Below, in pieces: positions 1-32,374 of a stretch of DNA of 32,374 bases. The position numbers and the translations under genes were made by a program. The stretch is taken from positions 1 to 32,374 of IMG/VR virus record IMGVR_UViG_3300027847_001949; one strand, 5' to 3'. A model generated the notes under the pieces. It saw only the letters and a program-made list of their open reading frames with translations. It ran no database searches and was not told where the DNA came from. Origin of the DNA: a virus. The number at the start of each line of letters is the position of its first letter. Positions within the stretch are counted from its first letter, which is position 1.

Positions 1-58
1 GGTCAACAAAGTCCTGCCTCGGAAACAAAAGCACAAGAAAAAGCTTGACCTTTCCTAA
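1..58 (+). CDS. possible 3' end of an upstream gene, frame uncertain
   Basis: Two frames stay open from the window edge: frame 1 to TGA at 46-48 and frame 2 to TAA at 56-58. Both give plausible charged tails. Elsewhere in this region stop codons often overlap the -35 box of the next promoter, as the TGA would here. The fragment is too short to choose a frame or name a product. Confidence 0.25.
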   Translation, partial: VNKVLPRKQKHKKKLDLS

Positions 59-72
59 AAAATCTATTTAAT
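45..72 (+). promoter_or_regulatory. promoter for the DUF932 gene
   Basis: TTGACC (45-50), N16, TTTAAT (67-72). The 3' half is shared almost exactly with the promoter at 1263-1290. The predicted leader to the ATG at 109 is about 30 nt and has no Shine-Dalgarno site. Confidence 0.6.
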
Positions 73-108
73 TAAACATAACAATTAACCTCAAAAAGCT
101 ACAAAATT

Positions 109-864
109 ATGAAACAACTCAACTTAAACATCTGCGGTTCTGATCGCACTCAAGCAACCTTTGAAGAAGTCCTCAAGGTGGAGACTCCTCAAAAAACCGA
201 TACATGGCAACCTGTTGGACATGGGTTTATGATCGAACAAACTCGCAAGCATCTCGATGAAAATGGATTCGATGTTGTTGGCGAAAATCACAACCTCGCT
301 CGTTTTGGGCAACGCTACTTTGGACTCATGCAAGTTCAAGACCGATCTGCTCCCGAAAATGCAGATAGGGCAACTATCGTTGGTCTGCGGAATGGTCACG
401 ACAAATGCTTCCCTGCTGGCATTATGGCTGGAGATGCTCCTTTCGTATGTTCTAATTTGATCTTCAGCAACGAGATTGTCGTTACTCGCCGTCATACCAA
501 AAACATTATGAAGGAAGAAATTTCTGGCAATATCTTTATGAAAATCGCTAATGCCATTGGCAAGTTGCGTGAATCATGGGTGAGTCAAGAAAAGCGGGTC
601 AATGCTTACAAGGGATATGATCTCGGTTCCAGCGAGGAAGCTAATGATCTCATCATCCGTGCGTATCAGTCTGGGGCTTGCTCCAAGACTCAAATCGCTG
701 ACATTGTTGGGCAATGGAATAAGCCAAACCATAACGAGTTTGCTGATCGCAATCTGTACTCCTTGTACAATTCATTCAGCGAAGTCTGGAAGGGTAATCT
801 TGGATTGCTTCCCGCTCGCTCAACTTCACTTCACTCATTATTCGATGCGACTGCGGAGGCTTAA
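109..864 (+). CDS. DUF932 family phage protein
   Basis: 251 residues. The sequence shows the DUF932 (phage/plasmid-like TIGR03299-type) pattern: WQPVGHGFMIE near residue 34, LARFGQRYFGL near 63, VGLRNGHDKCFPAGIMAG near 91 and FVCSNLIFSNE near 112. The biochemical role of the family is not established; members are common in phage and plasmid accessory regions. The length is near the short end for the family. It has its own upstream promoter and appears to be a single-gene unit or to be followed by the small gene at 913. The ATG at 109 is the first in frame after the promoter. I am confident of the family and claim no function. Confidence 0.85.
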   Translation: MKQLNLNICGSDRTQATFEEVLKVETPQKTDTWQPVGHGFMIEQTRKHLDENGFDVVGENHNLARFGQRYFGLMQVQDRSAPENADRATIVGLRNGHDKCFPAGIMAGDAPFVCSNLIFSNEIVVTRRHTKNIMKEEISGNIFMKIANAIGKLRESWVSQEKRVNAYKGYDLGSSEEANDLIIRAYQSGACSKTQIADIVGQWNKPNHNEFADRNLYSLYNSFSEVWKGNLGLLPARSTSLHSLFDATAEA

Positions 865-912
865 TCCTCTCAGTCATTAACCTAAACAAAAATAATTCAA
901 TATTATATTATT

Positions 913-1152
913 ATGAATAACACCGCACAAAACATCAATCAAGTAGTAACAGGCGCACAAGGGAAATTTGTTTCCCTTCTGGTCTCCAAGGGTCTTCAGC
1001 GTAAGGCTCATTCGGGAAAGGTGGCCAAGGTCACCCCAACTCACGTTTATTTCACCGACACCAACAATGGTCGTCCTAATAGGCGGGTCGCTCGGACGAG
1101 CATTCTGCGTACCGCTTGTGGCAAGGCGGTATTCGCCCGCTCTGTACTTTAA
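913..1152 (+). CDS. small basic hypothetical protein
   Basis: 79 residues, rich in Arg, Lys, Thr and Val, with about ten Arg/Lys in the second half (GRPNRRVARTS). It has no membrane segment. It lies 48 nt after the DUF932 gene without a recognisable promoter and is followed by the first copy of the 31-33 bp palindrome, so it probably ends that transcription unit. A competing ORF at 968 in another frame covers the same bases. I prefer this frame because of its upstream A/T-rich leader and start position. Family not recognised; the basic charge would fit nucleic-acid binding, but that is inference. Confidence 0.6.
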   Translation: MNNTAQNINQVVTGAQGKFVSLLVSKGLQRKAHSGKVAKVTPTHVYFTDTNNGRPNRRVARTSILRTACGKAVFARSVL

Positions 1153-1200
1153 TTAAAAGTGCATACATCCCTTGGGTCGCGGTGGACGGCCTGAGGGAAT

Positions 1201-1231
1201 TGGCACGCGGCGTGCTGCACGGCCCGTGCCA
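1201..1231. repeat. 33-bp palindromic repeat, copy 1
   Basis: Arms TGGCACG and CGTGCCA around a GC-rich interior that itself contains CGTGC/GCACG. It follows the gene at 913-1152 and precedes the promoter at 1263. Downstream AAAAGTTTTC gives it a weak terminator look. Confidence 0.85.
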
Positions 1232-1262
1232 AAAGTTTTCTCTAATTCTATGCATTTTTTGC

Positions 1263-1290
1263 TTGCGTTTTCCTAAAAAATCTATTTAAT
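1263..1290 (+). promoter_or_regulatory. promoter of the glycosylase operon
   Basis: TTGCGT (1263-1268), N16, TTTAAT (1285-1290). The ATG at 1297 is only 6 nt past the -10 box, so the mRNA is probably leaderless. Confidence 0.6.
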
Positions 1291-1296
1291 TAAGGT

Positions 1297-1893
1297 ATGA
1301 AAATTAATCCTCAAGAAATCACCGATTACAATCGCACCGATGCAGAACTGGAATTCTTTCTTTTGTTCTGTATTGTAGTTGCAGGGAAGAAGTCAGACAT
1401 TCAAGCACGCAAGTTAGAGGAATGGTATGATGACCGAGTCTACCATAAGGATACTCCTTTTGAATATATCGAAAGATTAGATGCAGATGGAGAGTTGCGT
1501 TCGTCATTGGAGAAGGTAAGGATGGGGCAGTATAATCGCCTTGTCAATTCTTTTCAAGATGTCATTGGCATGGGAGGCAGAGGGATACTGAACTTACAGA
1601 AGTGTTCGCTTCAAGACCTTTGTTTCATTCGTGGAGTAAAGTTAAAGACATCAAATTTCTTCTTGACTCATTCAAGGGAAGACTATAATGTACCTGTATT
1701 AGATACTCACGTTCTTAAATTCTTAAAAGCCGAAGGAATTAAAAACGTACCAAAGTCAACTCCCCAAGATGAAAAGCTTTACAATTCTCTTGCTAAACAA
1801 TTCACAACCATTGCCAAACGCAGAAGGATGTCAGTTGCTGACCTCGACCTTCAAGTCTGGAAACAATACTCAACATCAACCATAAAAGCATAA
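1297..1893 (+). CDS. HhH-GPD (endonuclease III-like) DNA glycosylase
   Basis: 198 residues. Residues 111-120 (IRGVKLKTSN) match the helix-hairpin-helix of endonuclease III (LPGVGRKTAN), placing the catalytic lysine at K117. Residues 132-139 (VPVLDTHV) match the following strand with the catalytic aspartate at D136. This predicts a bifunctional base-excision glycosylase/AP lyase, perhaps for phage DNA repair. No C-terminal four-cysteine iron-sulphur loop is visible, as in reduced members of the superfamily. It is the first gene of an operon with four small genes that abut or overlap. The start sits 6 nt after the -10 box. Substrate specificity cannot be read from the sequence. Confidence 0.75.
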   Translation: MKINPQEITDYNRTDAELEFFLLFCIVVAGKKSDIQARKLEEWYDDRVYHKDTPFEYIERLDADGELRSSLEKVRMGQYNRLVNSFQDVIGMGGRGILNLQKCSLQDLCFIRGVKLKTSNFFLTHSREDYNVPVLDTHVLKFLKAEGIKNVPKSTPQDEKLYNSLAKQFTTIAKRRRMSVADLDLQVWKQYSTSTIKA

Positions 1894-2127
1894 ATGACCG
1901 AAACCATACCACATCCAGTAATGGAACCAAAACTCTATGAGCTTAAGATGGCATCTCAAGTTTATGACCCGCAGTACAATGTAGATTGGTGCGACAAAGT
2001 AGATGCATGGATTACAACATTCGTGGATCACTATAACAAGGACGATACATTAGAGTATATGTTTAACTCTAAAGAAAAACTAGAAGAAATTCTTCTTGAA
2101 TTAATGGAGGCACAAGAAAATGGATAA
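1894..2127 (+). CDS. small acidic hypothetical protein
   Basis: 77 residues, acidic, with Trp/Tyr-rich middle (VDWCDKVDAWITTFVDHYN) and a helical Glu-rich C terminus. Its ATG follows the stop of the glycosylase gene directly (TAA-ATG), so it is translationally coupled. It may work with the glycosylase, but I recognise no family. The compact operon and conserved coding character support it as real. Confidence 0.65.
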   Translation: MTETIPHPVMEPKLYELKMASQVYDPQYNVDWCDKVDAWITTFVDHYNKDDTLEYMFNSKEKLEEILLELMEAQENG

Positions 2128-2320
2128 ATTGAGTAATGGAGACCTAAAGGTTATTCTGGATATACTTAACGTCTATGATCCTAATGACATCAAACACGTT
2201 TACTCGGCAATGGGTTCGCAGGAATTCTTGGTTGAAGTAAATGAGACATTCCAAAAGGTATTATCTTTTGTAAAGAAAGGTGTTGACCTCATTGAAAAAC
2301 CTGTCATACTAGAAGAATGA
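2120..2320 (+). CDS. small hypothetical protein
   Basis: 66 residues, mostly helical in character, ending in a Val/Glu-rich tail. Its ATG lies 8 nt inside the upstream gene and is preceded by GGAGGCACAAGAAA, a usable Shine-Dalgarno site within the upstream coding sequence. Third gene of the 1297-2747 operon. Family not recognised. Confidence 0.65.
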   Translation: MDKLSNGDLKVILDILNVYDPNDIKHVYSAMGSQEFLVEVNETFQKVLSFVKKGVDLIEKPVILEE

Positions 2321-2538
2321 AAGATATAAAACAATTAGTAGGAATCGAAGCAACGCAAGTTGCTGACCTCATTCAAAATCATCAAGACATTCTACAAGAA
2401 GATGATGGGATTGTGGAAAACATTGCAAACGCTCGAATGAGCTTACAATTCTTCATGTCGCTAGAAGAAGATAATCGTGCTTATTATGAAGCAAAGAACA
2501 TTAAACATAAAATCATGCAACACTTGGGATTAGTATAA
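2317..2538 (+). CDS. small hypothetical protein
   Basis: 73 residues, acidic and predicted helical (QVADLIQNHQDILQEDDGIVE). Its start overlaps the previous stop as ATGA, which implies coupled translation. Fourth gene of the glycosylase operon. No family recognised. Confidence 0.65.
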   Translation: MKDIKQLVGIEATQVADLIQNHQDILQEDDGIVENIANARMSLQFFMSLEEDNRAYYEAKNIKHKIMQHLGLV

Positions 2539-2747
2539 TGAATAAAACAATAGTATTAGACACACCGCAAGCAATCGATGGTTTTCGCACTCGTATGTTA
2601 AGAAGTGCCCTCAAGCTGGAAGTCTTGGGCATGAGTCGGAAGGGGCAATCGGTATACTCAATTGTCAAGCAAGAGTTCGGCTTTAAGGGTAGCAAGCAGG
2701 CAGTCCTCGACCAACTGCTCGCTTACATAAAAGAGCATAACATATAA
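2538..2747 (+). CDS. small basic hypothetical protein
   Basis: 69 residues. It overlaps the previous gene by one base (TAATG). The C-terminal half (SVYSIVKQEFGFKGSKQAVLDQLLAYIKE) looks like a compact helical domain of the kind found in small phage proteins of unknown function. It ends the operon 7 nt before the tRNA gene. No function assigned. Confidence 0.65.
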   Translation: MNKTIVLDTPQAIDGFRTRMLRSALKLEVLGMSRKGQSVYSIVKQEFGFKGSKQAVLDQLLAYIKEHNI

Positions 2748-2754
2748 TCATTTT

Positions 2755-2840
2755 GCCGAAGTGGTGGAATGGTAGACACTACGGACTTAAAATCCGTTGC
2801 CTGAAAAGGCGTGAGGGTTCGACTCCCTCCTTCGGCACCA
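2755..2840 (+). tRNA. tRNA-Leu(UAA)
   Basis: Complete cloverleaf with encoded CCA. The acceptor arm is GCCGAAG (2755-2761) pairing with CTTCGGC (2830-2836), followed by ACCA. The anticodon stem-loop is ACGGA-CTTAAAA-TCCGT with anticodon TAA at 2788-2790. A long variable arm (TGCCTGAAAAGGCG) is typical of leucine tRNAs, and the T-arm contains GGTTCGACTCC. It reads UUA codons, which are frequent in these AT-rich late genes. It is probably transcribed with the operon ending at 2747. Confidence 0.95.
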
Positions 2841-2842
2841 AT

Positions 2843-2875
2843 TTGGCACGGGCCGCGCTGCCCGTCCCGTGCCAA
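2843..2875. repeat. 33-bp palindromic repeat, copy 2
   Basis: TTGGCACG and CGTGCCAA arms; interior GGCCGCGCTGCCCGTCC. Lies directly after the tRNA and before the GP88 promoter. Confidence 0.9.
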
Positions 2876-2906
2876 AAGTCAAGTGCAAAAAAGATTATTT
2901 TTCCTG

Positions 2907-2934
2907 TTGACATTGACCCTGATTCTGTCATGAT
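2907..2934 (+). promoter_or_regulatory. early-class promoter for GP88 gene
   Basis: TTGACA, N16, CATGAT with extended -10 TGT. An A/T tract (AAAAAAGATTATTTTT) lies just upstream. The ATG at 2942 is 7 nt downstream. Confidence 0.7.
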
Positions 2935-2941
2935 TATATCT

Positions 2942-3736
2942 ATGAAAACTGAAAAAACCATACCGAACCTATTGTCCACACCTTCAAAAATGCCTTGCTT
3001 TTCTTTTAACATTCCTGCGTTGAAGTTTTGTCCTGCGGCTAAAATTGTAATGAACCTGGCCAAGAAAGCAAAAGAGGCAATGGACAAAATTATTTGCTCA
3101 AGTTGCTATGCTTGCAAAGGTTTTTATATGATGCCTAATGTCGCCGAGGCTTTGCAAAACAAAGGGAATTTCATCACCAAGTCCATTCGAGAAGACGGCG
3201 GGGATTCTTTTGTGAAAGAAATGGTTGGACAAATTACAAGGAAGTATTACAAGGCAAGCGGTCAAAAGAAAATCCTTAAGAATTGCAACACGGATCTTTT
3301 TCGTGTTCACGATGCGGGTGACCTATTTTCTGCCAAGTACATTAACTGCTGGATTCGAATTTGTGAGGCATTGCCTGATATTAGATTTTGGTTTCCTACT
3401 CGTGAATATGTGAGGCCCGACCAAATGCCACACTTGCAACAATTGGCTTTATTGCCGAATACTTCCGTAAAACCTTCTGCTTTGCGATTGGATGAACCTG
3501 CTCCACAAATTAAAGGAATTGATGCGGGGACGGCAGTATATACTTCTGAGGAAAAAGCTTTGGAAGATAACCATTACATTTGCCCTGCCACAATCCACGC
3601 CTTCCGCATGGGTAGAAAAGAATGGAGAAAGGTTGACAAGAAAGAAAGAGCAACCCTTTCCTCCTGTGCTGGCAATGGTTGCAAGCTGTGTTTTATTAAA
3701 GGATGCAAAAAAGGTATTGCATATATGGCTCACTAA
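2942..3736 (+). CDS. GP88-family phage protein (cysteine-rich)
   Basis: 264 residues. It fits the phage 'gene product 88' family: cysteine cluster ICSSCYACKGFY, central FRVHDAGDLFSAKYINCWI, FWFPTRE, then CPATIHAFRMG and a C-terminal CAGNGCKLCFIKGCKKG. The many spaced cysteines suggest metal or iron-sulphur binding. The molecular function is unknown to me. The reading frame extends upstream to 2753 through the tRNA, but the promoter at 2907 and the tRNA rule that out, so I start at 2942. Single-gene unit with its own promoter. Confidence 0.75.
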   Translation: MKTEKTIPNLLSTPSKMPCFSFNIPALKFCPAAKIVMNLAKKAKEAMDKIICSSCYACKGFYMMPNVAEALQNKGNFITKSIREDGGDSFVKEMVGQITRKYYKASGQKKILKNCNTDLFRVHDAGDLFSAKYINCWIRICEALPDIRFWFPTREYVRPDQMPHLQQLALLPNTSVKPSALRLDEPAPQIKGIDAGTAVYTSEEKALEDNHYICPATIHAFRMGRKEWRKVDKKERATLSSCAGNGCKLCFIKGCKKGIAYMAH

Positions 3737-3776
3737 TGGTATTATATAAACATAAACGTTAACAGAGAGAGAAAAA

Positions 3777-3998
3777 ATGAATGGAGATAATGATAATTAT
3801 TATGAGTATATTTATAATGTGTGAGCTAATGAGACGCCAGTGAATTACAGATACTATATTGAAGTTATTAGAAACTATGAAGAATTATTGGATAAAGGCT
3901 ATGCCGAGCTAGACGCCTTACAGTTTTTGTTTGAGCTGTTGCCGTTCGAAACGGGGCTGCTTTTATCACAAGGATATTTTCAAGTACTTAATAATTAG
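3777..3998 (+). pseudogene. small gene interrupted by an in-frame TGA
   Basis: ATG at 3777 opens a frame that stops at TGA after 15 codons (NVYIYEYYND-type acidic/Tyr-rich start) and then stays open in the same frame to TAG at 3996-3998. The downstream part (GTG at 3840, 52 residues: YRYYIEVIRNYEELLDKGY and so on) looks like a genuine coding sequence. Either the gene is broken, the TGA is read through, or only the GTG-initiated 52-residue protein is made. Neighbouring genes use TGA as a normal stop, so a changed genetic code is unlikely. TATATAAACA at 3746-3755 may be a weak promoter. Confidence 0.4.
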
Positions 3999-4066
3999 CC
4001 AAATAGGCTAAATATGGCGCCGCATGCCACCTCCCCATGCCCCTCAGGGTACGGTATGGCTGAGAG

Positions 4067-4099
4067 TTGGCACGGCGCGTGCTGCCCGTCCCGTGCCAA
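4067..4099. repeat. 33-bp palindromic repeat, copy 3
   Basis: TTGGCACG and CGTGCCAA arms. It is followed by AAAAGTCAAGCGCAAAAAAG, the same right flank as copy 2. Confidence 0.9.
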
Positions 4100-4139
4100 A
4101 AGTCAAGCGCAAAAAAGATTATTTTTCTCAAGAAAAGCC

Positions 4140-4167
4140 TTGACTTTAAACCCCTATAGTCTATTAT
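4140..4167 (+). promoter_or_regulatory. promoter of the structured RNA locus
   Basis: TTGACT (4140-4145), N16, TATTAT (4162-4167). It is the only early-type promoter here that is not followed by a coding sequence; transcription would begin near 4174. Confidence 0.6.
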
Positions 4168-4173
4168 TGGTTA

Positions 4174-4504
4174 TAGTTAATTGAAAGACTTTTATTGTGG
4201 CCCTGTAGTTTATATCAGGTTTAAAACGCTCTCGTCCCGATCCTAGGTAAAAGGGAAGCGGACTGATCATTTGTGAGAGAGAACAGGGGGTTCGAATCCC
4301 CTCAGGGCCTGCTTTTTCTGTAGATCGAAAGATTGAACAACGAGGCGACAGCACGCGCCTACAACCCGAAGGGGAGAGAGAAAAAGGTACAACACACAAT
4401 TTCACTTTGCTAGGTCAGGCGGGAGTATGGAACGTGGGAGGTGCATCTCCCAAGGCGGTTCATGTGTTCGCTGAGTACTCGGAGAACCCTAAGCTGGCCT
4501 AGCA
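4174..4504 (+). ncRNA. structured non-coding RNA locus of unknown family
   Basis: From the promoter at 4140 to the ligase promoter at 4534 there is no credible gene, but there is strong secondary structure. The tRNA-like element is at 4199-4310. Hairpins follow: AGGCG/CGCCT at 4343-4360 and CCC-GAA-GGG at 4365-4373. A ten-pair stem (4409-4418 with 4494-4503, one G-U) then encloses a six-pair hairpin TGGGAG/CTCCCA (4435-4452) and a five-pair stem GGTTC/GAACC (4457-4461 with 4484-4488), making a three-way junction. It does not carry the RNase P, tmRNA or SRP consensus blocks I know. It may be one RNA or two processed ones. Function unknown. Confidence 0.55.
4199..4310 (+). ncRNA. tRNA-like element with a 41-nt anticodon loop
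   Basis: Acceptor arm GGCCCTG (4199-4205) pairs fully with CAGGGCC (4303-4309). The T-arm is GGGGG-TTCGAAT-CCCCT (4286-4302) with a perfect T-loop. A D-like arm GTTT/AAAC with GG in the loop follows position TA. CTCTC (4229-4233) can pair with GAGAG (4275-4279), but the loop is 41 nt instead of 7. No CCA is encoded. It could be a tRNA with a roughly 34-nt insertion, a decayed tRNA, or a tRNA mimic domain of the longer RNA. The insert is far too short for a group I intron. Anticodon cannot be assigned. Confidence 0.5.
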
Positions 4505-4533
4505 TTTTAATTTCACAAAAAACAAAAAAAAGC

Positions 4534-4561
4534 TTGACTTTAAGTCAGGATCTGTCAAACT
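4534..4561 (+). promoter_or_regulatory. early-class promoter for DNA ligase
   Basis: TTGACT, N16, CAAACT with TGT extension. The ATG at 4568 is 7 nt past the -10, so the transcript is probably leaderless. Confidence 0.75.
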
Positions 4562-4567
4562 ATATAT

Positions 4568-5752
4568 ATGATAAAACTTAGAACACTATACAAAGTAGAC
4601 TCCGTCGGAAAACTACGAGAATGGACAATGGTAATTGATAATGATTCATACCATGCCGTAAAAGGGCTTGTGGACGGAAAGAAAACCACAGACCAACCAA
4701 GAGTTGCCGTTGGCAAAAACATTGGTCGTGCGAATGCGACAACCAACGAAGGGCAAGCAGAACTTGAGGCTCAGTCTCGTTGGGAAAAGAAATTGAAAGC
4801 AGGTTATGCAGAGACTCCTAAAAAAGCAGAGTCAAAAAAGTTTTACGAACCAATGCTCGCCCAAAAGTTTGAGGATAGAGAAGCAACATTGGAATATCCA
4901 GTTTGCTCACAACCAAAATTGGATGGGATTAGATGCATCGTCCAGAAGAAGAATGGCAAGATTGTTTCTCACACAAGGACTGGTCGTGAGATTGAGACGA
5001 TTCCACACGTCCTTGAAGAACTGAAGTATTTCTTTGATCTTTATCCAAACGCTATTCTTGATGGTGAATTATACAACCATGCCTTAAAGAGCGACTTCAA
5101 CAAGATTGTTTCTCTCGTCAGGAAGCAAGTACCTGTTCGTTCCGAAAAACAAACCGATAATGCTTTTGCTAAAAAGGTTCAAGCCTTTAAGGGGCGCATG
5201 GTAGAGGCAAAGGCAATGATTCAGTATTGGATTTATGATTGTCCACGCATAGGTGAATTGGACGAGTCAAACACATTTAGCGAAAGGTTCGATGAATTTT
5301 GTCTGCGCTTTGCCCCCCAAAGACCTGACTCCAGCGTTGTGCTTGTGCCTACCGAAAACATTTCCGACAAGGAGACTCTGGACGAATTTTATGCGGAGTG
5401 GCTCAAGAAGGGGTTTGAGGGTCAAATGGTTCGCAAGGACGCACCATATGAAAACAAGCGGAGTGCTACCCTATTGAAGCGTAAAGAGTTTACGGATGCG
5501 GAATATAAGGTGCTTGATATTGAAGAAGGCGATGGCAATCGTACTGGAACTGTAAAGCATTTAGTATGCTATTGCCCCACAACTGATAGAACTTTTAATT
5601 CTAACGTCAAGGGCAACTTTGAATACCTCAAGGAGGTTCTCGATAATCGAGAATATTATATTGGGCAACTCGCAACCATAAAGTTTTTTGAGTTGACTCC
5701 CGATGGGATTCCTCGCTTTCCCTTTGCCATAGCATTTAGGGATTATGAGTAG
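4568..5752 (+). CDS. ATP-dependent DNA ligase
   Basis: 394 residues. Nucleotidyltransferase motif I is SQPKLDGIR with the adenylated lysine K117. Motif III is ILDGELYN (163-170), motif IIIa is near YWIYDCP (220-226), motif IV is EGQMVR (284-289) and motif V is LLKRKEF (302-308). An OB-fold follows to the end, with VLDIEEGDGNRTGTVKHL. The first 85 residues form an extra N-terminal domain (GKKTTDQPRVAVGKNIGRANATT) that I have seen in other viral/phage ligases of this type, resembling a WGR-like fold. It would seal nicks during replication or repair. It is a single-gene unit, and the start is fixed by the promoter 7 nt upstream. Confidence 0.93.
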   Translation: MIKLRTLYKVDSVGKLREWTMVIDNDSYHAVKGLVDGKKTTDQPRVAVGKNIGRANATTNEGQAELEAQSRWEKKLKAGYAETPKKAESKKFYEPMLAQKFEDREATLEYPVCSQPKLDGIRCIVQKKNGKIVSHTRTGREIETIPHVLEELKYFFDLYPNAILDGELYNHALKSDFNKIVSLVRKQVPVRSEKQTDNAFAKKVQAFKGRMVEAKAMIQYWIYDCPRIGELDESNTFSERFDEFCLRFAPQRPDSSVVLVPTENISDKETLDEFYAEWLKKGFEGQMVRKDAPYENKRSATLLKRKEFTDAEYKVLDIEEGDGNRTGTVKHLVCYCPTTDRTFNSNVKGNFEYLKEVLDNREYYIGQLATIKFFELTPDGIPRFPFAIAFRDYE

Positions 5753-5775
5753 TAAGTATTTACTTACCTAAATCG

Positions 5776-5821
5776 ATCGGCTGCAGCCCGCTCTATGACT
5801 GGGCTGAGAGCCGATGGTTTT
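5776..5821 (+). terminator. probable intrinsic terminator after ligase
   Basis: ATCGGCT-GC-AGCCC pairs with GGGCT-GAG-AGCCGAT, followed by GGTTTT. The loop side contains a copy of the GGCTCTATNACTGGGCTG repeat. Confidence 0.6.
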
Positions 5822-5851
5822 GGCACGGGACGGGCAGGCCGCGCCGTGCCA
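5821..5851. repeat. 33-bp palindromic repeat, copy 4
   Basis: TGGCACG and CGTGCCA arms directly after the ligase terminator. The right flank is TTTGGCTCTAT, starting another unit of the second repeat family. Confidence 0.88.
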
Positions 5852-5854
5852 TTT

Positions 5855-5881
5855 GGCTCTATAACCAGCCTTACGACCGAC
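5855..5881. repeat. diverged copy of the GGCTCTAT repeat
   Basis: GGCTCTATAACCAGCC followed by TTACGACCGA. It is the most diverged of about ten units that accompany palindromes and terminators. Confidence 0.5.
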
Positions 5882-5915
5882 ACTTAAAAAAACTTTATCT
5901 TTTTTGCGATAGGGG

Positions 5916-5943
5916 TTGACATCACCTGTATATCTGTCATACT
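5916..5943 (+). promoter_or_regulatory. early-class promoter
   Basis: TTGACA, N16, CATACT with TGT extension. Upstream lies an A7/T-rich tract and TTTTTTGCGAT. ATG at 5951 is 7 nt downstream. Confidence 0.75.
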
Positions 5944-5950
5944 TAAATGT

Positions 5951-6121
5951 ATGAAGATTAAAGAAGGAATAAAAACCATAGATATCACACCAACATGGGA
6001 GGCTCTCATACCAGTCATGGTTGAGGTACTCAGAAACCCAAAAGCCAACGCCGACTCCGTCAGAGGCATTAGAGATGAACTCATTCGCCTTGCAAAATTT
6101 GTAGATAGCAAAAACTCATGA
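5951..6121 (+). CDS. small conserved-looking hypothetical protein
   Basis: 56 residues, containing PTWEALIPVMVEVLRNP and a helical end ELIRLAKFVDSK. The pattern is reminiscent of small phage proteins found across marine phages, but I know no function. The start is set by the promoter ending 7 nt upstream. The stop overlaps the ATG of the next gene as ATGA, so the secreted protein at 6118 is co-translated. Confidence 0.7.
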   Translation: MKIKEGIKTIDITPTWEALIPVMVEVLRNPKANADSVRGIRDELIRLAKFVDSKNS

Positions 6122-6465
6122 AAAAGTTTATATTATTAGCCCTATTGATTGCTACGCCTCTCGCGGGCCAACGTGATCGCCATGTCCAAGAAGAATGGAA
6201 CACCGATGCCATAAACTTAGAGCAGGACGTATTTTCTGCAACAGATGCGTGGCACATATCGCCTTGGCTTGGTGGTTATTACCAAACAGGAGATTGGTGG
6301 ATTTACCATTGTAACAAGGGATGGATGTACCCAGAGTCCGATGGAGCGGGAGGGGTCTGGCTTTATTGGCCAATAGAAAACGGATGGATCTGGACAAACC
6401 GAGATGTTTATCCGTTAGCTTGGCACGCCGAAACCCAACAATGGTTTAATTCTTGCGAACTTTAG
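6118..6465 (+). CDS. secreted tryptophan-rich protein
   Basis: 115 residues. An N-terminal signal peptide is clear (MKKF, then a hydrophobic stretch, likely cleavage after LAG at 17). The mature part has 12 tryptophans and repeated GWMY / VWLYW / GWIWTN / YPLAWH blocks, resembling aromatic repeat modules at the C termini of secreted proteins that I associate with Verrucomicrobiota. That suggests the protein was taken from a host envelope protein and is exported to the periplasm or surface, for example to block receptors or help lysis. The role and host are inference. It overlaps the preceding gene by 4 nt and is followed by palindrome copy 5. Confidence 0.75.
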   Translation: MKKFILLALLIATPLAGQRDRHVQEEWNTDAINLEQDVFSATDAWHISPWLGGYYQTGDWWIYHCNKGWMYPESDGAGGVWLYWPIENGWIWTNRDVYPLAWHAETQQWFNSCEL

Positions 6466-6468
6466 CTT

Positions 6469-6501
6469 TTGGCACGGGGCGTGCAGCTGGGCCCGTGCCA
6501 A
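6469..6501. repeat. 33-bp palindromic repeat, copy 5
   Basis: TTGGCACG and CGTGCCAA arms with interior GGGCGTGCAGCTGGGCC, 4 nt after a stop codon. Confidence 0.9.
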
Positions 6502-6540
6502 TCTGGCCTTAAAACTTTTTTTCTTTTTTTGCGATTGGGG

Positions 6541-6568
6541 TTGACTTTGTTTAATTTTCTGTCATACT
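6541..6568 (+). promoter_or_regulatory. early-class promoter
   Basis: TTGACT, N16, CATACT with TGT extension, preceded by a T-rich tract and GCGATTGGGG. It drives the unit from 6590 to about 7876. Confidence 0.75.
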
Positions 6569-6589
6569 AAAGGCATAGAAAGTTAAAAA

Positions 6590-6751
6590 ATGAGTAAGAA
6601 AATTAGAGAAAGTAGCAAATCCACCAAGTATGGCAAGAAGTCTTCTCATACAGGTAATCAACCATTGGTGGCATCATTAACTGACCCAAACGTCATGGTA
6701 CGCCCAAAGGTTCGTACCGCTCAAGAAAACAATCGTAATTCAAAAAAGTAA
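6590..6751 (+). CDS. small basic hypothetical protein
   Basis: 53 residues, strongly basic and Ser/Asn/Lys-rich (MSKKIRESSKSTKYGKK), probably disordered. The leader is AAAGTTAAAAA with no Shine-Dalgarno site. First gene of a seven-gene unit that runs to 7876. A nucleic-acid-binding role would fit the charge but is not shown. Confidence 0.6.
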   Translation: MSKKIRESSKSTKYGKKSSHTGNQPLVASLTDPNVMVRPKVRTAQENNRNSKK

Positions 6752-6752
6752 A

Positions 6753-7031
6753 ATGAGAGACTTGCCACCACCGCCCCCGCCTTCAGAACCCCAACCAATC
6801 CTTGATTTGTTGGATGCCTTCAACCATGCTAGGGAAGCATTAGTGCAGGAACTTAAAAAGCTTGGCTTTTCTGATGAACAGGCTTATGCAAAGATCATGC
6901 GCTTCCAAACAGAGACCCAACGGATGTATCGAGCATTCAATGAAGAAGTAGACTGCAATGAAGTATCCTACGACTGGAAAGGCCGTAAAAAGATAACAAT
7001 TACGCATAAAGACCTTGACACCAGAGCATAA
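6753..7031 (+). CDS. hypothetical protein with a polyproline start
   Basis: 92 residues. It begins MRDLPPPPPPSEP, then a helical region (residues 18-70) and a Lys-rich end. Translating six consecutive prolines normally needs EF-P. It starts one base after the previous stop, so it is probably coupled. No family recognised. Confidence 0.65.
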   Translation: MRDLPPPPPPSEPQPILDLLDAFNHAREALVQELKKLGFSDEQAYAKIMRFQTETQRMYRAFNEEVDCNEVSYDWKGRKKITITHKDLDTRA

Positions 7032-7049
7032 ATCCCCATAATTAAAACC

Positions 7050-7298
7050 ATGATTAAATTAGAAAAAGCATTAGCAGGTCTTGGACTTAAACAATCCTTT
7101 TTTGATGAACTAAAGGCAGATCTTGAAGCGGAGAGGATTATTACAGAAAATGGCCTACTGCCTATAACCAAAGAAGATGTTAAGGATGAGCTTAAACAAT
7201 TAGATACAGAAGTGGATACTGACCCCATTGACGAAGATGATGAAAATCAAATCGACATGGACGCGATCTCCCCAAGCATGAGAAAGCTGTACGAATGA
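7050..7298 (+). CDS. acidic hypothetical protein, paralogue of 16041-16277
   Basis: 82 residues, very acidic. Its C terminus (TEVDTDPIDEDDENQIDMD then A-I-SPSM) is nearly the same as that of the 78-residue protein at 16041, while the N-terminal halves differ more (both have helical ELKA-type segments). This is a duplicated gene family in the same phage. The acidic tail could mimic DNA or bind a basic partner; this is inference. The leader is AAAACC-ATG. Confidence 0.7.
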   Translation: MIKLEKALAGLGLKQSFFDELKADLEAERIITENGLLPITKEDVKDELKQLDTEVDTDPIDEDDENQIDMDAISPSMRKLYE

Positions 7299-7366
7299 TG
7301 ATTCCAATCGTAGTCCTTGGTCTTCTTCTTATTGTTGTAATTGGAATATTAACTGATACATTATGA
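7295..7366 (+). CDS. 23-residue single-pass membrane peptide
   Basis: MMIPIVVLGLLLIVVIGIL followed by TDTL: nearly all hydrophobic. It overlaps the upstream gene as ATGA and its own stop overlaps the ATG at 7363. One of seven tiny membrane peptides in this region. The tight coupling on both sides supports expression. Confidence 0.6.
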   Translation: MMIPIVVLGLLLIVVIGILTDTL

Positions 7367-7587
7367 AATTCACTTACCCACGAGAACTCTCATTTGCACA
7401 TCCAGATTATCAGGTGGGTTGTGCAGAAACAGAAACCCCTTTCATTGGGGCGAACGGCAAGACATTCCTTTATGTTTGGCACAAGGTTAAAAAGAATTAT
7501 TCTTATTATTGTTTTGAAGAGGACTTGTTTTGGTCAGAGAAAGATTATGAACTTGTAGAAGAAATGAGAAAATACCCCGTTGACTAA
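7363..7587 (+). CDS. small hypothetical protein
   Basis: 74 residues, rich in Tyr, Phe and Trp (KTFLYVWHKVKKNYSYYCF), with a charged end. Soluble. It overlaps the membrane peptide gene by 4 nt. No family recognised. Confidence 0.65.
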   Translation: MKFTYPRELSFAHPDYQVGCAETETPFIGANGKTFLYVWHKVKKNYSYYCFEEDLFWSEKDYELVEEMRKYPVD

Positions 7588-7622
7588 GGATAAATTAACA
7601 ACAACACTAAAGAAAGAAAAAA

Positions 7623-7709
7623 ATGAGTCTTATTATCGCAATACTAGCATCAATCGCATCAGTCATTATTTTACTTGGATCAAGTGTATGGTTAGGTAAG
7701 ATAAAGTGA
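7623..7709 (+). CDS. 28-residue single-pass membrane peptide
   Basis: MSLIIAILASIASVIILLGS then VWLGKIK: one transmembrane helix with a short basic tail. The leader AAAGAAAGAAAAA has no canonical Shine-Dalgarno site. It belongs to the 6590-7876 unit. Confidence 0.55.
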   Translation: MSLIIAILASIASVIILLGSSVWLGKIK

Positions 7710-7711
7710 TT

Positions 7712-7876
7712 ATGCATACAATAGATACAATAGAAACAGATCCTGCCATTAAGGACATGAATATGTCAAGGGTACAATTGATTGATTACCTTCTTGATCT
7801 TATGGTGCATGGAGAGGCCGAAGAAAGAAAAGAGGCGCAAGAAAAATTATATGTCCTTTGCCCAAATAGGGGCTAA
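7712..7876 (+). CDS. small acidic hypothetical protein
   Basis: 54 residues, helical, with MSRVQLIDYLLDLMVHGEAE and a Lys/Glu-rich end. It starts two bases after the preceding stop. The last 15 nt lie inside a 26-bp tandem repeat, so its C terminus was probably shaped by that duplication. Last gene of the unit. Confidence 0.6.
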   Translation: MHTIDTIETDPAIKDMNMSRVQLIDYLLDLMVHGEAEERKEAQEKLYVLCPNRG

Positions 7877-7920
7877 ATAGAGAAGCTCCAAATAGGAGCT
7901 AAATAGAGAAGCTCCAAATA
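7862..7920. repeat. 26-bp tandem repeat, 2.3 copies
   Basis: Units 7862-7887 and 7888-7913 (CCAAATAGGRGC then TAAATAGAGAAGCT) differ by one base, with a 7-nt partial third copy. It begins within the upstream gene and extends past its stop. Confidence 0.85.
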
Positions 7921-7963
7921 TTACCCTTAGGAGGAAGCCTGCGGGGATTTGGCAATCTCAGGA

Positions 7964-7996
7964 TTGGCACGGAACGTGCAGCCCGCGCCGTGCCAA
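7964..7996. repeat. 33-bp palindromic repeat, copy 6
   Basis: TTGGCACG and CGTGCCAA arms; interior GAACGTGCAGCCCGCGC. Confidence 0.9.
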
Positions 7997-8003
7997 CTTA
8001 ATT

Positions 8004-8022
8004 TGTATGCAAAATGCATACA
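8004..8022. promoter_or_regulatory. operator-like dyad TGTATGCA-AAA-TGCATACA
   Basis: Perfect 8-bp inverted repeat with a 3-bp centre, 44 bp upstream of the -35 box at 8066. The same dyad or half-site occurs between most palindromes and promoters. Confidence 0.6.
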
Positions 8023-8065
8023 TTTGTCCACCGCAAAAAAACTTTATTTTTTGTGTAATTGATTC

Positions 8066-8093
8066 TTGACTTTATAGATTTTTCTGTCATACT
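8066..8093 (+). promoter_or_regulatory. early-class promoter
   Basis: TTGACT, N16, CATACT with TGT extension; AAAAAAACTTTATTTTTTG lies upstream as a possible UP element. ATG at 8100, 7 nt downstream. Confidence 0.8.
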
Positions 8094-8099
8094 AGGGTT

Positions 8100-8288
8100 A
8101 TGATTAAAGTAAAAACCACATTAAAAAAGGGCGACATTGTTACCGCCAGTACAGGAGAAATTTACGAGATTGAAGAAATTGTCAATCATCCTAGTTGGGG
8201 CGAAGTTGCAAATTGCCGTTTGTATCAGTCACAAGTCAGGCATGGCATCCGTTGCAAGGGATTAAAAAAGCATCCATTTTTTTCCTAA
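8100..8288 (+). CDS. small hypothetical protein, paralogue of 11988-12161
   Basis: 62 residues: MIKVKTTLKKGDIVTASTGE, a strand-rich small-barrel-like pattern (GDIVT.TGEIYEIEEI), ending in KKHPFFS. The protein at 11988 has the same plan (NDIVTNKTGAVFQVI, ending VKKHPFFS), so the pair arose by duplication. A small beta-barrel of SH3 or KOW type is possible. Probably leaderless. Confidence 0.7.
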   Translation: MIKVKTTLKKGDIVTASTGEIYEIEEIVNHPSWGEVANCRLYQSQVRHGIRCKGLKKHPFFS

Positions 8289-8293
8289 AAGCC

Positions 8294-8321
8294 TTGACTT
8301 CACTAAATTTTCTGTCATACT
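8294..8321 (+). promoter_or_regulatory. early-class promoter
   Basis: TTGACT, N16, CATACT with TGT extension, only 5 nt after the stop at 8288 and with no palindrome between. Leader of about 30 nt ending AAAAACC-ATG. Confidence 0.8.
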
Positions 8322-8358
8322 ATTATTATAATTAAGATTAACCTATAGAATAAAAACC

Positions 8359-8655
8359 ATGTCCGATCCAACCAAAACTTACATCACCGACACCAACCAA
8401 CTCGCCAAGGATGCATTCGATGCAGGCTTTGAGGGTCGGGAGTCCAATTGCATGAATCCCTCCGTTTATGCCGACACGGGCGACAACTGGCGGATCTGGG
8501 CCGACCAGTATCAGGCTGGTGAGCGCGACGCACGCCAAGACGCTCAGGAGTTTCTGGCGGATGCTCAGTCTCCTGATGCTACTGGTCAAAACCAGTGGAG
8601 GCAGGACGAGGCCGTGGATCTCGATTATGGTTATCACTCGTTCCACGATATGTAA
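8359..8655 (+). CDS. RMF/CrpP-like small protein
   Basis: 98 residues. Residues 16-55 (AKDAFDAGFEGRESN, NPS, then WRIWADQYQAGERDA) follow the pattern of ribosome modulation factor and CrpP-like proteins: A.xxGxxG, an NP/CP motif, then R..W..G. RMF dimerises and inactivates ribosomes in resting bacteria; phage copies exist. The acidic, Gln-rich C-terminal extension is unlike RMF. The similarity is by pattern only, so treat it as tentative. Own promoter, AAAAACC leader, single-gene unit. Confidence 0.55.
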   Translation: MSDPTKTYITDTNQLAKDAFDAGFEGRESNCMNPSVYADTGDNWRIWADQYQAGERDARQDAQEFLADAQSPDATGQNQWRQDEAVDLDYGYHSFHDM

Positions 8656-8707
8656 TCATTTTGCATAAAAAGCCCATCACCCCGCTCTGCTACCATGCCA
8701 TGTGAGA

Positions 8708-8740
8708 TTGGCACGCGGCGGGCTGCACGCCCCGTGCCAA
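8708..8740. repeat. 33-bp palindromic repeat, copy 7
   Basis: TTGGCACG and CGTGCCAA arms; interior CGGCGGGCTGCACGCCC. Confidence 0.9.
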
Positions 8741-8747
8741 TTACATT

Positions 8748-8766
8748 TGTATGCATTTTGCATATA
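8748..8766. promoter_or_regulatory. operator-like dyad, second copy
   Basis: TGTATGCA-TTT-TGCATATA: the same dyad as at 8004-8022 with one mismatch, 43 bp upstream of the next -35 box at 8810. Confidence 0.55.
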
Positions 8767-8809
8767 TCTTAAGGCAGGCAAAAAAACTTTATCTTTTTTC
8801 AATTATTAC

Positions 8810-8837
8810 TTGACTTCATGTAAAATTCTGTCATACT
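8810..8837 (+). promoter_or_regulatory. early-class promoter
   Basis: TTGACT, N16, CATACT with TGT extension; A7 tract upstream. Leader to 8872 is A-rich. Confidence 0.8.
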
Positions 8838-8871
8838 AAAAGGTACAAAATTAAACGAACCAAAAAAAATT

Positions 8872-9132
8872 ATGACACAAGAAAACGAATACAACGGCTG
8901 GAGCAATCACGCAACCTGGAACGTCGCCCTTTGGATTGGCGGAGATGAAGGAATTTATAATTTCGCAAAGTATTTTTCAAACTATCTCGATTTTGTCGCT
9001 GGCATGAAGGAAGTCAACGAAACTACCAGTCTAGCTTTCGAGACTCCTGACGGAGTAAGCTGGACAGACTCGGCTCTCGACCATGATGAGCTTAACGAGG
9101 TTTTTTCTGACATGGAAGACGAAAATTCTTAA
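8872..9132 (+). CDS. DUF7249-like phage protein
   Basis: 86 residues, acidic. The N-terminal motif YNGWSNHATWNVALWI is the hallmark of a widespread family of small phage proteins (NGWSNYETWNVALWI type, DUF7249). Function unknown. No membrane segment. It has its own promoter and is followed by a 20-residue ORF. Confidence 0.75.
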   Translation: MTQENEYNGWSNHATWNVALWIGGDEGIYNFAKYFSNYLDFVAGMKEVNETTSLAFETPDGVSWTDSALDHDELNEVFSDMEDENS

Positions 9133-9136
9133 ACCT

Positions 9137-9199
9137 ATGAAAGACCAAGCTTGGAAACCTTACTCGGAAGAATTAAAATTCTACTTGACAAAAACCTAA
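9137..9199 (+). CDS. 20-residue ORF overlapping a promoter
   Basis: MKDQAWKPYSEELKFYLTKT, starting 4 nt after the previous stop. The similar start MKDQNFNNWKKRLKAYILK occurs in the 30-residue ORF at 10104, which supports both as genes. Its end contains the TTGACA of the possible promoter for 9221. Confidence 0.4.
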   Translation: MKDQAWKPYSEELKFYLTKT

Positions 9200-9214
9200 A
9201 ACTACTACATTATT
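9185..9214 (+). promoter_or_regulatory. weak or diverged promoter
   Basis: TTGACA followed by ATTATT 18 nt later; the TGTCA element of the main class is missing. It lies inside the 20-residue ORF. Confidence 0.35.
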
Positions 9215-9220
9215 ATTACC

Positions 9221-9550
9221 ATGAAATTATTCAAAGACTTAGAATTTAAACCTCACGCAAACAACTCGGAAAGCGTTCAAGCTAGTTGCAAGCTTGGCAA
9301 CAGCATCTCAATTTCTGTCGTAGCTGGCCGAGGTCTTTATGGAAGCGTTGAGTCTGACCTTTACGAAGTAGGAGCGTTTCAAGGCAAGGAGTGGATTCCG
9401 CTTTCTTGCGCTGATGATGTTATTGGCTGGCAAAGTCCAGAACAGATCAGCTATCTAATGGCAAAGCTCCAAGCGGATGATGTCCAAGAGTGGATCAAAC
9501 AAAAGATTGGAGAGAAAATTGATTTTCAAGAAGAGCTTGATACTGCATAA
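9221..9550 (+). CDS. small hypothetical phage protein
   Basis: 109 residues. The central part SVVAGRGLYGSVESDLYEVGAF and the later DDVIGWQSPEQISYLMAKLQ resemble a common family of small phage proteins of unknown function. Soluble, acidic C terminus. The leader is ATTATTACC-ATG without a Shine-Dalgarno site. It is followed by a strong intrinsic terminator at 9588. Confidence 0.65.
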   Translation: MKLFKDLEFKPHANNSESVQASCKLGNSISISVVAGRGLYGSVESDLYEVGAFQGKEWIPLSCADDVIGWQSPEQISYLMAKLQADDVQEWIKQKIGEKIDFQEELDTA

Positions 9551-9587
9551 GTATTAAAAAGTATTAACTTTTGTATAGGCATGGTGC

Positions 9588-9628
9588 GCCCTGTCGAGGT
9601 TGGTGGTTCTCCTCGGCAGGGCTTTTTT
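9588..9628 (+). terminator. intrinsic terminator
   Basis: GCCCTGTCGAGG pairs with CCTCGGCAGGGC (one T-G pair), loop TTGGTGGTTCT, then TTTTTT. Near-identical copies stand at 12785 and 13968. Confidence 0.9.
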
Positions 9629-9659
9629 GGCACGGGACGTGCAGCACGCCCCGTGCCAA
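9627..9659. repeat. 33-bp palindromic repeat, copy 8
   Basis: TTGGCACG and CGTGCCAA arms, starting in the T-tract of the terminator; interior GGACGTGCAGCACGCCC. Confidence 0.9.
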
Positions 9660-9661
9660 TT

Positions 9662-9688
9662 GGCTCTATCACTGGGCTGACGGCCGAC
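9662..9688. repeat. GGCTCTATNACTGGGCTG repeat unit
   Basis: GGCTCTATCACTGGGCTG then ACGGCCGAC, directly after palindrome copy 8. Confidence 0.75.
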
Positions 9689-9690
9689 AA

Positions 9691-9710
9691 GTGCATACAA
9701 GTGCATACAA
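9691..9710. promoter_or_regulatory. tandem GTGCATACAA half-sites
   Basis: Two exact 10-bp direct repeats of the half-site of the 8004-8022 dyad, upstream of the promoter at 9751. Confidence 0.5.
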
Positions 9711-9750
9711 ACACTAGGTTAAATTATTTTACTTTTTTTGCGATTAACCC

Positions 9751-9778
9751 TTGACTTTACGTAAAATGTTGTCATACT
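9751..9778 (+). promoter_or_regulatory. early-class promoter
   Basis: TTGACT, N16, CATACT with TGT extension; ACTTTTTTTGCGATT upstream. ATG 7 nt downstream at 9785. Confidence 0.8.
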
Positions 9779-9784
9779 AAGGTT

Positions 9785-9940
9785 ATGAAAAGTTGGAAAA
9801 GAAAAGTAGTTTGGTTGTCCTTGCCTGAGCCTCGGCTGGACTGGGAAACCTTCAAAAGAGTTTGCAGTCACTTGAGCGTAGAAGACGCAAAGGAGCGGGC
9901 AACTATAGTGATGGAAAGAATCCAAAAGAAAAAATCATGA
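9785..9940 (+). CDS. small basic hypothetical protein
   Basis: 51 residues, Lys/Arg-rich at both ends (MKSWKRKVVWL; MERIQKKKS) with a helical middle (ETFKRVCSHLSVEDAKERA). The ATG directly after the promoter identifies this frame; an overlapping ORF from 9862 is the N-terminal extension of the next gene and is not used. The stop overlaps the next start as ATGA. Family unknown. Confidence 0.65.
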   Translation: MKSWKRKVVWLSLPEPRLDWETFKRVCSHLSVEDAKERATIVMERIQKKKS

Positions 9941-10107
9941 ACTATTACGGACAACCAGAATTATTACCTAACGGACTCTTGAGAATGTTTGACTATTATG
10001 CAAAATGGAGTCACCTCTTTAAAAAAGTAGATGGCGAGTGGAAACACTACGCTGGATCTGCATCCACCGAAACAAAAAGATTACTCGAAAACTACGTTAA
10101 CGCATGA
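9937..10107 (+). CDS. small hypothetical protein
   Basis: 56 residues, Tyr/Trp-rich: MNYYGQPELLPNGLLRMFDY, then AKWSHLFKKVDGEWKHY. The frame is open back to 9862, but the start at 9937 gives the ATGA overlap seen throughout this region. It overlaps the next ORF in the same way. Family unknown. Confidence 0.65.
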   Translation: MNYYGQPELLPNGLLRMFDYYAKWSHLFKKVDGEWKHYAGSASTETKRLLENYVNA

Positions 10108-10196
10108 AAGATCAAAATTTTAACAACTGGAAGAAACGCCTTAAAGCCTACATACTTAAAGATATAGAAAATCGTAAAACACATAGAAAATTATAA
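10104..10196 (+). CDS. 30-residue basic ORF
   Basis: MKDQNFNNWKKRLKAYILK then a basic end. It overlaps the previous gene as ATGA and is followed 3 nt later by another ATG. The N terminus resembles the ORF at 9137. Probably a real small gene, function unknown. Confidence 0.5.
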   Translation: MKDQNFNNWKKRLKAYILKDIENRKTHRKL

Positions 10197-10199
10197 AAC

Positions 10200-10373
10200 A
10201 TGACAAAAGAAACACTAGCAATGATCCTCGCCGACAATTTTGAAAAAGCAAAGCATGGAGATACCTTAGCGGTTTCTCTCATCCTTGGGGCGCAAGAAGA
10301 ATTGAAAAAGATTAAAGAGCTTGAAAGCTTAATCGCACAAGGAAATCCGTTACCCTCAAACCCATTGGTATAG
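10200..10373 (+). CDS. small helical hypothetical protein
   Basis: 57 residues: MTKETLAMILADNFEKAKHG, then LGAQEELKKIKELESLIAQ, strongly helical or coiled-coil in character, and a proline-containing tail. Last gene of the 9785-10373 unit; the next promoter starts 9 nt after its stop with no terminator. Family unknown. Confidence 0.6.
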   Translation: MTKETLAMILADNFEKAKHGDTLAVSLILGAQEELKKIKELESLIAQGNPLPSNPLV

Positions 10374-10382
10374 AAAAAAGAG

Positions 10383-10410
10383 TTGACAAAAACTAAAAAC
10401 CTGTCAAACT
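10383..10410 (+). promoter_or_regulatory. early-class promoter
   Basis: TTGACA, N16, CAAACT with TGT extension; ATG at 10417 is 7 nt downstream. Confidence 0.75.
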
Positions 10411-10416
10411 AGAAGC

Positions 10417-10611
10417 ATGATAAGATTAAAAGTTATAAAACCACTTCGTATAAATGAACACCTTCTTAACGTGGGAGATGAATTTGAAGTTGCCGAGGTC
10501 AAAGAGGATCTCACGACCAAGGCGACCTTTTTTCGTCCTGCAAATGTTAAGGGAATGCCCAAAGGCACTTTTTGGCTGTTCACCAATAAAACCTTTAAAG
10601 TTATAGCATAA
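10417..10611 (+). CDS. small strand-rich hypothetical protein
   Basis: 64 residues, predicted beta-rich (MIRLKVIKPLRINEHLLNVG; TKATFFRP; KGTFWLFTNKTFKVIA), compatible with a small barrel. Probably leaderless. The stop overlaps the next start as TAATG. Family unknown. Confidence 0.65.
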   Translation: MIRLKVIKPLRINEHLLNVGDEFEVAEVKEDLTTKATFFRPANVKGMPKGTFWLFTNKTFKVIA

Positions 10612-10802
10612 TGATTAAAATCGAAAGACACGTAAACTTCGACAACTGGATAAATGTTAGTATTTACAACAAGCTCGTGGATCAATTCAGTTCGCGCATC
10701 GAGGCGGTTCGTTTTGCTAAAAAGCTTGCCCAAAAGCGAAGGATGAAAGTGTTAGACCTAGACGATAACGAAAAAACCCACAAAGACCTTACTAATGGCT
10801 GA
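10611..10802 (+). CDS. small basic hypothetical protein
   Basis: 63 residues. RIEAVRFAKKLAQKRRMKV is a basic helix after a strand-rich start (MIKIERHVNFDNWINVSIYN). The plan resembles small DUF2188-type proteins but I cannot assign it. It is coupled to both neighbours by overlaps. Confidence 0.65.
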   Translation: MIKIERHVNFDNWINVSIYNKLVDQFSSRIEAVRFAKKLAQKRRMKVLDLDDNEKTHKDLTNG

Positions 10803-10857
10803 ATCAGTATTTATTCTTATTGTAGCGATTTTTATATACGCTTATCTTACCCGATAG
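10795..10857 (+). CDS. 20-residue single-pass membrane peptide
   Basis: MAESVFILIVAIFIYAYLTR. It overlaps the upstream gene by 8 nt and is the last gene before palindrome copy 9. The resemblance to the peptide at 16299 (ILITAIAIFIAI) suggests common origin or convergent selection. Confidence 0.55.
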   Translation: MAESVFILIVAIFIYAYLTR

Positions 10858-10899
10858 GGTAGGGCGACGCGGAAGTCACTTACAGGCCTACGTTCAGGA

Positions 10900-10932
10900 T
10901 TGGCACGGGACGTGCAGCCCGCGCCGTGCCAA
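10900..10932. repeat. 33-bp palindromic repeat, copy 9
   Basis: TTGGCACG and CGTGCCAA arms with the commonest interior, GGACGTGCAGCCCGCGC. Confidence 0.9.
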
Positions 10933-10991
10933 GTGCATGTGTATTAAAAGTGCATACATTTAGCGCTAACGAAAAAACTTTCACAAAACAC

Positions 10992-11019
10992 TTGACTTTA
11001 TACAATTTTCTGTCAGACT
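10992..11019 (+). promoter_or_regulatory. early-class promoter
   Basis: TTGACT, N16, CAGACT with TGT extension. A GTGCATACA half-site lies about 40 bp upstream. Leader ends AAAAACC-ATG. Confidence 0.8.
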
Positions 11020-11057
11020 ATAAGAATAGTTTAATTAAAACCACAAAATCAAAAACC

Positions 11058-11366
11058 ATGGGAAGCCAACCAGTCAGAAGACCAAACCAGAACTTGTCCG
11101 CAAGTGAATTACGTGCAGTCAATTCGTTGCACCGTCAGCATCAAGCCTTACTGGCGCAACCTCGGTTTGCCCTGTTGCTTCAATCCAACAGCAACCCCAA
11201 TCATTCCTTTAGGGCTTCAGCTTGGGGCGCAAACGCTCAGGAAGCGGTCAATTCTTTCTTTGGCGAAGGCGCAGAAGGCGAGCATTCCCGTAGATGCGTT
11301 AGGGTTGTCAGCGTTCACGCTTGCGAGCATCCTTCGCAAGCCAGCCCTGCGAACAGGGTCAATTAA
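11058..11366 (+). CDS. small basic hypothetical protein
   Basis: 102 residues, rich in Ala, Ser, Asn and Arg (MGSQPVRRPNQNLSASELR). The frame is open from 10926 but would cross the promoter, so I start at the ATG following AAAAACC. Another frame (11104-11403) is also open; I rank it lower because it runs into the next promoter. The sequence has higher GC than its neighbours. No family recognised. Confidence 0.5.
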   Translation: MGSQPVRRPNQNLSASELRAVNSLHRQHQALLAQPRFALLLQSNSNPNHSFRASAWGANAQEAVNSFFGEGAEGEHSRRCVRVVSVHACEHPSQASPANRVN

Positions 11367-11373
11367 AAAACCC

Positions 11374-11401
11374 TTGACTTTACAGAAAAATCTGTCATAC
11401 T
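11374..11401 (+). promoter_or_regulatory. early-class promoter
   Basis: TTGACT, N16, CATACT with TGT extension, 7 nt after the stop at 11366 without palindrome. Leader ends AAAAACC-ATG. Confidence 0.8.
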
Positions 11402-11424
11402 AAAACCATAGAAAATTAAAAACC

Positions 11425-11595
11425 ATGAACAAACAAATTATTATCGGCAACCTTACAAAGTTAATCGGCAAAGCAAATGCCCCAAGCGATTTTGCCATCG
11501 CAACCACAATGGTTCGATTTTCGGATCTCGACAATTCAAACAAGATAAAACTGCATACATTTTTAGCACAAAAAAAGATTCAAAAAGGTCATTGA
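11425..11595 (+). CDS. small basic hypothetical protein
   Basis: 56 residues: MNKQIIIGNLTKLIGKANAP and a Lys-rich end (LAQKKIQKGH). The stop TGA lies inside the TTGACA of the next promoter, so the two units are back to back. Family unknown. Confidence 0.55.
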   Translation: MNKQIIIGNLTKLIGKANAPSDFAIATTMVRFSDLDNSNKIKLHTFLAQKKIQKGH

Positions 11596-11620
11596 CAAAA
11601 GCCTTTTATTATGAGATAAT
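11592..11620 (+). promoter_or_regulatory. classical sigma70-like promoter
   Basis: TTGACA, N17, GATAAT. It lacks the TGTCA element and so stands outside the main class. Confidence 0.65.
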
Positions 11621-11658
11621 TCTTTAAACTTAAGATTAACCACACACAAAAAACCATT

Positions 11659-11856
11659 ATGACAATCCAAGACCTCGCCCGCCAAGATTCAACCGAACGC
11701 GCTTTAACTGTTCACGGCTTCGGCGCTTGGCTCGATTCCCAGCAACCCACACCTGAGGAACAGGACAGAATCCTGACGGACATGGAGGAACAAGATTTGC
11801 AGCGCAAGGCCGATCTCCATTGGGATCTATGCCTTGAGGATCTGCTCGCGCACTAG
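11659..11856 (+). CDS. small acidic hypothetical protein
   Basis: 65 residues, acidic and helical (PTPEEQDRILTDMEEQDLQR), start after AAAAAACCATT. Its end overlaps a small hairpin CTCGC/GCGAG and it is followed by palindrome copy 10. GC content is higher than that of its neighbours. Family unknown. Confidence 0.6.
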   Translation: MTIQDLARQDSTERALTVHGFGAWLDSQQPTPEEQDRILTDMEEQDLQRKADLHWDLCLEDLLAH

Positions 11857-11861
11857 CGAGA

Positions 11862-11894
11862 TTGGCACGGGGCGTGCAGCTCGCGCCGTGCCAA
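11862..11894. repeat. 33-bp palindromic repeat, copy 10
   Basis: TTGGCACG and CGTGCCAA arms; interior GGGCGTGCAGCTCGCGC. Confidence 0.9.
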
Positions 11895-11901
11895 CTTGAT
11901 T

Positions 11902-11920
11902 TGTAGGTATTTTGCATACA
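11902..11920. promoter_or_regulatory. operator-like dyad, third copy
   Basis: TGTAGGTA-TTT-TGCATACA: the dyad of 8004-8022 with a damaged left arm, 34 bp upstream of the -35 box at 11954. Confidence 0.5.
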
Positions 11921-11953
11921 TTTGTTCACCGCAAAAAAACTTTGACAAAACAC

Positions 11954-11981
11954 TTGACTTTATAAAAAATTCTGTCATACT
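11954..11981 (+). promoter_or_regulatory. early-class promoter
   Basis: TTGACT, N16, CATACT with TGT extension; ATG at 11988 is 7 nt downstream. Confidence 0.8.
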
Positions 11982-11987
11982 AGAGTC

Positions 11988-12161
11988 ATGATTAAATTAA
12001 ATGATATAGTAACAAACAAGACAGGAGCTGTCTTTCAAGTAATTGACCCAAACTACCGCACCGATCGGTTGGGCAACCAAATCCTTTGCCGTAAGTACCG
12101 CAGTCAAAAGCGTGTTGCCTTCATGCCTTGGCAAGTGAAAAAACATCCATTTTTTTCCTAA
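11988..12161 (+). CDS. small hypothetical protein, paralogue of 8100-8288
   Basis: 57 residues: MIKLNDIVTNKTGAVFQVID, then RKYRSQKRVAFMPWQVKKHPFFS. It shares the plan, start MIK and the exact end KKHPFFS with the protein at 8100. Even the following bases (TCCTAAAAGCCTTGAC) are shared, so gene and downstream promoter were duplicated together. Probably leaderless. Confidence 0.7.
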   Translation: MIKLNDIVTNKTGAVFQVIDPNYRTDRLGNQILCRKYRSQKRVAFMPWQVKKHPFFS

Positions 12162-12166
12162 AAGCC

Positions 12167-12194
12167 TTGACATTACAGGGAATTCTGTCAGACT
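12167..12194 (+). promoter_or_regulatory. early-class promoter
   Basis: TTGACA, N16, CAGACT with TGT extension, 5 nt after a stop codon; same arrangement as at 8294. Confidence 0.8.
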
Positions 12195-12233
12195 ATTAAA
12201 AGATTAAGATTAAAACCACAAAACAAAAACCAT

Positions 12234-12458
12234 ATGAAAAAATTCATCACAAAAAAGTCCAAGATTCAAACCCTTATTAATGCAATTAACCTTGAGGTTA
12301 AATGCCCAAACCTTCCGTTACCCTTCCACAATGAAAGCCACAAGAAGGTTGCTCACGATGCGATTTCCTCCGTTGTGTTTGAGGTTGAACAATTCCTCAA
12401 AGAATTTGGTAGCGAAGATCTTGCCAAGGGTTTTGCCTCTAAGTGCTTAAAAAGGTAA
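12234..12458 (+). CDS. small basic hypothetical protein
   Basis: 74 residues, Lys-rich start (MKKFITKKSKIQTLINAI), helical C-terminal half (VVFEVEQFLKEFGSEDLAKG). Leader AAAAACCAT-ATG. First gene of a three-gene unit with a membrane protein and a duplicated helical protein. Family unknown. Confidence 0.6.
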   Translation: MKKFITKKSKIQTLINAINLEVKCPNLPLPFHNESHKKVAHDAISSVVFEVEQFLKEFGSEDLAKGFASKCLKR

Positions 12459-12462
12459 TGCC

Positions 12463-12585
12463 ATGTCAGACATCACTTCAAACCCTCTTTATTGGTTATC
12501 CTACAATTTAGTCGAGATCACCATTGCCATGACGGCATTGACCTTTATTGGATTGACCATTATTGCATTAACCGAAAAACATTAA
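12463..12585 (+). CDS. 40-residue membrane protein
   Basis: MSDITSNPLYWLSYNLVEIT then a single hydrophobic helix (IAMTALTFIGLTIIAL) and a TEKH tail. Starts 4 nt after the preceding stop. It is the longest of the seven small membrane peptides. Function unknown. Confidence 0.6.
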   Translation: MSDITSNPLYWLSYNLVEITIAMTALTFIGLTIIALTEKH

Positions 12586-12591
12586 AAGACC

Positions 12592-12762
12592 ATGACAAAG
12601 AAACATTTTGAACTTATCGCCCAAACACTTAACAAGGCACACAAGCACGACCACAACAAAAATGCGGTTGAAGCTATCGCCTTTGACCTCTCAGTAAAAT
12701 TTCAGGATCTCAATCCAAACTTTGACCAAGCACGATTTGTCGAAGCTGTTACAAAAGATTAA
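12592..12762 (+). CDS. small protein, paralogue of 13625-13822
   Basis: 56 residues. The first 16 (MTKKHFELIAQTLNKA) are identical to those of the 65-residue protein at 13625, and the last 30 differ at only two positions (AFDLSVKFQDLNPNFDQ shared). Only the short linker differs, by a 9-residue deletion. Recent tandem duplication. Family unknown; helical and soluble. It is followed by a terminator. Confidence 0.75.
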   Translation: MTKKHFELIAQTLNKAHKHDHNKNAVEAIAFDLSVKFQDLNPNFDQARFVEAVTKD

Positions 12763-12784
12763 CTTTGATTACAATGACATGGTA

Positions 12785-12829
12785 GCCCGTCGAGGTTGGT
12801 GGTTCTCCTCGGCGGGCAATTCTTTTTTG
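12785..12829 (+). terminator. intrinsic terminator
   Basis: GCCCGTCGAGG pairs with CCTCGGCGGGC around the same loop as at 9588, then AATTCTTTTTT. The stem has compensated base changes relative to the other two copies. Confidence 0.85.
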
Positions 12830-12858
12830 GCACGGGACGTGCAGGCGGCGCCGTGCCA
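12827..12858. repeat. 33-bp palindromic repeat, copy 11
   Basis: TTGGCACG and CGTGCCA arms; interior GGACGTGCAGGCGGCGC. Begins in the terminator T-tract. Confidence 0.9.
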
Positions 12859-13053
12859 TTTGGCTCTATCACTGGGCTGGCGGCCGATAGCTTTATGCTT
12901 ATAGTGCATACAAGTTACATTTATTTAGTATTTAATCCGAATTAAATCCCATTAAATGATTTAATCGAAAAACTTTAACGATTCGAGCGGCCTTTATGCG
13001 ATTTTTATGCAATTATTTTGCTGTTTGGCTCTATCACTGGCCTCACGGCCGAT
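12859..13053. repeat. 195-bp AT-rich cassette, copy 1
   Basis: This fills most of the gene-free stretch 12763-13135. It is bounded by direct repeats of GGCTCTATNACTGG (12862-12888 and 13027-13053). Between them lie a GTGCATACAA site, four ATTAAAT/ATTTAAT motifs about one helical turn apart (12925-12965), and TTTTGCTGTTTGGCTC. Copies 2 and 3 are at 14038 and 15538. No coding potential seen. Confidence 0.85.
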
Positions 13054-13061
13054 CTTTCTAC

Positions 13062-13089
13062 TTGAGTTTTTCCCATTTTCTGTCATACT
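13062..13089 (+). promoter_or_regulatory. early-class promoter
   Basis: TTGAGT, N16, CATACT with TGT extension, directly after cassette copy 1. Confidence 0.75.
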
Positions 13090-13135
13090 ATAAGAATAAA
13101 CTAATTAAATTAACTCAATTAAAAAACCACATATT

Positions 13136-13342
13136 ATGCAAAAGAAAATTGAAATCCGCAAATGGTCGACACATTACAATGTCGCAATCTGGACAACACT
13201 TGACCAAGAAGGTTGCTACAAGTCAAGCCTGCCACGGGTTCGGGTTGCCAGTAGTCGCTCACATCTCAACAAAATTTTAAAGGATGAAGGATCTTGCGTG
13301 ATGAACTCTCGATGGGTCAAGGCTGACTGCCTCGTAGATTAA
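13136..13342 (+). CDS. small basic hypothetical protein
   Basis: 68 residues, mixed strand/helix pattern (KIEIRKWSTHYNVAIWTTLD), two cysteines in the middle and C-terminal parts. Leader AAAAAACCACATATT-ATG. The stop is followed 4 nt later by the next promoter. Family unknown. Confidence 0.6.
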   Translation: MQKKIEIRKWSTHYNVAIWTTLDQEGCYKSSLPRVRVASSRSHLNKILKDEGSCVMNSRWVKADCLVD

Positions 13343-13346
13343 ACGC

Positions 13347-13374
13347 TTGACTTTATAAAAAATTCTGTCATACT
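13347..13374 (+). promoter_or_regulatory. early-class promoter
   Basis: TTGACT, N16, CATACT with TGT extension. Leader ends AAAAAAACC-ATG. Confidence 0.8.
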
Positions 13375-13414
13375 ATTATTATATTAAGATTAAAAACCAC
13401 AAACCAAAAAAACC

Positions 13415-13606
13415 ATGCATAAACTATTAATTGATATTATCAACCCTGATGACAATTCTGTTGTCAAGTCAGGCGTTACAATGACCACGGACGGAAAGCT
13501 TTCCGTTTGCGAGATGAACAGCATTTTATTTAAACAAGGCGGAAATGTTTTCCGTGTTGTCGAAGTGATTACAAAAAACCCAAACCTACAATTTAACTTA
13601 TTCTAA
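13415..13606 (+). CDS. small hypothetical protein
   Basis: 63 residues, strand-rich start (MHKLLIDIINPDDNSVV), KLSVCEMNSILFKQGG in the middle, aromatic end (LQFNLF). First gene of a three-gene unit with the duplicated protein at 13625 and a membrane peptide. Family unknown. Confidence 0.6.
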   Translation: MHKLLIDIINPDDNSVVKSGVTMTTDGKLSVCEMNSILFKQGGNVFRVVEVITKNPNLQFNLF

Positions 13607-13624
13607 AAGAAGGAAAAAACTATT

Positions 13625-13822
13625 ATGACAAAGAAACATTTTGAACTTATCGCCCAAACCCTTAACAAGGCTTACACTATTGCGTCTCCTGGGTCTACAA
13701 GTCACCACAATTCAGTAATGAATGTTGTCGAAGCTATCGCCTTTGATCTGTCAGTAAAATTTCAGGATCTCAATCCCAACTTTGACCAAGTCAGATTTGT
13801 CGAAGCTATTACAAAAGATTAA
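13625..13822 (+). CDS. small protein, paralogue of 12592-12762
   Basis: 65 residues: identical start MTKKHFELIAQTLNKA, unique linker YTIASPGSTSHHNSVMN, then a C-terminal part sharing 28 of 30 residues with the 12592 protein. The pair also share the downstream bases AAAAGATTAACTTT. Family unknown. Confidence 0.75.
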   Translation: MTKKHFELIAQTLNKAYTIASPGSTSHHNSVMNVVEAIAFDLSVKFQDLNPNFDQVRFVEAITKD

Positions 13823-13852
13823 CTTTTAAGTATCATCAAAAAAAACAAAAAC

Positions 13853-13942
13853 ATGAAAACTCCATTAATTATATTCGCCTTGACTACCCTTCTGTATGTG
13901 TCGCACGTTGTTCTGATGGACTGGATGAAGTTTCTTGCTTAA
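13853..13942 (+). CDS. 29-residue membrane peptide
   Basis: MKTPLIIFALTTLLYVSHVV then LMDWMKFLA: one hydrophobic helix. Last gene before a terminator and palindrome. Confidence 0.55.
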   Translation: MKTPLIIFALTTLLYVSHVVLMDWMKFLA

Positions 13943-13967
13943 AAAGTATTAACTTTTATTTATGGTG

Positions 13968-14007
13968 GCCCTGTCGAGGTTGGTGGTTCTCCTCGGCAGG
14001 GTTTTTT
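13968..14007 (+). terminator. intrinsic terminator
   Basis: CCCTGTCGAGG pairs with CCTCGGCAGGG, then TTTTTT; near-identical to the copy at 9588. Confidence 0.9.
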
Positions 14008-14037
14008 GGCACGGGACGTGCAGCCCGCGCCGTGCCA
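14006..14037. repeat. 33-bp palindromic repeat, copy 12
   Basis: TTGGCACG and CGTGCCA arms with interior GGACGTGCAGCCCGCGC, identical to copies 9 and 13. Confidence 0.9.
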
Positions 14038-14233
14038 TTTGGCTCTATGACTGGGCTGGCGGCCGATGCCTTTATGCATATAAATGCATACAAGTAGTAT
14101 TTAATCTGAATTAAATCGAATTAAATGCGATTAAATGATTTTCCGCTGAATTTCTCACAATTTAAAGAGCTTTAAGCGATTTTTTATGAGATTATTTTGC
14201 TGTTTGGCTCTATGACTAGCCTCAGAGCTGAAG
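14038..14233. repeat. 196-bp AT-rich cassette, copy 2
   Basis: It fills the gene-free stretch 13943-14314 together with the terminator, palindrome and following promoter. Same order as copy 1: GGCTCTAT unit (14041-14067), ATGCATA/ATGCATACA sites (14074-14092), one ATTTAAT and three ATTAAAT motifs, TTTTGCTGTTTGGCTC, and a second GGCTCTAT unit (14206-14232). Similarity to copy 3 continues through the next promoter. Confidence 0.85.
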
Positions 14234-14240
14234 ATTGTCG

Positions 14241-14268
14241 TTGTATTTTTCGAAAAATGCTTTATAAT
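14241..14268 (+). promoter_or_regulatory. promoter of a second class
   Basis: TTGTAT, N16, TATAAT. The spacer carries the palindrome ATTTTTCGAAAAAT. The same promoter follows cassette copy 3 at 15741. Confidence 0.65.
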
Positions 14269-14314
14269 GGTACATAGACAATTAAGAAAGACCTAACCAA
14301 GAAAGATAAAAACC

Positions 14315-14551
14315 ATGCAGTTATTCAAAGCCACTCACTTTTTCATCACACCTCACGCTGGAGATTCCGCTTGCGGGTTTGGGTTCTCCAAGTCACCTAA
14401 GCAAGCCGTCAAGCTTGCCAAGCAATCTGCCGAGGTCAATCTCGCCCGCTGGGATGCGGAGCATGAACATTGTTCCTCAATCGGTGGGGAAGTTACCCAC
14501 CTCCTCAATGCCAGCAATGGCGTTGTAGTCAAGCAGATCCTTGATCTGTAA
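14315..14551 (+). CDS. small hypothetical protein
   Basis: 78 residues. A strand/turn start (MQLFKATHFFITPHAGDSAC) is followed by a helix (SPKQAVKLAKQSAEVNLARW). The pattern suggests a small double-stranded-RNA-binding-like or DUF fold but I cannot assign one. Leader AAAAACC-ATG. Confidence 0.6.
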   Translation: MQLFKATHFFITPHAGDSACGFGFSKSPKQAVKLAKQSAEVNLARWDAEHEHCSSIGGEVTHLLNASNGVVVKQILDL

Positions 14552-14585
14552 ACCTTTATTTTAAACCACAAACAAAAAAACCATT

Positions 14586-14768
14586 ATGACAAAAAACCAA
14601 CTTATTCACGCAACAGAAACGCAAGAAATTGCTCGCCTTGAAAAGCAGATCCAAGAATGGACTGACAGGCTGAACCGCTCACGCAAAAACTCATTGCGTG
14701 CAATGCGTGCAATGCATCGCGAGCATCTCGTTGCCAAGCTTAACAGGCTACAGCGAGAAAACGCTTGA
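14586..14768 (+). CDS. coiled-coil basic protein, paralogue of 15812-15964
   Basis: 60 residues, entirely helical/coiled coil. The core LNRSRKNSLRAMRAMH is almost the same as in the 50-residue protein at 15812 (LNKSRKNSLRAMRAMH), preceded by E/Q-W-T-x-RLN in both. Arg/Lys-rich, so binding to nucleic acid is plausible. The stop overlaps the -35 box of the next promoter. Second gene of its unit. Confidence 0.7.
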   Translation: MTKNQLIHATETQEIARLEKQIQEWTDRLNRSRKNSLRAMRAMHREHLVAKLNRLQRENA

Positions 14769-14792
14769 CTTTAAACATTATTCTGTCAAACT
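14765..14792 (+). promoter_or_regulatory. early-class promoter
   Basis: TTGACT, N16, CAAACT with TGT extension; overlaps the preceding stop. Leader ends CAAAAACC-ATG. Confidence 0.8.
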
Positions 14793-14811
14793 ATATAAAG
14801 AATCAAAAACC

Positions 14812-15075
14812 ATGTATCAAGTAACATTAGAAATCATCCAAGCAACACCATCAACCTGGCTGGAAGTTGGACACCGCAAGTCAATCAAAACCAATGAAGC
14901 TCTAAAGGTTGGGGACAAGTGGACAGACTTTGGGCAGGTTGCCAAGGTTATTGATGTTCAAGAAATCGAGGAAACCCCTTGGACTGATGAACAAGAAAAG
15001 GCTTTACAGAAACACCAGCACGAAGAGATTAACAAATCCTTTGACCGCATCACAAGAAACATTTTAAACAATTAA
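14812..15075 (+). CDS. small acidic hypothetical protein
   Basis: 87 residues: strand-rich first half (MYQVTLEIIQATPSTWLEVG; ALKVGDKWTDFGQVAKVIDV) and a helical charged end. The frame extends upstream to 14698, but the promoter and the AAAAACC leader point to 14812. First gene of a four-gene unit. Family unknown. Confidence 0.65.
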   Translation: MYQVTLEIIQATPSTWLEVGHRKSIKTNEALKVGDKWTDFGQVAKVIDVQEIEETPWTDEQEKALQKHQHEEINKSFDRITRNILNN

Positions 15076-15083
15076 GAAAGAAA

Positions 15084-15167
15084 ATGATTACAATCGGAAA
15101 AAAGTATCAAGTCATTAAAGACAAGAAAAACAACAATTACGTTTTAGTATTCAAAAAAGCAAAATGA
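15084..15167 (+). CDS. 27-residue basic peptide
   Basis: MITIGKKYQVIKDKKNNNYV then LVFKKAK: strand-rich, strongly basic, soluble. It overlaps the next gene as ATGA, and a GAAAGAAA leader precedes it. A minimal gene supported by tight coupling. Confidence 0.5.
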   Translation: MITIGKKYQVIKDKKNNNYVLVFKKAK

Positions 15168-15376
15168 AAGATTTGTCAGAAGTCCCTTTTGTCCTCACCT
15201 CATTAAACCAGCACAACATTATTTTACGCAAGGATAATCCATTTTATAAAGATACTGGTCGAGATTTACCCATGAGCATTGACTGCGTTTTAGCCAATGA
15301 GGACAGGCTTGAAGAAGTCACCGATCAACTTGACTTGCCGAGCGATCAAGCAATTTGGATTTTGCACGATGAATAA
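15164..15376 (+). CDS. small acidic hypothetical protein
   Basis: 70 residues: MKDLSEVPFVLTSLNQHNII, then DCVLANEDRLEEVTDQLDLP and WILHDE. Overlaps the basic peptide gene by 4 nt; opposite charges could allow interaction, which is inference. Family unknown. Confidence 0.6.
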   Translation: MKDLSEVPFVLTSLNQHNIILRKDNPFYKDTGRDLPMSIDCVLANEDRLEEVTDQLDLPSDQAIWILHDE

Positions 15377-15388
15377 TTTATATTAAAA

Positions 15389-15472
15389 ATGATTACAATT
15401 ATTATATGTGCAGGGTTTGCCGTTGGGTCGGTTGGCCTTTGCTTCTTGTGTTGGTCGGGCATCGAGCGCTAG
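15389..15472 (+). CDS. 27-residue membrane peptide
   Basis: MITIIICAGFAVGSVGLCFL then CWSGIER: one hydrophobic helix with three cysteines. Leader ATATTAAAA is shared with 16299. Last gene of its unit, its stop lying in the terminator-like hairpin. Confidence 0.5.
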   Translation: MITIIICAGFAVGSVGLCFLCWSGIER

Positions 15473-15507
15473 CCCGCTCTATGACTGGGCTGCGGGCCGA
15501 TGGTTTT
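15471..15507 (+). terminator. terminator-like hairpin with GGCTCTAT repeat
   Basis: AGCCC-N11-GGGCT followed by GCGGGCCGATGGTTTT. It resembles the hairpin at 5776 but with a shorter stem. Confidence 0.5.
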
Positions 15508-15537
15508 GGCACGGGACGTGCAGCCCGCGCCGTGCCA
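15506..15537. repeat. 33-bp palindromic repeat, copy 13
   Basis: TTGGCACG and CGTGCCA arms with interior GGACGTGCAGCCCGCGC. Last copy; none occurs in the structural region. Confidence 0.9.
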
Positions 15538-15733
15538 TTTGGCTCTATCACTGGGCTGGCGGCCGATGACTTTATACATACAAGTGCATACAAGTAGTAT
15601 TTATTCCGAATTAAATTCGATTTAATCCGATTAAATGATTTTCCGCCGAATTTTCCGCAATTTAGAGAGCTTTAGGCAATTTTTTGTGCATTTATTTTGC
15701 TGTTTGGCTCTATGACTGGCCTCGGGGCCGAAG
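15538..15733. repeat. 196-bp AT-rich cassette, copy 3
   Basis: It fills the gene-free stretch 15473-15811 with palindrome and promoter. Same order as copies 1 and 2: GGCTCTAT unit (15541-15567), CATACAAGTGCATACAAG, ATTAAAT/ATTTAAT motifs, AGAGCTTTAGGC, TTTTGCTGTTTGGCTC and a second GGCTCTAT unit (15706-15732). Confidence 0.85.
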
Positions 15734-15740
15734 TTTGTCG

Positions 15741-15768
15741 TTGTATTTTTCGCAAAATGCTTTATAAT
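15741..15768 (+). promoter_or_regulatory. promoter of a second class
   Basis: TTGTAT, N16, TATAAT, matching 14241-14268. The dyad in the spacer is imperfect here (TTTTTCGCAAAA). Confidence 0.65.
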
Positions 15769-15811
15769 GTATTACATAGAAAATTAAGAAAGACCTTTTA
15801 AAAACCACATT

Positions 15812-15964
15812 ATGAAAAAAGAACAAAAAATCATTCGCCTTCAAACCCAACTTAACGAGTGGACTGCACGACTTAACAAGTCACGCAAGAACTCATTGCG
15901 TGCAATGCGTGCAATGCACGTCAACCACATCCGTGGAGAGTTGGAGGCTCTCAAGGGAAGTTGA
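15812..15964 (+). CDS. coiled-coil basic protein, paralogue of 14586-14768
   Basis: 50 residues, coiled coil, sharing the SRKNSLRAMRAMH core with the protein at 14586. The shared DNA (AACTCATTGCGTGCAATGCG) is exact, so the duplication is recent. Here it follows the TTGTAT/TATAAT promoter directly. Leader AAAAACCACATT-ATG. Confidence 0.7.
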   Translation: MKKEQKIIRLQTQLNEWTARLNKSRKNSLRAMRAMHVNHIRGELEALKGS

Positions 15965-15983
15965 AAAAAACTTTCCTATTCGC

Positions 15984-16011
15984 TTGACTTTGTCAAAATT
16001 TCTGTCAAACT
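15984..16011 (+). promoter_or_regulatory. early-class promoter
   Basis: TTGACT, N16, CAAACT with TGT extension; GAAAAAAACTTTCC upstream. Last copy of this class. Confidence 0.8.
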
Positions 16012-16040
16012 ATTAAAAGAATCAAATTAAAAACCACATT

Positions 16041-16277
16041 ATGAAAAGTATATCAAAACTCCCTCTCGCCCTTCAATCCCTCTTTGCTGAGCTTAAAGCT
16101 GAGCAAGATGTCCAAGAAGGCATTGACGGTACACAAACCCAAGCCTCGAAAGAGGACATCCTTGACGAAGTCGTCTTGCTCAAGACCGACGTTGACGTTG
16201 ACCCCATCGACGAAGACGACGAGGAACAGATTGACATGGACGCAGTCAGTCCTGCAATGCTCGCAATGTTTAAGTAA
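16041..16277 (+). CDS. acidic hypothetical protein, paralogue of 7050-7298
   Basis: 78 residues, very acidic. The end TDVDVDPIDEDDEEQIDMDA then VSPAM matches that of the protein at 7050. The first half contains repeated Ala/Glu/Leu helix (LFAELKAEQDVQEG). Both paralogues are followed directly by a tiny membrane peptide gene, so the two-gene arrangement was conserved or copied. Function unknown. Confidence 0.7.
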   Translation: MKSISKLPLALQSLFAELKAEQDVQEGIDGTQTQASKEDILDEVVLLKTDVDVDPIDEDDEEQIDMDAVSPAMLAMFK

Positions 16278-16298
16278 ACATATTAACTTATATTAAAA

Positions 16299-16364
16299 AT
16301 GATTGAACCTATCTTAATTACAGCCATAGCCATTTTTATCGCAATCTCTATTGATAGTCGATAG
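16299..16364 (+). CDS. 21-residue membrane peptide
   Basis: MIEPILITAIAIFIAISIDS then R: one hydrophobic helix. Leader ATATTAAAA-ATG. Last plus-strand gene before the converging region. Confidence 0.5.
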   Translation: MIEPILITAIAIFIAISIDSR

Positions 16365-16393
16365 TCGATAGTAACTGGGGCAGTTCAAGCACT

Positions 16394-16448
16394 CCCCCCC
16401 ATTTTTCAAAAGAAAACCTCAACGCAATTTAGAAATCTTGCGGGGGGG
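16394..16448. other. C7...G7 inverted homopolymers between converging genes
   Basis: CCCCCCC (16394-16400) and GGGGGGG (16442-16448) are 41 nt apart in an AT-rich setting. They could form a bidirectional terminator stem for the two converging transcripts, though no clear U-tract follows. Confidence 0.4.
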
Positions 16449-16483
16449 TGGGTATTTTCATAATCAAAATCGATTTTAAAAAA

Positions 16484-16557
16484 AACCGAAAGTAGCCCAA
16501 TGCTATAGTGGACGATAGAGAACCGAAAGTAGCTCAGCACTACAGTGGACTATAGAG
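16484..16557. repeat. 37-bp tandem repeat, 2 copies
   Basis: Units 16484-16520 and 16521-16557 start AACCGAAAGTAGC and end with TATAGAG or GATAGAG. Several differences fall in a variable centre. Lies just past the end of the minus-strand gene at 16570. Confidence 0.8.
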
Positions 16558-16569
16558 AATTATAGAGAG

Positions 16570-16977
16570 CTATTCGCCAGGACACTCCTTGGGAGTTTCG
16601 CAGTCGTCGGGCTTTTCGCAGCATTCTTGAGTTTCAGAGGCTGTAATATCTTCACTCGCGGCTACAGCCTGCGCTTGAGCGGCTGCTACTTCAGCTTCTT
16701 GACTTTCGTAAGCTGTTGCAAGGGATTCTTGCATATCAGCAAAAATAGCTTGCAGGTCTTCCTGAGAGGCTTCCTCAATTCTCTGAACCGCCTGCTTGCG
16801 ACATTGGAGGTCAATTGTCGATAGCACCTGCGTAAAGGCAACGCCTTCAAACATGCGCTGGGCTACAAACATTTTCAATTGCTCTAAGACCTCGTCGTTG
16901 AAAGGTCCGTCTGCGGTTGGAGTCTCGCTTGCGGAAGGTTCCGTAGCCACAGGGGAATTCGTATTTTCTTCTTGCAT
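16570..16977 (-). CDS. acidic Ala/Glu/Gln-rich hypothetical protein
   Basis: 135 residues from the ATG at 16977 (MQEENTNSPVATEPSASETP), a disordered acidic start. A helical centre follows (EVLEQLKMFVAQRMFEGVAF; IDLQCRKQAVQRIEEASQED). An Ala/Glu-rich helix follows, then a cysteine-containing tail (CCEKPDDCETPKECPGE). The frame extends upstream to 17088, but a TAATAT box lies 7 nt before the chosen ATG. Last gene of the minus-strand block. Family unknown; a chaperone- or assembly-type role is a guess. Confidence 0.65.
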   Translation of the reverse strand: MQEENTNSPVATEPSASETPTADGPFNDEVLEQLKMFVAQRMFEGVAFTQVLSTIDLQCRKQAVQRIEEASQEDLQAIFADMQESLATAYESQEAEVAAAQAQAVAASEDITASETQECCEKPDDCETPKECPGE

Positions 16978-16984
16978 ATGCCCT

Positions 16985-16990
16985 ATATTA
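16985..16990 (-). promoter_or_regulatory. -10 box of a minus-strand promoter
   Basis: Read on the minus strand: TTTGTAATATAGGGCAT-ATG, with TAATAT 7 nt before the start codon. It resembles the late boxes near 18438 and 24315. Confidence 0.5.
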
Positions 16991-17008
16991 CAAACAGAAC
17001 GCAAAAAA

Positions 17009-17230
17009 TCAAAAATCAATAGGATAAATTTTTTCAAAGTTAACGAGAGAATATTCGGAGCTCTCTCGGGTCTCGCGTTTGAGGCCAAAATTCAAGATAT
17101 TTAATTCGTAATGAAGTTCTGATACCAAGTCCTTCCTTATACGAACAATAATGTTAGTGATTTCGGGATTATGAAAAATTTCATCAGCGAACTCAAGACA
17201 AATGTCTATAGCTTCATTTTGGCTTTTCAT
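17009..17230 (-). CDS. small hypothetical protein
   Basis: 73 residues from the ATG at 17230 (MKSQNEAIDICLEFADEIFH); a start at 17269 giving 86 residues is also open. I prefer 17230 because it overlaps the upstream gene by only 17 nt. Helical, mixed charge. Second-last gene of the minus-strand block. Family unknown. Confidence 0.6.
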   Translation of the reverse strand: MKSQNEAIDICLEFADEIFHNPEITNIIVRIRKDLVSELHYELNILNFGLKRETRESSEYSLVNFEKIYPIDF

Positions 17231-17402
17231 TTTTATTAAGGTCTGCAAGTAGGACTTTATGTACTTCATTTACGCGATCTAGCTTAAGAAGGTCTGCCGC
17301 GTTCTTATTTTGGAATTCAATCCGTATTTTACTAAGCCACTTGGCAGCTTCATATAAAGAATAACTATTAGCTAGTTTTTTCATAAATTCAGTTTGGGTC
17401 AT
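17214..17402 (-). CDS. small basic helical protein
   Basis: 62 residues: MTQTEFMKKLANSYSLYEAA, then NKNAADLLKLDRVNEVHKVL and a Lys-rich end. Overlaps both neighbours by 14-17 nt, which supports co-translation. Family unknown. Confidence 0.6.
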   Translation of the reverse strand: MTQTEFMKKLANSYSLYEAAKWLSKIRIEFQNKNAADLLKLDRVNEVHKVLLADLNKNEKPK

Positions 17403-17667
17403 ATAATGCTCTTTTATTTAGTGTGTCTCTATAGTACAACTCTTGTTGGTATTTTTTTATTATAATTTCGTAATTGTATAATATATCTTGTTGGCGTTGG
17501 CTAATATCAATTAGTTCTCTAATAGACTCGTCTTGTAAAAGCATTATTACATTAGCTTTTTTTAATTCCTGTGCGGCCTTCAGCAAGTGGGGATCATAAT
17601 TATCTTTGATAAGGCGATATTCTACCACTCCAAATAATAATAAAAATAATAAAAATCTCACCCACAT
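17389..17667 (-). CDS. membrane-anchored coiled-coil protein
   Basis: 92 residues. An N-terminal hydrophobic helix (residues 2-16, VRFLLFLLLFGVVEY) is followed by a long charged helix with Gln/Lys/Glu heptads (SIRELIDISQRQQDILYNYE). This is the plan of inner-membrane spanins and other phage envelope proteins, but no lysozyme or outer spanin is nearby, so a lysis role is only possible. First gene of the minus-strand block; start lies directly after the late-type box. Confidence 0.65.
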   Translation of the reverse strand: MWVRFLLFLLLFGVVEYRLIKDNYDPHLLKAAQELKKANVIMLLQDESIRELIDISQRQQDILYNYEIIIKKYQQELYYRDTLNKRALYDPN

Positions 17668-17681
17668 ATTTTAATATACAC
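17668..17681 (-). promoter_or_regulatory. late-class promoter, minus strand
   Basis: Minus strand reads GTGTATATTAAAAT directly followed by ATG. It is divergent from the plus-strand box at 17689. Confidence 0.6.
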
Positions 17682-17688
17682 ATACTAA

Positions 17689-17703
17689 GTGTATTATATA
17701 TAG
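17689..17703 (+). promoter_or_regulatory. late-class promoter of phoH
   Basis: GTGTATTATATATAG directly followed by ATG. With the minus-strand box it forms a 36-bp divergent promoter between two gene blocks. Confidence 0.6.
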
Positions 17704-18438
17704 ATGGCTAGAAAAAAGGCACTGGCAGCTGATGGGGATCTCGCGAAACATATTCAAGGTTTTAACGGACTAACTTCTCATTTTCATGTCCAATCCAAAA
17801 GACTGACAGATAAGCAAAAATCTTTTTTAGACTTATCTCTTGACCCAAAAACTAATGTTGTTTTTTGTGCAGGCCCTGCAGGTACCACCAAAACCTACGT
17901 AGCCGTTTATTCGGCGCTTCGTTTCTTAAGCACTAATATTGATCTTGATCTATTTTATGTTAGAACCGTAGTTGAAAGTGGAGAACGAAACCTAGGTTCC
18001 CTTCCTGGGGATGTAGACGAGAAATTTAACCCGTATATGGCTCCTTTAGATGATAAGCTAAGGGAGATGGTAAAGCCCTCAATCATACCAGAGCTTATTC
18101 AAAAGCGTAGGATTGAAGCAATGCCTATTAATTATTTAAGGGGGGCGAGCTGGGAAAATAAAATCGTTATTGCGGACGAGGCTCAAAATTTTACATTTAA
18201 GGAATTAACGACTCTCATTACTCGAATAGGAGAAAATACCAAGTTATTTGTTTGTGGAGACTTTTTACAATCAGACATTAATGGCAAGACGGGATTCCGT
18301 AAGATGTTCGATTTGTTTGATGATGAAATTAGCAAAACGAAAGGGATTCATACTTTTGAGTTTACCAAAAAAGATATTAAACGGAGTAAAATATTAGGCT
18401 ACATTATTGAAAAAATCGAAAAAGCTGTGGGGTCTTAG
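17704..18438 (+). CDS. phoH: PhoH-like ATPase
   Basis: 244 residues. Walker A is GPAGTTKT (57-64). The PhoH-specific VESGERNLGSLPGDVDEKFNPY follows as two adjoining pieces near 90-111. LRGASW is at 145-150 and Walker B IVIADEAQN at 154-162, with GDFLQSD and SGFR-like sensor regions after it. PhoH proteins are predicted ATPases, some with RNA helicase activity, and are very common in marine phages; their role in infection is unresolved. The length matches single-domain PhoH. The start codon abuts the late-class promoter. Confidence 0.95.
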   Translation: MARKKALAADGDLAKHIQGFNGLTSHFHVQSKRLTDKQKSFLDLSLDPKTNVVFCAGPAGTTKTYVAVYSALRFLSTNIDLDLFYVRTVVESGERNLGSLPGDVDEKFNPYMAPLDDKLREMVKPSIIPELIQKRRIEAMPINYLRGASWENKIVIADEAQNFTFKELTTLITRIGENTKLFVCGDFLQSDINGKTGFRKMFDLFDDEISKTKGIHTFEFTKKDIKRSKILGYIIEKIEKAVGS

Positions 18439-18453
18439 TGTATTAGGGTATAT
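18438..18453 (+). promoter_or_regulatory. late-class promoter
   Basis: GTGTATTAGGGTATAT directly followed by ATG at 18454; it begins at the last base of the phoH stop codon. Confidence 0.5.
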
Positions 18454-19032
18454 ATGGATAGTTATATCATTGCCGCCATCATAGGAGCCTCCGCAACAAT
18501 TTGCGCGGTCGTTTTAAAAACTTATCTTTCGGGACATTGGCAAAAAGGAAAGCTTGAGAAGCATACCGTTCAAAACGAAAATGTTTATCGTGCCCTAGAA
18601 TACGCTCGAGACAAGCTATTGGCTGATAGGGTGGTTGTATATGAATTTCATAATGGAGATATCTACTATTCTGGAAGTTCACAACAAAAATTCAGTAATA
18701 CTTATGAGGTAGTAGCAGACGGTGTTAGTTCTGAACTTAAAAACCAACAAAATTTACGAGTCTCTTCTTTCAATAGATTAATTAAGCCATTGGTAGATGC
18801 AGACGAATATGGATTTGACGACCTAGGAGATATTGAAGATGTGGTTTCTCGTACTTTTTTTGAAGATCAAGGAACGAAAAGTACATTTTGCGTACCCATT
18901 CAACTTTTGACGGGAAAAATAATTGGAATACTAGGGGTAGACTACGTTAAGTCCCCACAGAAGCTTAAAGCTCACCAGAAAGATTTTATAAAAAATCAGT
19001 CATGTATTATATCGGGTTATTTAAAAGCTTAG
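18454..19032 (+). CDS. membrane-anchored GAF-like protein
   Basis: 192 residues. An N-terminal helix (residues 4-22, YIIAAIIGASATICAVVLK) anchors it. The rest resembles a GAF-type domain: ADRVVVYEFHNGDIYYSG near 57, then a variable insert, then STFCVPIQLLTGKIIGILGVDYV near 143. Such domains bind small ligands or act in signalling. Phage proteins of this plan occur downstream of phoH or near terminase genes, but I know of no tested function. It could sense host cell state at the membrane; this is inference. Confidence 0.65.
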   Translation: MDSYIIAAIIGASATICAVVLKTYLSGHWQKGKLEKHTVQNENVYRALEYARDKLLADRVVVYEFHNGDIYYSGSSQQKFSNTYEVVADGVSSELKNQQNLRVSSFNRLIKPLVDADEYGFDDLGDIEDVVSRTFFEDQGTKSTFCVPIQLLTGKIIGILGVDYVKSPQKLKAHQKDFIKNQSCIISGYLKA

Positions 19033-19041
19033 AAAAAAAAT

Positions 19042-19052
19042 TATAATATACT
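19042..19052 (+). promoter_or_regulatory. late-type -10 box
   Basis: TATAAT-ATACT directly followed by ATG at 19053, again a start codon at the expected transcription start. Confidence 0.5.
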
Positions 19053-19460
19053 ATGAATGTAGAATACTGTAGTCATTGCGGACATAAGAATATTTACTCA
19101 GCAACGGCCCCTAATTTTTGCGCGGGGTGCGGAAAGCCTTTGAGGGAACAAATGCAGGCTCACCATGGTGTTGAAAAAAAAGCCGAAGAAGAGGTTTCGG
19201 ATGAAATTCCCCAGTTAACGAGTCTAGCCTATGAAGTAGAAATGGATTCAGGAAACAAAAAACTTACCTTGGGAGACGTCATGCGAGAAGGAGTACGAAC
19301 CTATGGAGAGGGTGGTCCTCCTAAACAGGGAGCATCATCTGTTCCAGGACGAGAGAAAGCTCCTGAAGGTCAATCCTTTTCTAAAGCAGACATCCTTAAG
19401 GACGGCTTAAATTCGTGCAGAAGTGCAAGAGGTCAACTATCCCAGGAAATTGAAGAATAA
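19053..19460 (+). CDS. zinc-ribbon protein
   Basis: 135 residues. The N-terminal zinc ribbon has C6-x2-C9 and C23-x2-C26 (CSHCGHKN; CAGCGKP). The remainder is charged and probably disordered, with a Gly/Pro stretch (GEGGPPKQGASSVPG). Directly upstream of the sigma-like gene and overlapping it. It may be a transcription cofactor, but that rests on position only. Confidence 0.65.
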   Translation: MNVEYCSHCGHKNIYSATAPNFCAGCGKPLREQMQAHHGVEKKAEEEVSDEIPQLTSLAYEVEMDSGNKKLTLGDVMREGVRTYGEGGPPKQGASSVPGREKAPEGQSFSKADILKDGLNSCRSARGQLSQEIEE

Positions 19461-20184
19461 GCCTAATTTTACTTACGAAGATAAATCCGATACCATAGAC
19501 ATAGAGCTTGCAAAGCGCCGAAATAAATGGTTCTTGTATTCTGTCGCTTGGATTGACTTCGATGATGTGTGTCAAATTATTAGGTCACATATTTTTGCTA
19601 AATGGTCCCAATGGGATCAAGAGCGGGCTTTAGAACCGTGGTTAAATAGAATCATATCCAATCAGCTTAAAAATATTTTACGCAATAACTATGGTAATTA
19701 TGTACGGCCTTGTTTGAATTGCCCCTTTAATCAAAGCGGGCCTCCTTCAACTACTAGCGAGGGTTTGTGTGCATTTACATCAAACGGCCTTCAATGTAAT
19801 GAATGCCCTCTCTACGCAAAATGGGAAGTAACTAAAAAAGATGCTTATAACACCAAGATGGCCCTAGCTTTAGAGAATCATGCCCACGAAGTTAATTCAA
19901 TGCCCCAAGATTCGTTATGGAACATGGAAGAGTCTATCAATAAAATCCATGGTTATATGAAGGAGGAAATAGCTGAGAAAAAATACAAGATATATAAAAT
20001 GCTTTATATCGACTATTTAGAAGAATCAGAGGTGGCTCTGGCCATGGGTTATAAAACTTCTGAAAAAGGGAGAACGGCAGGGTATAAGCAAATTAGAAAT
20101 TTAAAAAAATTCTTCAAAGAAAAAGTGGAGAATATAATTGAAAAATATGACATTGTGATCCATGGAGGAACTTCAACTTACTGA
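19423..20184 (+). CDS. phage sigma factor-like protein with zinc-finger insert
   Basis: 253 residues from GTG at 19423; TTG at 19450 is an alternative start. Residues 43-93 (WIDFDDVCQIIRSHIFAKWS; EPWLNRIISNQLKNILRNNY) match sigma region 2. An insert with C97, C100, C116, C125 and C128 looks zinc-binding. The C terminus (EESEVALAMGY, then KQIRNLKKFFKEKV) fits a helix-turn-helix of region 4. Likely the late-transcription sigma factor that redirects host RNA polymerase to GTGTATWATA promoters. Overlaps the zinc-ribbon gene by 38 nt. Confidence 0.7.
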   Translation: MQEVNYPRKLKNKPNFTYEDKSDTIDIELAKRRNKWFLYSVAWIDFDDVCQIIRSHIFAKWSQWDQERALEPWLNRIISNQLKNILRNNYGNYVRPCLNCPFNQSGPPSTTSEGLCAFTSNGLQCNECPLYAKWEVTKKDAYNTKMALALENHAHEVNSMPQDSLWNMEESINKIHGYMKEEIAEKKYKIYKMLYIDYLEESEVALAMGYKTSEKGRTAGYKQIRNLKKFFKEKVENIIEKYDIVIHGGTSTY

Positions 20185-21220
20185 CCAACAAAAGGCATAC
20201 ATTGATGCGAATCACAAGGAGTTGCCTGACTTGATACAACTCACGAGAAGAGTGTTTAATGATGACTCCCTAGACGGGCGCACTAAACAAGGGAAACTTG
20301 TGAGAGAGTTCTTGGTGGAGTGTGGGTTTAAATATAAGACCACTAAAAACAAAAAAGCCAAAAACATCTACTTAAGTGATGAGGAAAAGGAATTCATAGA
20401 ACAATCTGCCAGAGACGGTATGAATGCATTTCAAACCGCCTGTATTATTTGGCATGATAGGGAAATCACTCCCTTAAGCAAGGAGACGCTAGTAGTGGCC
20501 GAACACATTAAGTCCACAAAGCCTAATCTTCTACGGGCGGAGGATTCTGCGCTAGGAGAAGGGTACGAACCTCCACAAACTTCTTCGGCGGCAATAAAGC
20601 TATTAAATCGGTATTGTTCAGCAAACATAAAGCCAGAAGCAATATCCTTAAAACAAAAAAAATACGTAGAGCAAATAATGAAGTTTGTTTCGACTCCTCG
20701 TTTCTTTCAAGTTATTAATAGTTATACTGATAAAGGAGACAGGGATTTATTTGAAGCAGAGTTTATTCGCACAACTTGGGATAAGCCTGATCTCACAGCA
20801 GATGAAATAAATTTATATATCAATGTATGCATAGATTACATCAACCTTAAGAACATTAATAAAGCAATGGAAAAACTTAATAGAATGTTCCATGAAGCAG
20901 ATGATCAAAGGGATATGACAGTAAGGCTTGCCGAATTATTAAAAACTAAAAGTGACGAATACAATCAATGCGAAAAGAGAATGGAGTCGCTCATCAACCG
21001 TTTAAACGGTGATAGAGCAAGAAGGATACAAGGAAGACAAGAGGAGAACGCTTCTATCTTATCTTTAGTAGAATTATTCCAGGACGAGAAAGAGCGTGCT
21101 ATTATGCTTAAGATGGTAGAAATGCAACGAGAAGCTATTGATGATGAAGCTACCCTTATAGAATCAATGCCCGAATGGAAGGCTCGTGTTCTGGGCTTGG
21201 GGAGAGGGGAGGTAATATGA
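20162..21220 (+). CDS. hypothetical protein, possible small terminase or DNA-binding protein
   Basis: 352 residues, almost wholly helical. The N-terminal part (residues 5-95) has repeated helix-turn-helix-like segments (LTDQQKAYIDANHKELPDLI; LSDEEKEFIEQSARDGMNAF). The C-terminal third is a charged coiled coil (NKAMEKLNRMFHEADDQRDM and so on). It lies two genes before the large terminase, where a small terminase is often found, and phage small terminases also combine N-terminal helix-turn-helix with coiled coil. It is longer than most, so the assignment is tentative. Overlaps the sigma gene by 23 nt. Confidence 0.55.
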   Translation: MEELQLTDQQKAYIDANHKELPDLIQLTRRVFNDDSLDGRTKQGKLVREFLVECGFKYKTTKNKKAKNIYLSDEEKEFIEQSARDGMNAFQTACIIWHDREITPLSKETLVVAEHIKSTKPNLLRAEDSALGEGYEPPQTSSAAIKLLNRYCSANIKPEAISLKQKKYVEQIMKFVSTPRFFQVINSYTDKGDRDLFEAEFIRTTWDKPDLTADEINLYINVCIDYINLKNINKAMEKLNRMFHEADDQRDMTVRLAELLKTKSDEYNQCEKRMESLINRLNGDRARRIQGRQEENASILSLVELFQDEKERAIMLKMVEMQREAIDDEATLIESMPEWKARVLGLGRGEVI

Positions 21221-22170
21221 TTGATCCATTAAAGCCTAATTTATATTGCAAGATATGTAGTGAGTCTTTCAAATCTGAACGGTCTTTACATTCTCATTTC
21301 AAGAAGCATAAGCTTACGTTGGCAGAATACTATTGTCAACAATATCCTCGAGTTAATAAACTGAGTGGCGATCCGCTTCCTTTTAAGAATAAATTTGATT
21401 ATTTTACTAAAGATTTTTCTACGCGGGCGCAAATGATAAAGTGGATTGACAAATCCCCCGTAGACGAAGTCAAGGAGTATATTCTTAATCAGTTACGTTT
21501 TCGTATTCAAAATAAAAATTTGAGATTGGGTCCCTCTCACATCGAAATTGAAACATTAAAATTACCTCCTATTGAGGTTTATATTGAGTATTTCGATTCG
21601 TATTCTAATGCTTGTGAATTACTTGAAATTGAGCCTTTATTTAAAAGGGGGCTTGGCTCTCCTGAGCAATTTTTTGGATCAAGCAAAAAATTCGAAGACA
21701 CGGAAATATTTATAGATACTAGGGAACAGAAGCCTTTAGAGTTCCCGCGATCCCGTGATATGAAATTAGATTTCGGAGATTATACGGTAGGTGGGGATGA
21801 TTATGCCTATACCTACGTGGACCGTAAAAGTGAGGCAGACTTCAAGTCCACACTTAGTACTGGATTAGAAAGATTTAAACGAGAGCTTGATCGAGCGAGG
21901 GAGTTCGATAGTTATCTATATATAGTAACCGAAAGCGATATAGCTAAAATTAAAAAAAATAATATATTCGGGCCACACAAATCTAATCTAGAATATGTCT
22001 TCCATAACCTAAGAGTATTAAGTCATGAGTATGCAGATACTTGTCAGTTCATGTTTACTAGTAATAGAAGTAATTCTACTAATATTATTCCCAAGCTATT
22101 GGTGGGAGGGAGGAAATTGTGGAATGTGGATTTTCAATATTATATTGATCACTATGGAATTATGTCTTAA
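21217..22170 (+). CDS. zinc-finger ERCC4-type nuclease
   Basis: 317 residues from the ATG at 21217, which has a Shine-Dalgarno site (GGGGAGG) and an ATGA overlap; an upstream start at 21175 is less likely. A classical C2H2 finger occupies residues 11-31 (C11, C14, H27, H31). An ERCC4/XPF-Mus81 nuclease domain starts at D167: DTREQKPLEF, GDYTV with D188, then VDRKSEAD (201-208), matching GD-Xn-ERK-x3-D with Asp replacing Glu. It would cut branched or flap DNA. Location next to the terminase suggests resolving branches before packaging, the role endonuclease VII plays in T4. That role is inference. Confidence 0.8.
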   Translation: MIDPLKPNLYCKICSESFKSERSLHSHFKKHKLTLAEYYCQQYPRVNKLSGDPLPFKNKFDYFTKDFSTRAQMIKWIDKSPVDEVKEYILNQLRFRIQNKNLRLGPSHIEIETLKLPPIEVYIEYFDSYSNACELLEIEPLFKRGLGSPEQFFGSSKKFEDTEIFIDTREQKPLEFPRSRDMKLDFGDYTVGGDDYAYTYVDRKSEADFKSTLSTGLERFKRELDRAREFDSYLYIVTESDIAKIKKNNIFGPHKSNLEYVFHNLRVLSHEYADTCQFMFTSNRSNSTNIIPKLLVGGRKLWNVDFQYYIDHYGIMS

Positions 22171-22384
22171 GAGAAAAGTCTTCGGCACGCATTATACCTG
22201 CTTGCCTGGCTTTATTAATATCTTAGATGATGGCCGAGTAATGGTAAACGATGGATACACAGAACGAATGAGAGAAATGAAAGAATATGATATTTATATC
22301 CAGCCCGAGGATAAGTGGCTAGATTTAACCTACGCTTATAACGAAGGCTTTTTAGATTCTAATCAACTAAGGAGGTGGTCATGA
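22154..22384 (+). CDS. small hypothetical protein between nuclease and terminase
   Basis: 76 residues from ATG at 22154: MELCLKRKVFGTHYTCLPGF, then INILDDGRVMVNDGYTERM and an acidic end. Overlaps the nuclease gene by 17 nt and the terminase start by ATGA, so the three are co-translated. The frame extends back to 22025, but that would lie deep in the nuclease gene. The strand-rich pattern is not assigned to a family. Confidence 0.6.
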   Translation: MELCLKRKVFGTHYTCLPGFINILDDGRVMVNDGYTERMREMKEYDIYIQPEDKWLDLTYAYNEGFLDSNQLRRWS

Positions 22385-24261
22385 CTTGGGATCCTGGAGT
22401 TCAAAAATATACGCCTAACGACATTAATGAGAGGTTAGCGGGGAAAGAGGGTTTTCTAGAAGAGAAAGAGGCTAAGCTTTTATTATATGAATTTTTACGG
22501 GAGAATACCACGTTCGCCGTGGATCTAATGACTGGGGTTAAGTTATTTCCTTTTCAACACATGGCCATCAAGGCAATGTTTGAGACTGATTATTTTATGG
22601 GCGTGTGGGCTCGAGGGATGTCTAAATCTTTTACTACTGCTATCTTTGCTTTTTTAGATGCTATTTTAAATCAGGGAGTAGAAATAGGAATTTTATCTAA
22701 GTCTTTTCGTCAGGCTAAAATGATCTTCCGTAAAATTGAAGATATCGCTGCAAAGCCTGAGGCTCGGTACCTTGCTCAGTGTATTACCCGCAAATCTAAG
22801 CAAAATGATCAATGGACATTAGAGTTTGGGGAAAGTAAAATCCATGCGCTTCCTTTGGGCGATGGTGAGAAATTACGTGGTTTTCGTTTTCATCGAATCA
22901 TTATTGATGAATTTCTTTTGATGCCCGAAAGAGTTTATAACGAAGTCATTGTGCCTTTCTTATCTGTTGTTCAGAATCCTACTCAGCGAGAAGATCTCTA
23001 TAAACTAGAAACTACATTAATAGAGCAGGGCAAGATGAAGGCTGAAGATCGCCATAAATGGCCAAATAACAAACTTATTACCTTGTCTTCTGCGTCATAC
23101 AAATTTGAGTATATGTATAAATTATATCAGGAATTTGAAGGTCTTATAAAGGGTGATTATAAAGAAGAGGATAATCCTTATGGAGAGAACGCTCGCCGCG
23201 CAATTATGCACTTCTCTTATGATTGCGCCCCGAAAGCCTTATATGACCAAAATCTAATTAATCAGGCACGAGCCTCTATGAGCCAAAGCCAATTCGAAAG
23301 AGAGTTTGGCGCTGTATTCACAGACGATAGTAGTGGTTATTTTAAAAGCTCTACCATGACTAAATGCTCAATTCCTGATGGAGATACTCCTTCATTGGAG
23401 CTAGCTGGAGACCCTAAGGCCAAGTACATTCTCGCCTTTGACCCTAGCTGGGCAGAGACAGAAGGAAGCGATGATTTCGCGATGCAGATTTTAAAATTAA
23501 ATGACTCCAATCAAACTTCCGTATTAGTTCATAGTTATGCCTTAGCTGGCTCCAAGCTAAAAAATCATATTAATTATTTTCATTATCTTCTCACTAACTT
23601 TAATATAGTAGCGATTATCGGAGACTATAATGGAGGAGTACAATTTATTAACTCTGTTAATGAAAGCCAGTTATTTAAGAAAAATAATTTAAATATCGGG
23701 ATTATAGAGGCTAAATTTGATGACCTAACTAAATACCAAGAGTCTTTGCGTACCACGAAGGCACAACTCAAAGAAGGTCGTATTTGCTATTTACGCACAC
23801 CAACTTCTGCGTGGATTAGGCAAGCCAATGAATTATTGCAACGAAACTTTGATCATAAAAAAATCTGGTTTGGGGCAAGAGCTATAAATGAAGAATATCA
23901 AAGTCAGCGCAAGAAACAAATTCCAATAAAGGATTTAAAATACTTGCCCGATACTGCCCAGGGAGATTCATTGATTTTAGAAAAAGGAGCAAAGATGATT
24001 GACTTCCTGGAGCACCAATACGACATGATCAACCTCACAAAGTCGGAATGCGCACTTATTCAAATAAAAACATCTCCACAAGGAACTCAGACCTTTGACC
24101 TCCCTGATAATCTAAGAAGACAAACAGGACCCAATAAGGCTCGTAAGGATTCTTATTCAGCCCTAGTACTAGGGAATTGGATGGTGAAGTTGCATTATGA
24201 TATGCTGGGAGTTCAAGAGGCGCCTATTTATCAAGGTTTTACCCCTACGTTTATAAGGTAA
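22381..24261 (+). CDS. terL: terminase large subunit
   Basis: 626 residues. The ATPase domain has a deviant Walker A WARGMSKSFT (76-85) and Walker B RIIIDEF (172-178). The nuclease domain starts with LAFDPSW (D354), continues with IIGDYNGG (D415) and has a later acidic QGDSLILEKGA. It packages DNA into proheads through the portal. The length is typical of T4-like and related headful enzymes. The start at 22381 is chosen because AAGGAGG ends 5 nt before it; GTG at 22375 overlaps that site. Immediately followed by the portal unit. Confidence 0.95.
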   Translation: MTWDPGVQKYTPNDINERLAGKEGFLEEKEAKLLLYEFLRENTTFAVDLMTGVKLFPFQHMAIKAMFETDYFMGVWARGMSKSFTTAIFAFLDAILNQGVEIGILSKSFRQAKMIFRKIEDIAAKPEARYLAQCITRKSKQNDQWTLEFGESKIHALPLGDGEKLRGFRFHRIIIDEFLLMPERVYNEVIVPFLSVVQNPTQREDLYKLETTLIEQGKMKAEDRHKWPNNKLITLSSASYKFEYMYKLYQEFEGLIKGDYKEEDNPYGENARRAIMHFSYDCAPKALYDQNLINQARASMSQSQFEREFGAVFTDDSSGYFKSSTMTKCSIPDGDTPSLELAGDPKAKYILAFDPSWAETEGSDDFAMQILKLNDSNQTSVLVHSYALAGSKLKNHINYFHYLLTNFNIVAIIGDYNGGVQFINSVNESQLFKKNNLNIGIIEAKFDDLTKYQESLRTTKAQLKEGRICYLRTPTSAWIRQANELLQRNFDHKKIWFGARAINEEYQSQRKKQIPIKDLKYLPDTAQGDSLILEKGAKMIDFLEHQYDMINLTKSECALIQIKTSPQGTQTFDLPDNLRRQTGPNKARKDSYSALVLGNWMVKLHYDMLGVQEAPIYQGFTPTFIR

Positions 24262-24283
24262 GTGCCCATAAAATAGAAAGTCT

Positions 24284-24304
24284 CAAAGTTAACTTTTAAC
24301 TTTG
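24284..24304. other. perfect hairpin between terL and portal
   Basis: CAAAGTTAA-CTT-TTAACTTTG, a 9-bp stem with a 3-nt loop and no U-tract. It sits 11 nt upstream of the portal promoter and could be an operator, an attenuator or an RNA processing site. Confidence 0.6.
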
Positions 24305-24314
24305 GGCAACTTTG

Positions 24315-24328
24315 GTGTATAATATGTT
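24315..24328 (+). promoter_or_regulatory. late-class promoter of portal
   Basis: GTGTATAATATGTT directly followed by ATG at 24329. Confidence 0.6.
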
Positions 24329-26344
24329 ATGGCAAGAAAATATACTAAAAAATCGGACTATTGGCAAAAATTTCACAGAGAGGCTAATGCTGGAAACGCC
24401 CCTCTCGAAGATCTCTATAAATTGAATGATCCATGGGAACCCGCTTTCGAGGGAGAACCCTACTATGTCGCCCAAGCTACGTATAGCCGAGAGAAGGCCG
24501 CAGGTAAATCTACTGGGTTTCGAGATAACCGCGCAGCACGAACAAGAGTTTTAGACAGATATGCTAATATTGCCGAAGGAATTTTACCTTATGCCTATAG
24601 GGAGCAGGGATATGTAGATATTCAAGAAGCTATTCAATTATGCCAGAAAGCCTACGCTAACATTCCTATTTTCAGGAATACTATTGACATTATGTCTGAG
24701 TTTTCTAATTCCCCAATATATCTTGAGGGGGGCAATGAAAAGGTCCGAAAGTTTATTTATAGGTGGATGGAAAAAATTAAATGCTGGCAGATCAAAGATC
24801 AGTATTTTAGAGAGTATTATAGAAGCGGTAATGTTTTTATATACCGCATAGATGGAAAATATTCTCCAGAAAATATTAGAAAAATGCAAACCGTTTATGG
24901 TTCTAAGAATTTCATTAAGCCTGGTACTATTCCTATAATGTATACTTTTCTTAATCCTTACGACATTGTAGCTAAGCGTGCATTATTATTTAGCCAAAGC
25001 GGTGGGCGATATGGTAATTATTCCAAATTATTGTCCGAATATGAATTGGAATCTTTAAGGGATCCAAAAACCGAATATGACCAAGAGGTATTTGATGCAT
25101 TGCCTAAGGAGATAAAAAAGAGAATTAAAGATGGCGCCTGGACCCAAAATGGTGTTACTATCTTGTTGGATGCTAAAAAGTTAATTTATTCTTTTTACAA
25201 GAAGCAAGACTACGAACCCTTCGCAATGCCTTTTGGCTTTCCTGTATTAGACGATCTCAATTGGAAAATTGAATTGAAGAAAATTGATCAGGCCATTGTA
25301 AAGACCGTAGAAAACGTTATCCTTTTAATCACTATGGGTGCAGAGCCTGATAAAGGGGGGATTAATCCGCGCAACCTTTCAGCAATGCAAGGATTGTTTC
25401 AAAACGAAAGCATAGGCCGCGTACTCGTCTCCGATTATACTACTAAAGCAGATTTCGTTATGCCTGACTTAAATAAGGTTTTGGGCTCTGAAAAATATAA
25501 AGTGGTCAACGAAGACATTAAGGAGGGCTTGCAGAATATTATTATTGGACATGAAAGATACTCCAATACAGAGATTAAGGCGAAAATCTTTTTAGATAGA
25601 TTAAAAGAATCACGAGCTGCCTTTATTAATGATTTTCTTCAGCCGCAAATAAAATTAGTATGTAATGCTCTAGGTTTTAGGACTTATCCCATTGCTCGTT
25701 TTGAAGATATTGACCTAAAGAACGAAACCCAATTTCAGAGAATCGTAACTCGCCTTATGGAATTAGGTATTCTCGCTCCCGACCAAGGCATTCGGGCTAT
25801 TGAAACTGGAGTACTTCCTCCGAGGGAAGAACTCGACCATGCCCAGCGTAAGTTCTTAGATGACCGAGAAAAAGGCTACTATAATCCTTTGGTAGGGGGG
25901 GTACCTATGATTCCTCCTGCGATGGATGGTTTCGAAGAACCTCCCACGCAGAATAAAACCCCTGAGTCTCCTGGTCGTCCTGGAGGTACCAGTGAAATTT
26001 CGCAGGAGGTAGAGGCAACAGAAAAGTATACGACCAAACATATTCAAAAGGCCGTTTACAGGATCGAGGAGTTTCGTGCGGTAGTTGCTGCAAAAATGAA
26101 ATCTCATTTTGATATTAAGCGACTCAGTAAACAGAAGAACGTTCTAATTGATTCGCTATGTGAAAGCATTGTCGTAGCTAGCGAAGCAGAAAACTGGGAG
26201 TCTCTAGCTGCAGACTGTATACAAGACTTCTCTAAAATGGAAGGGCTGGGAGTGTTGGGTCCCATTAATGAAATTGCCGCAGAGCACAACATCAAGCTCT
26301 ATGAGGCCTCTTTACTTTATCATAGTAATAGTAAGGACTTTTAA
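24329..26344 (+). CDS. portal protein
   Basis: 671 residues. Position after terL and the pattern PIFRNTIDIMSEFSNSPIYL, FIYRWMEK, QYFREYYRSGNVFIYRIDG followed by a long clip/stem region are those of dodecameric phage portals, which form the DNA channel at one capsid vertex. It is longer than typical because of a C-terminal extension from about residue 520 rich in Pro/Gly (GGVPMIPPAMDGFEEPP) followed by a helical tail. The start abuts the late promoter. Confidence 0.85.
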   Translation: MARKYTKKSDYWQKFHREANAGNAPLEDLYKLNDPWEPAFEGEPYYVAQATYSREKAAGKSTGFRDNRAARTRVLDRYANIAEGILPYAYREQGYVDIQEAIQLCQKAYANIPIFRNTIDIMSEFSNSPIYLEGGNEKVRKFIYRWMEKIKCWQIKDQYFREYYRSGNVFIYRIDGKYSPENIRKMQTVYGSKNFIKPGTIPIMYTFLNPYDIVAKRALLFSQSGGRYGNYSKLLSEYELESLRDPKTEYDQEVFDALPKEIKKRIKDGAWTQNGVTILLDAKKLIYSFYKKQDYEPFAMPFGFPVLDDLNWKIELKKIDQAIVKTVENVILLITMGAEPDKGGINPRNLSAMQGLFQNESIGRVLVSDYTTKADFVMPDLNKVLGSEKYKVVNEDIKEGLQNIIIGHERYSNTEIKAKIFLDRLKESRAAFINDFLQPQIKLVCNALGFRTYPIARFEDIDLKNETQFQRIVTRLMELGILAPDQGIRAIETGVLPPREELDHAQRKFLDDREKGYYNPLVGGVPMIPPAMDGFEEPPTQNKTPESPGRPGGTSEISQEVEATEKYTTKHIQKAVYRIEEFRAVVAAKMKSHFDIKRLSKQKNVLIDSLCESIVVASEAENWESLAADCIQDFSKMEGLGVLGPINEIAAEHNIKLYEASLLYHSNSKDF

Positions 26345-26350
26345 AATTTT

Positions 26351-27943
26351 ATGTGTAACTCATCGTTACGGATGAAGGATTTTAAATATAAAGCAAAATT
26401 TTCAAGCACAATATTAGCATGCTCCCATTTAGAGTCCGAAGACTGGATCCCCTGGAATATCTCCAAAGCCTCGCTTGACTCCCTTCAGGGCTTAATGCCT
26501 AAGGGTATCGATCTAAATAAAAATATTGACCTTCTCGGAGTTGCATTCAATGCGGCCGTGGTTAATAGGTTTAATCGTAATGGAGATGGAATTAACACTG
26601 CTACAGCCCTCCAAATCAAAGATTATTTTGTTAATAAGCCAGCAAATATTGAACATCAAAGACAGAAGGTAGTTGGCCATGTCGTAGGAAGTTCCTTTAG
26701 CGGGTTTAAAACTAACAACCTTTTATCGGACGAAGAAATAGAGCACCTTAGCGGGCCTTTCAATATCGCTTTAGCCGCCGTGGTTTATAAAACTGTAAAC
26801 CCTGGCTTTGCTGCAGCCCTGGAAGGAGAAGAAAAAAATAAATTCAATAAAGAGATTTCCGCTAGTTGGGAAATTGGGTTTAGCGATTTCGCTATCGCCC
26901 TTGGGAGCAAAAATTTAAGCGAGGCAGAAATTATTAGAGACTCGTCGAAAATTAAAGATTTTGAAAAATATTTAAGAGCCGAAGGCGGAGAAGGGGTAAC
27001 AGATGATGGAGTTGAAGTATATCGTTTGGTGCAGGGAGAAGTTTATCCCTTAGGTATCGGCTTTACCACAAATCCTGCGGCTGATGTAGAAGGGGTGCAT
27101 GTAATAGAAGACCCCTCTCATGAGATCCTTCCAACCATGAAACGCCAAGAGAAATCTAAACAAAACATTTCACATTTAAATAAATCAACTGTAAACACTG
27201 AAAATTATAGAATTACTATGGAACAAGAAAAACTTATTCAAAAACTAGAAGAAATTCTGGACGATAAGCTTGAAAAGAAGGAATACGCTAAAGAAACGGT
27301 GGCTAGCATTGCTGGTGTCATTTCGGAAGCTATCCGAGTAAAGAGCGATCAATACGTTCAGGAAAAGAAGGAACTCGATCACGAGAAAGAGCGACTCGCA
27401 AAAGCTGAAGAAGAATTTAAGTCTTCTACCCAGGCACTTCAAGAACAGCTTCGGGTGACCGAGGAAAAAGTTGAAACCCTGGAGGGCGAAAAAAATGAGC
27501 GAGAAGCGAAGGCTCGGTTTAATTCCCGCATGGCGGCAATTGATGAAGAATACGAACTCGATGATGCAGATCGTCAAATTATAGCCTCAGAAATTAGCGT
27601 TCTCGCTGAAGATGAGGAAGCGTTTGGCCAGATTAAGGAAAAGTTCTCTGTTGTTTGGAAAACAAAGAGCAAAGCATATATCGAAGAGTATAATCAGAAA
27701 TTAGAAGCCCAAATAGAAGAAGAAGTCGGTAAACGCCTGGAATCCCTTGCGGAGGCTCAAGCATCGACACCACCTCAATCTTTTGAACCAAGTGAATCTG
27801 TCGAAGATGTTTTAGAAAACGCTGAGATAGAGGAAACGACGGTCGTAACTAATAATAGCGCAGAGGCCTCTAGACGGGATGAAACGTTAGCAGAAAAATT
27901 TCGATCAGTCTTTAACAAAGAAAACGTAAACATTAAATATTAA
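26351..27943 (+). CDS. prohead protease-scaffold fusion
   Basis: 530 residues. Residues about 45-270 resemble a prohead maturation protease: LGVAFNAAVVNRFNRNGDGI, NIEHQRQKVVGHV with a candidate catalytic histidine, then ISASWEIGFSDFAI. Residues 290-480 are a long Glu/Lys coiled coil typical of scaffold (KELDHEKERLAKAEEEFKSS). Fusing protease and scaffold is known in tailed phages. An internal ATG at 27218 (residue 290), preceded by AAAATTATAGAATTACT, could give the scaffold alone. No Shine-Dalgarno site at the first ATG; ATG at 26372 is an alternative. Confidence 0.75.
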   Translation: MCNSSLRMKDFKYKAKFSSTILACSHLESEDWIPWNISKASLDSLQGLMPKGIDLNKNIDLLGVAFNAAVVNRFNRNGDGINTATALQIKDYFVNKPANIEHQRQKVVGHVVGSSFSGFKTNNLLSDEEIEHLSGPFNIALAAVVYKTVNPGFAAALEGEEKNKFNKEISASWEIGFSDFAIALGSKNLSEAEIIRDSSKIKDFEKYLRAEGGEGVTDDGVEVYRLVQGEVYPLGIGFTTNPAADVEGVHVIEDPSHEILPTMKRQEKSKQNISHLNKSTVNTENYRITMEQEKLIQKLEEILDDKLEKKEYAKETVASIAGVISEAIRVKSDQYVQEKKELDHEKERLAKAEEEFKSSTQALQEQLRVTEEKVETLEGEKNEREAKARFNSRMAAIDEEYELDDADRQIIASEISVLAEDEEAFGQIKEKFSVVWKTKSKAYIEEYNQKLEAQIEEEVGKRLESLAEAQASTPPQSFEPSESVEDVLENAEIEETTVVTNNSAEASRRDETLAEKFRSVFNKENVNIKY

Positions 27944-27948
27944 AAACT

Positions 27949-28644
27949 ATGGCACTTAGAATCTTACCATTTCGGCAATATGTCGAGCAAGATGTCATCA
28001 ATCTTTATGCCCTGGATGGAGCTGACGTTAATTCGCAGCTTGATACTAAGGGCAATGGGGATGCTGGCACTTTTGTTTCGATATCGGCGGGAGCCCTGAA
28101 CGATGGTCCAGTTCAATACGTAACCTCTTCCTACCTGGGTAAAACCGATTACCCTCATATTGGTAGAGATCAATATCCCGTTAATGTCCTCCGCGTTGGA
28201 GCGGCGGCGACAGGAGATTCCGTATTGGGCATGACCCTAAATCAGACAGCGACCCACGATGAAAACGGAGAAAAACTTCTCTATTACCCTCAAAAAGCTC
28301 TTGAAAATCAGGCTGTTCTTTCGGGACAGGCTGTACCTGTTTTAAGCCGCGGAGTCGTTACTCTCGCAGGTGGGACAGGAACCTCTGTTGGGGGGAGCTT
28401 CGGCAATAACGCATACATTGATGATGCGAATTGGGTGATAGGGGGAAATTTTGTTATCGCCGCGGGCGGTCTAGGAAAAGTTTCAGGTGTTGGGTTAACC
28501 TACACACTTGTTGATCAACAGCAAAACGTAGGCGTCGTCCTGGCAACAGGAAGTCGAACCGCAGTAGCTACCGAGGATCAGTTCGCTGGTGCCGCGGGAT
28601 CAGTAGGAGCTTATTCCATCGTCAAGATTAACTGCGCTTTATAA
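27949..28644 (+). CDS. probable capsid decoration protein
   Basis: 231 residues: MALRILPFRQYVEQDVINLY, then Gly/Ala/Val-rich strands throughout (VLSRGVVTLAGGTGTSVGGS). Position between scaffold and capsid, high Gly/Ala and few charged residues suit a head-stabilising or decoration protein. I cannot match a named family. Starts 6 nt after the scaffold stop. Confidence 0.55.
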   Translation: MALRILPFRQYVEQDVINLYALDGADVNSQLDTKGNGDAGTFVSISAGALNDGPVQYVTSSYLGKTDYPHIGRDQYPVNVLRVGAAATGDSVLGMTLNQTATHDENGEKLLYYPQKALENQAVLSGQAVPVLSRGVVTLAGGTGTSVGGSFGNNAYIDDANWVIGGNFVIAAGGLGKVSGVGLTYTLVDQQQNVGVVLATGSRTAVATEDQFAGAAGSVGAYSIVKINCAL

Positions 28645-28665
28645 GTCTAGAGAGGACAAACAAAA

Positions 28666-29760
28666 ATGAAAATTACATTAAAAAGAACAGAAGAACAGTT
28701 GGAACTTATTAAGGCGATGGCCTCTAAGAACCGTGATACCGCTTATGAGGCACAAGCTGCCTTGGGCTCCTTCATGGGACCTATTTTAGCCGAAGTAATT
28801 AATAATGCTCCTGCTATAAGTAATCTCTTTAGTAGCTTAAGCTTCAATCCAGATGACAATCCATCTATCCCGTTGGACCTTTATTATGACATTACTGCTG
28901 CCGATTATGTTACGGTTTATTCGCAGTCAATGCCTGGAGGGCTCCCGACCAATCATGTGGCACCTACAGCCAGCGAACTTAAGTTTACTACTTACACTCT
29001 TGATAGTGCTGTAAGTTTTGATAAGCGTTACGCTGCTAAGAGCCGCCTTGATGTTGTTGGCAAATCTTTTACGAGAGTTGCTCAGGAAGTACTGCTTAAG
29101 CAGGAAAGAACTTCCGCTAATCTATTGCTTGGTACACTGGCTGATACCCAGGCAGCTGCTACTAGTCATACTGCTCTCTCTGCTTTCGCAGGGAACTTTT
29201 TACTTGGTGACCTTAATGCCCTTATTACTCTCTCTAAGAGGGTAAATTCTTCGTGGTCAGGTGGAACCCCTGATACAAAGCGGAACGGCGTCACCGATCT
29301 CTTGGTAAGTCCTGAGGTTGTGGAAGGTATTCGCGGTATGGCTTATAATCCTATCAATACGGAAACTGCAGATCATACCATTCCTGCGGCAGGCAATGAC
29401 GCGTGGGTAACTGCTCCCGATGAAATTCGGATGAAGTTATTTAATGACTCGGGCGAAATGGCTAGTTTCTTTGGTGTGAACATCATGGAAATCTGGCAGC
29501 TCGGTGCTGGACAGCAATTCACGAATATCTTCGCTGGTCTAGGGGCCATGGGCGGCAGAACTGATTTAGTTCTCGGCCTTGACCTTAGCAGAGACTCCCT
29601 CTTCAGGGCGGTAGTCTTGGATTCCGAAAGCGGGGCCGAATTCAGCCTTATGGCCGACGATCAATATAGCGTTCGTCAGCAGAAGATTGGGTACTATGGC
29701 TCCGTTGAAGAAGGCCGTATGGTTCTTGATAACCGTGCAGTCTACGGAGTATTGGTATAA
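28666..29760 (+). CDS. major capsid protein (probable)
   Basis: 364 residues. Position after protease-scaffold, length, strong codon regularity and a strand-rich pattern (YAAKSRLDVVGKSFTRVAQE; NGVTDLLVSPEVVEGIRGMA; FFGVNIMEIWQLGAGQQF) support an HK97-fold capsid. No membrane or enzyme motifs. A Shine-Dalgarno-like AGAGAGG precedes it. A strong intrinsic terminator follows, as is usual for the most highly expressed gene. No single diagnostic motif, hence not certain. Confidence 0.8.
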   Translation: MKITLKRTEEQLELIKAMASKNRDTAYEAQAALGSFMGPILAEVINNAPAISNLFSSLSFNPDDNPSIPLDLYYDITAADYVTVYSQSMPGGLPTNHVAPTASELKFTTYTLDSAVSFDKRYAAKSRLDVVGKSFTRVAQEVLLKQERTSANLLLGTLADTQAAATSHTALSAFAGNFLLGDLNALITLSKRVNSSWSGGTPDTKRNGVTDLLVSPEVVEGIRGMAYNPINTETADHTIPAAGNDAWVTAPDEIRMKLFNDSGEMASFFGVNIMEIWQLGAGQQFTNIFAGLGAMGGRTDLVLGLDLSRDSLFRAVVLDSESGAEFSLMADDQYSVRQQKIGYYGSVEEGRMVLDNRAVYGVLV

Positions 29761-29786
29761 TCTAAAATTAACATTCAACACTTTAA

Positions 29787-29814
29787 GGGGCTCCCATTCT
29801 GGGGGCCCTTTTTT
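29787..29814 (+). terminator. intrinsic terminator after capsid gene
   Basis: GGGGCTCCC pairs with GGGGGCCC across ATTCT, followed by TTTTTT. Confidence 0.85.
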
Positions 29815-29851
29815 GTTTCTCTGAAAGTGGATTTTTGTGTAGCTCTAGTTA

Positions 29852-29865
29852 GTATATTATAAATA
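29852..29865 (+). promoter_or_regulatory. late promoter (TATAAATA)
   Basis: GTATATTATAAATA; TATAAATA at 29858-29865 is identical to the T4 late -10 consensus. It follows the capsid terminator and starts the neck/tail unit. Here a 24-nt leader with a Shine-Dalgarno site is present. Confidence 0.6.
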
Positions 29866-29889
29866 TCAACCAAGGAACAAGGAGTTAAT

Positions 29890-30357
29890 ATGACAAAAAA
29901 AAATGAAACAAATAAGGGAAAGAAGGGGCGAGCACAAAAGCTGGATACGTTAAAAAAGGCGGATGGCAAAGAAGAAAAAAAGAAGCCAAGAGCCAAGCTG
30001 GACTCTTTAACACAAGCGCACGGTAAGGACGAGCGCCAGAAAGTTGCTATTGCGAGAGCTCAAGAGCTAGAGGAATTACTAGGAATCAAGGAGGTTAACC
30101 CCTTTGGTACCACTATTATCAGCGATTTTGAGGAAAAGATTCAAAGCCTTCCGATAGTAGACCTTCAGGCTTTGGCTGTAAAAACAGGAGTCTTCCCCAA
30201 TGGAACCCAGCGTAGCCTCAAGGGTAAATTAATTCGTGCTTTTCAGGAATACAATAAGTCAAGTATGGTCATTCCCTCCCCGCAACCAATTGGCATTAAA
30301 AATCAAGATACCGACGCCTATAAAGAAGCGCGGAGATTAATGCAGGAAGGATTGTAA
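29890..30357 (+). CDS. basic repeat protein with SAP/Rho-N-like domain
   Basis: 155 residues. The Lys-rich start contains two related repeats (KLDTLKKADGKEEKKKPRA; KLDSLTQAHGKDERQK). Residues 92-120 (LPIVDLQALAVKTGVFPNGT, then RSLKGKLIRAF) resemble a SAP or Rho N-terminal DNA/RNA-binding helix-turn-helix. Such small proteins follow the capsid gene in many phages as head or neck proteins. A Shine-Dalgarno AAGGAG precedes the ATG. Confidence 0.65.
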   Translation: MTKKNETNKGKKGRAQKLDTLKKADGKEEKKKPRAKLDSLTQAHGKDERQKVAIARAQELEELLGIKEVNPFGTTIISDFEEKIQSLPIVDLQALAVKTGVFPNGTQRSLKGKLIRAFQEYNKSSMVIPSPQPIGIKNQDTDAYKEARRLMQEGL

Positions 30358-30358
30358 C

Positions 30359-30880
30359 ATGAGCGACATTGGTGATTTAGCTACGTCAATCTGGGACACT
30401 GAATTTGGCGACGCTACTGGTGCCGCCATGCGCACTGCTGAGATCTCTTCGATTTCGGGCTGGCTTAGCGCTAATGTGGGGCTTTTAAATACGTGGATAT
30501 ATTCTACCTATAGTGGTACGACGCCAGGGAATATGGTGCCATCGGGCACTTTTAGGCTAGAAGAACAAGACATTTATACCCAGCTTTATCTCAAGCATTT
30601 TTACGAGAAGAAAGGTCGAAATGTCCTTCGGGGTATAGATGGGTCCCTCAATAATGATATCGATTGGATCCGTTTAAGAGAAGGGGATTCCATGATTGTT
30701 AGAAGTAATAAAACTGATGTGGCCAAATTATATCTTTCTTTAGCTGCAGAAGCCGAAGCTGAACTTAAGGATTTGACTTACTATTATAATTCCTATAAAT
30801 CTCCTCCTCGACAAGTGGCTGGAAACGATGGAAATACCAATCTAAAAAGTGGTTGCGGTAGCGTTTACGTTAACCTATAG
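30359..30880 (+). CDS. neck/head-completion protein (tentative)
   Basis: 173 residues, with LYLKHFYEKKGRNVLRGID and DWIRLREGDSMIVRSNKTDV. Size and place after the capsid fit a head-tail adaptor or neck protein, but I recognise no specific family. Shine-Dalgarno GGAAGG lies upstream, one base after the previous stop. Confidence 0.6.
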   Translation: MSDIGDLATSIWDTEFGDATGAAMRTAEISSISGWLSANVGLLNTWIYSTYSGTTPGNMVPSGTFRLEEQDIYTQLYLKHFYEKKGRNVLRGIDGSLNNDIDWIRLREGDSMIVRSNKTDVAKLYLSLAAEAEAELKDLTYYYNSYKSPPRQVAGNDGNTNLKSGCGSVYVNL

Positions 30881-30884
30881 GCTC

Positions 30885-31331
30885 ATGGCAGATTTTTTCA
30901 CATCGGGACAGAAGGCTAGTCTGGAAAACGTTTTCGTTAACGTTCATGACACTTTCGCCAGGAACATAACTATCTATAAAAAAAAGAAGTCTATTTTTGT
31001 TGCCACAAATCAAACCTATAATGCTTTGTATGCAAAAATACAGGATGCGGTCACTACTACCGAACAAGTTACCAAAACAGTCGTTTCTGCACGGGTGCAA
31101 TATATGTCCAAGCAGTATATCGAGGAGGAGTATGCTTTTCGGGCGCAAACCAATCTCCCCATTTCGGAAGGCCAGCTTCGAATTAAACTTAATGAAGCTG
31201 GGTATACGGCTTTTAAGTTCGCCGACAGAATAGAGATAGACGGTTCCGTATGGAAGATTAAGACTGATGCATCAAGAGTAGGCTTGTTTACCCCTCAGTT
31301 CTATACGTTATTTTTAGAAAGGGCTGATTAA
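30885..31331 (+). CDS. neck/tail-completion protein (tentative)
   Basis: 148 residues from the ATG at 30885, 4 nt after the previous stop; a start at 30849 would overlap. Strand-rich with PQFYTLFLERA at the end. Middle region VVSARVQYMSKQYIEEEYAF. Assigned only by position among virion assembly genes. Confidence 0.55.
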   Translation: MADFFTSGQKASLENVFVNVHDTFARNITIYKKKKSIFVATNQTYNALYAKIQDAVTTTEQVTKTVVSARVQYMSKQYIEEEYAFRAQTNLPISEGQLRIKLNEAGYTAFKFADRIEIDGSVWKIKTDASRVGLFTPQFYTLFLERAD

Positions 31332-31332
31332 C

Positions 31333-31929
31333 GTGCGCATTAATAGAAATATATTAAAAAAAGAATTAAGTAAGCAAGGTCTTCCTATTTTAGAAAAGAA
31401 AATTATGCCTCGATTAGAGAAGCAATTCGAAAACGCCAAAAAAGCAGCACTTCGCGCTTTTGAGAATCATCCCGTTACAAAGGAAATCGAAGCAGGGAAG
31501 GCTTCGGCGAATAGCAGTGGAACTCTCGGCGGTGAGGGTAGTCTATATTCTTTTATCGGTTTTAATGCGGGCGACGATCCCATTTCTAAATTAAGAGAAT
31601 TTTTGTCTTCTAAAATTCAGATAATAAATAAAGGGGCTCGCCAAAGCGACATGGTGTTTTATATTAGTGTAGACCTGCCATCAGAGGATGATTTAGCAGA
31701 AGTTACTCCATTGCCATGGGCCCCAGGAAGAAGCTGGGCAGAAGGAATAGAAAGGGGTTTAGCAGGCCTAGGCAACTATTTGGTTAAAGAAGATTCCCAA
31801 AGCCGTTCGGGAGGAGGAATTCAGGTGGAAGCTATGATAAGAAATTCTAGCTTTTCCACCACCCCTTATTTAACTCAAATCATTACCGATTTAATTAAAG
31901 CACTTCAACAAAATATTTCAATAGGATGA
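31333..31929 (+). CDS. tail-completion-like protein (tentative)
   Basis: 198 residues, GTG start directly after the previous stop. A basic helical N terminus (LKKELSKQGLPILEKKIMPR) is followed by GEGSLYSFIGFNAGDDPISK and PLPWAPGRSWAEGIERGLAG. Resembles HK97 gp10-type or neck proteins by plan only. Overlaps the next gene by ATGA. Confidence 0.55.
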   Translation: MRINRNILKKELSKQGLPILEKKIMPRLEKQFENAKKAALRAFENHPVTKEIEAGKASANSSGTLGGEGSLYSFIGFNAGDDPISKLREFLSSKIQIINKGARQSDMVFYISVDLPSEDDLAEVTPLPWAPGRSWAEGIERGLAGLGNYLVKEDSQSRSGGGIQVEAMIRNSSFSTTPYLTQIITDLIKALQQNISIG

Positions 31930-32374
31930 AGGTACAATTTGATCATACTCTCCAATCTAGTTTCTATCTTTGGTTTGACGATAGATTAACGCGGGTCGCC
32001 GAAGGAGTTTCGGCAGACATCGGCATGAATTTTAATTATTACGCAGAAACCAATGATGTACCTACAGGTTTAGATGCCTATTATGGCCCTTATAGACAAT
32101 TAGTATCAAATGGGACGGGGGTCCCGACAGGGGTTTATCTTGACGGGGTATTTACTCCGCAAAGTACGGACCCTGCTTCTTGGATGTTGATTGACCACAA
32201 TGAAGGGCGAGTTATTTTAGATCCCAATATTTACGGGAGCAACCTTACTGTAAGCGGTGATTTCCAAACCAAAGACTTTAATGTTTATATTACAAACGAC
32301 ACCGAAGAAGAGCTTTTAATAGAGGGTACCTTTTTATTGCCCGACGATAAAACCCAATTAGAAAATGTAGCAAA
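31926..32374 (+). CDS. virion structural protein, 3' end beyond window
   Basis: At least 149 residues, open at the window end. Strand-rich with FDHTLQSSFYLWFDDRLTRV, GPYRQLVSNGTGVPTGVYLD and LIDHNEGRVILDPNIYGSNL, typical of virion surface or neck/tail proteins. Start overlaps the previous stop (ATGA). No family assigned. Confidence 0.6.
   Translation, partial: MKVQFDHTLQSSFYLWFDDRLTRVAEGVSADIGMNFNYYAETNDVPTGLDAYYGPYRQLVSNGTGVPTGVYLDGVFTPQSTDPASWMLIDHNEGRVILDPNIYGSNLTVSGDFQTKDFNVYITNDTEEELLIEGTFLLPDDKTQLENVA

Follow-up and report, generated by a model that had tools for sequence, protein, structure and literature searches.

A tRNA-like phage RNA with a conserved three-way-junction core and palindromic hairpin loops, a candidate class of self-assembling RNAs

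The packaging RNA (pRNA) of phage phi29 contains a three-way junction, and its subunits pair with one another through their loops. The bacterial Y RNA-like YrlA is a noncoding RNA that carries a tRNA-like module with altered ends. GOLLD and ROOL are ornate RNAs of phages and prophages for which homo-oligomers have been shown (PMC12286853). In the same study, the switching of a loop tetranucleotide among the palindromes GGCC, GAUC and AGCU served as evidence for homomeric kissing loops, an argument that was applied to OLE and GOLLD. Theta ribozymes, which are HDV-like, lie 3' of phage tRNAs (PMC10879173). The element described here (4199-4386 of the window) is one compact RNA in which a tRNA-like domain is followed by a 2-nt linker and a three-way-junction core. 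Sequence comparison shows that it belongs to a real, diverse, widespread and uncatalogued class of phage RNAs with members in unrelated phages. By new we mean absent from Rfam 15 and from the papers searched, few of which were subscription papers; that search turned up theta ribozymes, GOLLD/ROOL and Pas sRNAs, and the present RNA was undescribed in it.

The window is the whole stretch of DNA that was analysed, a 32.4-kb virus record with genes for a T4-type terminase, PhoH and an ATP-dependent DNA ligase. The RNA element is flanked on one side by the ligase gene and on the other by a small ORF that follows a GP88-like gene. The original prediction placed a promoter ahead of a stretch without a credible gene, and a promoter-like site was found there, followed by about 340 nt free of credible genes (Table 1). 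The leader after the promoter-like site is conserved in the same four relatives as the site itself. Other promoter-like repeats of the window (CTTGACTTT...TTCTGTCATACTA), from which this site differs in type, precede many small genes (e.g., 8046-8113, 8274-8341 and 11934-12001), and GC-rich dyads (TTGGCACGG..CCGTGCCAA) stand after small genes (e.g., 2843-2903, 4067-4127 and 6469-6529). The folding energy of the whole 343 nt was ordinary (z = -0.34). Energy alone therefore proves nothing, and the evidence for structure is comparative.

Table 1. Features of the RNA locus in window coordinates.
Feature	Position	Strand	Remarks
Promoter-like site TTGACT-16-TATTAT	4140-4167	+	10/12 matches; similar site before the element in L011, L019, L022 and L028
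Transcribed leader (start site inferred)	4174-4198	+	kept in near relatives
tRNA-like domain	4199-4309	+	acceptor 4199-4205/4303-4309; D-arm 4208-4227; T-arm 4286-4302
Replaced anticodon arm	4229-4279	+	stem P_ext 4229-4233/4275-4279 around hairpins A and B
Hairpin A	4235-4256	+	loop contains CCUAGG; covariation in relatives
Hairpin B	4258-4274	+	loop CUGAUCA; covariation in relatives
Linker UG	4310-4311	+	UG or AG in 28/32 distinct members
Core	4312-4386	+	P1 4312-4319/4379-4386; P2 4343-4360; P3 4365-4374
Optional GATC-GAAA-GATT hairpin in core	4323-4334	+	
Further core segments	AACG 4339-4342; AGAG 4375-4378	+	
Downstream three-way junction	4409-4503	+	optional module; this window, L019 and L022 only

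The Rfam tRNA model, whose gathering score is 29 bits, matched 4199-4310 with 37.7 bits, the anticodon arm containing an insert. ARAGORN did not call the domain. The 7-bp acceptor, D-arm and T-arm agree with the prediction, and no CCA is encoded. Examined as a decoding tRNA, the domain has a 7-bp acceptor, a D-arm and a T-arm but fails on two points. A stem with hairpins stands where an anticodon arm with a 7-nt loop and U33 would be, and no CCA is encoded or can be added after the discriminator in the unprocessed element, because P1 of the core starts two nucleotides after the acceptor. Among 32 members there were 31 distinct acceptor stems, with all seven pairs formed in 28. The T-loop was TTCRA in 29/32 and the D-loop contained GG in 30/32. 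All these figures, and that for the linker in Table 1, lean high, since the domains were chosen by a score rewarding such tRNA features. The domain is 73-223 nt long in typical members, and several kinds of tRNA body were found in front of the core. Some arrangements were more unusual: the core of L095 follows a tmRNA-like tRNA domain; L047 (minus strand, ~3714) has a tandem pair of tRNA-like elements, the second followed by a stretch resembling the 5' end of tmRNA; and in L020, a 138.8-kb phage contig with about 40 tRNA matches, tRNA halves are reversed with the 3' half first (reverse complement, ~2262), possibly representing permuted or broken tRNAs.

What had been described as a 41-nt anticodon loop is not open, as it contains two hairpins enclosed by a stem, P_ext. 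This stem was paired in 11/11 hand-assigned relatives, and four of its five positions showed between two and five types of pair. P_ext, hairpin A and hairpin B all covary across the relatives. The insert ranges from a 7-nt loop in L080 and L081, where U33 is absent, to about 175 nt, and L080, L081 and L144 have a single small hairpin in the replaced arm. The anticodon arm has been replaced and evolves fast while the acceptor, D-arm and T-arm are kept canonical. Judged from these sequences, the domain is tRNA-shaped, its anticodon arm is swapped for a stem that usually carries two hairpins, and it ends exactly 2 nt before the core. A generic tRNA model would likewise match, with an insert in the anticodon arm, a tRNA that had decayed or carried a mini-intron and lay beside unrelated hairpins. 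We consider that explanation scarcely credible, given the compensatory changes in all helices, the lack of CCA, inserts of up to ~175 nt with a plan of their own, and 7-nt-loop members without U33. A decayed tRNA is ruled out, since the acceptor covaries, as do P1 and the stem in place of the anticodon arm. The mini-intron that had been suggested does not fit the 7 to ~175 nt range and two-hairpin plan of the inserts, and group I and other tRNA intron families gave no match over the element in the Rfam search.

Two hairpins had been predicted to follow the tRNA-like element. They are there, but as parts of one junction closed by P1. Its typical order is P1, an optional GUAG-hairpin, AACGA, P2 (GGCG..CGCC), UACAA, P3 (CCC..GGG), AGAG and the second strand of P1, with the sequence signature AACGAGGCG...CGCCUACAACCC...GGGAGAG. 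This core, which lies immediately behind the acceptor, is the best-conserved part of the RNA, and about a dozen of its unpaired bases are conserved. In a 16-row alignment, 98.1% of cells were paired versus 85.4% after shuffling, and there were 46 double-change cells versus 16 in the shuffled alignments (0/500). The signal was lost when the partner was slid by 1-3 columns. Rows marked t in this alignment were edited (loops were trimmed, and P3 hairpins were shortened or swapped for a short form). Two rows lost the outermost C of P1, and row L063t is the L064 sequence. The model built from it, R1, was used for detection only, and no claim on P3 is drawn from the alignment. The apparent invariance of P2 and P3 is partly due to the search patterns, which fixed their letters. 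Native P1 was represented by 32 distinct helices with 28 to 32 standard pairs out of 32 at each of six inner positions, a count biased towards pairing since the helices were located by pairing or set by hand. P1 was misplaced when all members were aligned together, and fewer sequences were therefore used. Strong covariation in relatives, named at the outset as a check on the structure, was found for the acceptor, P_ext, both hairpins and the core. A sub-class with an extended P3 (L148 1201-1270, L149 1201-1290, L150 800-926 and L144 1500-1580) has a common apical motif (ACGNNCGAC...GGUAAUCAG) in Vibrio, Pseudomonas and TPWB-08 phages.

A compact core with such conserved unpaired bases, placed right after the acceptor, could suggest a ribozyme, and theta ribozymes hold the same place behind phage tRNAs (PMC10879173). 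Circular permutations of the core, described below, are also known from other ribozymes. We regard catalysis as improbable, since no Rfam 15 family except tRNA rose above threshold on the window element at an E value of 10, and since a spacing fixed at 2 nt, together with the coaxial layout, points to a core and a tRNA-like domain that remain joined. In one member (L067) the core sits on the anticodon stem, where trimming of a 3' end would make no sense. Membership among HDV-like ribozymes was rejected, as no HDV-family match was obtained at E 10 and the core is a three-way junction.

The second three-way junction, at 4409-4503, folds well as predicted (z = -2.65), but the main role assigned to it did not hold, as it is the least conserved part. 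Conservation is limited to the close relatives L019 and L022, at a mean column identity of 91%, and most relatives lack the junction. Its hairpin loops are palindromic or nearly so, with AUGCAU in L022, GUGCAU in the window and GUAC in all three. This predicted junction is a separate module, either an optional neighbour or a 3' domain. In L044, L048, L051 and L052, the core is also followed directly by a stretch that looks structured and has a long closing stem; its sequence differs from that of 4409-4503.

Relatives were traced by pattern scans with pieces of the leader and the trailer. In five contigs of one related phage, the same leader and 3' trailer flank a different tRNA-like domain. 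The pattern scans yielded about 50 distinct relatives in viral contigs, and the core model found one strong copy per contig in 49/50 viral records of 7.5-533 kb, with weak second matches in three. The element is unannotated in Tetrasphaera phage TJE1, where only the core was found, and stands among tRNA genes in Pseudomonas phages Psa21 and D6 and in phage TPWB-08. Part of it is annotated as tRNA-OTHER in D6, and the proposed class, if borne out, may explain some odd tRNA annotations of this kind in phages. Six loci from a pattern scan of genome contigs were judged to be chance by model scores, and seven pattern matches (L061, L069, L078, L088, L103, L104 and L107) were discarded as coding-like sequence without structure. 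A second leader-like match in L037/L038 had no element after it. BLAST of the window element against phages gave no match, BLAST of the trailer against plasmids gave chance matches only, and clustering of the gene neighbourhoods of members showed no universal partner protein.

The Rfam search proposed with the original prediction returned no known family except generic tRNA, also for 20 members searched at gathering scores. Together with dozens of relatives and covarying helices, this supports the prediction of a new structured RNA or tRNA mimic. The GOLLD and ROOL models did not match the window element or the tested members. The YrlA model matched none of the elements, its weak sub-threshold scores in L150 spanning ordinary tRNA genes, and the tmRNA model gave no match over the element and only weak sub-threshold scores elsewhere in L153.

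Circularly permuted cores, with P1 capped and P3 open, were found in L094, L072, L067, L151 (Acinetobacter phage SR) and L153 (Escherichia phage Jgk1). The domain capping P1 has no TTCRA T-loop in L151 and L153. In L067 (minus strand, ~7149-7300), the tRNA-like domain is itself circularly permuted, its acceptor being capped by a CUUG loop, and it joins P1 of the core through the anticodon stem. E. coli phage CUS-3, which is P22-like, has the core motif with AAAACGAGGCG (the P2 motif preceded by AAAACGA) in a gap of about 600 nt between the antiterminator gene Q and holin S (L147 1217-1812), and on this motif it is probably a further permuted member. The CUS-3 region largely recurs in E. coli genomes, most matches covering the adjacent late region and not the motif. 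E. coli phage HK75 can be aligned to the CUS-3 region but lacks the core; its Q-holin slot (L155 1280-1420) appears to contain a tRNA-like domain whose anticodon arm carries a long insert. The permuted cores fit a function that resides in the fold and not in the strand order.

The first loop of the replaced arm is CCUAGG, UCUAGA or ACUAGU in the window and in near relatives, and the second loop is UGAUCA, UAGCUA or UAAUUA. Further palindromes among the loops are UGCA, CCGG, UUAA, ACGU and GGCC. Loop sequence varies between members, and self-complementarity is kept. With hairpins taken from single-sequence folding or hand assignment, 25/66 loops (38%) from 32 distinct inserts contained a 6-nt palindrome, while refolded dinucleotide shuffles gave 7.7% ± 3.3% with a maximum of 17.3%, so that 0/400 reached the observed value. 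Half of the tetraloops (8/16) were palindromic versus 0.9 expected. A palindromic loop was present in 17 of the 32 members versus 4.6 ± 2.0 expected, a conservative count, because the single-sequence folds of the window and L022, both outside the 17, miss conserved hairpins. Two of the other 15 members, L090 and L102, have two loops complementary to each other over 8 and 6 nt, where 0.04 members were expected. The excess was absent from the P2 and P3 loops of the same RNAs (3/32 and 1/25).

Such palindromes might be selected at the DNA level, as recombination or protein-binding dyads or template-switching hairpins, with the RNA working alone. A palindromic tetraloop is at the same time the centre of a perfect DNA palindrome, which makes such selection conceivable, and several loops of the family are centres of this kind (L073, L077, L087 and L112). 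Many loops, however, are 7 nt long with an off-centre palindrome (CUGAUCA, UUGAUCA and UUAGCUA) and form no perfect DNA dyads, and their enclosing stems covary as RNA helices. We think selection on DNA very unlikely.

Loops that switch sequence and stay palindromic are the signature used for the kissing-loop oligomers of OLE and GOLLD. This pattern leads us to favour, at close to even chances, a phage RNA that self-assembles through kissing loops and acts as a scaffold or compartment in infection. RNase P may trim the 5' end of the tRNA-like fold, and the attached core would replace the CCA, leaving an RNA that is neither charged nor decoding. Copies would then pair through their self-complementary loops or, in some lineages, through two different, mutually matching loops. 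Such pairing could build dimers, rings or closed assemblies such as a cage, their geometry being fixed by the tRNA-like body and the core. The scaffold or compartment role in infected cells is proposed by analogy with GOLLD and ROOL, for which a role of this kind has been put forward. Two observations count against self-assembly: about half of the members have no 6-nt palindromic loop in the predicted fold, and L080, L081 and L144 have just the one small hairpin in the replaced arm.

The main rival is a monomeric tRNA mimic or decoy that occupies a host tRNA-binding factor during infection, the variable anticodon arm reflecting an arms race. The targets considered were an anticodon nuclease, RNase P, EF-Tu, the ribosome and a synthetase. 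Canonical acceptor, D-arm and T-arm next to a fast-evolving replaced anticodon arm would suit a decoy, as would the several kinds of tRNA body before the core and the adjoining tRNA genes in Psa21, D6 and TPWB-08. A decoy leaves unexplained why the loops stay palindromic despite sequence change, why the core is the most conserved part, and why two permuted members (L151 and L153) lack the T-loop motif in the P1-capping domain. We consider it unlikely, though less so than the other alternatives.

Under the self-assembly reading, the candidate class extends over marine phages, jumbo phages and actinophages, with the permuted form in Acinetobacter and E. coli phages. That it is a new class of small self-assembling phage RNAs, with a tRNA scaffold, a permutable core and loops that drift and stay palindromic, is a tentative proposal to which we give slightly less than even weight. 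If true, phage RNAs that self-assemble would be far commoner than the few giant examples suggest, could be much smaller than these, and could be built on the tRNA fold. Why phages keep ornate RNAs beside tRNA genes would then be directly testable, since members occur in the cultivated phages TJE1, Psa21 and D6.

Compared with the known systems, the present RNA shares with YrlA a tRNA-like module and altered ends and differs in domain order. The two-loop scheme of phi29 pRNA has a parallel in L090 and L102, with their pairs of complementary loops. In contrast to pRNA, the element has no Rfam match to that family, its phage in the window has a T4-type terminase, and it is a single-copy element of many unrelated phages. 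Theta ribozymes are likewise conserved structured elements immediately 3' of a tRNA fold in phages, but they fold into the HDV double pseudoknot and possess a catalytic C, whereas the present core is a three-way junction in which no pseudoknot was detected and the tRNA fold is non-decoding. GOLLD and ROOL are three to four times longer, differ in sequence and are not based on a tRNA fold, and their homo-oligomers have been shown, whereas here we infer them. As in the present RNA, one part of these phage RNAs is conserved and another variable, and they often lie close to tRNA genes. They have symmetric kissing loops with switching palindromes, a feature that the present RNA appears to share at the level of sequence.
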